Source of the DNA: Polytrichum commune
Lineage: Eukaryota; Streptophyta; Polytrichopsida; Polytrichales; Polytrichaceae
Assembly: GCA_950295325.1 (NCBI GenBank)
Contig: OX485808.1
Location: 22,404,527 to 22,468,526 of the forward strand
Length of the DNA: 64,000 nt
Direction of reading: 5' to 3'
Shown here: piece by piece, positions 1 through 64,000 of the stretch
How the letters are laid out: the number at the start of each line of letters is the position of its first letter
How positions within the stretch are numbered: the stretch's first letter is position 1
Translations under genes and position numbers: made by a program
Notes under the pieces: model-generated
Databases searched by the model: none
What the model was told of the DNA's origin: nothing
What the model saw: the letters and a program-made list of their open reading frames with translations, nothing else

Positions 1-51
1 TTTAGGGAGTCCGTCCCACTAGTACGCTTCTAGTCACACTAGTCCGACCCA

Positions 52-1024
52 CTATTTTTTTTTGGCGGCTAAGTCCTTTTTTTTGGCGGCCTCCATGGCT
101 CTAAAAATCTCAGGCCCACGACTGTATCCTTGTGTGTTGCCTGGACAGGAATATGTGTTGTTCTTGCATGTTTCAGGACGCGCTCCCGAATTGTACGAGG
201 TGGTATTATAAGTAGAATACGAGGGCGTTTGCGAAAGGGAACGTCTTGCGCTTCTCCGGAGGGCCAGATAACGATCGGACTCGGAAGATGCGGCCTTGAG
301 GGCGTGCCTATCCAAGGAGGACGTGGAGGAGGGCCGGGCACCAAGCGAGCGGGTAGCCACCTGCGAAACAACGTCATAGGAAGATAAGAATGGGAATGGA
401 GTGGGGAAAATAATGAGGGTGGTTTGGGATGGGCGCTCGTAAAGAGAACGACACGCACACAGAAGACAAGCAAAGCAAAAGCGGGAAAGGGGTTTAGGGT
501 TGAGGAGGCCACCTTGGCTTTGGGGACGTCCATGCGGGGAACGGTGGGAACGAGGGGGGCGTCGACGGGAGCATCCGGAGCCGATGGAACTATTGCACTG
601 TTGGATGGCGGGGGGGGGAGTCGATGCCTAGAGGGCCCACGATCGCGGAGGACGTTGCGGGGGGAAGAACGGAGTCGGCGGGGGCAAAGTCCATGCGGAG
701 ACGCCGGCTCGGCCCACGACGAGCGACGCCGTCGTCCCTAGAGGGCGAGAGGTGCCCCAAACGAACGAGCGTCCGTTTCTCCTTGGAGAGGGGGGAGGGC
801 GACGGGGCGTAGGCGCGGGCGACAAGTGCGGGGGGCGGGCTGTTGACGACACCATCGTCGATGCCGACGTCGCGGGAGTAATCCACGGCCGAGGCCGCGT
901 CGACCGCTGAGAAGTGGTAGAGGGATGGCATTTGGCAGTCCGTGACGTCGCGGGAAGGGGATGCAGGGGGCGAGAGGGGACGGGAAGGGCCGTCGACCAC
1001 GGGGGCGTCGCATATTGGGGCAGA
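52..1024 (-). CDS. Ala/Pro/Ser-rich protein, two exons, unrecognised (possibly broken)
   Basis: I do not recognise the product. On the minus strand an exon can be read from about 1024 (after an acceptor ending CATAG) to 513, rich in Ala, Pro, Ser and Arg, ending with PRMDVPKAK. A weak donor (GTGGCC) at 512 and a good acceptor (TTTCGCAG) at 361 lead in phase to a last exon, 360-52, starting VATRSLGARPSS and ending MEAAKKKDLAAKKK plus a stop. The frame is broken once, at the homopolymer at about 609-618, where a one-base slip is needed to pass from SAIVGPLGID to NSAIVPSAPDAP. That could be a mutation or a sequencing slip. The composition suggests a disordered protein. It lies just downstream of the phosphatase exon ending at 1138, so it may be that gene's C-terminal tail or a separate gene. 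Confidence 0.3.
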
Positions 1025-1137
1025 CTATGGGCAAGAACAACAAAAACAACAACAATCACAACAACAAAAGACATCCAAAACAGAGCAAGCATTAGATATG
1101 TGAACCACATGATAACAAGCAAAGACATGGAGGAATT

Positions 1138-3888
1138 TCAAATCAATTTATTGAGTTTGGTGAGCCTCATGATGCTCTTGAATACATTATCACGGGGGCT
1201 TAAACCCACATTGCCGATGGGGTTGGACCTAACAAAAAATGGTATGCTACCAGCGTGGACAACAAGCCTTCTAAGGTAAGGCGCTAGCGTATCGACCAAA
1301 AACGTGTCGTTCCTATCGCCGGTCCAAGTGGCGGGGAAGATGACGTTCCCCGGGGGGTTCAAGACGCTTTTGGTGGGGCTGTCGTCGACGAGGACGGTGT
1401 TCTCGGGGGTCGGCCACCACCCGTGGGGTACCCCCTGCAACCGGGGGATGCCCCGCCACGGTCTTGACCTCAGGACCTTGAGGAATTGTTGTCCTCCGCC
1501 ACGACCGCCGAACTTTGGAACCGGCATACCCTTTTCGTCAAGCAATTCATCGCAATCCTCTTGGCCGAGGATGAGGCAAGGGCTCGGAAGATTGCGGAAG
1601 AGGAAGTCGACGATTGGCTCGGTGTTCTCCATGACCATGGAGCTCCACATAATGACGTGAGCTACATCGAGCACCTCTCGAAGGAAGTCACGCAGGCCGG
1701 GACGGGCACGGACAGCCTTGCGGTTAATGAGCGTGTCGAGCTCTCCGTCGTAGTCCCTTTCGTCGGGGTGACGGAAGGGACGCGTGGGGACCCGGGGGAT
1801 GTGTTCGGTGTGACACAACACCCCGTTCAGGTCGAACACGACGAATGGTTTGTTTCGGGTAAGACATCCACTGGTCGAGGGTTTCCAACCTATCTCCGGG
1901 GGATCCTGTGATTAACAACTCGACTAGTTTAATTCTATGATCCAATAACTAACATTGCATTAAGGAAAAGACGATTATGTGAGGAAAATAGTGCAAGGAG
2001 AATGTGGTCAAGTGCAGACTTGCGAACGAGCGTTCGTGAATGAAGGCTGGGATGGCGCATCATTTACGAACGCTCGTTCGTGAAGGAGGTGGATAGATGG
2101 TCGCACCCTTTTACGAACGGGCGCTCGTTAATGAGGTGGGTGTGAAAGTGTAATGATGCGCATGAACATACATAATACAAGATGCGATACGATACAATAA
2201 GTTTGGGAGATGCGACGCAAAGATCATCTGCTCATATATTAATTCGGTGAATATTTACAATTGTCTCACGTGATAATTTTTCACAGTTTCCTATGGCAAA
2301 TACATGCCGTGTTCTACAAAATTTATCGGGCTAAGGGTCCACGTAGAGAAGGGTCCTCGCACGCCTCGTGATGCTGATGGACAGGTTCCGCCAAGAACAC
2401 AACGCGCATGGGTTAGTGGTTACGAACGCGCGTTCGTCAAATGAGTGGTATTCTCAAAGGAGAGTTACCTCGTCATCGGGGGGAGGGGCAGCGGCGCTGG
2501 ACCGAGCAGTTCCCTCCTCTTCGATTAACGAACGCGCGTTCGTAATCCCCATTGGGCCAGCCGCCTCTGTCTCCATGGCATCTGTGGCACGCTCCGACTG
2601 TGACGCCTGGGTCTGCACAATGTGGTCCGCGTCGTCGTCGTCGTCATCTCCGCCCAGGTCGAGAGTGTCCATGCGGACATCCTCCATCTCCGCGGATGGA
2701 TGTCGTCCCAGGTCAGGGCTCTCAACGTCCATTCCTTGGACAGCTGCCGCGTCATTGGGCCCCCCCTGCGTTTCCTCCACAATGACCATGTCAGTGTGTT
2801 GCGCAGATTCATCGCCCTTCCTATCCACTACCCTCGGGACGACTGTCAAAGAGGCGGTGTCAGTGACTGAGGCCAGTCCTACCCTTGGAGGGGGAGGGGT
2901 TAGGACTGCCGGACCTGAGGATTCACGAACGCGCGTCCGTAAATCTTCGTCCTCGCGTATGGCAGCCCTTATCGCATCGTGGGAGTTGGCGGGGGTGGCA
3001 GTCAATTGAGGGGGCGGAGGACTCCCAGCTGGCGTTGGGTGTGGTGCTGGTGGGTGCAAAGGTCCTCCGGGGAACATGCTTGGAGGGGGGGAATGGGAGG
3101 GGTATCCTCCGGGGAAGGGGTAAGGCTGTTGTGCTGGCGCCGAGAAGCTCTGCATATTTCTGAGCATCTCAAATATGGCGTCCGTCTTTGCTGCGGACTC
3201 CCGCAGCGCCTCCTGCGTGCGGGCCATATTTCTTGCACTCTCCTCTGCCGCAACCGCCATTTCCTCCTTCATTTTTTGCTCTAGCTTGGCATTCAGCTCG
3301 GCAACTATCAGCGCCTCCTCCTTCACCCGCTTGTTCTTGTCGTAATCGACCCCCAGCTCCGCCATGATGTCCATGTCCCCCTCGTCCTCGTCGGACACCT
3401 TGATGATTGCTCCCTCAGGCAACTCCACGTACGGCGACTTCTTCATCCTCCTCCTCGTGTTTCGGAAGAGGTCCAAGGATGGACGCGAGCGTTGGTCGAG
3501 GAGGTCGAGGGTCTCCATCCTCGGAACAACGACGGGTCTTGGAGACACTGAAGTCGAGCAGCCTCCAGGCGTGCCAAAGGGTTCCGCACCAGACACTCTT
3601 GCGGGGAGGACATCCTGGGTGGCACCCGCCGAGGATCCAGTACATCCAGCCGGGGTCCCTTGGTATTCCGAAGGCTCCCCCGATGGGGCCAACAACCGGA
3701 GAGGAGTGACATCCAAAGCCTGGAGGATGGCATCGACGTTGACGGAGGGGCCAGGCTCGTCGTCGTCTGTTTCCATGGGAGGCATGCCTTCGTCGGCCTG
3801 CATGTTGAAGTCCGTTCTGGGCATGGACATGTCAGCTAGGTCCATCGTCGACGGCGTCAACGTATGTGTTCACGCACAGCCCCAGCAT
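1138..3888 (-). CDS. disordered/coiled-coil protein with C-terminal FCP1/HAD-type phosphatase domain
   Basis: Exon 3888-2469 is open from ATG 3845 for 459 codons. It is acidic and Pro/Ser/Thr-rich, with a charged predicted coiled coil at about residues 170-235 (KEEALIVAELNAKLEQK) and a Pro-rich stretch after it. It ends at donor GAG|GTAACT (2469/2468). The next acceptor, CACAG|GATCC, opens exon 1905-1138, and both junctions are phase 0. That exon encodes a HAD fold of the FCP1/CTD-phosphatase type: FDLNGVLCHT, VIMWSSM, then LVDDSPTKS and LAPYLRRL. FCP1-type enzymes usually have DxDxT; here motif I is DLNGV, so the second acidic residue is Asn and catalysis is uncertain. The 563-bp intron holds four copies of the palindrome. 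An acceptor just before 3888 could join it to the upstream DGQHS gene, but then the frame breaks (stop after VDAVDDGPS), so an independent start at 3845 is also possible. Confidence 0.5.
2019..2131. repeat. palindrome cluster A (3 sites)
   Basis: Three dyad sites at 2019-2040 (centre AG), 2063-2084 (centre CT) and 2110-2131 (centre GG) match the consensus arm TTTACGAACG, two variable bases, arm CGTTCGTAAA. The third is degenerate (CGCTCGTTAA in the right arm). All lie in the intron that precedes the phosphatase exon. Confidence 0.9.
2419..2440. repeat. palindrome, intronic single site
   Basis: Left arm GTTACGAACG, centre CG, right arm CGTTCGTCAA. It lies about 30 bp inside the intron that begins at 2468 on the minus strand. 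Confidence 0.9.
2525..2943. repeat. two exonic palindromes, read in frame
   Basis: Site 2525-2546 (TTAACGAACG, CG, CGTTCGTAAT) encodes ITNARSLI in the minus-strand exon. Site 2922-2943 (TTCACGAACG, CG, CGTCCGTAAA) encodes DLRTRVRES. Both leave the frame open. They are the only copies inside coding sequence. Confidence 0.85.
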
Positions 3889-3916
3889 CTGAGATACAAA
3901 GGCAAAGATTCAGTCA

Positions 3917-4055
3917 TATACAAACGCGCGTTCGTAAACATAAAGGCTTCGAGCGAGGAAATATTAACAAAATAATTCACAAAACAATCATAAGTATCGG
4001 TTGCCCATGATAAATTGTTTGGAGCATGCAGTATTTACGAACGAGCGTTCGTAAA
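3917..4055. repeat. palindrome pair in intron or upstream region
   Basis: Site 3917-3938 (TATACAAACG, CG, CGTTCGTAAA) and the perfect 22-bp dyad 4034-4055 (centre AG) lie 117 bp apart. They sit in the 188-bp interval 3889-4076 that has intron-like ends (GTAAGC and ATCTCAG on the minus strand). Confidence 0.9.
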
Positions 4056-4076
4056 AAGTGGTGTGAGATGGCTTAC

Positions 4077-6821
4077 CATGGCCGCGTACATAGATTTGCT
4101 GCCCCCAAATACGTTGTAGACAATCTCGCCAGTCATCGCCAAACCCTGCAATATGGAGATGTAGAACTCCATCCTCAGCTCCAGCGCTGGGAAGACAGTG
4201 TACAAAGTCTCCTGGAAGAGATCCTTTGGAGGTGGGTGAGGGATGCTGTATATCTTCTTGAATGTGTTGTTCGCCTTTATGGGTGCTCGCCCATTCCTAA
4301 GCGCATTGTACGTCAAGAAGATGAGGCTCACCGCTCCCACCTGCTTGTTGCCTCTGGCCTCGTTTACGGCAACAATCCCCTCCGTCTTCGCTGGCACGTA
4401 TGTGCTGTGGAAGATGTTGTACTCAAACTTGATCTTGTTCTCATACAAATCGATGACGTCGGATTGCTTCTCCTGCTCCACAATCCACAGCCATACGTGC
4501 GGCTCCCTCATGGTCGGAGATTTGTGCTCCATGAATTTCGCCATGAAAGGGTTGTAAAAATGCTCCCCCTTCGCGCCCTGTCGCAAGGCACCGGGGATCC
4601 CTCTGAAGTCGATGACCGCGAAGGGACAACCCCTTCGATCCTCCCTGACCTCGGACCTGCTGAAGGTGCCATCCCACTTGGAAAACGTGGTCCTCTCCAG
4701 CCCCGTGGTCACCACACAAAATCTGGCAACGCCCTCGAATGTGGCGTTACGCTTCCTCTCCAAGAAGGAGATGTACCGCTGCAGCTCCTCGAGTTCTGTC
4801 TCGGTCTTCTTGGCCCTCTTATTGCCCTTGAGTTTCAGAACGGCGATGTGCTCTTTCACTAGGCTTCGCATTAAGGCCCCGTTGATGTTGTAACGCGACT
4901 TGAACACCTTCCAATTGGCCCAGTTGATGTCGCCGTCGACAAGGAAGAGGTGCATCTCTGGCACGAGAGCGCTAAGCTCTCACATCGCAGATGTCTTCAT
5001 CTTCCTATGTTCACACCACTCCTTGATGGAGTATGTTCCGGGCTTATGCTTGGGCCTCTTCAAAAAAATCTTGGGATATGGGATTGTTCTCCCAACTGTG
5101 TTCCCAAGTACATGAACCGCGCAGCGCTGAAGTTCGGACTCCGTGAGTCCTTGTAGGGACCTGAAAAACTCCCTTAGGAGTGGAGGGGCCTCTCCGGTCT
5201 TGTCCGAGCTGTATTTCTCCTCGGTGTCGGGGTTCACGAGATCGCCCGAGCTGTGCGCGTCAAAAAATTGGGTCCACAACTCCCAAGTGTCCCTGTTGCA
5301 GCAGATGAGACGGAGCTCACCCTACAGCTCAAGTACTGACTTTGTGGTGGTGGACTTCATATCGATAGAGGAAAATTTGTCCACCATCGCATCGCAAAAT
5401 GCCTACAATGCGAAACAAATGTCAATGTTGCTCTAAATACGAACGCACGTTCGTGAAATGGAAACTTCATGAAAAATAGAAAATTGAAATGCAGTGACTT
5501 TTACGAACGTTCGTTCGTAAACATACCTTCCACTGAGGAGATTGGGTCTTCGCGTTCTCTCTCTCTTTAAGTGGGCAACCATGTGCCACCCAGACATCTC
5601 GTGCAGCCACTATGTTTGCTGCCCAGGACGCCTCAAACGCCTTTATCTTATTGCCGGAGTTCAAGAAAGTTGAAATCTTTCGGAGCTTGTCCCAGTCGTC
5701 AGACCACACCAAGAAGGCCTTCCAGTAGCGCAGGTCCGCCTTCAGCTCATGCTGGAAGTTATCGTCCTTCAGGATGAGATGCGACGCCTCTAGGCTGTGC
5801 TGTCCATCTATGATCCAGAACTCACCATTCTGGATCCGGGGCCAATCTTTCTCAGTCGGACGGGATGTGAAGCCCTTCGGCATCACGCAAACGGTCTGCC
5901 TGTCCCACTTGACGTTGTTCATCAAATTGTTAATTTGCCACTTGACACCCCTGCTCTCACGAGACCTCACCACCCACTTGTTTGGCGATTTCTCGCACTT
6001 GAAGCAATCAACATGAATGTAAAGTGCCTCCCCATGGGTCAGCAATCCTTTGAGTAAGTGTTGAAGTCTCTCAGGATTCTGGTAACCTTCACGGCGTCCG
6101 GGTTTTCTCCCTTCTTCAAAGGAATTGGCATAACGGGAGGCGAGCTCACCTCCGCCGTCTCTGTTACACCCGATTTTTCCAAGTCATCCCTTGTCCTTTT
6201 GGATGGCGTGGACTGTCTGCTGGGCCCGTCCGTCCCCCGGCTCGCGGATGGCACAGGCCGGGCTGCACTTCTCGAACCTCCTGCCCCGGACACAGAAGGT
6301 TTTCTAGGACTCTTCTTCTTCTTGTTCGCCTCGGCGACCACACTGTTATACTTGGAGATGTTTAAAGCCAAGGCAGTTAACTTTCTAGCTGTCCAGTACT
6401 GGCTCAAAGCGTACTTTGTGAAGTGATTCTGCAGGTTGAAATGCTTGGCCTCTTCTCCCACGGTCAGAATGGCGTAATTGTGGGAGAAGGAGTGCTCCAT
6501 GTAGTGCAAGAGGAGGTTGATGTGGTCCTTATTGTTTTTCATATCCAAAATGACGTAATCCCCTTGGGCCTCTATTGACTCTATTTCCCATGTCTTCATC
6601 TGCACCCATTGTTCTGGCTGGTCCGGTCTCGTCTCCAGCTCGTAGGTGAAGCGCAGGACAAAAAGACCGTCTTCGGTTTTCTCTGGCAGCGCTGTCCACT
6701 CCCCCATGAAGTCGATCTTTGGGACGTAATTGTCATTGTCGTTTGTATCCGACACTGACTGTGGCAGGCTGTCCACCTTCACTGCGAACATCTCGATGGC
6801 ACTCCTGGTTGATCTAGCCAT
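4077..6821 (-). pseudogene. DGQHS-motif (DGQHR/ParB-like superfamily?) protein gene with lesions
   Basis: Reading starts at ATG 6821 (MARSTRSAIEMFAVKVD), directly after a possible acceptor GTGCAG. The first exon runs to 5527 with a reading-frame shift at about 6045-6055 (NTYSK continuing as GLLTHGEALYIHVDC). It contains a basic Ser/Pro-rich segment (about residues 165-240) and then WIIDGQHSLEAS near residue 335. That motif resembles the DGQHR signature of the ParB/sulfiredoxin-like superfamily; the resemblance is to the motif only. A 123-bp intron (5526-5403) has GTATGT and TTGTAG ends and two palindromes. The second exon, 5402-4077, is in phase but carries TAG at 5324-5322 and TGA at 4982-4980, with clearly related protein on both sides (SVLEL, GELRLICC, SAM, ELSALVPEM). 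It ends at donor ATG|GTAAGC. Three lesions argue for a recent pseudogene; codon reassignment or assembly errors are less likely alternatives. Confidence 0.5.
5436..5521. repeat. palindrome pair inside a 123-bp intron
   Basis: Sites 5436-5457 (centre CA) and 5500-5521 (centre TT, perfect arms) are 64 bp apart. Together they make up about a third of the small intron 5403-5526. Confidence 0.9.
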
Positions 6822-6852
6822 CTGCACAATGATGTACACTTTTAGTAAAGTA

Positions 6853-7298
6853 TTTACGAACGTTCGTTCGTGAGTGGTACCACTAGGCCGCAGACAATGT
6901 TGTTTGCATTGTTGGTTTGGTTGTATAACATTTCATATATTTGATCTAGAGGCCTTTGATCATATTTACGAACGATCGTTCGTAAATAGTTGTTGGTCGG
7001 TTTAATTTACATTTCACGTTTTTACGAACGTGCGTTCGTAAGATTGATATTTGGTTTGAATGATTTCACAGTAGTGTGTTTATCACTGACAGTATGTTGG
7101 TGTATGTTGTTTTGTATCGTATATTACGAACGAGTGTTCGTAAAGTTTTGAATTTGTGTTGTGGGTGAAGGGTATTTACGAACGCGCGTTCGTAAAACTC
7201 CTTCGCATGGGCTTTGGGTACGGGTATTTACGAACGAGCGTTCGTAAAAAGGGTTGGGTTAGGCAATGCATTTGCATTTACGAACGCACGTTCGTAAA
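6853..7298. repeat. palindrome cluster B (7 sites) upstream of the DGQHS gene
   Basis: Sites start at 6853 (centre TT), 6965 (AT), 7021 (TG), 7123 (AG), 7175 (CG), 7227 (AG) and 7277 (CA). Those at 6965, 7175, 7227 and 7277 have two perfect 10-base arms. The last four are spaced 52, 52 and 50 bp. The cluster begins 32 bp before the putative start codon at 6821, so it lies in the promoter, the 5' leader or a 5' intron. Confidence 0.92.
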
Positions 7299-9057
7299 TG
7301 TGGCTGGTTTGGCTGTTCACATATTGTCCATATATATACGGTTTCGTATATATACGAATACATATAGGGTAGAATGTGCTTATTCATGTGTAGAATGCTT
7401 GCAAGTGCGTGGTCAGAACGATTGAATTGAACAAAAAATGAAAAACACAACATATCTGAGCTTCAGAATGATTAGCAAAGCTCAGATTGCATGCAAAACC
7501 TGCCAAGGCTCACCCTTCAAACAATGCAAAAGGAAATCTACAATGAACCAATTCAGGATGTGGGTTGTGAAGCAAGTTGGATGGAATGTACTCACATTGA
7601 AGTGTTCCTTGACAAAAATTGGTTCTCCCTTGCTGAAAAAGCCACACAACAACACACAAATCTACAATGCCTGTTGTTGAAATGCACTCTTGCACCACTC
7701 ACTCATTCACCACACTTTCAAGGCCTCACTCTTTATGTACAAACCCTAACAAATCTACAATGCCTGTTGTTGAAATGCACTCTTGCACCACTCACTCCTT
7801 CACCACACTTTCAAGACCTCACTCTTTATGTACAAACCCTAGCGCCTAATCTGGTGCAGCTACAAGCTTCAAGCTTCAAGCTTTCAAATCCCAATATTCA
7901 AACTGCAGGTGAGTCTACTAGCGCTCTTGCAACCCTCAAGCTCCCTACTCACAATAAGTCACCTCTCAAGCGAAATATGCAACTCAAACACAACTTCAAG
8001 CAAAGTAAAACAAGGCAGACTACAATCCGGCAGAGCTTCGCTTCGAATATTCTAAACTCTCCTCTCCTCCTCCTCTCTGTTCCAAATGAGAATGAGGAGA
8101 AGTGGGAAGGGCCGCGGGGTGGTGGCCGGCGCCGTTAGGGTTTACCCTTGGCTGCCACGTGGCGTTCTGCCAATGGCGACGGCCCAATGCCGTCCTTTCA
8201 TTGGCGACGCTCCACGTGGGGGGATGGGGGGATGGGGGAAATGCAATTGGAGATGGATGTAGATGTAATGAAGGGGGGGCGTAAAACATGTGTATATGTA
8301 TTATATGTAATGGAAGCATTAATCACATTAACTTAAAGAACTTAGTATGAAGACATGAATTTTGATTACCGTATGCCCTTAGTACATTTACTATTAGATT
8401 CTTTGTAAACATATTTTCAAAACAACCTTAAGTTAATTCGTATTGCACAATATATGCATTTTGTGCGATTGCGATGAAGAATCCACCCCCAAGGATGTGT
8501 ATATGGTGTTGTACAGTATAGAGTTTTCATGAACGAGATAACTTTAAGATTGAACCGTCGTTCTTCAGGTATATATGACATAGTACTTAAAGGACCCAAT
8601 TTGAGATTGTTTAGAGGCCCTATTCGCTTATTCACAAGAGGTGGAGGAAAACTCAATCTCCAATAGGACGTCAATTGAATCATTTAATTGGGCGTCAACT
8701 TGAACTAAAAATTGTACAGTGCATTGAACTTTAATTTTCAACAATGATGGGATTGCATTTAACCAATGAGCCATATGGTCAGATATCTCGCTAGCATCAA
8801 ATGTATGGAATAGGTTTCCAACGAAGAACACACCCCTAAGGATGTGTATATGATGTTTTCAAATAATATACAGTTTTCGTAAACAATATAATATCTTTCA
8901 ATTCGAACCATGGTTTTTCAAATCACTATTACATTCATAAAGGACCAATTTGAGATTGTGTAGAGAGGGTATCATCAACTTTGAGCTTGCATAAATTAAG
9001 TTAGTGCAGTACGGGTTTCTAGGAGTCAATATTGTTTGTGTGTGTGTGTAATGTATC
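7299..9057. other. gap in the palindrome field; no gene recognised
   Basis: No palindrome occurs here. The stretch holds a 93-bp tandem duplication (7658-7843) and a GC-rich patch around 8095-8225 with two CCACGTGG sites in an imperfect inverted arrangement. It also holds two diverged direct copies of a segment containing AAGGATGTGTATATG (about 8465-8625 and 8820-8975). Short open frames are present but look non-coding. Confidence 0.6.
7658..7843. repeat. 93-bp tandem duplication
   Basis: Two near-identical copies of a 93-bp unit that begins AAATCTACAATGCC and ends CAAACCCTA. Only a few substitutions separate them. Confidence 0.9.
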
Positions 9058-9068
9058 GTACTAATGAC

Positions 9069-9126
9069 AAAACCCTAAACCCTAATACACAACTATCACA
9101 AACCCTAAACCCTAACCCTAAACCCT
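9069..9126. repeat. interstitial telomere-like tract (CCCTAAA)n
   Basis: Two short runs of CCCTAAA/CCCTAA (9069-9086 and 9099-9126) match the plant telomere heptamer on the complementary strand. They are too short and degenerate to be a chromosome end. Confidence 0.8.
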
Positions 9127-9728
9127 GCATCCCTACATTTTTTTTTTATACCATGCCAATTGTTATTTTGAGATTCAACATTAATAGATTTCGGGAAAAG
9201 CTTTGGTTTGGGCGAAAAGTGAGTGTTGAAATGCTCCATCTTCCCCCTTAATACTCTTCAGTGCTATTTGATCACATAATCCAAACATGGGATCATTATA
9301 ACATGCATGTCTTAAGACTTTACTGTAACTCAACACTTTTATCTAATACAAGCATCCACATACTTTTGACAGGATGTAAAACACATAATTTTAAGTGTGA
9401 CTTGTCATAAGTATGGTTTCATTTCTTATGATTACTCTATCATATTGATCATTCCAACTTAATTAAACATTTCCATACATGCCATTTTAATTTATTATTC
9501 CTATACCTATGGTTACATTTGAATTTAGTCCTAACTTACATCTAGTTATGATTAGATTCATATTATCCTCAATCTACCCTAGTACAAGCCATTATGGATT
9601 AACCCATCTTTTTAATGGTTTTCACACACTTGTGAGCATATTACGGGCGTGATTCGATGTGAATCATATGAGCATTCCTATAATTTTAGGGGCCTCCACA
9701 ACTTGTTTTTAATTGAGTTTACCTTAGT

Positions 9729-9764
<36 letters not shown>

Positions 9765-10030
9765 ATCACATTCATTCATAACATATATTAGGTTTCCATT
9801 GTCAATTAACTTGGACTTCACAACTTGGTCGCAAATCATTTAATATTCTATATTGACCAGCATCATATTATGATATTATGTATCTATTATATACATATTT
9901 ATATTCATGAGACCTTGGTAACACCTAAGGTTTGCGACCGATTTACATATTTTCAATATCAAGTTGCGTGTATGCAATACATGTTCCTTACATAATGCTA
10001 TTTAATATATAATTGCGCATGGATGGAATG
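9127..10030. other. AT-rich spacer with a TA/CA microsatellite
   Basis: AT-rich DNA with a (TA)n then (CA)n tract at about 9728-9764. I see no coding region or transposon end. Confidence 0.6.
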
Positions 10031-10036
10031 ACATAC

Positions 10037-10247
10037 TTGTAGGTCAAAGTAGGCGGCGGGAATCGGCTTTTTTAAGAGCATCCAAGGAATTTTGAACCAT
10101 CGTAGACAAGTACTTAAAGCTCTTCCCCCCACTGCAAAGCTCTTTTCTGCGGTACACGCCGGGTGCGCTCCAGAGACCCGACGGAGCTCGCGGAAGGCAT
10201 TTTCGTGTGCGCCAACCCCCACCTCCCAGGTACACGACAACCTTCAC
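10037..10247 (-). other. GC-rich exon-like island
   Basis: On the minus strand this GC-rich patch is open in two frames and ends at a donor-like CAA|GTATGT at 10037/10036. It could be an upstream exon of the DGQHS gene: its phase 0 end fits a possible acceptor GTGCAG just before ATG 6821, giving a 3.2-kb intron. The competing frame (VQNSLDALKKADSRRL) looks equally protein-like, so the reading frame is undecided. Confidence 0.25.
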
Positions 10248-10277
10248 ACCCGCATATGCCGCCGTAAATACCGGGAT

Positions 10278-10911
10278 TTTACGAACGTGCGTTCGTAAAG
10301 CACACGATCTGGCACATATATAAATGGGTCAGATAAATGATGGTGGGTAGTTTACGAACGCACGTTCGTAAGTACCGTATAAGCAGTCCGAGTTCAGAGA
10401 CCTATAGATACACGTGCACATGGGTAGTCACAGGCAGTGCATATGAATAGGCATATTCATATTGTAGATGTCATTGATATACGAACGCGCGTTCGTAAAT
10501 ATGTACACCAGCCTCATAGAAATGTATACCTGTAGTTCGACCATTTTCTAGTTCTCTCCACAAGCATATAGGATGGACGGGTATTTACGAACGCACGTTC
10601 GTAAATCACACGATCTGGCACATATATAAATGGGTCTGATAGATGATGGTGGGTAGTTTACGAACGCACGTTCATAAGTACCGTATAAGCAGTCCGATTT
10701 CAGAGACCTATAGATACACGTGCACATGGGTAATCACAGGCAGTGCATATGGATAGGCATAATCATATTGTAGATGTCATTGATATACGAACGCGCGTTC
10801 GTAAATATGTACACCAGCCTCATACAAATGTATACCTGTAATTCGACCATTTTCCAGTTCTCTCCACAAGCATATAGGATGGACGGGTATTTACGAACGC
10901 GCGTTCGTAAA
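10278..10911. repeat. palindrome cluster C (7 sites) framing a 306-bp tandem duplication
   Basis: Sites start at 10278 (centre TG), 10351 (CA), 10478 (CG), 10584 (CA), 10657 (CA), 10784 (CG) and 10890 (CG). Units 10301-10606 and 10607-10912 are near-identical tandem copies with a period of exactly 306 bp. A palindrome sits at the left edge, at the junction and at the right edge (10278, 10584, 10890). Confidence 0.92.
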
Positions 10912-10983
10912 AGCCACATGGGATTATTGTGCACGCAGGCATCACCATCACTGATTGTTTCTGGACTTTCAATATGACAGTTA

Positions 10984-11519
10984 TATGCGAACGAACGTTC
11001 GTTTTTCCTCACGACCATTTCAAACGTATACTCGTAGATTCATCAAATTTCCGAACGTTCGTTCATAAATACAACCTGGGATTATGTTTGCCGCATCCGA
11101 TATTTTACTTAGAGACAAACATTGCTGCATGTAACCCCACAGTAGGGCAGAGAACTTACAGACGCACGTTCGTAAATATGACGTTCACTGATTTTCAAGT
11201 GAACGCCAGGATGTGGTACCTGTCATTTGCCACGACAGACAGGGTGGCATGTCTTCAGGTATCGTATGGCCTGAGTTATTGGAATTGCGCTGGGTCCAAG
11301 TGTGATTTACGTATATTGTTTTGGGAAGAGCTTACGAACGGCCGTTCGTATATTTAACCTGTCCTTGGTTGGTGTGCTATCCTCGCTATGGTTGTGCAAA
11401 TCATATGATCACCCTTCACGAATGATATATATCACAATTTGCTGCCGGTGTCAATTGCCATGGGATTTCCATGCAGTGTTTCCATGTCTTGGTATTCTTT
11501 TCGAACGTGCGTTCGTCTA
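10984..11519. repeat. palindrome cluster D (5 sites) upstream of the DUF7869-like gene
   Basis: Sites start at 10984 (centre AA), 11048 (TT), 11155 (CA, left arm decayed), 11331 (GC) and 11498 (TG). They are more divergent in their outer bases than clusters B and C. The last ends 90 bp before the open frame at 11609. No further copies occur to the right in the window. Confidence 0.88.
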
Positions 11520-11608
11520 TTTTTGTGGAGCCTTCCGTTGGTGCCCTTACAGTTGTTTGAGTTCTGGGCCATATATTTGGACATCTAATTTGTGCGCTTT
11601 TCTGAACA

Positions 11609-14600
11609 TTGCGATGGTTTTTGTTTGTTCAGGTGTTGGTGGTTTGTTTAGGGACAATGGAGATGCATTTGGGAGATATTTCATTGGAGTTGTCTACTAA
11701 TGCATCGTCCGCCGATAGTGAATGCGAACTATCTTTCACGTCGGCGGATGGTACTGACGTTACAAACGTGGTGGGGGTGCCTATGGATGCATCCCCCGAT
11801 CAGACATTTGAAGGGCTCGAACAATCTTTACATTCCGGGGATGACCACGGTGACATTCCGTTGTCTACGGGTTTTGGAAGAGAGCAATGGGTAGGCCTTG
11901 ATGTTGTTCTACTTAACGACCTTGGGGTACCGGTGGCAAATGGCATATGTCGAAATTCCGATCCCCGTGATTGTATTGATGCCAACCCCCTCGGTGACGA
12001 CGATGTTGGTGTTTGCATCTTGAATTCTTTGCTTCCACTTGAGGTTCCGGTGACATGGAGATTTTCCTTGCGTCGATGGCCCCTTCGTCGAGTTCTACAT
12101 GAAGAAGTAAGTTTGTGGAATCATGGGCGGCGGCACAAACAAACGCAATCAGCTTTGTTGGCCAAATTACCTCCTCGCAAAGGCCTTCGCAGATATGATT
12201 CTAACCGCGTGCCTCGTGGTGATAAGGAGCGACGACGGGATCGCATATTGGGAGACGATTCTATCCGTCTCGTGTCCGCCAAGGACTGTTGCGCGAGGAG
12301 ATGTTGCCAATTTTTTCCTCGCGAAAACATTAGGTCTCTTCGTGAAGAGATGTGGCTTGCCGATTTCCGTATGAGATCGGCAAAGAAACTCGAGGTCCAC
12401 AGAAATGTGCACATTGACACCCATGGGCATAAGGTGGTCACACTAGAGAATGTGGAAGTGTGTTGTACCGCGTGGTATACCATCCATGCCGTGTCAAAGT
12501 CTAACTTTTATAGGTTTCAAAAGTATTCATCGTTGGGTCGCCGCTCTCGATTTCATGGAAATTTGGGCACAAAGAAACCTCCGGAGGCTACACTCCAAGC
12601 CTCGGCGACACTCTCCACGATCATAGTGCCATTGGCCGATGCAATGCCCCACAAGACAAGGACATTGTCATCAGGGAAGAAAGTTGTTCAAATGGTGTTG
12701 CCCACGGGCACAAAATGGAAGAACATATTAACGGACATCAACGAAGTGGGTCGCATAGCGGGATGTGAGCCCATTTCTTTGTCCAAATTGAGTGTGATTA
12801 AAAACCAACAGTTTGTGGAATACATTTTGAAGAGACCCGGAGACAAGTTCGCTGGGTATACGACGTGTGAAAAATACAAAGGTCTTCGAGACGCCCACCC
12901 CATAGGCACTGAATCTCATACCAGACACCAGACAAAATATATTGAGCATGTCAACAACCAAGAGGCACACCGTCAAGATTACTACAAAAATCGTGCTCTA
13001 TCTATAATGAGGCCCACAGAGGTTCTAACAGTTATCCATGATAAAATGGACCACGCTAAGACCGCATGCCCTTGTTATGCACGCAAAATAAAGGCCACGG
13101 ATGGTCTCTTCAAGTTGCCCGTGGCTGTCACAGGTTTGTATGAAATCACAACGACGTGTTCAAAGTCTATCAAATTTTCTTGAGTGTGTTTGGCAAATGT
13201 TCAACTCCATACATCCATTTAGTAGTTATTCCATTTCATCCAATTTTGTTCACGCATCGTTTGTTTTTTCCATGTATGATTGCGCATGGTCATGGGGATG
13301 TTAAGTATGCCCATTATGGTTTGGATTTTTACCCTGGAGATGCTAGCCACACGGTGGGTTCATTTGCAAGACTCTTGCGCGATCTTGAGCAGCCACCGGT
13401 ACATTCCTCCCGTGTACTTTTTGATGGTTGTGGAACGACACCCCTTTATGAGGCAGTGCTTGCGGGGAGGGAGGTTTGTATGTCGTCATTACGGGAACCA
13501 TCTAGAGAATCCATTTGTGCAAAACCATTGCCTCCAACTCTCCACGTTCAACTAGATAATTGTGCGAAGGACAACAAATGTCGATACGTATTTTGTTTTT
13601 GGTCATTGCTCGTGGCAAAAGGAATCTTCAAAGAGGTGTTTGTGTCTTTCTTGATGGTGGGACACACACATGACGACATTGATGCGTCATTTGGCCGTTG
13701 GAGCATGAAGTTGCATGAGGAAGATTTTCCGACAATACCACTTCTTATGAAATCATATATGGATTTAGACCATATGCCGGTGATATCGCACATGATTGAG
13801 GAAGTACCAAATTTCAAGGCCTTCATCAAGCCATACATGTTGAAGGGAGTGGACCGTTTGGTGGGACATACCAAAGCGCAACAATTCCGATTTTATATGA
13901 GGGATAATGGTGTCCCGGCCATGCAGTTCAAGCTTTTATGCACATCTCCTAATTGGGGCCCGGATGATGGTATACTCGTATGGCGTCAAGACAAGGATGG
14001 GAAATGTTTGGTCCCGGATGGGGAACCAAAGCCTTGCAAACCCGAACCCATGAGAAATGGGCCGGAAATCATCAAAGGCATATCCGGATTCATTGAATAT
14101 TGGAAAGAGTTGTGCGAGAAGGACATCACAAGACGTGTTAGAGATACCCATGAACCGTTGATCGCGTATTGGGATCGCATTCGCTCAGCCTTGATGACAC
14201 TTGGTGGTGACATCCGTACGACTTTGACACAAGGATTTTGGCCACAAAGTCGTTTGACGGTTGTCGAGTCCGATACTATGTTTTTCAGGAATGGAGACGT
14301 TCGTGAAGAGTTCGCAATGGACGAGCATTACGTTGGCCCTGCCCGCAATCGGCCGGCACCGTCGTTTCGTGTTGATTGTCATGAAGGTTATTTGGTCCTC
14401 GTACGAGCAGGGGATGAGGAGCATCCCAAACCAATTTGGTTGGTAAAAGCATTGTCTTCACCCAATTTTGTTCGAACTAGCCCCAACTTTCGTCAAATTG
14501 AGGTGGAATATTGTCGTCCAAGCACTAAAGACCAGAACGTGCTCCGCACTTATTTAGGTTGGGACACCAAAAAGAACTTTAAGTGGACAGTGGACTCAGC

Positions 14601-14787
14601 GTACACACCGGTTTGGATAAACACGGATACTATACTTTGTGCTTGGAAGCCGCGCAAAGGTTCCAACACAGAAACAATGACCATCCCCCAAAAACATATA
14701 GATTTTGCCAAAGACAACTTGGCACATATTGCAGCTGTGGAAAATGACGCCGAGAATGGATATGAAGCGGAAGATGGAGATAGGTAG
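11609..14787 (+). CDS. DUF7869-like, probably transposon-derived protein (two exons)
   Basis: Exon 1 (ATG at 11609, or more likely 11657 at MEMHLGDISLE) runs to donor ACAG|GTTTGT at 13133/13134. It contains a Cys cluster (KDCCARRCCQFFPRENIRSL) followed by TAWYTIHAVSKS and later HDKMDHAKTACP. Exon 2 has HVQLDN at about 13545-13560 and VGHTHDDID at about 13657-13682, then a long C-terminal part ending DAENGYEAEDGDR. The LDN and GHTHxDID signatures match my recollection of the DUF7869 family, often found in repeated, transposon-like proteins; a DDE-type nuclease role is inference. The combined length is about 1000 aa. A canonical acceptor at 13221-13222 keeps frame but adds a hydrophobic stretch; a cleaner join (LPVAVTG to MIAHGHG) would need a noncanonical end at 13273. 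No internal stops are seen in the two main frames. Confidence 0.6.
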
Positions 14788-14819
14788 ACATAACATAGGT
14801 GAAAGTTAACGGCGGAAAA

Positions 14820-15243
14820 AAACATTAGTACTTAGTAGTCTTGGTTTTTAATAGACTTAGTAGACTTGTCACACTCCATTGTGGTATACGTTTGGGATGT
14901 GCCATCCAAAACCATAAGAACCTTACTTATGGGATGCGCACCCCAAACTCTATAATGACATAAACCATTTGTTTTTTAGATTCGCTTGTTATTTTCCACA
15001 TGGAGTTCATGTTTTCATTATAATTGCAATTTTCTATTTTTAGTATTAAGAATATTCTTTACGTGCGAATTTTTAAATTGTCATGTTCTTGATGTTCCCA
15101 ACATTCCATATGCCCACAATATTGGCATCCCAAACTATGGGCATATTTTATTTTGAGACTTTCAAAAGTCTCCGATTAACGAATATAGTGTTTAAGTTTA
15201 TTAATATTGCTATTACATATTGCATTTTTATGTATAGTCAAAT
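14820..15243. other. spacer with a small inverted repeat
   Basis: The DNA between the DUF7869-like gene and the Harbinger remnant is AT-rich. At about 14890-14957 GTTTGGGATGTGC and GCGCACCCCAAAC form an imperfect stem, and a related GCATCCCAAAC lies near 15127. This may be a decayed transposon end. Confidence 0.4.
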
Positions 15244-16380
15244 ATGGAGACTAGAAGGGGTAGTACTTATGGTAGAGGTATTGTAAGTGGAGGGCATGGT
15301 GGTAGGCTTGGTGGATGGGAGAATGGTGTAGCTTTAACTATCCCACCTGTCTCCTCCAATGCTTAGTGGTCTGATAATATTGTCAGGGATTTGCTTGAGA
15401 AATATGTGCAAATGTATGTCTTTGATGGTAGTTTTATAAACTTTATTCTGAGGATGTGGAGGGGACTTCTAGAGCACATCAATCCAAGACTATCTGATTG
15501 TGAAATGTCATTTGTTTATACTCTTGAGTAGGTGAAATTCAAAATTGATACACTGAAGAAATGGTATCAAAAAAAGAAAGAGGAAAAAAAAACGAATCAG
15601 AGATGGGTAAGTCAATGATCTGGCAATTGATGTCGAATTCAAATCAACAATAAAATTGCATCATAAAATTGATTTTTGCATGACATATACAACATATGAG
15701 AATTTGTATGATATTATAAAACCATACATAGAGTATAGAGATACTAATTATAGAGAAGCATTGTCAGTTAAAAGAGCAATAGCACTAGTACTCCAGAAGA
15801 TGGCATTTGCCCCAAGCGATTGTTATATCATAAATGAATTTGGAGTGGGAAGAGCAATTGTTTCCAAATATACAAGATTGGTTTGTAAGGCATTGGTTGA
15901 CAAGGACAAATTGTATTCTAGATTTATTAGTAGTTTGAGTGGTGCAAGATTACAACAAATCATGGAAGGTTTTCATAATATGACCAAACTCCCTCAAATG
16001 TGTGGTGTTATAGATGGTTTCCATATCAAGTTAGCGTACAAACTTAAACGAGCATATATGCATGTTGATTATCGGAGTCAACATGATGAACACATGGTAT
16101 TGATACAAAGAATTGTGATCATGATAATAATTTTCTATCATGATAATAACTTTTGAAAGCAAACAATGCTCAAAGATCAAATAGGGGGAATAAAGATGAA
16201 TTTGATAAGTATTTACAACATAGAAGGGTAAATGTAGAAAATACATTTGAAAATTTAAAGAACCGATGGATTATACTAAGGGCATTAAATTACAGTATCA
16301 AACATGCAAAATAAATAACAATTGCATGTTGTGTGTTATACAATTTTTGTAGATACGATAATGATAGAAGTTCTTGTTAA
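15244..16380 (+). pseudogene. degenerate Myb/SANT domain followed by a PIF/Harbinger-type transposase remnant
   Basis: From 15244 one frame reads METRRGSTYGRGIV and then, after an in-frame TAG, a Myb/SANT-like domain: WSDNIVRDLLEKYVQMYV, MWRGLLEHINPRLS, and after another TAG VKFKIDTLKKWYQKKKEE. Further on, 15656-16156 contains MCGVIDGFHIKL, the first-Asp region of a DDE_Tnp_4 (HARBI1-like) transposase. About 16190-16370 reads RRVNVENTFENLKNRW and ACCVLYNFC, typical of the region around the third catalytic residue. The central part with the second Asp is missing. Harbinger elements normally encode these as two proteins, so this is an inactive, internally deleted relic in one orientation. Confidence 0.7.
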
Positions 16381-16796
16381 TCCGGCCTCCAACAACACCG
16401 ATGACATGCCAAATGACAATGATGTGCAACCATCTACCCAAACAAGACATTTATTAGAAGCGGCATCACAACATGCATGCACATGCATTGAATAGCAATG
16501 CATTGTTTCAGTACAAGTTGGATGATGTGAAGTCAAACGAGGCAAGAGCTTAGATTTGTAGATGTAGAGTATGTTTAGATATTTATGGTGGGCAAAGTAG
16601 GTGAGTAATCCTAGTTGGTAAGAATGGGTTGGTTATTATCTTATATTCATCATGGATTTTTTTTTAAACTATAATAGAATTGAAAATTATAATAAAATTG
16701 GTTGCACCAATTTGTCCAAGCGGGCATGCAATCAACTCTTAGCCATAGTCGCATTTAGGCAATCACTGGAATAGTGCTTGGTGCCCTGCCACATTG
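16381..16796. other. AT-rich spacer
   Basis: It probably contains the rest of the Harbinger relic, but I could not identify its terminal inverted repeat. Confidence 0.4.
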
Positions 16797-16804
16797 AGCC
16801 GGCC

Positions 16805-17698
16805 CACGGGGAGGTCACTGGCGAAAATCGTCGAAAGAACGTGCAATAAAAAATAGGGTCTAATATATTCATTGTAAGTAAAATTTGAAAAATAATAATT
16901 TAAATAACATATAATATAGGGGTTTTTAAAATAATGAAACTTGTTTACATGTAAAATACCATCACATATAATGGCCTCTTTTATCTAGTCAGTACATGTA
17001 AAATAGCATGAAAACAATTACTAGGGATAACATGTCTAGGGTAGGGTTTGTGCTAGTGAATGAAAAATGGTAATTTTCTATTGAAAATGCTTGGATGAAT
17101 GACTTCGCACGTTGGCTTGCTTGAACGTTACTGAACTAACGGTTCCAATGTGGAGCTAACGGTCTCTACCCACATGCCAGGAGGGAAAATTTCAGCACTT
17201 TGTTTGACTTTATTTCATAGTCTAAGACAATGCTTCAGTTGCATGCCTTTGCCTTAGGTTTATTGTTTTGATTTAGTTCATGTGAGTTTAGCATTGTGGC
17301 TGAACTTCATGATTCATGGTTGTAAGAAGAGAAATGTCCTTCATGAAAAAAAAATGTCGCTTACAGAACCAAAGAAAAATGAGGTGTACGAAATACAATG
17401 CGGTTTAAGAAAAAAAGGGACAACAGTTGGGCTCCGAGAAAAAAAAGAAAGGGTATAATCAAAAATATTGGTTATTTGGGTTATAAAAAATTTAAAAAAA
17501 ATTTAAAAAAAGTATTTTAAAATGATTCCCCCCCAAAAATATATAATAACTGAGAGGGTATATTAAAATACAAGCATTTACCTTTATTTTGAAAAATACC
17601 ATACCTTATAATCTTTTCTACAAGGTAATAAGCCCCTTGATAAAAAGGTCTTGAGCACACATGTATGCATCAATTAAAGAGGGAGTGACCTCCCCGTG
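16805..17698. mobile_element. hAT-like nonautonomous element, family B copy 1
   Basis: The 894-bp element begins CACGGGGAGGTCACT and ends with the exact complement AGTGACCTCCCCGTG. It is flanked by a perfect 8-bp duplication AGCCGGCC (16797-16804 and 17699-17706). An 8-bp duplication and a CA...TG start are typical of hAT elements. No coding region is present. It is related along its length to 56659-57288 but carries about 250 bp of extra internal sequence (about 17210-17470). Confidence 0.85.
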
Positions 17699-17706
17699 AG
17701 CCGGCC

Positions 17707-18888
17707 TTGCCCGGTGCCTCTTTGCCCAGGGCCACCAATTGGTTGGCCCAACTAATCCCAGTGTGGCAGGGCTATGCAAGGGGGGGGGGTGCCTTGCAAC
17801 TAGCCAGCTAGAGTACTTGCGGGGCTTTGTCCCCAACTGCCTGGCTAGCTACCATATGCTACGGGGGCTCCAAACCGGGGGGACTAGCTGGCTGGCCCGT
17901 TCACATCAGCCGATGGAACGGCAGTTTTGACCGAGTCTTTTGGACTCTAGTGGACGGAAATAACGAACTCCAAGAAATTCCCTTATACTACCATGCGGTG
18001 CCTCAGCGCATCTTGTGAACCAATCCAAAAACGCATCACCGGACATTTTGGTGACGGACACATCTTTCCTCCAATGAAATAGAAGCAATTTAAAGTTGAC
18101 TTTTTGATACATGGGTGTGGGCAAGTGTCGGAAACACTATTTCCAACTTTCAAGTGTGAATGCACTTCCGGTGAACGGCCATCCAACCGTCATTGCGGTG
18201 GACGGATGCACGTCCTTCAAGCATGATGTGAACGGGCCATAAGACACATGTTCCCCCGGTGTGGCAAGGCTCTCAATGAAACAAACCCCTCTTTACACCA
18301 AAGAGGTCGAGAACTCAAAGAAAGTGACATTTCAACTTGTTCTTAATCCAAATGACAAGTTGAATATCATGAGCCGTGAGCTCATATCAACAATTTCAAC
18401 CATAAAAATTGTCAGAAAAATAAAGTACATCATAAATTTTGAGTCAGGATCCACGCAACAAATGCCCCCCCCCCCCCCCCCTTCCACTTGACTTTAGCTA
18501 AGCATAAAAGTTGGTTCTAAAAACGCGGCCTTCACACCATGGACACTATCTAGTCTCGAGCCTATTTGGCAAATGATGTGACATGGCTTAAAAGTGGAGG
18601 TTTTAAGCCTCAAGCACCGACCCTCCCATTGGTACCTAGACATGAGGCAAAAATGTAGGAGCTTTAAAAGTACACCTCCCACCCTTGTGATTGGTTGCTT
18701 TTAGTCTTAGCTATGAGGGCATGAGGAGCTCCATTACAAAAACCAATGGTAAGATAGATGAGTAGTGAGGCATTTGGGGATGGGACAAAAACTATCCAAC
18801 ATGTCATTGCTTGGTAGATAAAACAATGAACATGTGTGAGAACTACTTAATTAAAACCTACTAGAAAATCTCCGGAGCAAGTACTTGT
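17707..18888. other. intergenic, with homopolymer tracts
   Basis: Contains a run of about ten G at 17779-17788 within a GC-rich patch and a run of 17 C at 18465-18481. No gene or complete transposon is recognised. Confidence 0.5.
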
Positions 18889-19316
18889 AAGGTAGAAATA
18901 CCATAACCCGTTAACCACCCTCTAGCCGTGCACTAGACCGCCGTCATATTGGTGAAGTGTTATATTCTAAAATTGATCATGGCTCAGCGACAACTTCAAT
19001 GCGTGTACGCTTAGTGTAGCCAATGGGAGTCAAGTGTTAATGTACTCATGAGGTAACCGATTTAGGCGATGTTCTATATGGAAATGTAGATTACCGTGTT
19101 CGGTGTAGGGATAATTTAGTGAACGAGTTGGGGTTTGGACAACTTTCCACTTTGAAAAATCGTAGCATTTTTTGTATAGGGCAAAAAAGTATGAAACAAC
19201 TTGCATTCTTCATGAATCCTTCTCATCTATATTGGAAAATTATCTCCCGATTGTCAGACCACAACTTCAATGCGAATCACCTTGTTTTCACGGATTATGA
19301 TATTTCTACCTTAGGT
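18889..19316. mobile_element. family C MITE-like repeat, copy 1
   Basis: About 428 bp from TAAGGTAGAAATACCATAAC to GGATTATGATATTTCTACCTTA. The ends are inverted repeats of each other (GGTAGAAATACCATAA against its complement, one mismatch). Two further copies lie at 32860-33285 and 33358-33785. No coding capacity is seen and no clear target duplication could be assigned. Confidence 0.75.
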
Positions 19317-20185
19317 GCATTGGGATAGCCAGATGCCCCAGCTACAACCAAGAGAGCTTTTCCCAGTTTCTAAGAAAGACTTTGGTTATTTGGTAAAGTC
19401 AGGTGAGAAGGGGGCATAAGCTCCATTTGTGAAAGCATGTAAAAACTACTGTAGATGATAGAGCCACTTTTGTCTTTGATACTTTAGAATAATTTCTATT
19501 ACCTCACAATCAATGCACTTCGGCATCTTGAAAGTTGGTTTAATTGGAGGCCATTAAACTTTAGACATTTTCGTTGTACCTGCTACCACACTCAATATCA
19601 ACTGTCAGCCATTAAATGTCAAGGCAATGGTAGATAGGTGAAACTTCACAATCTAGGTTAACTATTTTGTCTTTATTACAAGAGACAAATAATTCTTCCC
19701 ATGAACTTTGAGTGCAGATCAATGGTTAACTTTGCTTGCTGACAATGAACCATCAGGAAACAAATTGTGTCATGATATTATATGTGTATTTACATATACA
19801 TGAATACTCAAACTAAAATACAAGTGTGGTGAAAAAATCCCCTGAACACAAACTGTCCCCATACCTGAACTAGACCTATCTCACTCCGTGTCGAAATATT
19901 TACTGTTTCAATACCTATGAATGTGGAAAACTACAACTTCATGCCACTTCTATCTGTGAGTAACATAATCTTTGCTACCTCACCACCTCAACATACTTCG
20001 CAGCGGCTCGAAAACTGGTTTAAACAGGGGGAATGCATAACTTGAACCAGTATGTCTTGATGTCTTGAACTCTCAATGATCCTCAAATTCCCCTCTTCAA
20101 CATGGCCACAATGGTAGGCCAAAGTTCACGATCAGTGCTGCATCTACAATCTGGGTTTCACTATTTGACATGAATGATGATGAAT
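19317..20185. other. intergenic DNA downstream of PAL
   Basis: No gene seen. It includes the 3' untranslated region and polyadenylation region of PAL on the minus strand, but I could not place a polyadenylation signal with confidence. Confidence 0.4.
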
Positions 20186-23100
20186 TCAGTTGTGAAATTC
20201 TGACTTAATCACATTTCCATCTACGACGGGAAATGGTCCAGGTGCACATGTCCATCCATCAAGCACCCTCATCAAAGGTGCCACATGTTTCCCTTCCGAG
20301 ATGGCGTCATACACCTTCTCGATATCCGAGCCTGGGGACTGTGACTTCTGCCCCGTCAGCAAACAAGTTTCCAGCTCCGATCTCACAAACTCATACAAAG
20401 GATACGATCTGCAGTCCGCCACTCTGTTGGAGATGGCATACACACCCTTGTCGTAATTTTCCCGAGCTGCGGTTACCTCTCGCTCCAATTGCAACTTGAG
20501 CTCTTCCTCAAATGCGGGTATTTTGTTGAAGATCGACAGACTCTCTTCTTTCCCAACAGAGTATTTGAGGGAATGCTCCACCAGAACCTGACGAAGTTTT
20601 TGCATCAACGGGTAGGTTGTGCTCGAAGGGTCGTCGATGTATGTGAACACTGGCTGATGATCCACAATCTGTCATGCCAAAAAGCAGTTTAGCAAACAAG
20701 AAAAACACGAAGAATTTCTACTATGACCTTCCAATACACTCTTATTAATGGGATTCTTCAAGTTCTTCGAGATCTGCTGATCTCTATTCTAACATAAATG
20801 GCTCTGCAAATTGTTTGTAGTAGTGCACTCATTCATATTGAATGATACAGAGCAGTTGACAATTAGTAAAGCGTATATGAAGAATGCGAGAAGCTGTTAT
20901 GCTATGCGATGTAATTGGCGACCAGGGTATGGAATTCACAAACCTGTAGAAGCTCTTTCTCGCAAAACCTTGACGCCTCGAGCATACCATTCACCCCAGA
21001 CACCAATGTCTTTCTGGCAACTTGTGCCACCACGCTCTTCACGGTCGCTTGCATTGTCTCCTCAATGTGCCTCAAATCGATTGCCTGGCAAAGGGCTACC
21101 AAGTATGTTGCCGACATCAACTTCAGAATCTCGATTGATTCTGCCGTTTTCCTCGCAGAAATCAATCCCAGGGAATTCACATCCTGGTTGTGTTGCTCGG
21201 CACTCTGCACGTGGGTGGTGACAGGGTTGCCCAAGTACTGCAGCTCCGAGGTGTAGGACGCCATGGCAATCTCGGCTCCCTTCAGGCCGTAGTCCAAGCT
21301 TGGGTTGGGTCCGCCGCTCAGATTCGAAGGCAACCCGTTGTTGTAGAAATCGTTCACCAGCTCCGAGAACTGAGCGAACATCAGTTTCCCGATGCCCGCC
21401 AGGGACAGCCTCATGTTGTCCATGGACACTCCGATGGGCGTCCCTTGGAAATTCCCTCCGTGCAATGCCATGTCTCGGGCGACGTCGATCAGGGGGTTGT
21501 CGTTCACGGAGTTGATTTCTCTCTCGATGGCGTGCGTGGCCGTCCTGATGGTTTCGATGTGGGGGCCCAGCCATTGCGGCGAAGTGCGGAGAGCGTAGCG
21601 GTCCTGTTTGGGTTTCTTCAAGGGGTCGGTCTCGTGCAACTTGGCGGCCGCTTTCATGTACGAGCTCCCGTCCAGCACCCACTCCATCATGGCCGCCGCC
21701 TCCATCTGGCCCGGGTGATGCTTCAGCTTGTGGGTCAAGGGGTCCGCGAACTCGGGCTTGCCTTGCATCACCTCGCAGAACAGCGCACTCAACACCTCCG
21801 CCATCACCACCAGCACGTTGGCATCGAAGCACACGGTGGAGGCCAGCCCTGACCCCACCGCCGTGCCATTCACCAACGCCAATCCTTCCTTGGGCTCCAG
21901 CTGGAATGGCTCGCCAACTCCCGCCATGCGAAGAGCCTCCAAGGCCGTCACTTCCTTGCCCTCCGCTGTGCAGGCCCTGGAGTTGGGCCTCCCGGTCAAG
22001 CATCCCGCGATGTACGAAAGAGGAACCAGGTCGCCGGAGGCGGTGATGGTGCCCCTCAGAGGAAGCTTGGGAGTGACGTTGGCGTTGAGGAGTTTAGCCA
22101 TGGCGCCCAGAATTTCCCAGCGGATGCCGGAGTAGCCCTGCATCAAAGTGTTGGTGCGCACGAGCATGGCTGCCCTGGTGGTGGCGGAGGGCAGAGTGTT
22201 GCCGTCGCCCTTGCCCACCACCCCCGCATTCAGGAAGCGGATCAGCTCACGCTGAAGCTCAACCCCCTGGTTCGTTCTCCGGTGCGACGTGGCCCCGAAT
22301 CCTGCAATGCGACAATGCACTTTCATCAATTGGGTACCAATTCGTGGGTGGCTGTCACATCATCCCTGAGAAGAGCTGAGATTTACAACGACGCTCGAGT
22401 CTATGCACCTCCTTGCATCTATATCATGAAAGCACTTCTCCTCAAGACAACAAAAACAGTTACCAATTCAAAACAATCCGCACTTGTAGCAGGGACGTCA
22501 GATTGATGTGCGTCTCTCTCTCGCTCTCTCTCTATGGTGAGGACATTTGGTGCATAAGAAGAGTAAGCGGTGGACAGAGTGAGCATATGACCAATTGGGT
22601 GCAATGAGAGGATGCAGCTCCTGGTCGCACGAAATGTTTTCTAAAGCAAGCCTTTGCGCTTGCTGCATTGTACGATTTGACGTTCAGATACAGCAAATAG
22701 ATAGAGTCACTTACCCGTGGTGACGCCGTATGTGTCAGTGCCCTTCATGGCATTGGACAAAACCCAGTTGGAACTCTCATCGACTCTACTCTTGGCAACC
22801 TCCGCATTCAACGCCACCTTCACATCCGGCCGCCTGGCAATCGCTGCCACATCCGCCACCGTCAAGCTGGCGCCCTCCAGCATCACCTCATCACACTCGA
22901 AGAATGTGTGCACCATTCTCTTCACCTCCTCCAAGTGGCTTCCGGACAACCCCGCTGCCACTCTCCCCCAATTCAGAGGATCGTACCCCAACTCCACATT
23001 CCCCTTGCCGCCATTGCTACAAAGGTCGATGTGGCCATGCACTCCGCTCTTAGTGCCATTCGCGAAGCCATTGGTGGCATGGGTGCCATTCGCCCCATTC

Positions 23101-23195
23101 GCAAATGGAGCTACCACCACCTTGGGAACCACCTTCCCATTGCCATTGCTTCCCACATGGCCATTCATATTCCCGTTGCCATTCACAGCCAACAT
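20186..23195 (-). CDS. PAL: phenylalanine ammonia-lyase, three exons, intact
   Basis: PAL deaminates L-phenylalanine to trans-cinnamate, the entry step of the phenylpropanoid pathway. Exon 1 is 23195-22715 (ATG at 23195), exon 2 is 22301-20944 and exon 3 is 20668-20186. All introns are GT-AG and the phases agree (1 and 0), giving 773 codons. Exon 2 carries [17 protein letters not shown], whose Ala-Ser-Gly forms the MIO cofactor, plus [31 protein letters not shown] and [14 protein letters not shown]. Phe in ELIRFLNAG indicates Phe rather than Tyr preference; His at this position marks tyrosine-using enzymes. Exon 3 encodes the C-terminal helical region ([14 protein letters not shown]). The N-terminus is extended by an Asn/Gly-rich stretch ([17 protein letters not shown]), so the protein is longer than the usual 700-740 aa. 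The first intron, between VTTG and FGATS, is at the position common to plant PAL genes. Confidence 0.97.
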
Positions 23196-23317
23196 CGTGG
23201 AGGTCAAGTACACTCCGAACTTCTTCAGAAACTGAACCTCCCCAACTCACAACTGCTTGTCTATAATGCTGGAACCGAGAAGACTTGACCCAGCTCAATG
23301 AAGCTGTCCCCCCCTTC

Positions 23318-23332
23318 CCCTCTATATCCTGC
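23318..23332 (-). promoter_or_regulatory. possible TATA-like box of PAL
   Basis: On the minus strand AGGATATAGA lies about 130 bp before the PAL start codon. Matches to the AC-element consensus ACC(A/T)A(A/C)(C/T), used by phenylpropanoid MYB factors, occur as ACCAAAT at 23426-23432 and 23805-23811 on the plus strand. The consensus is short, so chance matches are likely. Confidence 0.3.
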
Positions 23333-23813
23333 TGTGAGACCGGGAATTCAAGGCTCAAACCAGCATCTTTAGCACAGAAAACTTGATTGCTCTGCTACTC
23401 ACTCCACTCCACTGCACTGCACCCAACCAAATGGTTGCGAATTGCTTGAGCAGGCGATGGGTGATGATGATCTGCACAGGGGAGCACTTTGTAACCCTGA
23501 GCTCCAGGCTCCAGAGTGTAGATTTTGCAGCTGCAACTGGCAATTTATGTGAGGGAGCCGGGGGATGGGTGAGGGGCCTTGGTTTATGTGAACTTTGGAG
23601 CTGCCAACTGGTGGCGCTGTGAGGGAAGGCTGAAGTTCATGGAGTGGCTGCGGAAGGAACTGTTGGCCCAAGGTACTTAAGACTATCTCAGCTGCGCTTC
23701 TCAGCCGTCCGATGGGGTGCTGGCACTCCGTGGCTACGATCTGCACACAAACCCCCTCCCTGTGCACTGCAAAAACCCAGTAAAGCCCATCCCCACCTGG
23801 CTTTACCAAATAA

Positions 23814-24108
23814 GGTAGGAGCACCTTGAACCAAGAAGATTGAGGTATTTGGCATACATGTGGTAGCCCTATGAACCGGAACTTTTTAATTTCCATGTAA
23901 TACATATGTGTGTGTAACTTACTGCAACCTTCTCTCCCCAATATTGAAATAAATATATATTTTTAAAGTGAAATTTGTGTTGACACCCAAAACCCTTTGG
24001 GCAACCACATGTTCATTTGGTGAATATTCTCAAAATCAACATGTACTTGTTATGCAAGATTTTGAGAGTGTTTGTTTTGGGGTTGTCTTGGTTTAAGGTG
24101 CTCCTACC
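23814..24108. mobile_element. Tourist-like MITE upstream of PAL
   Basis: The 295-bp element has inverted ends GGTAGGAGCACCTTGAACC and, at the right, GGTTTAAGGTGCTCCTACC, with one mismatch. It is flanked by TAA (23811-23813 and 24109-24111). The 3-bp TAA duplication and small size fit PIF/Harbinger-derived MITEs. It sits about 620 bp upstream of the PAL start codon. Confidence 0.8.
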
Positions 24109-24111
24109 TAA

Positions 24112-25984
24112 ACCAAAGTCTTCCCTAAAAGCCGAGTATAGCTCTCTCAGTTCTAGCAGAGGCACCCCAGCTACACGGGGGGTGGACTCCTCATTGGAGT
24201 GCTAAATGAAATGTGTGGGTCCCTGGGTACCCAACTCCCATATTATACACAGGGGGGCATCCGCATTAAAACGGCTTAGAGGACGGTTTTTTTAAAGATT
24301 ATATCAAATTATACAAAAATAAATTGACCAAAAAGTTGTGTGAAGACCAAGTTAAATAAAATGAGATGTAGGAAAACTTGGGTTGCATTTATTTTTTAAA
24401 GAAAAACTCCACAACGTATGTAAGAAATTGAAACACCTACTCATTTTAACCTTGTAGAGTTTCTAATTTTAAAAGATCCACACGAGCAGTTGCCTCCAAT
24501 TAGAATTAAAGTCATTTGGCAATGTTTTATTTATGATTAAAAAATCTTAAATTTCTATTTTAAAAATCCAAAAAATTGGGTAGTTTGGCCTATTGAATCT
24601 ATAATTTTTTTTAAAAACAAACCTAGTATATTTAGGGTTTTAATGCAATTATATGCTTCAAAGAATATTCATTTTTATATGTAATTACATTTTTATGTGT
24701 AATTACATTTTTATATGTAATTGCATTTTTGGATTCCTTGTTAGAAAGGCTAACAAAGTTTCCTACATTAAGATAAATTATGTCACTCGAGATTGGACTA
24801 AAATGCATTATAAGTGATTATAATCAGGGCCATATAATACGGGAGTTGCATACCCGGACGTGGGTCACTATGAATTAAACCCCTATATACAAGAATGTTA
24901 CAAAGAAAAAAAAATCTATGTGTACTAACGACAGACTAGAAAATGAACTCATGTATTTATACTAGGCTTTTGAATTTAATGTGATCAAATGCCTTCACTA
25001 CATATACAATATAAAAATTATCAATGAAGTAGGCATTTATTACTTATAGAATCCACTTTCACTTTTCAATAGTTTTTTCATCTATAGCATGTAACTCAAC
25101 GATTACATCAAACAACAAAGATTAGAGCGCAATAACTTAGCCACAATCCAAACAACAAAAACACTGGGTAGCCCACGAGCTCTTCATGAGTCTTTAGTTT
25201 GTAAAACCTAGAATTCAAATGCAAATCCTAACAAGATTAAACAAGGTAGTCATTGAGGACTACGATCTTTTGACAACAATGAATGAAAACATGAATAGGA
25301 TGAAACTAACACATCTATTGTCAAATTTCTCTTTAAACCTTAAGGCCCCCTTTTGTATATTTACATTTACTTCAAAATTATTAATAGCCTTTCTAATGTA
25401 CACACTAGATAAAAGAAATAATATAATAATACTTCCCTTATGTATGCTATGTACATCAAGGCTTCAAATAATACCCCAACTTACATTCGCGTTAGCTCGT
25501 ACATTGCATGAAGAGTCCACCCCATGCCCAGCTATCCCAGCGCACCTACGAGAACTTGCTTCAGAGATTCTCAAGTAGTTTCTAGTTAAGTAGTTTTTCA
25601 CACGTCATGCTCATTGTTTTATCTACCAAGCATTGACACATTGGATAGCTCTTGAAGCAAGGCCAAATGCATGACCACTCATCTACCTTACCATTAGTTT
25701 ATGTTAATAAAGTTGCTCACGCCCTCATAACTAAGCAAATAATCACAAAGGCCAGAGACGACACTTTGATGATCATGCATTCTCGCCTCATCTTTAAGTA
25801 CCGAATGAAGGGTCGGTACTCGAGGCTTAAAACCTCCGATTTCAAACCATGCCATGTTCCTTTGCCAACCAAGCTCGAGACTAGATAGCAACGACGGCAT
25901 GGAAGCCATGTTTTTATAACAAACTTTTAGGCTGAGTGAGGTTCTGCTAATGTCAAGTGAGTAAAGGGCTAGCAAGGGAGTTCA
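24112..25984. other. AT-rich intergenic DNA, nothing recognised
   Basis: Short open frames only. Includes a triple ATGTGTAATTACATTTTTAT-like repeat around 24676-24727 and no transposon ends that I could pair. Confidence 0.5.
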
Positions 25985-26210
25985 TATGGTAGCCACACCG
26001 GGGCCTAGCCAACCTAGCCGGTGTGGGGGCCCCCGGTGTTGGTGCCTCTCATCCAAGGCACTAAGCACAACGTCCAACAGTGCCCCGGTTGGCTTAATGT
26101 GGAGCGGCTTGCATCCAACTAGCTGGGGCACTTTTGGGCGCTGTCCTTAGTGCCCTAGATGAGCAGCACCAACACCAGGGGGCCCGCACCAGCCCGGTGT
26201 GGCTACCATA
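25985..26210. mobile_element. 226-bp MITE with TCA duplication (family D copy 1)
   Basis: Ends TATGGTAGCCACACCGGG and CCCGGTGTGGCTACCATA are exact complements, flanked by TCA on both sides (25982-25984 and 26211-26213). The GC-rich interior is largely self-complementary. It is related to the element at 37677-37908. Confidence 0.8.
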
Positions 26211-26853
26211 TCAGCAGACCTTGCAGATGCAAGCCATGCAACAGAGGGAGGCAAGGGCCGTTCGTTTGTGGTTTCATCATCACCAAATGGCAGTCAGAAA
26301 GTTTAAAGGGGCATTTCCTCTAAAGGTTGAAGGGGGGATGTTCAATTCATCACCACTGGACAACAGTCAAATGAAGAGCAAGAATGGCAATTGGATGGAG
26401 AGCGGGACAAGTATCATTTGCCCTCCTTCATCGTTGTCAAGCTAGAAAAGAAGAGAAAAACCAACATCATGCAATCCGAAGTGAATTTGAGCATGTTGGC
26501 CCTACCATGCTCAAGAATCCCCTTGGTGCAGGGGTTGGGGTTTACTGCCTACCTTGCGGTGGGTGGGCTCTTGTTTGTAAAACTATATGAAATAAAATGA
26601 AGTAATATATTATACCTATTTACTATGTGTGTGTGTGGGGGGGGGTACTGGTTTTTGTTTATTGTCGAGTTTCTCTTATTAAGTACTAGGTATGTGAGAT
26701 ATTTGATGGCTATTTGGTGGATGGTTTTCATTGTTTTTTTTTATAAGTGATGTGGGGATATGTAGGTTCACAAGGAGTTCTATGCTTGTGTGAATGGCTC
26801 CTCTTACCCTGCGGTGATAACTATGAGGGGTCTAATATTCCAGCCATGTGCTC

Positions 26854-27200
26854 CTCGGGGGGGGGCAGTGTGTTAAAAAGTTAAGGATATAGGTGCAAAC
26901 AACCACTATTTTATAGGGGGGTATTACTTTCAATTCTCTTCTTTTTTTCACATGCTTTCATTATGTAAATTTCTACTTTGGGTTAATAGAAAAATGGCTT
27001 GCATTACTTATAATTCCAAATTACCTATTATTCCATACCCTATAGTACTTTAAAGATGTCCAGTGCCATTTTTGATACCCTATATTACTCTTAAGTCCAT
27101 TTATAATTTTTAGCCCCCATGTTTTTAAAATACCCTATCATTTGTTCGCACGTATATTGCTACTCCAACCAATGACTGCCCCCCCCCCCCCCCCCCCGAG
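26854..27200. mobile_element. hAT-like MITE with homopolymer ends (family A copy 1), nested in LINE
   Basis: The 347-bp element starts CTCGGGGGGGGGCAGTG and ends GACTG, a long run of C, then GAG. Perfect 8-bp target duplication ATGTGCTC at 26846-26853 and 27201-27208. About 95 percent similar by eye to 49973-50320. Confidence 0.88.
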
Positions 27201-29549
27201 ATGTGCTCTTATTGCGTCTAGTAACATGTTGTATTTGTCTTTTGTTTGTATGGCTTGGTCAAGGAATCTATCATGCGTAAAGGTGAATTCAATAATTTGG
27301 ATGGTTTATTCATGGTTATGTCTTTTTTGTATTTGCCATTTTAGTGAGGGAACAAGTTGTATGCTTAGGTATGTATACGGTTCATTTTGAGTTAGTATTG
27401 GGAATTGTTTTGCTTTGAATGTAATTCTTTGTGCTTGTATGAATGCTTTGAAAATGGTAGGTTTAAGTTTGGCTTTGTTTGGGCTTCATGTGATTGTGCA
27501 TTTTGTTAGGTTTAGATCCATGTGTGCCCATTTTACAAATTTTTGGAGTTTGTTGATTTGGGGTTGGAGATGGTTTATGTTATTTGTGAAGATGGCCAGG
27601 TCATCTGCATATGTTGTGGTTGTGCATGTCTTTTTGGAGGTGTTGAAGTGGTAACCAAGTGAGCCGACTTCTAACCACCTCAGTAGAGGTTCAAGGAATA
27701 TGATGAATAGATATGGACTTGGTCAGAGTGCTTGTATAGAATTTGTATATAGTGTTAGCTAGGGCAATGGGTCTATAGTTTGAGATTAATAGTGGATCTT
27801 CTTTTTTGTATAGTAGGATGGTTTTACTGTGTTTCCAAGTTGTTGGTTTTTGTTTGTGTTTGTAGCATTGCTGGAAAAATTGGTATAGTAATTCATGAAA
27901 TGTGTTCGGGAGAGCTTTAATTATCTCATTTGGAATATTGTCTCGGCCTAGTGCTTTTCCTTTGGCTAGGTTTTTGGGGCTTAGGTCAAATACTTCTCTG
28001 GTGAAATGGGATGTTATGTTGTGGTTCCGGGGACCTTTTTTTCAAGAATGAAGCCGTTTGTGTGATGCCAAGGGTATTTTCGGGTGGCGCACGAGCATTT
28101 AGGTGGGTGGTCAGTGGGGTCGTCACAGATGGGTGCATGTCTTTGGAAGGATGTCTATTATGTGCGGTATATTGTGTGGGAAATGTCTTGTGGGTTTGTG
28201 AGTATGTTGCCTAGTTCATTCTTTATACAAACTACTATAACTTGGTTCATGTCCTTAACGATTCTTTTGTGTACGATTCTTGGTTTTGTATTTAATAAGG
28301 ATTTGTATATGTTGATAGTTGTCTTACAGGTTTCTGGCGGGTTGCTTGGCTGTGATTTTGTAGGCTCCAATTTTGCCGTTTTTGCGATCTATGTTATGAC
28401 GTTTATCCATGGTCCTATTTCTTCATTATGTATCGGGGGGTTGGGGGTTGTGATAGGGAGAGTTAGAAATTGCTTAATATCGGGGTGGTTTTGCCATTGT
28501 GGGCTAGGGTGTGGGGGGATGCATCTTATTGCTTTGCGGATGCTGTGGAATATGTTTAATTGTTTTTTCCATTGTTTTTGTTGCTTTCAAGGTAGGAATC
28601 CTTCTTACAGCCTGGTGCGATGGGTGAGGTCAAGTGGGGGTGGTGCCATGCATGTTTGGTCTATGCAAGTGCTAAGGTTGTTCAAGATATCCTGGAGGTC
28701 ATCTTGGACTTGTTCCTATTGGTTTGAGGTGAGAGGGGTATTTACTTTTGTTGTGAGGTTTTTTAATTTATTTAGTTTGTTTCTTGGAATATGGTAGTGA
28801 TGTTTTGGAGTTTTTTTGAGTGTACGGGGTATGAGATTCTTGGGCTAGTGTGGTGTGGTGGTGGATCTTTTGTGATGATGGAGTTGGTTCCCCAATCAAG
28901 GCTGACTGGGTAGTGGTCGGAATTTTGGTTAAGGTTGAGTTATGTTTTGCAGGTTATTAAGGTTTGTTGGTAGGTGTAGAAGCCGTCTATGCGGCTTGTC
29001 GAGGTGTAGTTTTGTCCACCTTGTCTAGTGAATTATGTGAGGTTGCGTATGGGATGGAGGCATATGCTGCTTGTGAATGTGTGCCAATGAAGATCGTCCG
29101 TTGTGGGGGGGGGGGGCGTATGAGGCCATCTAGGGTTCTTCTTGTTAGATAGATATCCCTATTGAAATCGCCATTTAGAAATATGGTGTTTGATGGGTAT
29201 TTTTCTATGACTTCCCTAATGTGATTTTTGATGTCTTGTATGAGGTGTAGGTCATCAGGGTGGGTGGGCATATAGAGATGGATCAATAGTATGGGTTGAA
29301 TGGGTTTGTTGAGGATCTGGATGGTTTGGATATACGGGGTTAGTTTTAGTGGAATGGATTTTTTTTTGGATATTTTCTTTGGAGTAGACAGATTTGTGTA
29401 CCATGGTTAGGAAACCACCTTCGCTTGGGGTGTATGGCACGGATGGTCTTCTCATACATGTGGCAAGGTCATTTGCGTTGTAGTTTGGGAATTTTGTGTT
29501 TATGTGTCTAGTGGGTTTTTTCTTTTGTAATTTTGTTTCTTGTATGTGA

Positions 29550-29582
29550 ATTATTATTATTATTATTATTTGGGGGGGGGGG
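29550..29582. repeat. (ATT)n microsatellite followed by a G run
   Basis: About seven ATT units followed by ten or eleven G, inside the LINE endonuclease region, where it disrupts the frame. Confidence 0.85.
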
Positions 29583-30006
29583 AGTGGTACATTTGTATTA
29601 TGTCGATAATTCCCGGGAGGCTTGAGCTAATGTGTCCTGCATTCCATGTGATTATAGAGAGTGAGGTGAATGTAGAGTTTGGTAAGTTATGTGGTTGTGA
29701 AAGTGTTGGTATGGATTGTGGGAGAGTGTGTTGGTGGGAGTAACCATGGATGGTTTGTGTGTTTTTCATCAATTCATTAATGAGATTTTTGGGGATGAAT
29801 GATAATTCTTGAGTGAGTGTGGTATGATTGATGGTTTCTCCTCTGGCTATCTTATTGTTGATGAGATTGTAGGCAATTTGGGTGGGTGGGAGTTGTGAAT
29901 GGTATTGTGATTCGTATGTGAGAGGGACATTGAACGGTTGTGGGCTGAGATATTGACGTGGGTGATATTGGGCAGGCTGTGTAATCGTCTTCAGATTATG
30001 AGACAT

Positions 30007-32787
30007 CTAAACTTTAATCTGATGACTATTTTATCATTGCATTTTTCAGATAGCGGGCTTACTGATGTAAAAAATCCAAATAATCTATGATGTGGGGGTA
30101 GTGATGTGGGTGTGATCGTCAGGCTTCAGCAGTGGAGTGGCATCAACCCTTGCTGCTGGATTGTTGGTTCGTTCTATAACTTATGATGCTTAGTTTGTAG
30201 GCTGCTGCTGCTACTGCTGTGTGATCCCCAGGCCCTATCGGTGTCGGAGTGACTGTGTGGGCGTGATGAACGGGGAGAACTGAGCATTAGTTACAGGTGA
30301 ACCAGTTGGGTTTGAGAAATAAGCGGGTTGACGTTCAAGACTTTTGGAAGATTACCGATTGTTTTAGAAGCATCTATGGAACACACCTCAAATTACATTA
30401 AGGGAAACTGAAAAGATCACAACATGTAACCGGTTGGCCGCTTTGTTTCGCCGAGGTGGCACTACACGATTGGCTCTGAGCACACAGGTTTGCAGACGAT
30501 AACCTCGACATCCCAGCCGGTTATGATCATCTGAATCGGATATGCGACAGGTGACCCACTGTTTAGGTCACCTGCGCGGCTCAACAAAGCGGCCAACCGG
30601 TTACGTCCGGTAATTGTTTTACTGGAACCGGTCATCAGTGCATAACATGTTCTGTCCAGCTGGCTCGCCCTCACGGGCTCGCCACCTTGACAAAACCGGT
30701 TCGGCACCAATAACCTTTCCAATAAAACAATTACCTAATACGTAACCAGTTGGACTTGGAAACACTGCGATCTTGATCGATTAAGGTAGATGAGGATAAT
30801 GTGGATACCTCCAACTTTGTGGAATCATCCGGCCGATGGATTCAAGCATTACAAGCTTGGGCATGGTAGCAATTGCAAATCACAACCAAAGAATTTGAAA
30901 TCGTTGAAATTGGAGTTGAGGAAGGTGTTGATCTAGGCTTTGGAATCAAAAATTCTCTACTTTCCAACGTGGTGTTGTAGGGGAGAACTCTTTTATCGTT
31001 CAATGTTGTGTAAGTGGACGACATCGTTAGCAGATTCCACATGGGTCATTTGCCAATCAAAACCAAGTTTAATGCTATTATCGGTTGTGTCATGTCTCTA
31101 AAGTGGTCACATGTAAGAGAAAATGTTGCCGAATTGTTTTTTCATTATAGAATACCCACAATACAAGTTAGTCGACGCCTCATAGCCACATGTTGCCTCC
31201 TAATTTGCCCACCTCGGGCTAGAAAATCGAGCATGACAAAGCTTGGTGGGTAGCACTCCTCATTATGGAGGATGATGGGTGTAGCTCGACTTTTGCGAAG
31301 GTGACTAACCCAAATATCATCAAGGCGGCTACTAAATCACCATGTATTACTCACTCACCAAATTAAAGCGATTGCATTGCTGATTATGTGCCAAAAGTAG
31401 GTGTCCAATTAAGGAAGCTAATCGAATTAGCCTCGTCTACCATATGCCCAATAATCTCCTAGACATTGCATGCTCTACGCTTTCATATGGGTGAAGTAGA
31501 TTGGTCTTAAATGGTTACCTTTTTTTAGCCCTTAAAGGATGCATGGTCTCTATATAAAACTCTACACACAATTTATATAGGCCTAACCAACCTCAGCTAT
31601 CAAGTTTGATATATTTGTGGGTTTGAAGCTTTATATCATTCATTATCTTATGTCCGGTTTTTTTATAAAAAATTTGTTTTAATGTACCCATACTTGACAT
31701 TGAAGATCAACATACAACATATGTATTTGCTTACAAGGGTACCCCGGGTTACGTATTAGAACTTCAATTTTCAATAACATCAAGGTGTTCAACCGATTCA
31801 AAAAGTGCATTTGAAATTAGGTTAATTCTAGATAGGGTCACTTTTGACAAAATTGGTTTTGAATGAAAGTGTGTACCTCAAAACTCAAATACATGTTATC
31901 TCTCGGATGCTTAAGGGTGAATCAAACACCCATATTTGAGTAGTACATTGTAAGGTGTGCCTCCAAGAACGGATACCAAAAAGACGTGTGTTCAAAGGAG
32001 ATTGGACTACCTACTCAAAATATGATAACCATTCCAACCTCGATAATCAACATAACTAGGGGGGGAACTTCATGACCAGGTAATAAGCACGAGTTTCTTC
32101 GAAGATCATGAACGAGGTATTCATACGAGCTTCATGAATTACGAAAAAAGCGGTTACGACACCGGTTTGGACTGCTGAACCATCTTGTACTGATTACATG
32201 TGTTTCCTTTTCAAGGGAAACTAGGTTAAAGACATTTTCAGATAAAACATATCTTCATTAGACACCTATATTCAAATAATACGTGGTTAGGTATGGCTCC
32301 AAGAACAAACGGCTGGGAAGCACAAATGATATGTTGTTATATCCTAGCTTCTCCTAAACGACGATTTGATGTAGTTGCCATGAAACTTTACCCCACATAC
32401 ATATATGTGAGGGCTCCTCAACTTCTTTTCTTTTTGTGTCGGCCCACCTAACTTACAAGCCTGGGATTGAGCTCAAATTGTCAGGTTGTTTGTGTGTGGC
32501 AACCTGAAGAGCCCCATGATACCCAAACGTTGTCGCGAGCACTTAATATCTATTTTTTGTAAATCAGCTGCATAGATAAGTACTAGATCTCTACTGCACG
32601 GAATGTACCAACACGCTCAGCAAGCACGCACGGAATGTGTGCATCTCGAAGCCCCCCTGCAGGCAGGCGAGGAGGCCTGCGAAGGTCAAATTGGCATTCT
32701 CATCAACGAATGTTGGCAGATTTGTAAGCATCATGGAAACCGAAGAAGAAGAAGAAGTAGAAGAGCCTCTTGTCGGTAAGGTAGCTA
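30007..32787. other. intergenic, one inverted-repeat element
   Basis: Apart from the inverted repeat at 30427-30603 I see no gene or paired transposon ends. Short glutamate codon runs near 32736-32766 look like simple sequence. Confidence 0.5.
30427..30603. repeat. inverted repeat with 21-bp perfect arms
   Basis: Arms 30427-30447 (TAACCGGTTGGCC then GCTTTGTT) and 30583-30603 are exact complements. Inside it a second hairpin, CAGGTGACC/GGTCACCTG (30548-30556 and 30566-30574), has a 9-base loop. No target duplication was found. Confidence 0.75.
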
Positions 32788-33785
32788 GATGGGGTCTTAA
32801 ATGGTTACTTCATTCCCGACTTCGCGTGCTTCTTCTTAGGATATGAATCCGGGGATTAACTAAGGTGGAAATACCATAACCCGTTAACCACCCTCTAGCC
32901 GTGTACTAGACCGCTGTCATAATGGTGAAGTGCCATTTCTAAAACCGATCATGGCTCGGCAACAACTTCAATGCGTGTACACTTAGTGTAGTCAATGGGA
33001 GTCAGGTGTTAATGTACTCATGAGGTAACTGATTTAGGCGATGTTTTGTATGGAAATGCGGATTACCGTGTTCGGTGTAGGGAGAATCTAGTGAATGAGT
33101 AGGGGTTTGGACAACTTTCCACTTTGAAAAATTGTAGCATTTTTTGTATAGGGCAGACAAATATGAAACAACTTGCATTCTTCATGAATCCTTCTCGTCT
33201 ATCTTGGAAAATTATCTCATGATTGTCAGACCAGATCTTTAATGCGAATCACCTTATTTTCATGGGTTATGGTATTTCTACCTTAGATGGGGTCTTAAAT
33301 GGTTACTTCATTCCCGACGTCGCGTGCTTCTCCTTAGGATATGAATCCGGGGATTAACTAAGGTAGAAATACCATAACCCGTTAACCACCCTCTAGCCGT
33401 GTACTAGACTGCTGTCATAATAGTGAAGTGCCATTTCTAAAATTGATCATGGCTCGGCAGCAACTTCAATGCGTGTACACTTAGTGTAGCCAACGGGAGT
33501 CAGGTGTTACTGTACTCATGAGGTAATTGATTTAGGCGATGTATTGTATGGAAATGTGAATTACCGTGTTCGGTTTAGGGAGAATCTAGTGAACGAGTAG
33601 GGGTTTGGACAACTTTCCACTTTGAAAAATTGTAGCATTTTTTGTATAGGGCAGACAAATATGAAACAACTTGCATTCTTCATGAATCCTTCTCGTCTGT
33701 CTTGGAAAATTATCTCATGATTGTCATACTAGATCTTCAATGCGAATCACCTTATTTTCACGGGTTATGATATTTCTACCTTAGC
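32788..33785. repeat. 498-bp tandem duplication carrying two family C copies
   Basis: Units 32788-33285 and 33286-33785 each consist of about 72 bp of flank (starting AGATGGGGTCTTAAATGG) plus one complete family C element (32860-33285 and 33358-33785). The shared flank shows that the pair arose by tandem duplication rather than by two insertions. Confidence 0.85.
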
Positions 33786-35820
33786 AAATTCAAATCGAGG
33801 TCATAGCCACTTTCTTCATAGTGAGCTCACATGGATATCTTACTTATTCTCAGAGTGAAGATTCTTGTGCTCATTAAATGATCATATAGGTTGCTCTCGT
33901 TGTGTTTCCCTTTCCATGTTTGATTGTTGAGTCTAAAATGGTTATCATAATTTGAATGTGTGGTTCAATCTTTTTTCAACACGTACAATTTTTGGTGTTT
34001 GTTCTTGGAGCCCCACCAAACCAAATACAACTCAAATGTAGGTAACCAAACCATGCACTAATCATAGTAATGGTAATAATAAAAGCATTTGGATGAGGGT
34101 TGTTTACCTTACGTGGCATTGTGGCCTTTGGTGTGGGCACTTCCACCTTTACAAACAATCATGGCCGTTGGATGGCTCATGAATCTTTTCATCGAGTGGA
34201 AAAATGTAGACTGTCATTCCAAGTTTTAGAGTTGGAGCTTAGATGCAAAAAGCTAGAAGAGTTCAAAAAGCTAGAAGATTCTCTTTTCTAAAAGATTACT
34301 TAAAGTTCTCTCATTGGCATGTGCACTTTTGAACCTAGAATGGTTATTCAATTTCGTGCACAAAGTCTGATCCCATTTAACTTTTGTCCTTTTGGTGTGC
34401 GTTCTCAACTACAAAACTTGGCATATATATATGACTCTAACATAGGTGTCCAATCAATAAGAGCAACCACTAAAGTCCCACAAACCCTTACTACCATGTG
34501 TTGATAGATGAGTAGTTGATGATCAATTTCAAAACAACTCTACATGAAGCATACATTTTGAGTAAATCGAAGTCTATAGTTGTTACATTTTTGGGGAATC
34601 TTTTGTTTTGTTTTGTTTTGATTGATATTGAGAACATGTACAAAAATAAAGGGTTGCAAGAGTCATTTGTGAAGAATTTCTTTCAAACAAAATTTTTAAA
34701 GAAAAAAATTGGTGTCCAACTGTTGGAAATAAGGGTCTCAATACCAAGACCCTTATTTCGATTTCTTGGGCATTAATTTGAAACCCTAGGATGCACAATA
34801 AGAGTCATTTATGAGGGATTTTAAGGATTGACCATAACAAACATCAAGAAGATTACACCACAATGCATGGGTACGATAGGAGATGTTGAAATTTTGATGG
34901 TTTTTATAATGATATGCAATTTGAAGATGCCACGCAATAGTTAGTGTGCCCACACAACCACCATGGAGGTCCGTGAATTCAATTGCCTTTTTGATTAATG
35001 TGGCAATACAAGAATGCAATGCAAAAAGGATGTCAAAACAAAAATAATATATCATTAGAGTTTGGTGTTTGCATTCTCGTGCCGTCATGAAGGATGGTTT
35101 GCACAAACTTTCAAGGTGGTTGGGATTTAAATTGGCACTTTTGTTATTGACAATGTATTGGTCAGATGCATCTAGTGGGATGAAATAACAACCGATTGCA
35201 ATGCCCACGGGATAAGATAATGTATGTAAAAAGGAGTTGAACCCATTGGTATACAAAACATGTTTCTTGGTTATTTATTGTGTATGTGGTTGTTGGTCAA
35301 GGCCCCACATTCTTTAAGGGTTAAGAGAGTAGAAGATAGATGACTCCACCTTTGTCACCAATGTGACTTATGGTGATGCTTCAACCTCAAGTAGGTCTAA
35401 GTCTATATGTAATCCCGAAACATGCACCACAAGTATCAGACCACTATGAGCCCAAAATGAGTGCTCATATTTGTTTTATGTTTAGAATCTACTTAGAATT
35501 GCATTTGGAGTGTTATTGAAACAATCAAAAGTATAAAAAGAGTGAGGCTTGGTGTGGATTTATGTTTAGGCTTTAAGCCATTTTGTGTGGTTAAGAAGAA
35601 GCTTAGTGATATTAGGGAGTGTGGTGATTAAGTGAGTAGTGGTTGACGAAGCAAGAGGAAGGTCCTTGGGCTTAAATGTTTGAATTAGAACATGCTCTTG
35701 TTGGTTAAAGGGTGAAGGATTAGTGGATAGGATAAGGTCCTACTAAGTAGGGGAAGGTTGAAGGGCTTGTGGCCTTGGGTGGCCTCCCCTCCTCCTCCTC
35801 TTCTCTCTTCATTCACTACT
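33786..35820. other. AT-rich intergenic, one hairpin
   Basis: A 13-bp perfect hairpin (GAAATAAGGGTCT at 34726-34738, complement at 34747-34759, 8-base loop) lies here. No gene is recognised. Confidence 0.5.
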
Positions 35821-35825
35821 CTTAC

Positions 35826-35853
35826 TCTCTCTCTCTCTCTCTCTCCCCTTCCT
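35826..35853. repeat. (CT)n microsatellite
   Basis: About 26 bases of CT dinucleotides. Confidence 0.9.
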
Positions 35854-35997
35854 CTCTAGGATTTTGAGCTCTTGGAGTTAGAAAAAGTGTGTACTTAGTA
35901 AGGGGGTATTAGGAAAATTAGTGGAATTAGGAGGAAGATTAGGTAGTGGGCTTGGGGAAATTAGTGAGATTAGGTAGAGGATTAGTGTTGGATTAAT

Positions 35998-36765
35998 GTG
36001 GGAAGGCTGCTGGATTAAGGTTTTAGAGGCTGCTGGTTACTATCTCGGAAGGTTGTTGGTTTACTGTTGCAGAAGACTGCTGGACTAAGGTTTTAGAGGC
36101 TGTTGGTTACTGTCTCGGAAGGCTGCGGGTTTACTGTCGCAGAAGACTGCTGGATTAAGGTTTTAGAGGCTGCTGGTTACTGTTTCGGAAGGCTACTGGA
36201 ATTACTGTGCGGAAGGCTGTTGGACTAAGGTTTTAGAGGCTGCTGGTTTACTGTCGCAGAAGACTGCTGGATTAAGGTTTTAGAGGCTGTTGGTTACTGT
36301 CTCGGAAGGCTGCGGGTTTACTGTCGCAGAAGACTGCTGGATTAAGGTTTTAGAGGCTGCTGGTTACTGTTTCGGAAGGCTACTGGAATTACTGTGCGGA
36401 AGGCTGTTGGACTAAGGTTTTAGAGGCTGCTGGTTTACTGTCGCAGAAGACTGCTGGATTAAGGTTTTAGAGGCTGCTGGTTACTGTCTCGGAAGGCTGC
36501 TGGAATTACTGTGCGGAAGGATGTTGGACTAAGGTTTTAAAGACTGTTGGGATTACTGTCTCAGAAGACTGCCGGATTAAGGTTTTAGAGGCTGCTGGTT
36601 TACTGTCTCAGAAGACTGCTGGATTAAGGTTTTAGAGGCTGCTGGAATTACTGTGCGGAAGACTGCCGGATTAAGGTTTTAGAGGCTGCTGGAATTACTG
36701 TGCGGAAGGCTGCTGGATTAAGGTTTTAGAGGCTGCTGGCTTACCGTTCGGGATGCCACTGGATT
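35998..36765. repeat. complex minisatellite with higher-order structure
   Basis: Short related modules (AAGGTTTTAGAGGCTGCTGG, TTACTGTCGCAGAAGACTGC, TTACTGTCTCGGAAGGCTGC and GAATTACTGTGCGGAAGGC) alternate for about 770 bp. A block of about 187 bp recurs (for example GGCTGCGGGTTTACTG at 36121 and 36308). The array decays towards its right end. Confidence 0.85.
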
Positions 36766-37676
36766 TACTTAAATGCTAAGCCTTGAATGATTGGGGTATG
36801 CGACTAAGGGAGAACCGTAGTGATATAAAAAAAGGGGATCCCGTGGTGTTATATTAGACTCGGGAGAGTTAGTTAATTAGGTTGTTACTTAGCATTACTT
36901 TAGATAATTAGTTGTTAGCAAGATAGGAGAACATGAGGGTATAATTGTGATAATTGATAAGAGCGTTTGTCAACGCTTGTAATATTATCGTGGAATGGAT
37001 TGGTGTGCACTAATTGATGGGAAATGTCATGGGTTCTCACGAGTTTGGTCAAATGGAGTTGTGGAAATATGAATGTGATATCCATTCCCTCACCCGGACT
37101 AGGATGCTTAAGGGTGGGCGGTTTGGCCTCACAACCACCCCCAAACAAAACTACATGTTTTCGAGGGTGTTCCTCTTTAACAATGTGGAAAAGCAAGCGT
37201 GCACCTATCTCCCCTAAGGACAAACCCCTAGGGTTCCACGTGGTATATTGAAAACGCCCAATTCACCTCGATACCCAAACTAAAATTCGGTGGACCATAG
37301 GTGGTAAGGTGCACCATAACTCAATCGCTAGGAAGGTCACCCATTTGAGTGCTACTCTAGCCTTAGCCAACTTACATAACTTCAAAGTTCCCATGAAATT
37401 CAACAAGTCTCAACTTACGTACAATTCAAAACACAGATTGAGCGATTCAACACACATCTTACACAACATGTGTCGATTTGACACAAATATTACAAGCCTT
37501 AGGTTGCAAGTGTAAAATGGGTCATGTCAAATGGACCCCGACTTTCTAGTAGTGCATGAACGTCAACCTAAAAGTCAGTATAATACATGAAACAAATGGA
37601 TCTCCTCATATGACAAAAGTAGATAGATATAAATGCAGTGTTGTTGGCTCCACTATGAAACAAGGATGAACAATGA
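36766..37676. other. intergenic, nothing recognised
   Basis: Short open frames only. I found no paired inverted ends. Confidence 0.4.
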
Positions 37677-37908
37677 TACCAGGGCCACACCGGTAACCCC
37701 AACAGCTCCAATAGACAGAATCACCAACCCTACGTATTCTCCGGGAATACAGGGTTGGGATTTCAGATGGCTGGAGCTACTGGAGTGGCTGGAAGAAGGC
37801 GGGTAGCCTGCAACCAACAGCTCCAGCCATCTGAAATCCCAGCCCTGTATTCCCGGAGAATATGTAGGGCTGGTGTTTATGGCTGGGCCTACCAGTGTGG
37901 CCCTGGTA
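37677..37908. mobile_element. 232-bp foldback MITE with TGA duplication (family D copy 2)
   Basis: Ends TACCAGGGCCACACCGG and CCAGTGTGGCCCTGGTA, flanked by TGA (37674-37676 and 37909-37911). The interior is a long hairpin: about 57-base arms at 37726-37782 and 37820-37876 containing CTCCGGGAATACAGGG and its complement. Confidence 0.8.
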
Positions 37909-37911
37909 TGA

Positions 37912-38318
37912 GCCTCTTCATCCGCAGGCTACTGGGACAAAATTCCCAAGTACTTGGTAAAAGGATATCGGATGGTAAAGAAAAGCAGCTTGAAGCAGCT
38001 TCTCATGCAAAGGTCACTTCCTTTTAGCAGGTTCAACTCTCCTTCAGTTTTTAAGAGCTGGAAAGGAAAAGGGAGAGCAGAATGCCCCCCCTCCTGTTCA
38101 CTGAGTGTCGAATTCCATAATGAAAGGTCCTTTCAGCGATGCCTCATCATCATGACCGAACTTGGTGTTCCATGTTACGGATTTATGGGCCGCATGCAAT
38201 AATCTGGCACCGGTGTTGCAAGGGACACTCTTAGTTCACCGTATATAATAATAGTTCACCATTTGTTAGTGTTACTTTTTGTGCCGAATGGGTCAAGCTA
38301 GTTCTAAGATTACACTGA
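37912..38318. other. short intergenic stretch
   Basis: I see no gene or repeat. Confidence 0.4.
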
Positions 38319-39442
38319 GGGTCGGTTTACACTATGGACCATGAAGTTGGACCAGGGCTCTGCAAGGCATCTGATTGGCTGTTGAAGTTGTCCCGGGACA
38401 ACTTCGGTTTACAATAAGAAAAAAATGTCACGTGGACCATGAAGGCCGAGGTCCCCAAAATGCAATTTTTAAGGCCTAATAAATGCATTGACATGGTCCA
38501 ACGAGTTTTGCGGTGAGAGAGGCAAGAGAGGTGGGTCTAGTAGGGAAAGGCAAGAGCCCATGGCAAAGAAATGACATTTTAATAAATTTTTTATGAATCT
38601 ACCCTCTATGTACCTTAATCATATCATAGCCCATGAGTTCACTAACTTGCCCTACCCTTTAAACCGGCTCCCACGTGTCACACCAAACAACGTAGGACAT
38701 CTAAAACTCAAGAATTTGAGTGCAGATTTGTTTTTTTGCTCTACCAACTTCAATATTTGGAATTTGGGGGCCTGTAATATACCGTTGGAAAGGTCTTGAA
38801 AATACCTTTCCAACGGTATATTAAAAGCCCCAAAAACTTTAAAATTACAGTCTCAAAACGAAAAAGAAAAATCTGTAGTCATTTAGTGGCTGTAGATCAG
38901 GGTGGTCAAAAGAACCGCAATGGGAATTCTTCTAACAATAATTATCAAAGAAATGAACTTTAGTGTTGAGCAAGGTAGGGTGGTATTAACACTAAATATA
39001 ATCAAACACTAATTATCCTATTTAGTGCAGTGACAACACAAGGTACATGTTAAATGTAAATTACATTGAACATGTACAAATTAAATCGCTCATTTTTTTG
39101 TGTAAAAATTGATGTGAGAAGATTTGCAAGCCACATCTTTGACACATTTAACAAGAAGTGAAGACAAGTGAAGCTCAAGAGAAGACAAGAGAATGGTCAA
39201 ACTTTATTTATTTTTTCAAAATTGCCCTTTTTGGGCATGTATTAAAAAAATCAACACCTTCACTTTTTGGTGCATGGTCATTCTTCTTGGTCCACATTCG
39301 GTTTACACCTAGTGAGGGGCCCAAGGCTCTCAAAACTAATTTTTTATGAAGTCGGACCATGGAAGTTGGGCCATGAACTCGGACCATTGACAAAGGCCAT
39401 CTTCTATGGTCCGACTTCATGGTCCATAGTGTAAACCGGCCC
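38319..39442. mobile_element. 1.1-kb Tourist-like element with TGA duplication
   Basis: Left end GGGTCGGTTTACACTATGGA and right end, read inwards, GGGCCGGTTTACACTATGGA match over about 35 bp with few differences. TGA flanks both sides (38316-38318 and 39443-39445). It has no transposase. It contains a perfect hairpin at 38775-38823 and a fragment related to the CACTA-type MITE of 42295 at about 38955-39030. Confidence 0.8.
38775..38823. repeat. perfect 20-bp hairpin
   Basis: Arms TAATATACCGTTGGAAAGGT (38775-38794) and its exact complement (38804-38823) with a 9-base loop CTTGAAAAT. Pairing may extend imperfectly outward through GGGGGCC and AGCCCC. Confidence 0.9.
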
Positions 39443-39914
39443 TGATTATCCCAATTAGTGAGGGAGGGCTAATGGTGCGCGTGGGGAAATTAGTGAAGGT
39501 GATACTACATTTCTTCACGCTATGAAATTAGTGTCACCAAAAGATCCATGAAGCATCATTCATCCCATCACTATTCACAATAGCAACATTCACTAATCAT
39601 TTTGACACTATTCACTGACAAGCATGTATTTGCATACAATGTTTGTCTTTCATTCTACAAGAATCCCATGAGCACGCACTAATTCTCTTCAAGTGTACGG
39701 TGAACGAGCGTGTATTCATGTATTTAGTATCACTGAACACAAATTTCAACCCTCGCTAGTTTTGGGACTTGGCAAAATAGTGTGTGTTTCGAGAGTTAGT
39801 ACCACACACATGAATTGGGATACTATGTGTAGATTTCTCTTTTCATAATCCAAAATCAAACAAAGGGTCCTCACCCTGCCACAACGCCCGAATTAGCGTG
39901 ATTGGTACCACTTA

Positions 39915-40302
39915 GAGCATCACCACCCATCCTCAAAAACAGATGACCTCAACTTATATTGTGAGAGGCGGCTTGCAAAAGTGCCCCACCCATCCTGCAA
40001 AATGGATGATTTGTTGGTAGGGCCGGCTTGGAAGTTGAGGTTGGCTTGCAAATTGGGGTCATTTTGCAAGTCGGAGTTCCGCCCCCAAAACAAAAAAGGA
40101 GCCCCCTAAACAACAAAGGACAAACTCCATATTCCTCTCCGATTTCCAAGGTGCCAATGAGATTCATCTTGCTTTTGTTTCTTCCTTGTTTTATCACCTT
40201 ATATACAAGTCATGGGTGGGTCACCCGGCTTGCAAACCGAGTGACTTGAACTTATTGTGAGGATGATCCACCTTGCATTTTGTAGGATGGGTGGTGATGT
40301 TC
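39915..40302. mobile_element. 388-bp Tourist-like MITE with TTA duplication
   Basis: Left end GAGCATCACCACCCATCC; right end, read inwards, GAACATCACCACCCATCC. TTA flanks both sides (39912-39914 and 40303-40305). The end resembles that of the full-length Harbinger element at 51973 (GAGCATCCGCACCC), so that family could have mobilised it. Confidence 0.85.
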
Positions 40303-40692
40303 TTAATGCTATCCAAATTGTTCATAGTTTTCAAAGCGGGCCACAATTTTACGGCAATATTCAGTCTCCAAACAATTAATATATGCAAATTGGATTCCTC
40401 CGTTGTTTTTGTGATGTTGTTGTAGGACATAGTAACTCCAAGCGAAATCTTGTGCTCCAGTTTTGCTGAATCACAAAATATGCATAGTTTCTTCTTATAA
40501 TTATGTTGAATGTTTCAGTTGTCATGTGGCATATCGTGATTACGGTAGTTCGGCCACACAAAAGCTAATGTTGGGGGTCTTTAATGTGAGAAGTAATTTT
40601 AGTGGGTCCTCCACCCCTACTCCCTACGTTCTAGACTTGAGATTCCCACCGAGACTTATACATGTGGCGGTTGAAAAGACATTCTCACATTG

Positions 40693-40720
40693 TAGGGTGT
40701 AGGGTTTAGGGTTTAGGGTA
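40693..40720. repeat. short telomere-like tract
   Basis: AGGGTTTAGGGTTTAGGGTA, about three plant telomere heptamers. Confidence 0.7.
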
Positions 40721-42294
40721 GGTTCTTTGTGGCTTAAGGGTCGGTTGTCCTTTCTTAACACCCATGTGGAAATTGCTTCATGTACAACATACTATTATTA
40801 AGCAGGCCAAAGGTCGATACATACATCACTTTACAGTGTTATGAAGATTTTCAAACATGGTGAAATGTTTCAGAGAGGTAGGAAGGATTTCTCATTGATT
40901 TGACCGCAATACCAAAGATCGAATAACCACTTGTGAATTAACATCTTCACTTGGTAAGAAAATAAAATTAATAGTTAAAATATATAGCATTGTGTAATTC
41001 CAAAAAGTAAGTGACACTAGGTATGATATTTAGTGTAGTATTTCCAAGACCAACCGGTTACATGTTGACATTATTTATTTACCTTTATTAATTTTATGAG
41101 GGAATATTTTGTGAATTTCTTTACATGGAGCGTTAATTTTTCCAAAAGTCTTGTTTTTGAACTGGTTATTTTTCAAACTCAATCGGTTCATCCATAATTA
41201 AGAGTCCATTCTCCATGTTCATTGGCATAAAATTTGAGGCATGATAAAATAATGAGTATTGAAGAGCTATACCCAAGATACCCTTTAACCTCCCTAATAT
41301 CTCCCAGTGCACGTGATGTTAAGGAGGTTTGCAGTGTTAACATGGATGTGTGAAATAAAGAATCAGTGTTGCGTGTGACATTATTTATTAAGACAAAGTC
41401 AACCTTGCAACAATAACAATAATGACAACGTGATGCATGCGAATGTGTGGTTTGAATTCATTGGTGGATTATTTGTATTTTAGTCATAGTTTTGAAAACT
41501 TCAATAAAATACAAATTTGTAACAAAGCATGTGCCATAACTCAAAAAAAAAGAAAAACGTTTGTATCACATCCACAGACAAAGCTTTTTTTTGCACTTTT
41601 CTATTAATACAAACATTTAACACGTCCCAATACCTAAACTCTAGCATGTGAAGAATCACCATTGGTCATAATTAGCTCCACTTTCTCATATCAATGAGAC
41701 AAAACTCGAGAAAATTACTGGAACTGGCAAGAGCCTTTGCCGAGCACTTTGCTATGCTAAAAGCTTGGGAACTGATTGCGATTTCATAAGTGGCAGTTGT
41801 TCAAGGGACGGGTATAATCCATGTGGGCCATCTAGAGTCACACACCTCACTGGACACATATTGATTGCATGGTATATGGCAAGGCTTGACGTGGAGAACT
41901 GACACCAAAAAAAACAAAACAAACATCTAGTGATGGCATTGGACCATGTGCTCACAGTGCATTAATCAATCTAGGGTTACTAGTTAACAATGATGTTTGG
42001 AAAAGCTTATGTGATAAATGTGTAAGAGAGACAGATCACTTTCCACAATTCGTTTCTTTTGCATCCCAGCCATCTCTGGTTTTGAAACTTGAATTGACAA
42101 TCTTGAATCTGTGCGGTTGAAAATTGCTAACTAGATGAGACCCTTTCCCATCGGATCCAAGGGTCAAAACGTTACGTGAAGTTAAAAGTGGCCCACAAAC
42201 GGGATCGCAAACATTACCCGGCTCGGGGTTCGTTCAAGCATCTACGTAAACTCATCCATCCATCAATCCATCGCGGATGAAGGAGCACTACTAC
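40721..42294. other. AT-rich intergenic, nothing recognised
   Basis: Only short open frames. CACTAGGTATGATATTTAGTG near 41020 resembles ends of the CACTA-type MITE family. Confidence 0.4.
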
Positions 42295-42603
42295 CACTAA
42301 ACAAAATATGATATTTAGCGCTTGATTATATTTAGTGTTGTTACCACCCTACCATGCTCAACAATTAGTGTTGGACGTAAATGTGCCACTATCTTCCCTA
42401 CTGCCACCTCCCTTATTATATCCTTTTCTTTTTTCATATCCTTACCAACACTAAATTCAAACATGTAGCTTCCACATATTACCATAGTTGATATTGGGTG
42501 TTTGAGTTTACATTTAATGTTACTTACTTTCATAGAAACCTTATTGATATTTAGTGTATGCGTTCGTATTTAGTGTTTCAAACACTAAATATCATATTTA
42601 GTG
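42295..42603. mobile_element. CACTA-type MITE, 309 bp
   Basis: Begins CACTAAACAAAATATGATAT and ends ATATCATATTTAGTG, flanked by TAC (42292-42294 and 42604-42606). CACTA/TAGTG ends with a 3-bp duplication are diagnostic of the CACTA (En/Spm) superfamily. There is no coding region. Confidence 0.82.
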
Positions 42604-42650
42604 TACCTAGTACAAACAAGTCCCCTCCACGTCGGGAGTCGGCTCATCCT

Positions 42651-42911
42651 AAATCACACCCACCAAGATCCTCGTTACTCACGATTACTCAAGATCGGTG
42701 TCGGTGATGATAGTCGAATTCGTCTTCAAAATGCTCATCCTCCCGGGCCATATCCAATTGATGCGTTTCCATAGATCGCGACAAATCACACCCACCAAGA
42801 TCCTCGTTACTCACGATTACTCAAGATCGGTGTCGGTGATAGTTGAATTCGTCTTCAAAATGCTCATCCTCCCGGGCCATATCCAATTGATGCGTTTCCA
42901 TAGATCGCGAC
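42651..42911. repeat. 132-bp tandem duplication
   Basis: Units start AAATCACACCCACCAAG at 42651 and 42783. The second copy lacks three bases. A 102-codon frame across both copies is a by-product. Confidence 0.9.
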
Positions 42912-43752
42912 GCTCGCTCGCTCATTCATGCATGGTAGCATCTTCACTTTTGACGTCGCGTAACTTCCGCGTCTCATCGACGACAACTCCTCCCCATGAT
43001 TCTTGACCGCATTGCGACACTAATGAGCCTTTGTGAGGGCTGCTATCTATGCTAGAGTGCGTCTCCGGGACGGAACAATTTTCGGCCCAATGGTTCTGTG
43101 GAGTTGGGAGTGGCCACAAGAGCTTATCGGCCCTGGTTAAGGCGCCTCCTGCTGCCGACTGGCGCCGGCCCCGGCTTATGCACAATAATAATAAAGCCAC
43201 GCTCCCAGCAAGCAGAGGACGTAAATCCTTCAATGCCCCTGCCCCGTTTTTGAAGAGGAAACCCCTTTTAAGTGCAGGCTGCTTCGTCGGCCCCCGTTCG
43301 AACACATCACCCAAGTATGGTGATGTATTAATTTGTACCGGTGCTGTTCCCGGTCCAAGATGGAACACATCACTCAGGGTGTAAGGTGAAGTCTGGGCAT
43401 GCGCTCCACTTGGGAACGAGGCCAAAAGGTGACGGGTCGCACACACAGACATGGAAACTCCACCAGCACCCAACCCCTTTCCCACACACACGCTCTGCCT
43501 TGACCCACGCTTTTTCGCCGAATTTACTCCCGCTTTCCTGCAAACCTAACTTCTTGTAAATCAAGTGAGGTGACGCCACTCCCCCCCCCCCCCCCCCCCC
43601 CCCTGCGGCCGAATTATTGTTAAGTAGTATCATATGCTCTCCACATAACCCATGCCTCCGGGTTCTTGCAGACTGCAGGTGACATGTAACATGATCTCAT
43701 CGAGTTAAAGGACATTGTGGTGGATTCGATTTGGTGTGGCTAGCTAATTACC
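42912..43752. other. GC-richer intergenic stretch with poly-C
   Basis: A 23-base C run lies at 43581-43603. Minus-strand frames of up to 189 codons (43491-42922) have no recognisable domain, and I do not call them genes. Confidence 0.45.
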
Positions 43753-44180
43753 ACTTGCTGTGGCACATGGGCGATCGTCGACGTAAAGGGCGACAGAGAA
43801 AAGAGGGCGATTGTTGACAAAAGGTGATCATCATCAAGTAATTAAGTCTGTGGTTGAGTTGGTTTCCAGGCACCCGAAAATTGAACCTATTGAACACTAA
43901 TCACAAGGATCACGGGTTCTTTCTCACCACAATGTAGATCATGGGTATCCACATCCATCGCTTGTTGTGGAACATGGGCAATCATCAACGTAAAGGGCGA
44001 TTATTGATAGAGAAAAAGAGGGCGATTGTTGACAAAAGGTGGTCATCATCAAGTAATTAAGTCCGTGGTTGGTTGGTTAATTTCCAGGCACCCGAAAATT
44101 GAACCTTCTGAACACTAATCACAAGGATCACGGATTCTTTCTCACTACAATGTAGATCTTGGGTATCCACATCTATCGGT
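43753..44180. repeat. tandem duplication of about 218 bp
   Basis: The segments share AGGGCGATTGTTGACAAAAG, AAGTAATTAAGTC and AGGCACCCGAAAATTGAACC, displaced by about 218 bp, with small insertions and substitutions. Confidence 0.8.
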
Positions 44181-46204
44181 GTAATAGATTTGGACACCTG
44201 AAATCTATCCCGGAGTGGCAATTTGCAATGACCCATGATCCTTTTAGTGTAAACAATTGTGTGAGTTACGAACGACATGCAAGAACTTAATGATGTGGCA
44301 GTAGCAAAGGAGGGGAGGTCAGACACAAGGTTCTTGTCCGTGTGTGTCCCCAAGCGGCTGCATGGGGGAGCCTCGTTCTTGAAATATACAAAGGTAGTGT
44401 TGGTCATCTCGAATCTCGATGATGTGTCATGCCCTTATTGGATACAAGCATGTCAATTATAAACCATAGAGTGACCCGATGAGAGCTTGTTGATGTGTCG
44501 CGTCCTCATCGAGCACAAGCATGTCGAATATGGATCATAATATCTGGTTTTCGTGAGATGATCAATGTTGTGCCTAATATTGTACATGTGCCACTTGTAA
44601 CATGGCTCCTCGCATGCAATATGTAGTAAGTAGCATGCCATCCTCATGGCATGGTCATCACTACGTTTGATGTCGTACATGTTTCCCCATGCTACAAGCC
44701 ATGGGATTCCTTGTGCTATTACCGTGTCATTCCCACAACTCGGTAAGTAGCACGAGGATTATTCGTTGTAGCAGTGCTCCTCGTGTATAACATCTAGTTC
44801 GGAGAGGGGTCCAATCACGATAAGGCGTCCCAAAATTGTGTCACGCGTCACCCTTTTTTCATAATCATTGACACTCCTTTGAGTTATTAGCAAGTTTGTT
44901 ATTTTGAACTTTGCATAGGTTTATAGTCGAGATTTAGCACAATCATAGAATTGTCATCATAGAATTGTTAAATCAACCACATAGTTTTGCTAAAACGACC
45001 ACAAAAGCACGTTGCGCACTCACATGACGAGTCAAAGTTTGATTTTTCCATCGCATACATGAAGAGGAGCAAGGTATTAGCTCTATGTTAGAATTGATAA
45101 ACATAGCCAACTTGGATGACAAGTCAAAGCATGGTCGACACCTTACATATTGACTATGGTCGTTTGAACCAATGTGTGTTCAGTTTAGTAATCCCCTTTA
45201 TTTAGTGCTTTGTACTTCCAATTGGCATTGTTGCCTCAAACGTGAGTCTTTAGTGAAATGCAAGGACTTCTTTCTACTACTCAGTCCTTAGTGGCACGCC
45301 TTATCATTGTTGAGCATTCCTCCAACATGGTTTGAAAATGTCGGGTGCTATTTAAAAGAGTGTCTAAACACTGACATGAGTTTCGGGTCGATGAATGCAA
45401 GTGTTATTTGGTTATTTTTCTTAAACAAACACCTATATTTGATTGGTGTGTGGTTAGGTGAGGATCAAAACCAAACACCATAAATACACATGTTTAAAAT
45501 AGATTGGACTCCATCCTCAATTAATTTTACCCCATAGTGAACACAATTGAAAGGACCTATGTGTTCAATCGAGAAATCAACAAACATTCACTTTCGATAA
45601 TCGTAACCGACTAAATAGGGTCCAAGGTCCGATCTTTGAGGATGCTTCATCATAGATGTGTTAATGCAACACAGGTTGTGCTGTGTATATTCCACTCGGT
45701 AGAAGTTGGAGAACCGAATGACACCCGCATACCTCACATGTCATCGAGTCGCTACACTCAATATCCAAATTAGTGTGTGTTACTATGTGGACCTACGCAA
45801 TGCACTAACATCTTAGTACTCGGGAGTTCAATTCTCACGAACGAAAGTTCAGTAGGTTGTTCGGACATCACAGAACACAAATGACTTTGCTTGGTAAAAT
45901 ATTGCAATCTCTCATAAAGTAGTGCATAATTCCAAACAGTAACACACACGAATTGGGATATTCAGTGTAGTGAAGTACACAGTGGAGTCCGAAGATCATC
46001 AAATCATCAGTGGTACTGCACACAGCGATGGATCACAATTAAAGGCTCCGGAGTCGTTCCATGGTTGGTCGGAAGCAGGAAAAAAACCCTCGAAACAACC
46101 ACATCATACGTATAGATCCACAACAACCCGGCTGCAGGTAGCCAATGATGTCAATGGTGAGGTAAAACTGACAAGAGGATGTTGCTGAGGAAAACCATGA
46201 CCAC

Positions 46205-46250
<46 letters not shown>

Positions 46251-49200
46251 TACACTGCAGTGGGCAGAGAGACATTACTGGCCCAGTGAGGCAGGCAGTC
46301 TAACAACTTGCAGTAAGTGGAGGTTGAATGTCCGTGCTCTAGAACACTGGCTTTCATTCCTTCCGACCCGTGTGTCCATCTCAGCTGTCCAGCTTGGCAG
46401 ATTGCACGCGCCACATCACCCACCACCCGTCCTGGGGACTACAGTAACCTCCTAGTTGACAACGGTTGTGTGACAAAGAAGCTTGATGAGTACCCGACCA
46501 GTGCTGCTGGCACAGCCCTCGTATGCAATGCTTGATGACGAGTCCTGCTGCTGTACATATGGTAAACAAGGTAGGCACATGCGTACACCCATCGCTTCAA
46601 GCAGGGAGTGTATCTGATAACCGCTGATATTGCATACAGATGTAGATGTTTCTTGTGGGAATTTGGAATGGGATTCCAACACACCGAAGTATGTCTTATT
46701 TGAGTAATGTATGCAAAAGTTGTACGGGTTTGAAGTTTTAAGTGATAGATCACTCAAAGCCAGCACATGAGAGCCTACTGTGAAGGTGGTGGACATTCTC
46801 GAAATCAACGTGTGTTTGTATTAGCACCCTCTATCTTACGACAATGAACCCCTTTCATGAGCATCTGAACGCAACTATTTTTATTGTTATGTTACGTCGA
46901 TTTGTTTGTAAGCGGCTTGTGAGGATTGAAAGGGGATTTCAACACATCTTAGCGTGTAGTTTATGAGCACGCATGAACAACCTTTGTATTTTCAAGGAAT
47001 TGTTCATAAGTGTGTCTAAAACAAACCCTAGTCATGCCCTCTAGGCTCTCATGTTCAAACCACGCTCATTTAGAGGAAAAACTTGTGGGCAGGGGTTAGG
47101 TAAGGGTCACAATTATGTGTAGTTTTCATATATTAAAAGCACCTCCACCCAAGAATGTCCACATGCCACTACAAATGCCTAGGTGGAGGGATCTTTTAAC
47201 GGATATTTAAGTAAGATGGGACTAAGTCCATGTCTAGAATTATAACATGATGCTAATTATTTCATTGTAGGATCCCACAATAAAACTGTATGGTAGGATC
47301 CTATAATAGAACATGTAGAGTTAATTATGATAATATTATAGCATTCTTAATCATATATTTCATTACTTATCATTTACTTATAATTCACATTAAGAATAGA
47401 CATTTGATCATTTCCATCATATTTTAACTTTAGAAAAATTAAGGCTTTAATAAGGATACACTAATCTCCCATAAAAATTATGTGCATTGGAAGTATATCT
47501 ATGGATCCACCCACAAAATTGAAACAACCCAAAAGTCCGTATTTTGAGAATATGTCCATATTTACTTAAATGCAAGTTCTTTGTGAGACAAGTGAGGAGT
47601 CTTGCAAGCGGAGTACCACCACAACCTCGCTATTGTAGAGGGGAGGCCTCCATATTAAAATAAAGATAATATACTCGAGCAATGGGCTCTAACCATCCCA
47701 AACCTCTTGTTCATTTCTCTCTACATCATACATCTAAGCTTTCAAGGATCCTTATGATGCATGGAAAGCCCTGAAAGCTCGAGCATCGTGTCCTTCCCAT
47801 ATGTAGTGTTTCTCAAAATTTTGGTTTAGATTCGAATTTAACGAATTCTAATGACATCAAGAAATAGCATCCAATACAAGTTAAAGAGTGTTTTATGAGG
47901 ATTGTCTATGAACACCTAAACTTTTCAAGAATAGATGTGCCTTACCATCATCCCCTAGAATTTGCAGGATAAAGGTTTTTGAGGCCTTTGATCCTCCTCG
48001 ATGGTACACTAAAGTGTTGTTGCACCTAAGCATTCAATTTATTGGCCCAAGTGGTGAGATGCCAATGTAGAAGCCCTAATGTATGCACTCCAACTCCACA
48101 TGCTTATCTAGTCGTAGGAATAGCAAACTAGTAGTGTCAAGATGAAGAACTCATTTTCTTAGTATATTCACTCTTAAATGAGTGAAATTTTTGTGTGATT
48201 GGAGTTTTTATGCTCATGGGATCTCCAATGGAAGTGTATATTCCCTTAATCTACAAAGCAAACATGTTAAGCAACCCATTTCAAGGTTCACATGTGCTCA
48301 GAATGACATTTTATTGTGTCTACACACGTGTTAGATGATGATTCTAAATAAAACCTACCACATTCAAACAAGCGAGTGTGTTTTTTGAGTCTTTGTATTT
48401 GAGACACTTGTGATGTGTATGGAAGTGATCCTAACCGGGTTGCAAGTACCATCATTGTAGTCATTTTTGGTCATACTTACAAAACAAGAGCCTATCTTTA
48501 AAAAAACACTTCATCCAAGCTTCATATGTGAAATCACAAAACTATAATGTGACCAACCTATTATCAAAGTCCACTTATGACCCCAAACTACATTGATATG
48601 TCCAATTAGGTTGCCTTTGCAATAGGTTGCCTCTAGACTCAAGAAAATTACTTTGTTTGAAAATTAAATCACAAATTTTCACAACTTTGTTTATTCATAT
48701 GTATAAAACTACAATAAAACATAATTTGTGAAATATGTTGTTTTTGTAATAATTATTAAAATCCACGTGGAATGTCGATATATTAGTGTGGGGCCAACCT
48801 AATTCTACAAATCAATGTAGCCAACCACTTGAGACAAGTGACCATATAAGGCACACGTATCTTAGTGCAACATTTCAGCAAGTGTCAAGGTAACATAATT
48901 GACTTGTCACCAAGGCTATCTTCAAAAGAAGAAGAAAATTATTACTAGCATATTAAATATGCATCCAACTGTTATATTTGAAGGGCCCACTGAACGAGCA
49001 CTAAGTGTTGAGTAATGTTATGTCCTTGGAACTTAGCTCATGGCATTCTAGTCTATCCGTTAAATACAGTACACAACTTGAGTGCTCCCCAAAAATGGGG
49101 AAACCCATAATTAAAGGCCAAGTGTATTTTCTACAAATCTTTCTATACACACCAATACAAGATCGTCTTCTACTTCTTAACCCTTTATTTCCATACAGTC

Positions 49201-49972
49201 AACCATATCTTGCAACCAAAATTTCACCACTAATTTATAACAACTCTTTCTCTCTGTTGATTTTCATGGGAAAACGAACATACCAACACATTTCCTTCAA
49301 TGTTTTCATATTTTCAATAATAGGAGTTTAATAAATGAACAACTTGAAGTCATACATTGAAACATAGAAAATTTGACAATTATAAAATCTTCAGAAACTA
49401 TGTGACATATCTATGACAAATTCGGGTAAAGTCAAATATGGCTATAACATCTAAATATGAAACGTTAGTACAAAAATATGCAACATTGTCAACTATACTA
49501 TATTGCATATGCAGTAAAGAACTCAAATTTGAGAAACTTTCATGTTTTAAAAGCATAATGAACGTTAATAACTTCATTTAATTAGTTTAGTTCAGAAACG
49601 ATTGAAATAATCATCAAGGTGCAAATCACGTTTAACCAAGGAAAAGCATGAGGGGCTCCTTAGTCAATTAAGGATTAATTGTTTGGATAAAGTGGCCACA
49701 CAGGAGCCATATAGTGATCTTTTCGTTTCAGTTTTTAAAGATATTTTCGTCTCATTTTGCCACTAGGAAGTGAACTTGAGCTCTCTTTTTATCTATCATT
49801 AGAAACCTTTCCCATGACTTGAAGTGGAAGTCTGAAATATGATGATGATTTGGTTGTATATATTGTTGTTGGGTTGTTGAGGTGGTTAAACCCAAGGACT
49901 TAGCTTGGATTCCCATGTGAACTTTGAGACTAACATATAAAGGTCCAATTGGCCCATTATGGGCCTTGAAAT
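44181..49972. other. long intergenic stretch, no gene recognised
   Basis: AT-rich with an (AG)n microsatellite at about 46207-46248. Frames are short and show no known motif on either strand. No transposon ends could be paired by eye. Confidence 0.5.
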
Positions 49973-50320
49973 CTCGGGGGGGGGGGGGGGGGCAGTGTGT
50001 TAAAAAGTTAAGGATATAGGTGCGAACAACCACTATTTTATAGGGGGGTATTACTTTCAATTCTCTTTTTTTTTTTCACATGCTATCATTATGTAAATTT
50101 CTACTTTGGGTTAATAGAAAAATGGCTTGCATTACTTATAATTCCAAATTACCTATTATTCCATACCCTATAGTACTTTAAAGATGTCCAATGCCATTTT
50201 TGATACCCTATATTACTCTTAAGCCCAATTATAATTTTTTGCTCCCATGTTTTTAAAATACCCTATCATTTGTTCGCACGTATATTGCTACTCCAACCAA
50301 TGACTACCCCCCCCCCCAAG
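49973..50320. mobile_element. hAT-like MITE with homopolymer ends (family A copy 2)
   Basis: 348 bp, starting CTC, then 17 G, then CAGTGTG, and ending TGACTACCCCCCCCCCCAAG. Perfect 8-bp duplication CTTGAAAT at 49965-49972 and 50321-50328. Nearly the same sequence as 26854-27200. Confidence 0.88.
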
Positions 50321-50328
50321 CTTGAAAT

Positions 50329-51972
50329 GTTGTATGAAGGTGTTTGTAGTTTTCTTTTAAACAAATAAAGTTATAGAATTGAGTTAATTGAGCTCATATA
50401 AATGGCATGGAATCAATGCATATTAAATTTAACCTTATCAATAATGTCACATATGACCATATTTTCACGTCCACTTTGTAATGGGTTGTGTCATGTTGGA
50501 TTTAAGTCTCATAGATATCTCATAGATTATGGAGAGACCAAGTGAATGTTGACTTTAAGACATATGAGCAGGCCTTTCTTTTACAATTTAGAAAAATAAG
50601 GTATCATGACCACCACTATCGATTTGGTGAAGGCTACTTGATGAAGGTATTTTTGTGAGACTAAATGGAAGGCTCTAGTAAAAATTCTAGGAGTGTCATA
50701 TTGCACCTCTAGGAAATTGTTGGGAAGACTATGTGGCTACAATTTTTTTTTGTATGTGGTATGGGGGTGGCTCCCACCACTTCTTGGACTTTGCAATATG
50801 GCCCCTTCCTCTTCAATAAAAAAAATGTTGGTTTTACATATGGGGGCAACATAGCTAGTTGGTTCCAATCTAAATTTTGACCCCCAAAAAATAATTTAAA
50901 AATAATAATAACTAAAATGCCAAACACAATCCAATTATACACACGAGTTACATTGTACAAACACAACATTGTCACCTTGCAACAAAATGGGCCAAAAAAA
51001 AGAGTTGCATTATTGAATGCTTTACTTAAGAGGTCAAAATTGTGCAATTTTTGCATGACTCAAAGTTATTCAACTTCTACAAACACGAGGTTGAAGGTTG
51101 GTCTCCATGGATTGTTCGTGTGTCTTGCATATTCACCTACTACACACCATACCTCATACGCTCTACGGAACCCATCCATATGTCAAAAGTGTCGTCATAT
51201 GGAAAATCTTTCAAGGTAAAAAAACTTTTGAGAGTACATGCTACTACCAATGGGAGGTGCTCATCAAGGGAGTTACTGGGCTTGTTCTTCAAGAAGCTCA
51301 AGCTAGAGAAGACATCTCTCATCTTCTACACTCCCTAGGACATTGACAAAAGCAATATTTGCAAGCTTCACATACTTTGCAATGGAGTGGGTTAAGAGGC
51401 GGCTAGCATTCACTGTCCTGTACAACCAAGTCAAAGAGTTCAAACCAAAGGTAGCAACAATTGTTATCTTGCTATTTTTTTCATGGCCATCATGAACATG
51501 CCCTACTTTGAATCGAGCTCCCAACAATCTAACAAAGGCATGAAGTGCTTCATCCCATTCCCCACCTTCATTGACTTCAACTCAATGGGAATCCTTCAAG
51601 ATATCTAGGTGTTCCCCAAAAGATTCCATGCACCCCTTTTGCATTGGGGGTATACAACACCTAAAACATCAAGGACCAATTGTTGTGGGAAACGAGCATC
51701 CAACTCATCGATGAGTTGTGTGGCTGCACATGCAAGACACAAAACCACAACATATTCAACAAGGACGCTTATAAATAAGACATTCGTAATACGTATGAAA
51801 ACAATTAGGTGGATCAAGCATTGCATGTGTACAACTATGTACATGTGCTCTCTAACTTCATTTGTGCAACCAAGTCTAGCCACATCTCTTGATTTGCCAC
51901 AACGGGTCATCCATTTCATCCTTCATGTGCACTCCCTACAAATTGCGTCCATTCACAATGAATGCAAGGTCA
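50329..51972. other. AT-rich intergenic, nothing recognised
   Basis: Frames of about 100 codons on both strands lack motifs. Confidence 0.45.
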
Positions 51973-52213
51973 GAGCATCCGCACCCCTGCTCTCTATACC
52001 CGGCCGCAATGATTTTTGGCGGGCCTGGGCATGAAGGACCCCCCCACCGCAACCCAGTCAACGGCTCTTTGAAGAGCGGGCTCGTCAAAATACTCCCCTG
52101 TCGCACCATTTTGCAAAGTTTGTGAGATTTCTGGGCGTGCCCAAAAGCCGGGTGTTTTTTGGGAGATTTTGTTCTATTTTTTTTAAGCATTGTTTGAAGT
52201 TTTTTTGGGCGCG

Positions 52214-53630
52214 ATGGCAGGTCGTGGGCATCCGCAGTCGGTGCAGCGAGGTCGTGGTCGTGGTGGTGTGGAGCGAGGACGTGATCCTCCTGCAGCAGAA
52301 GACTTCCACATTGGGGTTCCTGGTTCGCAACAATACGCTGAAGTCGAGTTCAAAGGTGTGCAGCGAGGGAGGCCGGCGCCGCGAGTAGATTTCTCTCATG
52401 ATCAGTCTCGGCGAGTTGGTTGCGGGCGTAGCTGGGGAGCTTCATTGCGGGCATCAGGTCCACATGTTCGTGATTGTGGACCGGGTGGAGCTGTAACATT
52501 GGTGGAGGTCAATGATCGAGCCACAGCAGCAACTTGGCAAGATTCGACCGGGCCAACAGGCCCTCAATCACAAGTGAGTGATCACTCCAATTTAGTGGAT
52601 TCGGTAGAGGGAATGAGAATTGTCATGATCTTGGGCGTAGCCGAAGCCGTGGTCGTGGTGTAGGATTTGTACGCCCGGCGAAAGGGAAAAAAATTGGTCC
52701 TGAGGAAGAGCGCCAGTTGACTAGAAGTGTCATGGCCATCTCTCAGGACCCCATTTGCGGGAATCAGCAAAAGGGCAACGCTTTCTGGGAACGAATATTT
52801 TTGCATTATGAACAATGTAAACCAGGGGGGCATAGGGGCGCACGATCATTGGAATCGAAATGGGGCACGATTAAGCACAATGTGGGCAAATTCATTGGTG
52901 CCTATAATCAAATCAAAAGGTTAAACAAAAGTGGCACTAAAGAAGCAGACATTATTCACATGGCTAAAGATTTGTATCGTACTAAAACTGCTAAGAACAC
53001 CGAGTTCATGTTTGAACATTGTTGGGAATTGGTGAAGGATTTCCCGCGATGGGCTGACGATGTTAGTCCATCACGACAGACAACTCCGTCTAGGAGGTTG
53101 TCTGGTTCTTCTGACCACAAGTCGCAATCGGGTTCCCAAGTGGACACCCAAAAATCTGTTAGTGATGTGGAAATTACAGGTGAGGCAACTACAAGCATGG
53201 CATTCACCTTGAGGCCCAATGGCACGAAAGCAGCGAAAGATGGCCAGTGAGCTCACAAGGTCCACAAAAGAGCGGCTTTGACTCAAGCCAAGGCCGCCGA
53301 GAAGATGGCGGAAGCAACCCTACGCAAGGTGGCAAGTCTGGAGTATCACAACATGCTACTCTTGTTCACCGCACCGATGGACCAAGTTACCACACCGGAG
53401 GCTCAAGAATATATTTGTTTGCTTTGAGAGGAAGAGCTTCTCAAATTGTGATGTCGAAGGGCAAAATCCGCGGCCGTTGAGTTGCGTGAGCAACACGAGC
53501 GAGAGGTCTCAGAAATGGCCAAGGTGGCACAAGAACGAGAAGAAGCGGGAAAAAGAGCTCGGGAAGATGAGGAGACACTCATGCAAATGCGGGAGGCACG
53601 AGTAAGCGTTGTGCGTGATGACGAAGAGTG
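52214..53630 (+). pseudogene. Myb/SANT-like ORF1 of the Harbinger element, frameshifted
   Basis: Starts at ATG 52214 (MAGRGHPQSVQRGRGRGG). It has an Arg/Gly-rich N-terminus, then a frame change near 52608-52640 into GRSRSRGRGVGFVRPAKGKK and the trihelix-like region WERIFLHYEQCKPGG, RSLESKWGTIKHNVGKFIGA and FMFEHCWELVKDFPRW. This is the no-apical-meristem-associated/glutathione-transferase-like type of protein that accompanies plant Harbinger transposases and binds the element ends. After a TGA at about 53248 the coiled-coil tail continues in the same or neighbouring frames (AEKMAEATLRKVASLEYHN, then REQHEREVSEMAKVAQERE) with more stops, ending near 53630. Confidence 0.8.
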
Positions 53631-53790
53631 ACCCCGAGATCAACGATGAAGGTAGACAAAATTATGAGCATCCGGGGGATATAGAATTCGTGGAATTGCA
53701 AGACTTCGACGAAGAAGACCGTCACCATTCTGAGGTGAGCTCCAATGCTGTGCTTTCTTGCAGGTGCCCGGGTACTTGATATGCCTTGCG

Positions 53791-53910
53791 CTTGATCTGC
53801 CCCTGTGCTTGAATGTGAGCTTGATCTGCCCCTGTGCTTGAATGTGAGTTTGATCTGCCCCTGTGCTTGAATGTGTGTTTAATTTGTCTGCCCCTGTGCT
53901 TGAATGTGAG
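53791..53910. repeat. 29-bp tandem repeat, about four copies
   Basis: TTGATCTGCCCCTGTGCTTG then AATGTGAG(C/T) repeats with a 29-bp period from 53792; the last copy is altered. It lies between the two Harbinger genes. Confidence 0.88.
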
Positions 53911-54442
53911 CTCTGGAGCCGTGGTTTGCCATGTACCTGATCTACTTTGTGCTTGGTATGCCCCTGTGCACTTTTGAATGTGAGCTCTGGACTGTGCTCA
54001 TGGTGTGTTGATGTCATGATCAATGTAGTGGTGATGTAAAATATATTGTTTTTTATCGCATGCACAACATGCTTATGAAGAGCATGAACCTTCTAGCCGG
54101 CAATTCCAAGTGGGCGGGATTGCGCCCGGTGGTTTCACTAGTGATGTTGTAGGCCAATGGAGTTCATATGTAGATATCCGTGGTGATATTGAGCATGTTG
54201 GACCGGGAATGCCCACCACATGGAATGTTGTGGGAGTCCATGACAATTCACAAAACAAAGACATAGAACTTGACATGGGACTTGATTTAGCGTTGAATGG
54301 CCATAGTTTTTACCAATAAATGTGATAGTAGTCACACATTTGTATATTATTTGAATATTTCAGCATCCATTTTTTCTCTAAAACACACATGTATTGCAAT
54401 CGGTATGGCCAAACTTATGGATACTAGTCACATTTTTATATA

Positions 54443-55742
54443 TTATACCAAATTGGCGCCTTTCAACATCCACAAGTGCTCAATTAGATCACCACGGAGA
54501 CCAAAATGAGTGTCCGCATTGGCAATGTCCATGGTACTTGCCATAAACTTATCAAAGGACAAACCTCTTTGCATTGGGATATTTCCCTCGTGCAACTCAC
54601 CAATGATATCATCTAGTCCTTCAACACTTTTTTCGTCATCAATTATCATATTGTGCAAAATACAACATGTGAACATGATGTTTGATATCACATCCATGCT
54701 CCAATGGCAGCACGGGTTTCGAATTATCACGAAACGGGCTTGCAACACACCAAAACATCTCTCAACATCCTTGCGCACAACCTCTTGTCTTAATTTCTGT
54801 AAAATAGTTGCGCCTCTCATCTTGCGACTGATGGATGCACTGCACGAAGCAAGACCACTCAGGATATATACCGTCCGTGAAAAGATAATACCAATCATAC
54901 TGACACCCGTTAACCTCAAACTGCATGTCACGAGCTTTGCTAGTCAACATGTTGTGGACGAGCGGTGACCAATCCAACACGTTCAAGTCGTTGTTGGAAC
55001 CCGACAATCCAAAAAACGCATGCCATATGTGCAATCCACCATCCGCCACGGCCTCCAAAATAATGGACTTCTTCCCATCTTTGTCACCAAAATCCCCCTG
55101 CCAAGCCACCGGGCAATTCTTCCACTCATAATGCATACAATCAAGTGAGGCAAACATCCTTGGAAAGCCACGATCAACATTAATTGCCAATTGTTTATCA
55201 AAATCGACACATGTAGGTTGCCTCATATGATAAGCCTCAAACTCAACCCTAATTGCAAGGCAAAATCGCTTCATAGATCTCATCGCGGTGGTTTCACTAG
55301 TCCTGTAATATTCGTCTGTAGCATCAGCACACAACCCGTAACACAACATCCTCAAAGCGGATGTGATCTTCTGATGAGGAGACAACCCTAAAATACCACA
55401 CGCATCTATTTTTTGAACAAAGTATTCGTCTCTAGCACAAACCCTATCCAATATGGTCCAAAATAATGACCGCCGCATACGGTAGCGCATGCGAAAAAAG
55501 TTTGGGCCATACATTGGTTCATCTGCAAAATAATCAAACATCATGCGGGCATGCATCTCGTGTCTATGCCTGTCAATGTTGGGCGATTTCCATGGACGTG
55601 ATCCTCGGACAATGCTCGGTATTTGACCACGCGGTGCACTCAACCCTAATCCAATAATCCAATTAACATTGAAATCATCTTCCTCATCGTCCTCCAAAAA
55701 GAGCTCCCGAGTGGCAAGAAGGTGTTCCCGCCATTGATCCAT
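54443..55742 (-). pseudogene. PIF/Harbinger DDE transposase, one frameshift
   Basis: ATG at 55742 (MDQWREHLLATRELF). Motifs in order are FRMRYRMRRSLFWTILDRV, the helix region SALRMLCYGLCADATDEY, FASLDCMHYEWKNCP (first Asp), LHIWHAFFGLSGSNNDLNVL, YYLFTDGIYPEWSCFV (second Asp), and VRKDVERCFGVLQARFVIIR (Glu) followed by CCILHNMIIDDE. This is the DDE_Tnp_4/HARBI1-like family. A single-base shift near 54795 separates EIK from QEVVRKD, so the acidic Glu lies in another frame from the two Asp residues. Otherwise it is well preserved, which suggests a recent loss. Confidence 0.9.
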
Positions 55743-56138
55743 ACTAGCAACTACCAAAAACACATATGAAACCGTGAACCACTATGAAAGCAAAAAATTG
55801 GAAACTTGCTGGAAGAGCTCGCAGTCTGAGATTCGCTCTGGAAGAGCTCGCAGTCTCTACAGCTCCCCGTTCACCTAGCCACCTCCCCAGCCAACTCAGC
55901 GCATGGGACCCCTACCGTGCTTGCGTGGCCGTGACTCCGTGGCAGTGCGCAGTCAACAAGAGCATTTGTTGGGCCAGCGCATACGGACCGCATCAGCAGG
56001 CCCAGGTATTCGGGAGATCACTGCAGATTTATGGAGCGAGAGTGGGGGTCCTCATTTTTGGCGAGTCACTAAACCATTGTAGAGCCCTCTACCAACCCTT
56101 TGGTGAGTGGTGGATTCAGAGCAAGGGTGCGGATGCTC

Positions 56139-56658
56139 TCATGCCTATCACCATTAAGATCGGGAATCCACTTGGTGTGGATGGTCTTGTGAGAGGAGTC
56201 CCACAAATTCTTGGACAACCGAAATTAGTCGGTGCTAAATGTGTTGCTCTTGTCACAATACAACTTGTACAACTATGTTTGGAACACGTTTTATAGTTGC
56301 AATTATGCCACAAACAAACACATCCATGTTTTGGGCAAATGTGACAAGATTGTTAACGCACATGGGACCCGATATGGCATCTTAAGTGCAAACTTGTAAT
56401 CCTAGCCCAAATTAGCCTGCACACATATACCAAAAGACACTTGTAGAGAGAGAGAGAGAGAGAGGAAATACCCTACTATTTGTTATAAATACATATTTAT
56501 GGGAAGCACAAACCCTTGAAATACAAATTGGAAAGGGACAAATGTTGTCACCCTTCCAATTACCTTTACCAAAGACTAAAAAGATTCAAGAATAAATAAA
56601 TTTATTATAGAGAACTCCTAATTGCTTTACTACTATGTATAGAACTCCTAATTGTTGT
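56139..56658. other. short spacer with (AG)n
   Basis: (AG)n at about 56447-56464, and a near-repeat AGAACTCCTAATTG at 56611 and 56641. No gene. Confidence 0.5.
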
Positions 56659-57288
56659 CTCGTGGGGGTCATTGGCAAAAATCATAGAAACAACGTGCGA
56701 TAAAAAATAGGGTATAATATATTCCTTGTAGATAAATTTTGCAAAAAATGTACATATAGTATAGGGGGTTTTTAAATAGTGAAACATGTTTACATGTAAA
56801 ATACCTTCACATATGATGGCCTCTTTTATCTAGTCAATACCTGTAAAATAATGTGGAAACAATTACTAGGGCTATTGGGTCTAGGGTAGGGTATGTGCTA
56901 GTGGATAAAAAAAGGCAATTTTTTTGTTGAAAAAACTTGGATGGGTGACTTCGCAGGTTGGTTGGCTTGAACGAAACTGAACCAATGTATCTAATGTGGA
57001 CTCAATGTTCTCTACCTATGTGCCAGGAGGGAAAATTTCAGCACATTGTTTGAATTGCAATCTTCTTTCCAATTTTCTTTGACAGTATAAGTTAAATAGG
57101 GTATTTTTAGATTATTCCAAAAAATTACAATTACTGGTAGGGTGTATTAAAATACAAGCATTTATCTTTATTTAAAAAAATACAATACCTTATAAAAAAA
57201 TTGCAAGGTGAATAGCCCCCTGACAAATAAATCCTGAGCGAACGTGTATGCATTGATATAAGAGTGAGTGACCCCCCCCCCCCCCGAG
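56659..57288. mobile_element. hAT-like nonautonomous element, family B copy 2
   Basis: Begins CTCGTGGGGGTCATTGG and ends AGTGACC, a C run, then GAG. The imperfect 8-bp duplication is ATTGTTGT (56651-56658) and TTGGTTGT (57289-57296), six of eight matching. It aligns with 16805-17698 from end to end, apart from about 250 bp absent here. Confidence 0.75.
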
Positions 57289-57300
57289 TTGGTTGTAGCC

Positions 57301-57930
57301 CCGGGTAGGGCACTCATACATGTATTTAATAACCCATCTGCAACGGAAGGGTATTAATCATGGGGCTATTTATCTAAGAAATTGGAATTCTTTACACCCT
57401 ATCAATATAGATAAATCTAAATTTTGTCATTTTAGATGACCCTATTTGTATGTATAAAGTCGCAAGTGAACTAGTTTCTAGTACCCTATGTTCCTTATAA
57501 TTTTTATATTTGACCCCATGAATGACAAATCATAGGACTCTTGAAAGTTTGTAGTGAAAATTCAATAAACCATGTCTAGACTGAAGACATCAAACAATAT
57601 ACCAAAACCCTCATCATCCAAATTTTTCATTCAGGAATTTGGATTGAAAATGGATAATTTTTCATCCATTGACCACCATAAAATGCATTGTATACCTCTG
57701 CCTCAATATTGTTTTCTCTACCTACTAATCCCAACCCTATTTTAGATTAAAAGAATTCGATAAATTGATGCATTATATGGTACCCTTATTTTTTTATACA
57801 CACAACTTTGTAATTGAAGAGGTGCTTCATTATATCGAAGAATTATATAAATTTTCTCACAAATAAATAAAAAAATACCCTACATTCTTTCTCACATGGT
57901 TTAATAAATTTTCGCGAGTGCCCTACCCGG
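57301..57930. mobile_element. nonautonomous inverted-repeat element, 630 bp
   Basis: Ends CCGGGTAGGGCACTC and GAGTGCCCTACCCGG are exact complements. GGTTGTAGCC is repeated exactly on both sides (57291-57300 and 57931-57940). Because of G/C runs the boundary can slide, so the true duplication may be 8 to 10 bp. It inserted beside the right edge of the family B copy. Confidence 0.82.
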
Positions 57931-57940
57931 GGTTGTAGCC

Positions 57941-58618
57941 TTCAATCCAATGGTAAGATTTCCATCAATATTGATGTTATCAAAGAGTTGCACTGAGAGG
58001 AATCCAATCATATCATTTGTTTTGGAATTGCTAAAAGTTACCAAGTCTTTCAAGTGCCATTTTTAATCCATGCATACTCCCTAGGTATAGGGATATCATG
58101 AAATGGGTTGATGTCCTTAAGAAATCACTGCCCAAATCATCAGGAAAGGAAACGTTGTCAAAATCAATATACAAATGGGTCAAAATCCACAAGACATCCT
58201 TCCTACCAAATCTACAAATTACACAAGATCATTGGTTCAAGACATAAGAACAAGGATCACCAAATATGCATATATGTAACTTTACTAGGCACAATTACTA
58301 GATATAGATTTATTGGATGCACAAATATATTTTAATCATGAAGGGCATATCTTGTGGAAAGTGGCATCCATAAGTAAATTCAAACCCCAATAGTAGGCGA
58401 GGGCAATGAATTATAGGAGTTATCACATTAAACTTACAATGTTAGCAACCTGGACACGTACACTTATTTACAAGAAAAAACAAACTTCCTACGAAGAAAC
58501 AAAGATGGGTCCACAAATTACCTATTAAACACCGGTTTCATTAAAAATGCAATTCAATATGTAAAAGTGCACATGAACAAATTATTGCAAACGCATAGAT
58601 TTCAATGAAAATATGACC
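57941..58618. other. AT-rich spacer
   Basis: No gene or repeat recognised. Confidence 0.4.
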
Positions 58619-58626
58619 ATATTATA

Positions 58627-60101
58627 GGGGATCGCTATTTCCACACCTTTTTTGGCTAGATTCACACCTCTTTGCTGGTTCGGTTGGCGTTGCACTGAGA
58701 CGCTACATATAAGATTCTTCATGGTGCATCCGGACCGTTGATCCACCAAGGCCCATCCAAGGGCCTCAATGATCCTAGGTGGCGGTGGGGTGGGGGGCGG
58801 GGGTGGTGCTTGCCACCAAGGCGGGGTGGGGCCGTGGGCCTCTCATGTCTTTTTTGGGGAGGCCGGATTTAGGGTGGTGTCGGGCTTAGTGGCTAGGCGG
58901 GCCCAGTGGCTAGGCCTACTTATTATTAACTAGTTGGTTAGCCTTACTCTACTTACTAAATGACTAGTTGGTTACCCTTACTCTACTTACTAAATGACTA
59001 GTTAATTAGCCTTACTCTACTTACTAAATGACTAGTTGGTTACCCTTACTTGGTATTTTGGTAGGCTATCATGTTACAACCATTGCAAGGAAGGAGGCTA
59101 TCCACAATCATATAACATAGAATTACAACATAATGGTAATGTCATTAGAGGCACTACATTTCCGGATGAAAATATTCGATTTGCTTGACAATAGGGATGA
59201 TACATAGATTATGTAATGTACGTGACACTAAGTAGGATACAATTATTTACAAATGTATATGGGCCTTTCGTGGGCACTCTTCTTAATTGGACATGTATAT
59301 TTGAGTGATATATGTGCAAGTCTTGAAGTTAGGTATGGACACCTATATGATCATTATTGACACCATAATCTTCACTTTGATAATGACTAAGATATTCATA
59401 TGAGCTCCTAAATTTTGATTTGGATTTGCTAACCATCTAGGGTTCCAACGTTAAAGAAACCAAGCCACATGATAAGACCCGTCTACCATGTATCATCCCT
59501 ATTGTCAAGCAAATCGAATATTTTCATCCGGAAATGTAGTGCCTCTAATGACATTACCATTATGTTGTAATTCTATGCTATATGATTGTGGATAGCCTCC
59601 TTCCTTGCAATGGTTGTAACATGATAGCCTACCAAAATACCAAGTAAGGGTAACCAACTAGTCATTTAGTAAGTAGAGTAAGGCTAATTAACTAGTCATT
59701 TAGTAAGTAGAGTAAGGGTAACCAACTAGTCATTTAGTAAGTAGAGTAAGGCTAACCAACTAGTTATTTAGTAAGTAGAGTAAGGGTAACCAACTAGTTA
59801 TATAATAAGTAGGCCTAGCCACTGGGCCCGCCTAGCCACTAAGCCCGACACCACCCTAAATCCGGCCTCCCCAAAAAAGACATGAGAGGCCCACGGCCCC
59901 ACCCCGCCTTGGTGGCAAGCACCACCCCCGCCCCCCACCCCACCGCCACCTAGGATCATTGAGGCCCTTGGATGGGCCTTGGTGGATCAACGGTCCGGAT
60001 GCACCATGAAGAATCTTATATGTAGCGTCTCAGTGCAACGCCAACCGAACCAGCAAAGAGGTGTGAATCTAGCCAAAAAAGGTGTGGAAATAGCGATCCC
60101 C
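58627..60101. mobile_element. 1475-bp foldback element with very long inverted repeats
   Basis: The left arm (58627 to about 59205) and right arm (about 59495 to 60101) are nearly exact complements for roughly 580-600 bp, starting GGGGATCGCTATTTCCACAC. Perfect 8-bp duplication ATATTATA (58619-58626 and 60102-60109). Within the arms a module of about 38 bp, CTAGTTGGTTACCCTTACTC and variants, is tandemly repeated. The loop of about 290 bp has no coding region. Long arms suggest Mutator-like or Foldback elements; the 8-bp duplication fits hAT. I leave the superfamily open. Confidence 0.88.
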
Positions 60102-60179
60102 ATATTATAATTGTATTGGCTATAAAATTTTATAAATATGGATACATTTAGTTCAATGTGCTTGGTCATTAATGTACAA

Positions 60180-60440
60180 GGTGAGGCATATGCCCCACCC
60201 CCTTAAAACTTAAAAAAAAACTAATTACTGCTTCACAAGGTGAGGCATATGCCCCACCCCCTTAGAACTTGAAAAAAAACTAATTGCGGCTCCACAAGGT
60301 GTGGCATATGCCTCACCCCCTTAGAACTTGAAAAAAAACTAATTACGGCTCCACAAGGTGTGGCATATGCCTCACCCCTTTAAATCTTGGAAAAACCAGT
60401 TAAGGCTCCACAAGGTGTGGCATGTGCTTCATCCCTCTAA
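60180..60440. repeat. 59-bp tandem repeat containing a short palindrome
   Basis: Units begin at 60180, 60239, 60298, 60357 and 60414. Each has GGTGAGGCATATGCCCCACC or a variant (GTGTGGCATATGCCTCAC), a run of A and CTAATTACGGCTCCACAA-like sequence. Confidence 0.88.
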
Positions 60441-61069
60441 AATATGTAAGGGTAAATACCAAATACGGGAGAACATAACATAAACAACCTCCCATTACAC
60501 TTAAGTTAAAATGAGTAATACTTGAATTGAAAATGAACAAATATAGATATTGATGTAAATATTTTTTATAATATATATTATAATAAAATTTATTTAAAGT
60601 TGTATTTATAAAATTTATGTAGATTAAATTATCATAATGATTTTAAAACCTATATCATCTATATTTCATGAGCATGATTAATTGCCTAAGGAACTTAAAT
60701 ATTACGAGTCATATGACTATAAAAAGTGTTAGGATATAAATTTTAATATGATAAGTTGAATATATGAATATAATACCAATAAATTTTATTATAATATTAT
60801 TTTCTAAAAATAGAATAAGGGTGTTATAGCTGAACTTTAAATATAATTAATATATTCACTAAAAATAGAGTGTATTATATTCATAACTAAAATTGAGATG
60901 CATTGATCGCACTAAAAATAGACTGGAGTTATTTACAACTAACTACCCTACATTGAAAGTGTAAGGTAAAAAAATTCAAATGTAAATTCTTAAATTTGTG
61001 CATGATAGACCAATACAAAGTTTGTCCACACATATAAGATTAAAAAATAAACGTCTGAACTAAACTAAA
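60441..61069. other. very AT-rich spacer
   Basis: No gene. The sequence is dominated by A/T runs. Confidence 0.45.
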
Positions 61070-61210
61070 ATGCCGCTTAGGATTAGATCAATTTTTTCAG
61101 CCGCCGCTCTTCTCCAACACCGATCTTCTTCGGCGCCTCTTACTCCTGCAACTCTTACTCCAATACCTTCTTGTTTCTCACCGATGGTACCTCTTCAGTC
61201 ATTCTTCTAA
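61070..61210 (+). other. short ORF resembling an organelle-targeting presequence
   Basis: ATG at 61070 opens MPLRIRSIFSAAALLQHRS followed by a Ser/Pro/Thr-rich stretch and a stop about 47 codons on. Its Arg, Ser, Ala and Leu content and lack of acidic residues look like a mitochondrial or plastid presequence. No mature protein follows in any frame I read, so it may be a broken or captured first exon, or chance. Confidence 0.2.
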
Positions 61211-61775
61211 TTGTTATTCCTCAAAAATTTAGAAATTTTTCTAGTACTACATCATCTAACCTATTGCTGCAGAATTTTGATCTTTCAGCTCTCTATCATC
61301 TTATTGCGTTCAATCCACTCTCCAATAACTCTAATGTCTTCCTTTGCAGCTCAATTGATCTTCAACTCTACTTTCAACTTATATATGCGCTTCAATACCA
61401 ACTCTTATTCAATATTCAAATACCACCGTATTTTATGCTTATTTTCAACTTTATTCAGAATGTACTTCAATGAAGCACTCCATTTAGGTAATTGTTTAAC
61501 TCTTCAATTTTTTGGGATTCAGATCTAAATCTGATTTCGTTTTTTAAAATAACATAATTTGTTAATTATTACAAAATATTACAGTATACTTAATACATGT
61601 AGTTCATTATATGAGATTTTCGTAATAAATGCCTCATCCTCATTTTTCAAATTATAGAATATGTGATCATTACCCTTATATAAACCTTCAAAATCGGTAT
61701 TATTCATCCGTATTGCTGAATTTTGTTTTTCTCATTCTTAATTACAAAATATTGTATCACTTCTATTCCTTTCAA

Positions 61776-61915
61776 GCTGAGGCAATGCCTCACCCTTATG
61801 AAACAAAATTCTATGTTTTGAATTTTTTTTTTTGGGTGAGGCATGTGCCTCACCTTCCTTAAGAAATCTAAATTTTTCCTTATGCTTGTGCTTAAAGGTG
61901 AGGCACATGCCTCAT
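61776..61915. repeat. three dispersed GTGAGGCA palindromes
   Basis: CTGAGGCAATGCCTCAC at about 61777-61793, GTGAGGCA-TG-TGCCTCAC at 61836-61853 and GTGAGGCA-CA-TGCCTCAT at 61898-61915, separated by unrelated AT-rich DNA. Confidence 0.85.
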
Positions 61916-62002
61916 CCTTAGTGGGAAAGTCGAATTTTGTTGTGATTGTATAAAATATAATGTGTTTAGAGGATATTTTTATGTCTTTAAAATGGTTCAT
62001 GT

Positions 62003-62308
62003 GTGCTTGTAAGAAGTGAGGTTGGAGGTGATATCATGCGGGTCAAGGGTGGTGGGCCTTCCAAGGCCCCCCCGAATAAACATTTGAAGCCTTCGAATGT
62101 TTTTAAGGATTATGGATGGTTTCTCACACGCGATGACAAGCATGTGCTCTTAAAGATTTCTACTTATCTGTGGATGGAAAACAAAGTATGGTGTTGTAAA
62201 GCATGGTCCAAAGGAGAAATTGTTCAAAAAATTGTTACTCTTGCCTATACATATGATATGGATTTAGGTTTAGGTTTAGGTTTAGGTTTAGACTCTTTGG
62301 ATGGTTAA
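62003..62308 (+). other. 101-codon frame of unknown meaning with (TTTAGG)n
   Basis: The frame contains FKDYGWFLTRDDKHVLLK and STYLWMENKVWCCKAWSKG, which look protein-like, and ends in a LG repeat made by (TTTAGG)n at about 62263-62291. I do not recognise a family. It could be a fragment of a degenerate mobile-element or duplicated gene. Confidence 0.25.
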
Positions 62309-64000
62309 AACTATTTTAGTTGAGATTCGTATTTTATATATATATATATATATATAGTTTGAAAAGAAAAATATTTGTTACATTATATATTGATATTTCA
62401 ATATAAGATGACACAAGTATGTCGTTATTTTCTTTGGAACCATCAACTTCAATATTATTACTTCTATGGTGAAGCAAGTGTTGTGTCACTTAGTTTCAAT
62501 TTATTTTCATGTGTTTGGTTCAAGGGTGAGGTGTATGTGTCGTTTTTTTTATTAGGTTTGCAAATAATGTATTTTAAGCTATGCACAAACGGATGTGTTT
62601 TATTCCTTTGATTTATTTCATAACCTAAATGTTTTTACTAAAAAAATAAAACACAATAAAAATATGATGGTCATATAGTGTATAAGCCTTGTCTTGGAAT
62701 TATTTGAAACTTATAATATTTGAAAGTATTTGTGTCAAAGTATGAATCATTGCGCAATCATTCCAAAAGTTGAGAATAAAATATTAAAAATAATCCCCCA
62801 AAAAGTGCACATGCTTATGTGCACTTTCAACGAAACCATTGTTCTATATGCGGCACTTGCATTTCCATAGCTCAGAGGTGGAGTGAATGATGGAGCTCTC
62901 TCTTATGGACCAAAGTAAGGCACATGACACATGTGTATTTGGCCCACAACATCATTACCCTCACCAATATAAAGCCGCACAACATCCCCTAGAAACAATT
63001 AATCTAAAGAAGTTATGAATATCAAGGAACAACATGTGATAAAATATACCCCAATATTACAAGAGTGGCGGTATGTGTTTGTTTGTTTGTTGTTGATCAT
63101 GTGCGGAGTTTTTATGATGAACTATGGGTTTAGGTTATGTCTTTTCTAGGCCCTTCACTTGCTCACAGTTACACACTCAGTTTCCCCTCCTCCTCTCATG
63201 GCACACATACATAGAAGCTTGTTTGAACCTAGCTATGTCTGTGGTCTTATTGCCAACGAGGTCACTCAACTATGTATTCAAAGTTTTGGTTGCTTTGCAA
63301 CATAACCAATAATTGCATTCTTTATCCAATTACTATGCCCCAATCTTGAGTATTTTCCCAACCATAGTGGCCTCATTGAGATGTGCCTTTATTTCTGTTA
63401 TCAAACCTTTGAGGAGTGGAGTTTGTAAATATCCGCTAAACCCCCTTCAGAAAACCTAGAACAATTATTTATTTTTATTTGTATTTGTATTATTTATTTT
63501 TTCAAATTTGCATCAAGGTTGTCAATCTCTGTGTGGAACTTCGAAATTGACCAACAACAACTACCCATCGATGTTGGAAGTGTGTATCATTATCCTAGAT
63601 AATTGGTATTTGTGTTCTAAGTATGATTCTACTAGGGTAATTATTGTTAGTTTTATAAATGAAGATGGTTACTTATGATGTAAGGGCTAATTTGTTTTTT
63701 GTTCTAAGGTTAACGTTGTATTTCTTGTAGGTGATGGATTGGTTGCGTTCTCTTCCGTCTCAAATGAACCTCAAAGCATTTGGTAAGCTCCTTGCTAATG
63801 ATGTGGTACATTAGCATAAGTTAGTTGAGTTCAATTGGAATGGAAACCTTTTGAAAGAAAAAGAAAAAAGAAAAAAGAAACTCTACGCTGGAGAATTTGT
63901 TCGACATATTTCTTATGTTGTAAGGTTGACTTGTCTGATGGATTTTTTGATCTCAAATGGACATCTTTATTTGAGTGGTGTATGGGTGGATATGAATCTA
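62309..64000. other. AT-rich intergenic to the window edge
   Basis: (TA)n at about 62336-62357. Near 63729 GTGATGGATTGGTTGCGTTC could open an exon on the plus strand (MDWLRSLPSQMNLKAFGKLL), but it stops soon after and I cannot support a gene. Confidence 0.4.

Follow-up and report, generated by a model that had tools for sequence, protein, structure and literature searches.

What is a 22-bp dyad doing in 29 copies within a single block of Polytrichum commune DNA, and which protein would read it? The core pattern CGAACGNNCGTTCG was searched with at most two mismatches across the whole stretch analysed here (the window, 64,000 nt), with 100 shuffles as control. This returned 32 matches against a shuffle mean of 0.64 and a largest shuffle count of 3, which bears out the non-chance origin claimed by an earlier, sequence-only reading of this DNA. 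Twenty-nine of these matches are distinct sites within 2019-11519, 22 of them exact; the remainder are a match at 10992 that overlaps another site, a match at 45838 whose two mismatches make it compatible with chance, and a match at 762 with one mismatch, situated outside this block, within the transposon described below and 1.1 kb from its left end. Scoring of the whole 22-mer also gave 29 places with at least 15 of 20 letters, every one of them in 2019-11519, besides a weaker place at 422 (14 of 20 letters). The reported decay of CG to TG or CA near 7135 and 10669 is present as well. In the 408-Mb genome, the exact core occurs 6137 times compared to 26 for the reversed pattern, far from a near-expected count, and among the matches listed (100, all on contig C1) the sites form clusters rather than a uniform scatter.

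The block of dyads forms the interior of a DNA transposon of 15,543 bp, hereafter family A, whose left end (C6:22404176) precedes window base 1 by 351 bases and whose right end is window position 15192. Its limits are drawn from alignment with other copies, from its ends and from its target duplications:

C6:22404176-22419718: family A transposon; window positions 1 to 15192 hold its interior and right end.
15168 to 15192, minus strand: right terminal inverted repeat, read inward as AACACTATATTCGTTAATCGGAGAC; its left partner is AACACTATATTCGGTAATTGGAGAC.
15193 to 15196: right copy of the target duplication TAAG; the left copy directly precedes the left end.

The terminal inverted repeats are AACACTATATTCG, and 4-bp target duplications were found in 8 of 8 family A copies checked and in the one copy checked of the related family B. 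Copies E1, E2, E3 and E4 were left out of this check, since in none of them were both ends seen intact. Inverted repeats, target duplications and many dispersed copies are thus all present, as in DNA transposons, and the window gave no hit in Rfam (gathering threshold) or tRNA scans. Since the dyads hold matching places in several copies of the 15.5-kb transposon, some of them multiplying within larger tandem units, the proposal that they are a tiny mobile palindrome does not fit.

As to its class, CACTA/EnSpm elements have ends that start with CACTA and make a 3-bp target duplication; this identity was rejected, the present element starting with AACACTA and its 4-bp duplication lying flush outside AA/TT in the 8 A copies and the one B copy. 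Mutator-type features were not found either, DUF7869 being the sole transposase-type match and the duplications being 4 bp long. The target duplication of Sola1 elements is 4 bp, a length that the A copies and the one B copy share.

The transposon carries a probable transposase gene and, on the opposite strand, genes for an accessory (GQH-motif) protein and a phosphatase-like protein, arranged as follows:

1138 to 1911, minus strand: NIF/FCP1-like phosphatase-family protein (Pfam PF03031, E 1.1e-15).
2454 to 3869, minus strand: accessory gene, acidic proline-rich C-terminal open frame.
4035 to 5321, minus strand: accessory gene, second large exon, whose likeness to a methyltransferase is by eye only.
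5491 to 6033, minus strand: accessory gene, GQH domain (IIDGQHSLEA).
6042 to 6821, minus strand: accessory gene, N-terminal part, with an inferred ATG at 6821.
11606 to 13183, plus strand: transposase gene, 5' open frame, matched in copy E1 as well as in families B and C.
13144 to 14787, plus strand: DUF7869 open frame, probable transposase core (Pfam PF25273, E 7.9e-39).

The DUF7869 frame scored at 79 genomic places, the window's own among them, with 88-100% identity. At a Pfam threshold of E 0.1, DUF7869 is the sole match in the 13144-14787 frame, with no CACTA-type or Mutator-type transposase domain, and its protein is the probable transposase. The accessory gene of the window copy looks broken; it has a frame change between 6042 and 6033 and an in-frame stop at 4980-4982 in the second exon. 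In NIF/FCP1-like phosphatases the usual motif is DxD, in place of which the window protein carries DLNG. Eight pairs of coding sequences were compared for dN and dS, with dS out of range in 6 of the 8; the E1-E3 accessory exon gave a dN of 0.08 with a saturated dS of 3.6, and the W-E2 transposase a dN of 0.031 and a dS of 0.256.

Profile and family searches placed the accessory protein in no known DNA-binding family at a significant level. For family A, the best match is TIGR03187 (DGQHR), located at the GQH motif but far below the cut-off (E 0.31); for family C, Pfam and NCBIfam profile searches returned no ParB/DGQHR-family match, and no match of this kind was found in the PDB. The label of beta-class DNA methyltransferase found no support, with no match in Pfam or NCBIfam and none of this kind in the PDB, and no DPPY-type catalytic motif was seen by eye in the accessory frames inspected. 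Scans of viral and genome contigs with the GQH alignment yielded 53 and 100 pattern matches, respectively, with 0 confirmed relatives, while single-sequence structure predictions of the window GQH exon and second exon reached a mean pLDDT of about 36.

Against this gene map, the dyads of the window copy are distributed as follows:

2019 to 2546: dyads at 2019, 2063, 2110, 2419 and 2525, grouped about the 3' end of the accessory gene, whose last open frame contains the dyad at 2525.
2922 to 4055: dyads at 2922, in the last accessory open frame, and at 3917 and 4034, between two accessory open frames, probably in an intron.
5436 to 5521: dyads at 5436 and 5500, in the interval from the GQH exon to the exon that follows.
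6853 to 7298: dyads at 6853, 6965, 7021, 7123, 7175, 7227 and 7277, a short way upstream of the inferred start codon of the accessory gene, part of this group within a 52-bp tandem unit.
10278 to 11519: 12 dyads (the first at 10278, the last at 11498), immediately 5' of the transposase open frames and partly in a 306-bp tandem unit.

According to the inferred gene models, 27 of the 29 sites thus fall outside the accessory and transposase exons. In the window copy, about 2.4 kb and 3.7 kb separate the ends from the nearest strong sites, and since all strong sites lie more than 2 kb from these ends, the suggestion that they are recombination sites looks unlikely.

The dyad is not confined to one sequence. 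Five dyad types (A, A', B, C and D), distributed by related family, share one form, namely a 10-bp arm, two free bases and a 10-bp arm. Besides the A cores, the genome holds 1382 exact cores of A', 9231 of B, 819 of C and 155 of D, with 0 matches for each of these four reversed patterns. Twelve loci were picked from DUF7869 matches, blind to dyads; they represent about five dyad types rather than 12 independent cases. At least two sites of one dyad type were found in 10 of the 12 and at least six in 9, compared to 0 sites in 10 shuffles of each of five loci. A dyad array is absent in two loci (G309 and G604), and a third, G610, has two dyad sites only. Between close families, the dyad moves by one-base symmetric steps (A to A', and C to the G610 form). 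CpG methylation or density was dropped as a common theme because the D arm, GGGTGAGGCA, has no CpG.

Families A and B have common ends and different dyads; in the B element checked, the outer 13 bp of the ends are the same as in A, with CTTC as target duplication. Between the two, the transposase core is 79% identical and the accessory domain only 45%. In family C, the location of the accessory gene was predicted from the spacing of the C dyads, and a GQH gene with nine C dyads was found there.

Taken together, these data make it probable, in our view, that the dyad is the private site of one DNA transposon family, read by an element-encoded dimer, most likely the GQH accessory protein made from the opposite strand. 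Among the options raised by the sequence-only reading, the best supported is that a nearby gene encodes a dyad-recognising protein which would bind these sites. Such a dimer would read both arms and tolerate any two middle bases, and, within the copies of its own family, would sit on promoters and introns, thereby keeping these copies expressed or shielding them against silencing by the host. With private sites, a family could influence its own copies while sparing host genes and other families, as if each family labelled its own DNA for its own protein by means of a different mirror-image site.

Since the transposase also differs between families, the transposase or a third protein could read the dyad. 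That the dyads bind the transposase itself, for assembly of a transposition complex as the subterminal repeats of other DNA transposons do, is a much less likely reading. Every chosen dyad-bearing locus has a DUF7869 match, albeit by selection, and the part of the transposase ahead of DUF7869 is less conserved than the core (60% identity between A and B). Besides, family B has four weak dyad matches (14-15 of 18 letters) at distances of 0.16-0.49 kb from its left end, so that sites may not be strictly internal in this family. However, in the window copy even the nearest strong sites are kilobases away from the ends and many dyads lie between exons, and A and B differ in their dyads despite an identical outer 13 bp of the terminal repeat. 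A further, rather improbable variant would have a ParB-like protein load at its own family's dyads, spread over the entire element and shield it from silencing, with families diverging as dyad and protein switch together; if true, a clamp like that of bacterial centromeres would serve a eukaryote as an epigenetic shield.

The clustering of dyads at both divergent promoters of the window copy would suit a host transcription factor captured by each family. This is doubtful, as at least five sequences of one 10-2-10 form would require several host factors of the same geometry, and the core search finds no second array in the window outside the transposon.

In the 178 A sites of eight loci, all 16 spacer dinucleotides are present, the inner six positions of each arm deviate in 0-4%, and 12 identical symmetric arm changes were counted. 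The outcome of the test for coupled arm changes is mixed: changes in both arms exceed expectation in A (13 observed vs 7.3 expected), A' (11 vs 4.1), B (8 vs 2.1) and C (6 vs 3.4), and fall below it in D (9 vs 18.6). The excess in the first four, like the long perfect arms and the many sites between exons, could speak for hairpins in RNA or DNA, whether cruciforms, intron structures or triggers of silencing, instead of protein sites. We regard this as very unlikely, given that a hairpin needs complementarity and no fixed sequence, yet the A arms barely drift and the families differ, that D runs the other way, and that a two-base loop is poor for a hairpin.

Core identity in the aligned copies was 94% in E1, 97% in E2, 97% in E3 and 91% in G631 (18, 19, 20 and 18 of 27 sites aligned), with flanks at 71%, 60%, 64% and 62%, respectively, tandem-array alignments being able to pair non-corresponding dyads and so to inflate core identity. 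G543x and A2, of family A', carry a different dyad and were for that reason kept out of this range, with just 2 of 27 sites aligned (cores 64% and 71%, flanks 60% and 63%). That the arrays are functionless by-products of tandem repeat growth is hardly credible, since, although several form part of tandem units, which measure 52 and 306 bp in the window, and dyads recur every 78 bp or so in B and every 59-61 bp in D, cores are 91-97% identical against 60-71% for flanks and lone sites between exons persist outside such units.

How, then, does the proposed family-private site compare with known systems? Bacterial ParB binds a palindromic parS site, and the present elements resemble it in having a palindromic site and a GQH motif of similar look; sequence comparison (NCBIfam, PDB), however, gave the accessory protein no significant match of this kind. 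In maize, Spm/En TnpA acts on its own element and activates its methylated promoter, a likeness that would extend to the protein predicted here; the Spm sites are short subterminal motifs, unlike the internal 22-bp dyads that make up the strong sites of the window copy. VANDAL elements are Mutator-like, with a Mutator-type transposase and a longer target duplication, and differ from the present ones in their ends, target duplication, transposase (here DUF7869) and accessory protein (here GQH), anti-silencing being in our case a proposal. The term DUF7869 was not found in the literature searched, nor was, among titles and abstract openings, any report of family-private dyads in such transposons, the work on VANC proteins being the nearest.

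In the alga-derived comparison, Sola1-1_Ec32 of Ectocarpus is a 21.5 kb DNA transposon whose accessory gene, described as ParB-like plus DNA methyltransferase, lies on the other strand from the transposase, and such accessory proteins were suggested to bind and modify their own element (PMC12477816). The Polytrichum elements share this opposite-strand arrangement and, by eye, a ParB/DGQHR-like motif, although here the ParB-like and methyltransferase-like labels failed in profile searches. The passages on Sola1-1_Ec32, by contrast, name no binding sites or family-private dyads (PMC12477816), and the present reading proposes target sites for opposite-strand accessory proteins of this algal kind.

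Finally, passages of the VANDAL work describe VANC proteins that cause loss of methylation and bind to short motifs, specific to the family, in the noncoding stretches of VANDAL elements, the VANC21 motif YAGTATTAY being nine bases long and arrayed in one orientation (PMC5735166, PMC10398659). Unlike it, the Polytrichum site is a 22-bp dyad. As in the VANDAL/VANC system so described, a short family-specific motif is repeated in introns and upstream regions and spread by tandem repeats, and related families carry different motifs with, here putatively, an element-encoded protein matched to each. Diverged protein-site pairs within one genome, with one-base symmetric steps between them, would show a protein and its target changing together, and would test private binding sites as a general transposon escape from silencing beyond the VANDAL families of Arabidopsis.

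The sequence-only reading had pointed to a 22-bp dyad recurring between 2019 and 11519 of the window, and this block does contain 29 distinct sites as described, 22 of them exact. With up to two mismatches, the 14-base core matches the window 32 times versus 0.64 expected, and the exact core occurs 6137 times genome-wide (408 Mb) versus 26 for the pattern read backwards; since the pattern listing comprises the first 100 places, the genome-wide clustering is rough. Among the places listed, some core clusters on C1 show the spacing of the window in reversed order, and alignment of four of them with the window and the 8 kb to its left delimits a common block that starts 351 bases to the left of the window and reaches base 15192. 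This block is a DNA transposon present in many copies, 15,543 bp long, whose ends are inverted repeats beginning AACACTATATTCG. In all eight copies of its family (A) with both ends in hand, namely the one in the window and seven others obtained by pairing end matches with DUF7869 matches, a 4-bp duplication, read by eye, lies flush outside AA...TT (TAAG, ATCA, ATAT, TGGC, GTAT, ATAT, TCCA and ATGG), the right end being CT or AT instead of TT in two of them. At first look there are 653 candidates for one end and 818 for the other, of which 40 were scored per end. The DUF7869 protein has 1934 such candidates; the 79 scored places, including the window's own, are 88-100% identical and 56 have no inner stop; as the searches score the best candidates alone, these copy numbers are rough.

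The plus-strand gene of the element, the probable transposase gene, comprises at least two open frames and has a DUF7869 domain (Pfam E 7.9e-39) at its end. Divergent from it, on the minus strand, an accessory gene encodes in order an N-terminal part, an IIDGQHSLEA domain, a second large exon and an acidic tail, the exon limits being inferred from open frames and alignment with other copies. In the window copy, this accessory gene changes frame between 6042 and 6033 and has an in-frame stop at 4980-4982, and the DUF7869 frame is open; other copies exist with these accessory parts open. Between the family A copies E1 and E3, the accessory exon shows a dN of 0.08 and a dS of 3.6 (saturated), and judged from these sequences it is under strong constraint. 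After the accessory gene comes one of the phosphatase family (Pfam NIF, E 1.1e-15), a NIF/FCP1-like gene also seen in loci of the related families A', B and C (by Pfam in A and C, by tblastn in B and by eye in A'). The usual motif of this phosphatase family is DxD; since DLNG or DVNG stands at that position in A, A' and C, the protein may lack phosphatase activity. The frame just right of the element has no Pfam match, and we take it to resemble a Harbinger-type transposase.

Window 1138-1911, minus strand: NIF/FCP1-like phosphatase-family gene, family A (Pfam)
L045 (another fetched piece of the same genome) 3405-4226, minus strand: NIF/FCP1-like phosphatase-family gene
Window 15611-16156, plus strand: open frame just right of the element

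A DUF7869 family search of the genome, with 150 of 1491 candidates scored, served to fetch 12 places picked for differing open-frame lengths, the dyads not being looked at. One dyad type is represented by two or more sites in ten of these 12 loci and by six or more in nine (F502, F692, F677, F975, G588, G870, G543, G631 and G762). The 12 are not independent, F692 and F677 being 99.8% alike, G762 and F692 98%, and F975, G588 and G870 also close. Every dyad type consists of two 10-bp arms and a 2-bp spacer:

Type A: TTTACGAACG
Type A': TTTACGGACG
Type B: GTTTGGGTCG
Type C: CCCACGGGTG
Type D: GGGTGAGGCA

Genome counts reach 1382 for A', 9231 for B, 819 for C and 155 for D, the reversed pattern giving 0 for each. 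The two sites of G610 read CCCACGGGCG, which departs from C by a single base changed symmetrically and has one mismatch at an outer position. Among the 12 loci, G309 and G604 have no dyad array. G604 is related to D, and at 5886 of its reverse-complemented piece stands a lone perfect 10-2-10 dyad, GAGGTCTGCG-GC-CGCAGACCTC, which may be a further type. In G309, hardly any DNA separates a D-like accessory gene from the transposase and dyads are absent, as if by an internal deletion. Telomere-type AACCCTAAACCCT repeats are also present in the DNA examined, a hint of plant origin.

When the 12 loci (one lengthened) are counted at up to three mismatches together with the window copy and five loci selected for bearing dyads (E1-E4 and A2), 16 of the 18 contain dyads, with one class per locus except in E3, A and A' being too close to tell apart at this threshold. 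In E3, 30 A sites are accompanied by 5 B sites, and B-like DNA is present there too. Shuffling five loci ten times each yielded zero sites. At a looser threshold of five mismatches, stray sites of other types appear in the window copy (2), E1 (1) and E2 (2), and A sites in the A' loci A2 (1) and G543x (2).

The A and B elements agree in the outermost 13 bp at each end and both have a 4-bp duplication; the one B copy examined shows a perfect 28-bp inverted repeat with CTTC on both sides. Computed from one sequence per family, identity to A in the transposase core and the accessory domain is 86% and 53% for A', 79% and 45% for B, 53% and 25% for C, and 41% and 28% for D. The dyad and the accessory protein thus change while the ends and the transposase core stay more alike, a pattern that fits an accessory protein acting as reader of the dyad, without proving it.

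In the C loci F692, F677 and G762, the DNA first fetched contained no accessory gene. The C dyads listed on C1 suggested a longer C element, in which another group of sites would lie some 13 kb past the promoter of the transposase. As predicted, the matching place beside F692 has an accessory-type gene on the minus strand that encodes VVNGQHTLAA and has related exons, together with nine C dyads and a phosphatase-family gene (Pfam E 4.6e-11). We infer that the accessory and transposase parts at F692 belong to one C element; the ends of the C and D elements were not found. In the fetched piece L044 (2471-3016, minus strand), an open frame next to a C-type transposase contains the GNHR motif VWEGNHRVTAW and looks ParB-like by eye; it had no match over the cut-off in profile searches.

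Of 27 sites of the window copy, 18, 19, 20 and 18 are alignable with E1, E2, E3 and G631, respectively, with identities of 94%, 97%, 97% and 91% in the 14-bp core versus 71%, 60%, 64% and 62% in the 40-bp flanks, a contrast likely somewhat inflated since local alignment may pair non-corresponding dyads. Among 178 A sites from eight loci, deviations at the six inner positions of either arm amount to 0-4%, and all 16 spacer dinucleotides are found. The equality of the two arms and the free spacer suggest that a symmetric dimer would read the site.

In the window copy, both genes have dyads directly upstream, and further dyads stand between the exons of the accessory gene and around its 3' end, those at 2525 and 2922 falling inside the last open frame of the accessory gene. 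The distance from the element ends to the outermost strong dyads is about 2.4 and 3.7 kb. The core also matches weakly at 762, 1.1 kb inside the left end, and B has four weak matches in the first 0.5 kb from its left end. With sites at the two promoters and in the stretches separating exons, and with strong ones absent close to either end of the window copy, the layout suggests that the dyads would serve control of expression or chromatin rather than the cut itself. Besides, the different dyads of related families suggest that each family's protein would act on that family's own copies.

With regard to known systems, the nearest gene layout, from the part of the literature covered, is that of Ectocarpus Sola1-1, where the accessory gene, on the strand opposite the transposase, is described as combining a ParB-like part with a methyltransferase (PMC12477816). 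For the accessory protein of the present element, neither label was matched in profile searches, so that both are resemblances by eye. The nearest known logic is that of VANC, which binds family motifs in noncoding parts and induces methylation loss (PMC5735166, PMC10398659). Finally, some dyad arrays lie within tandem units of 52 and 306 bp, in line with what is described for VANDAL targets (PMC5735166).
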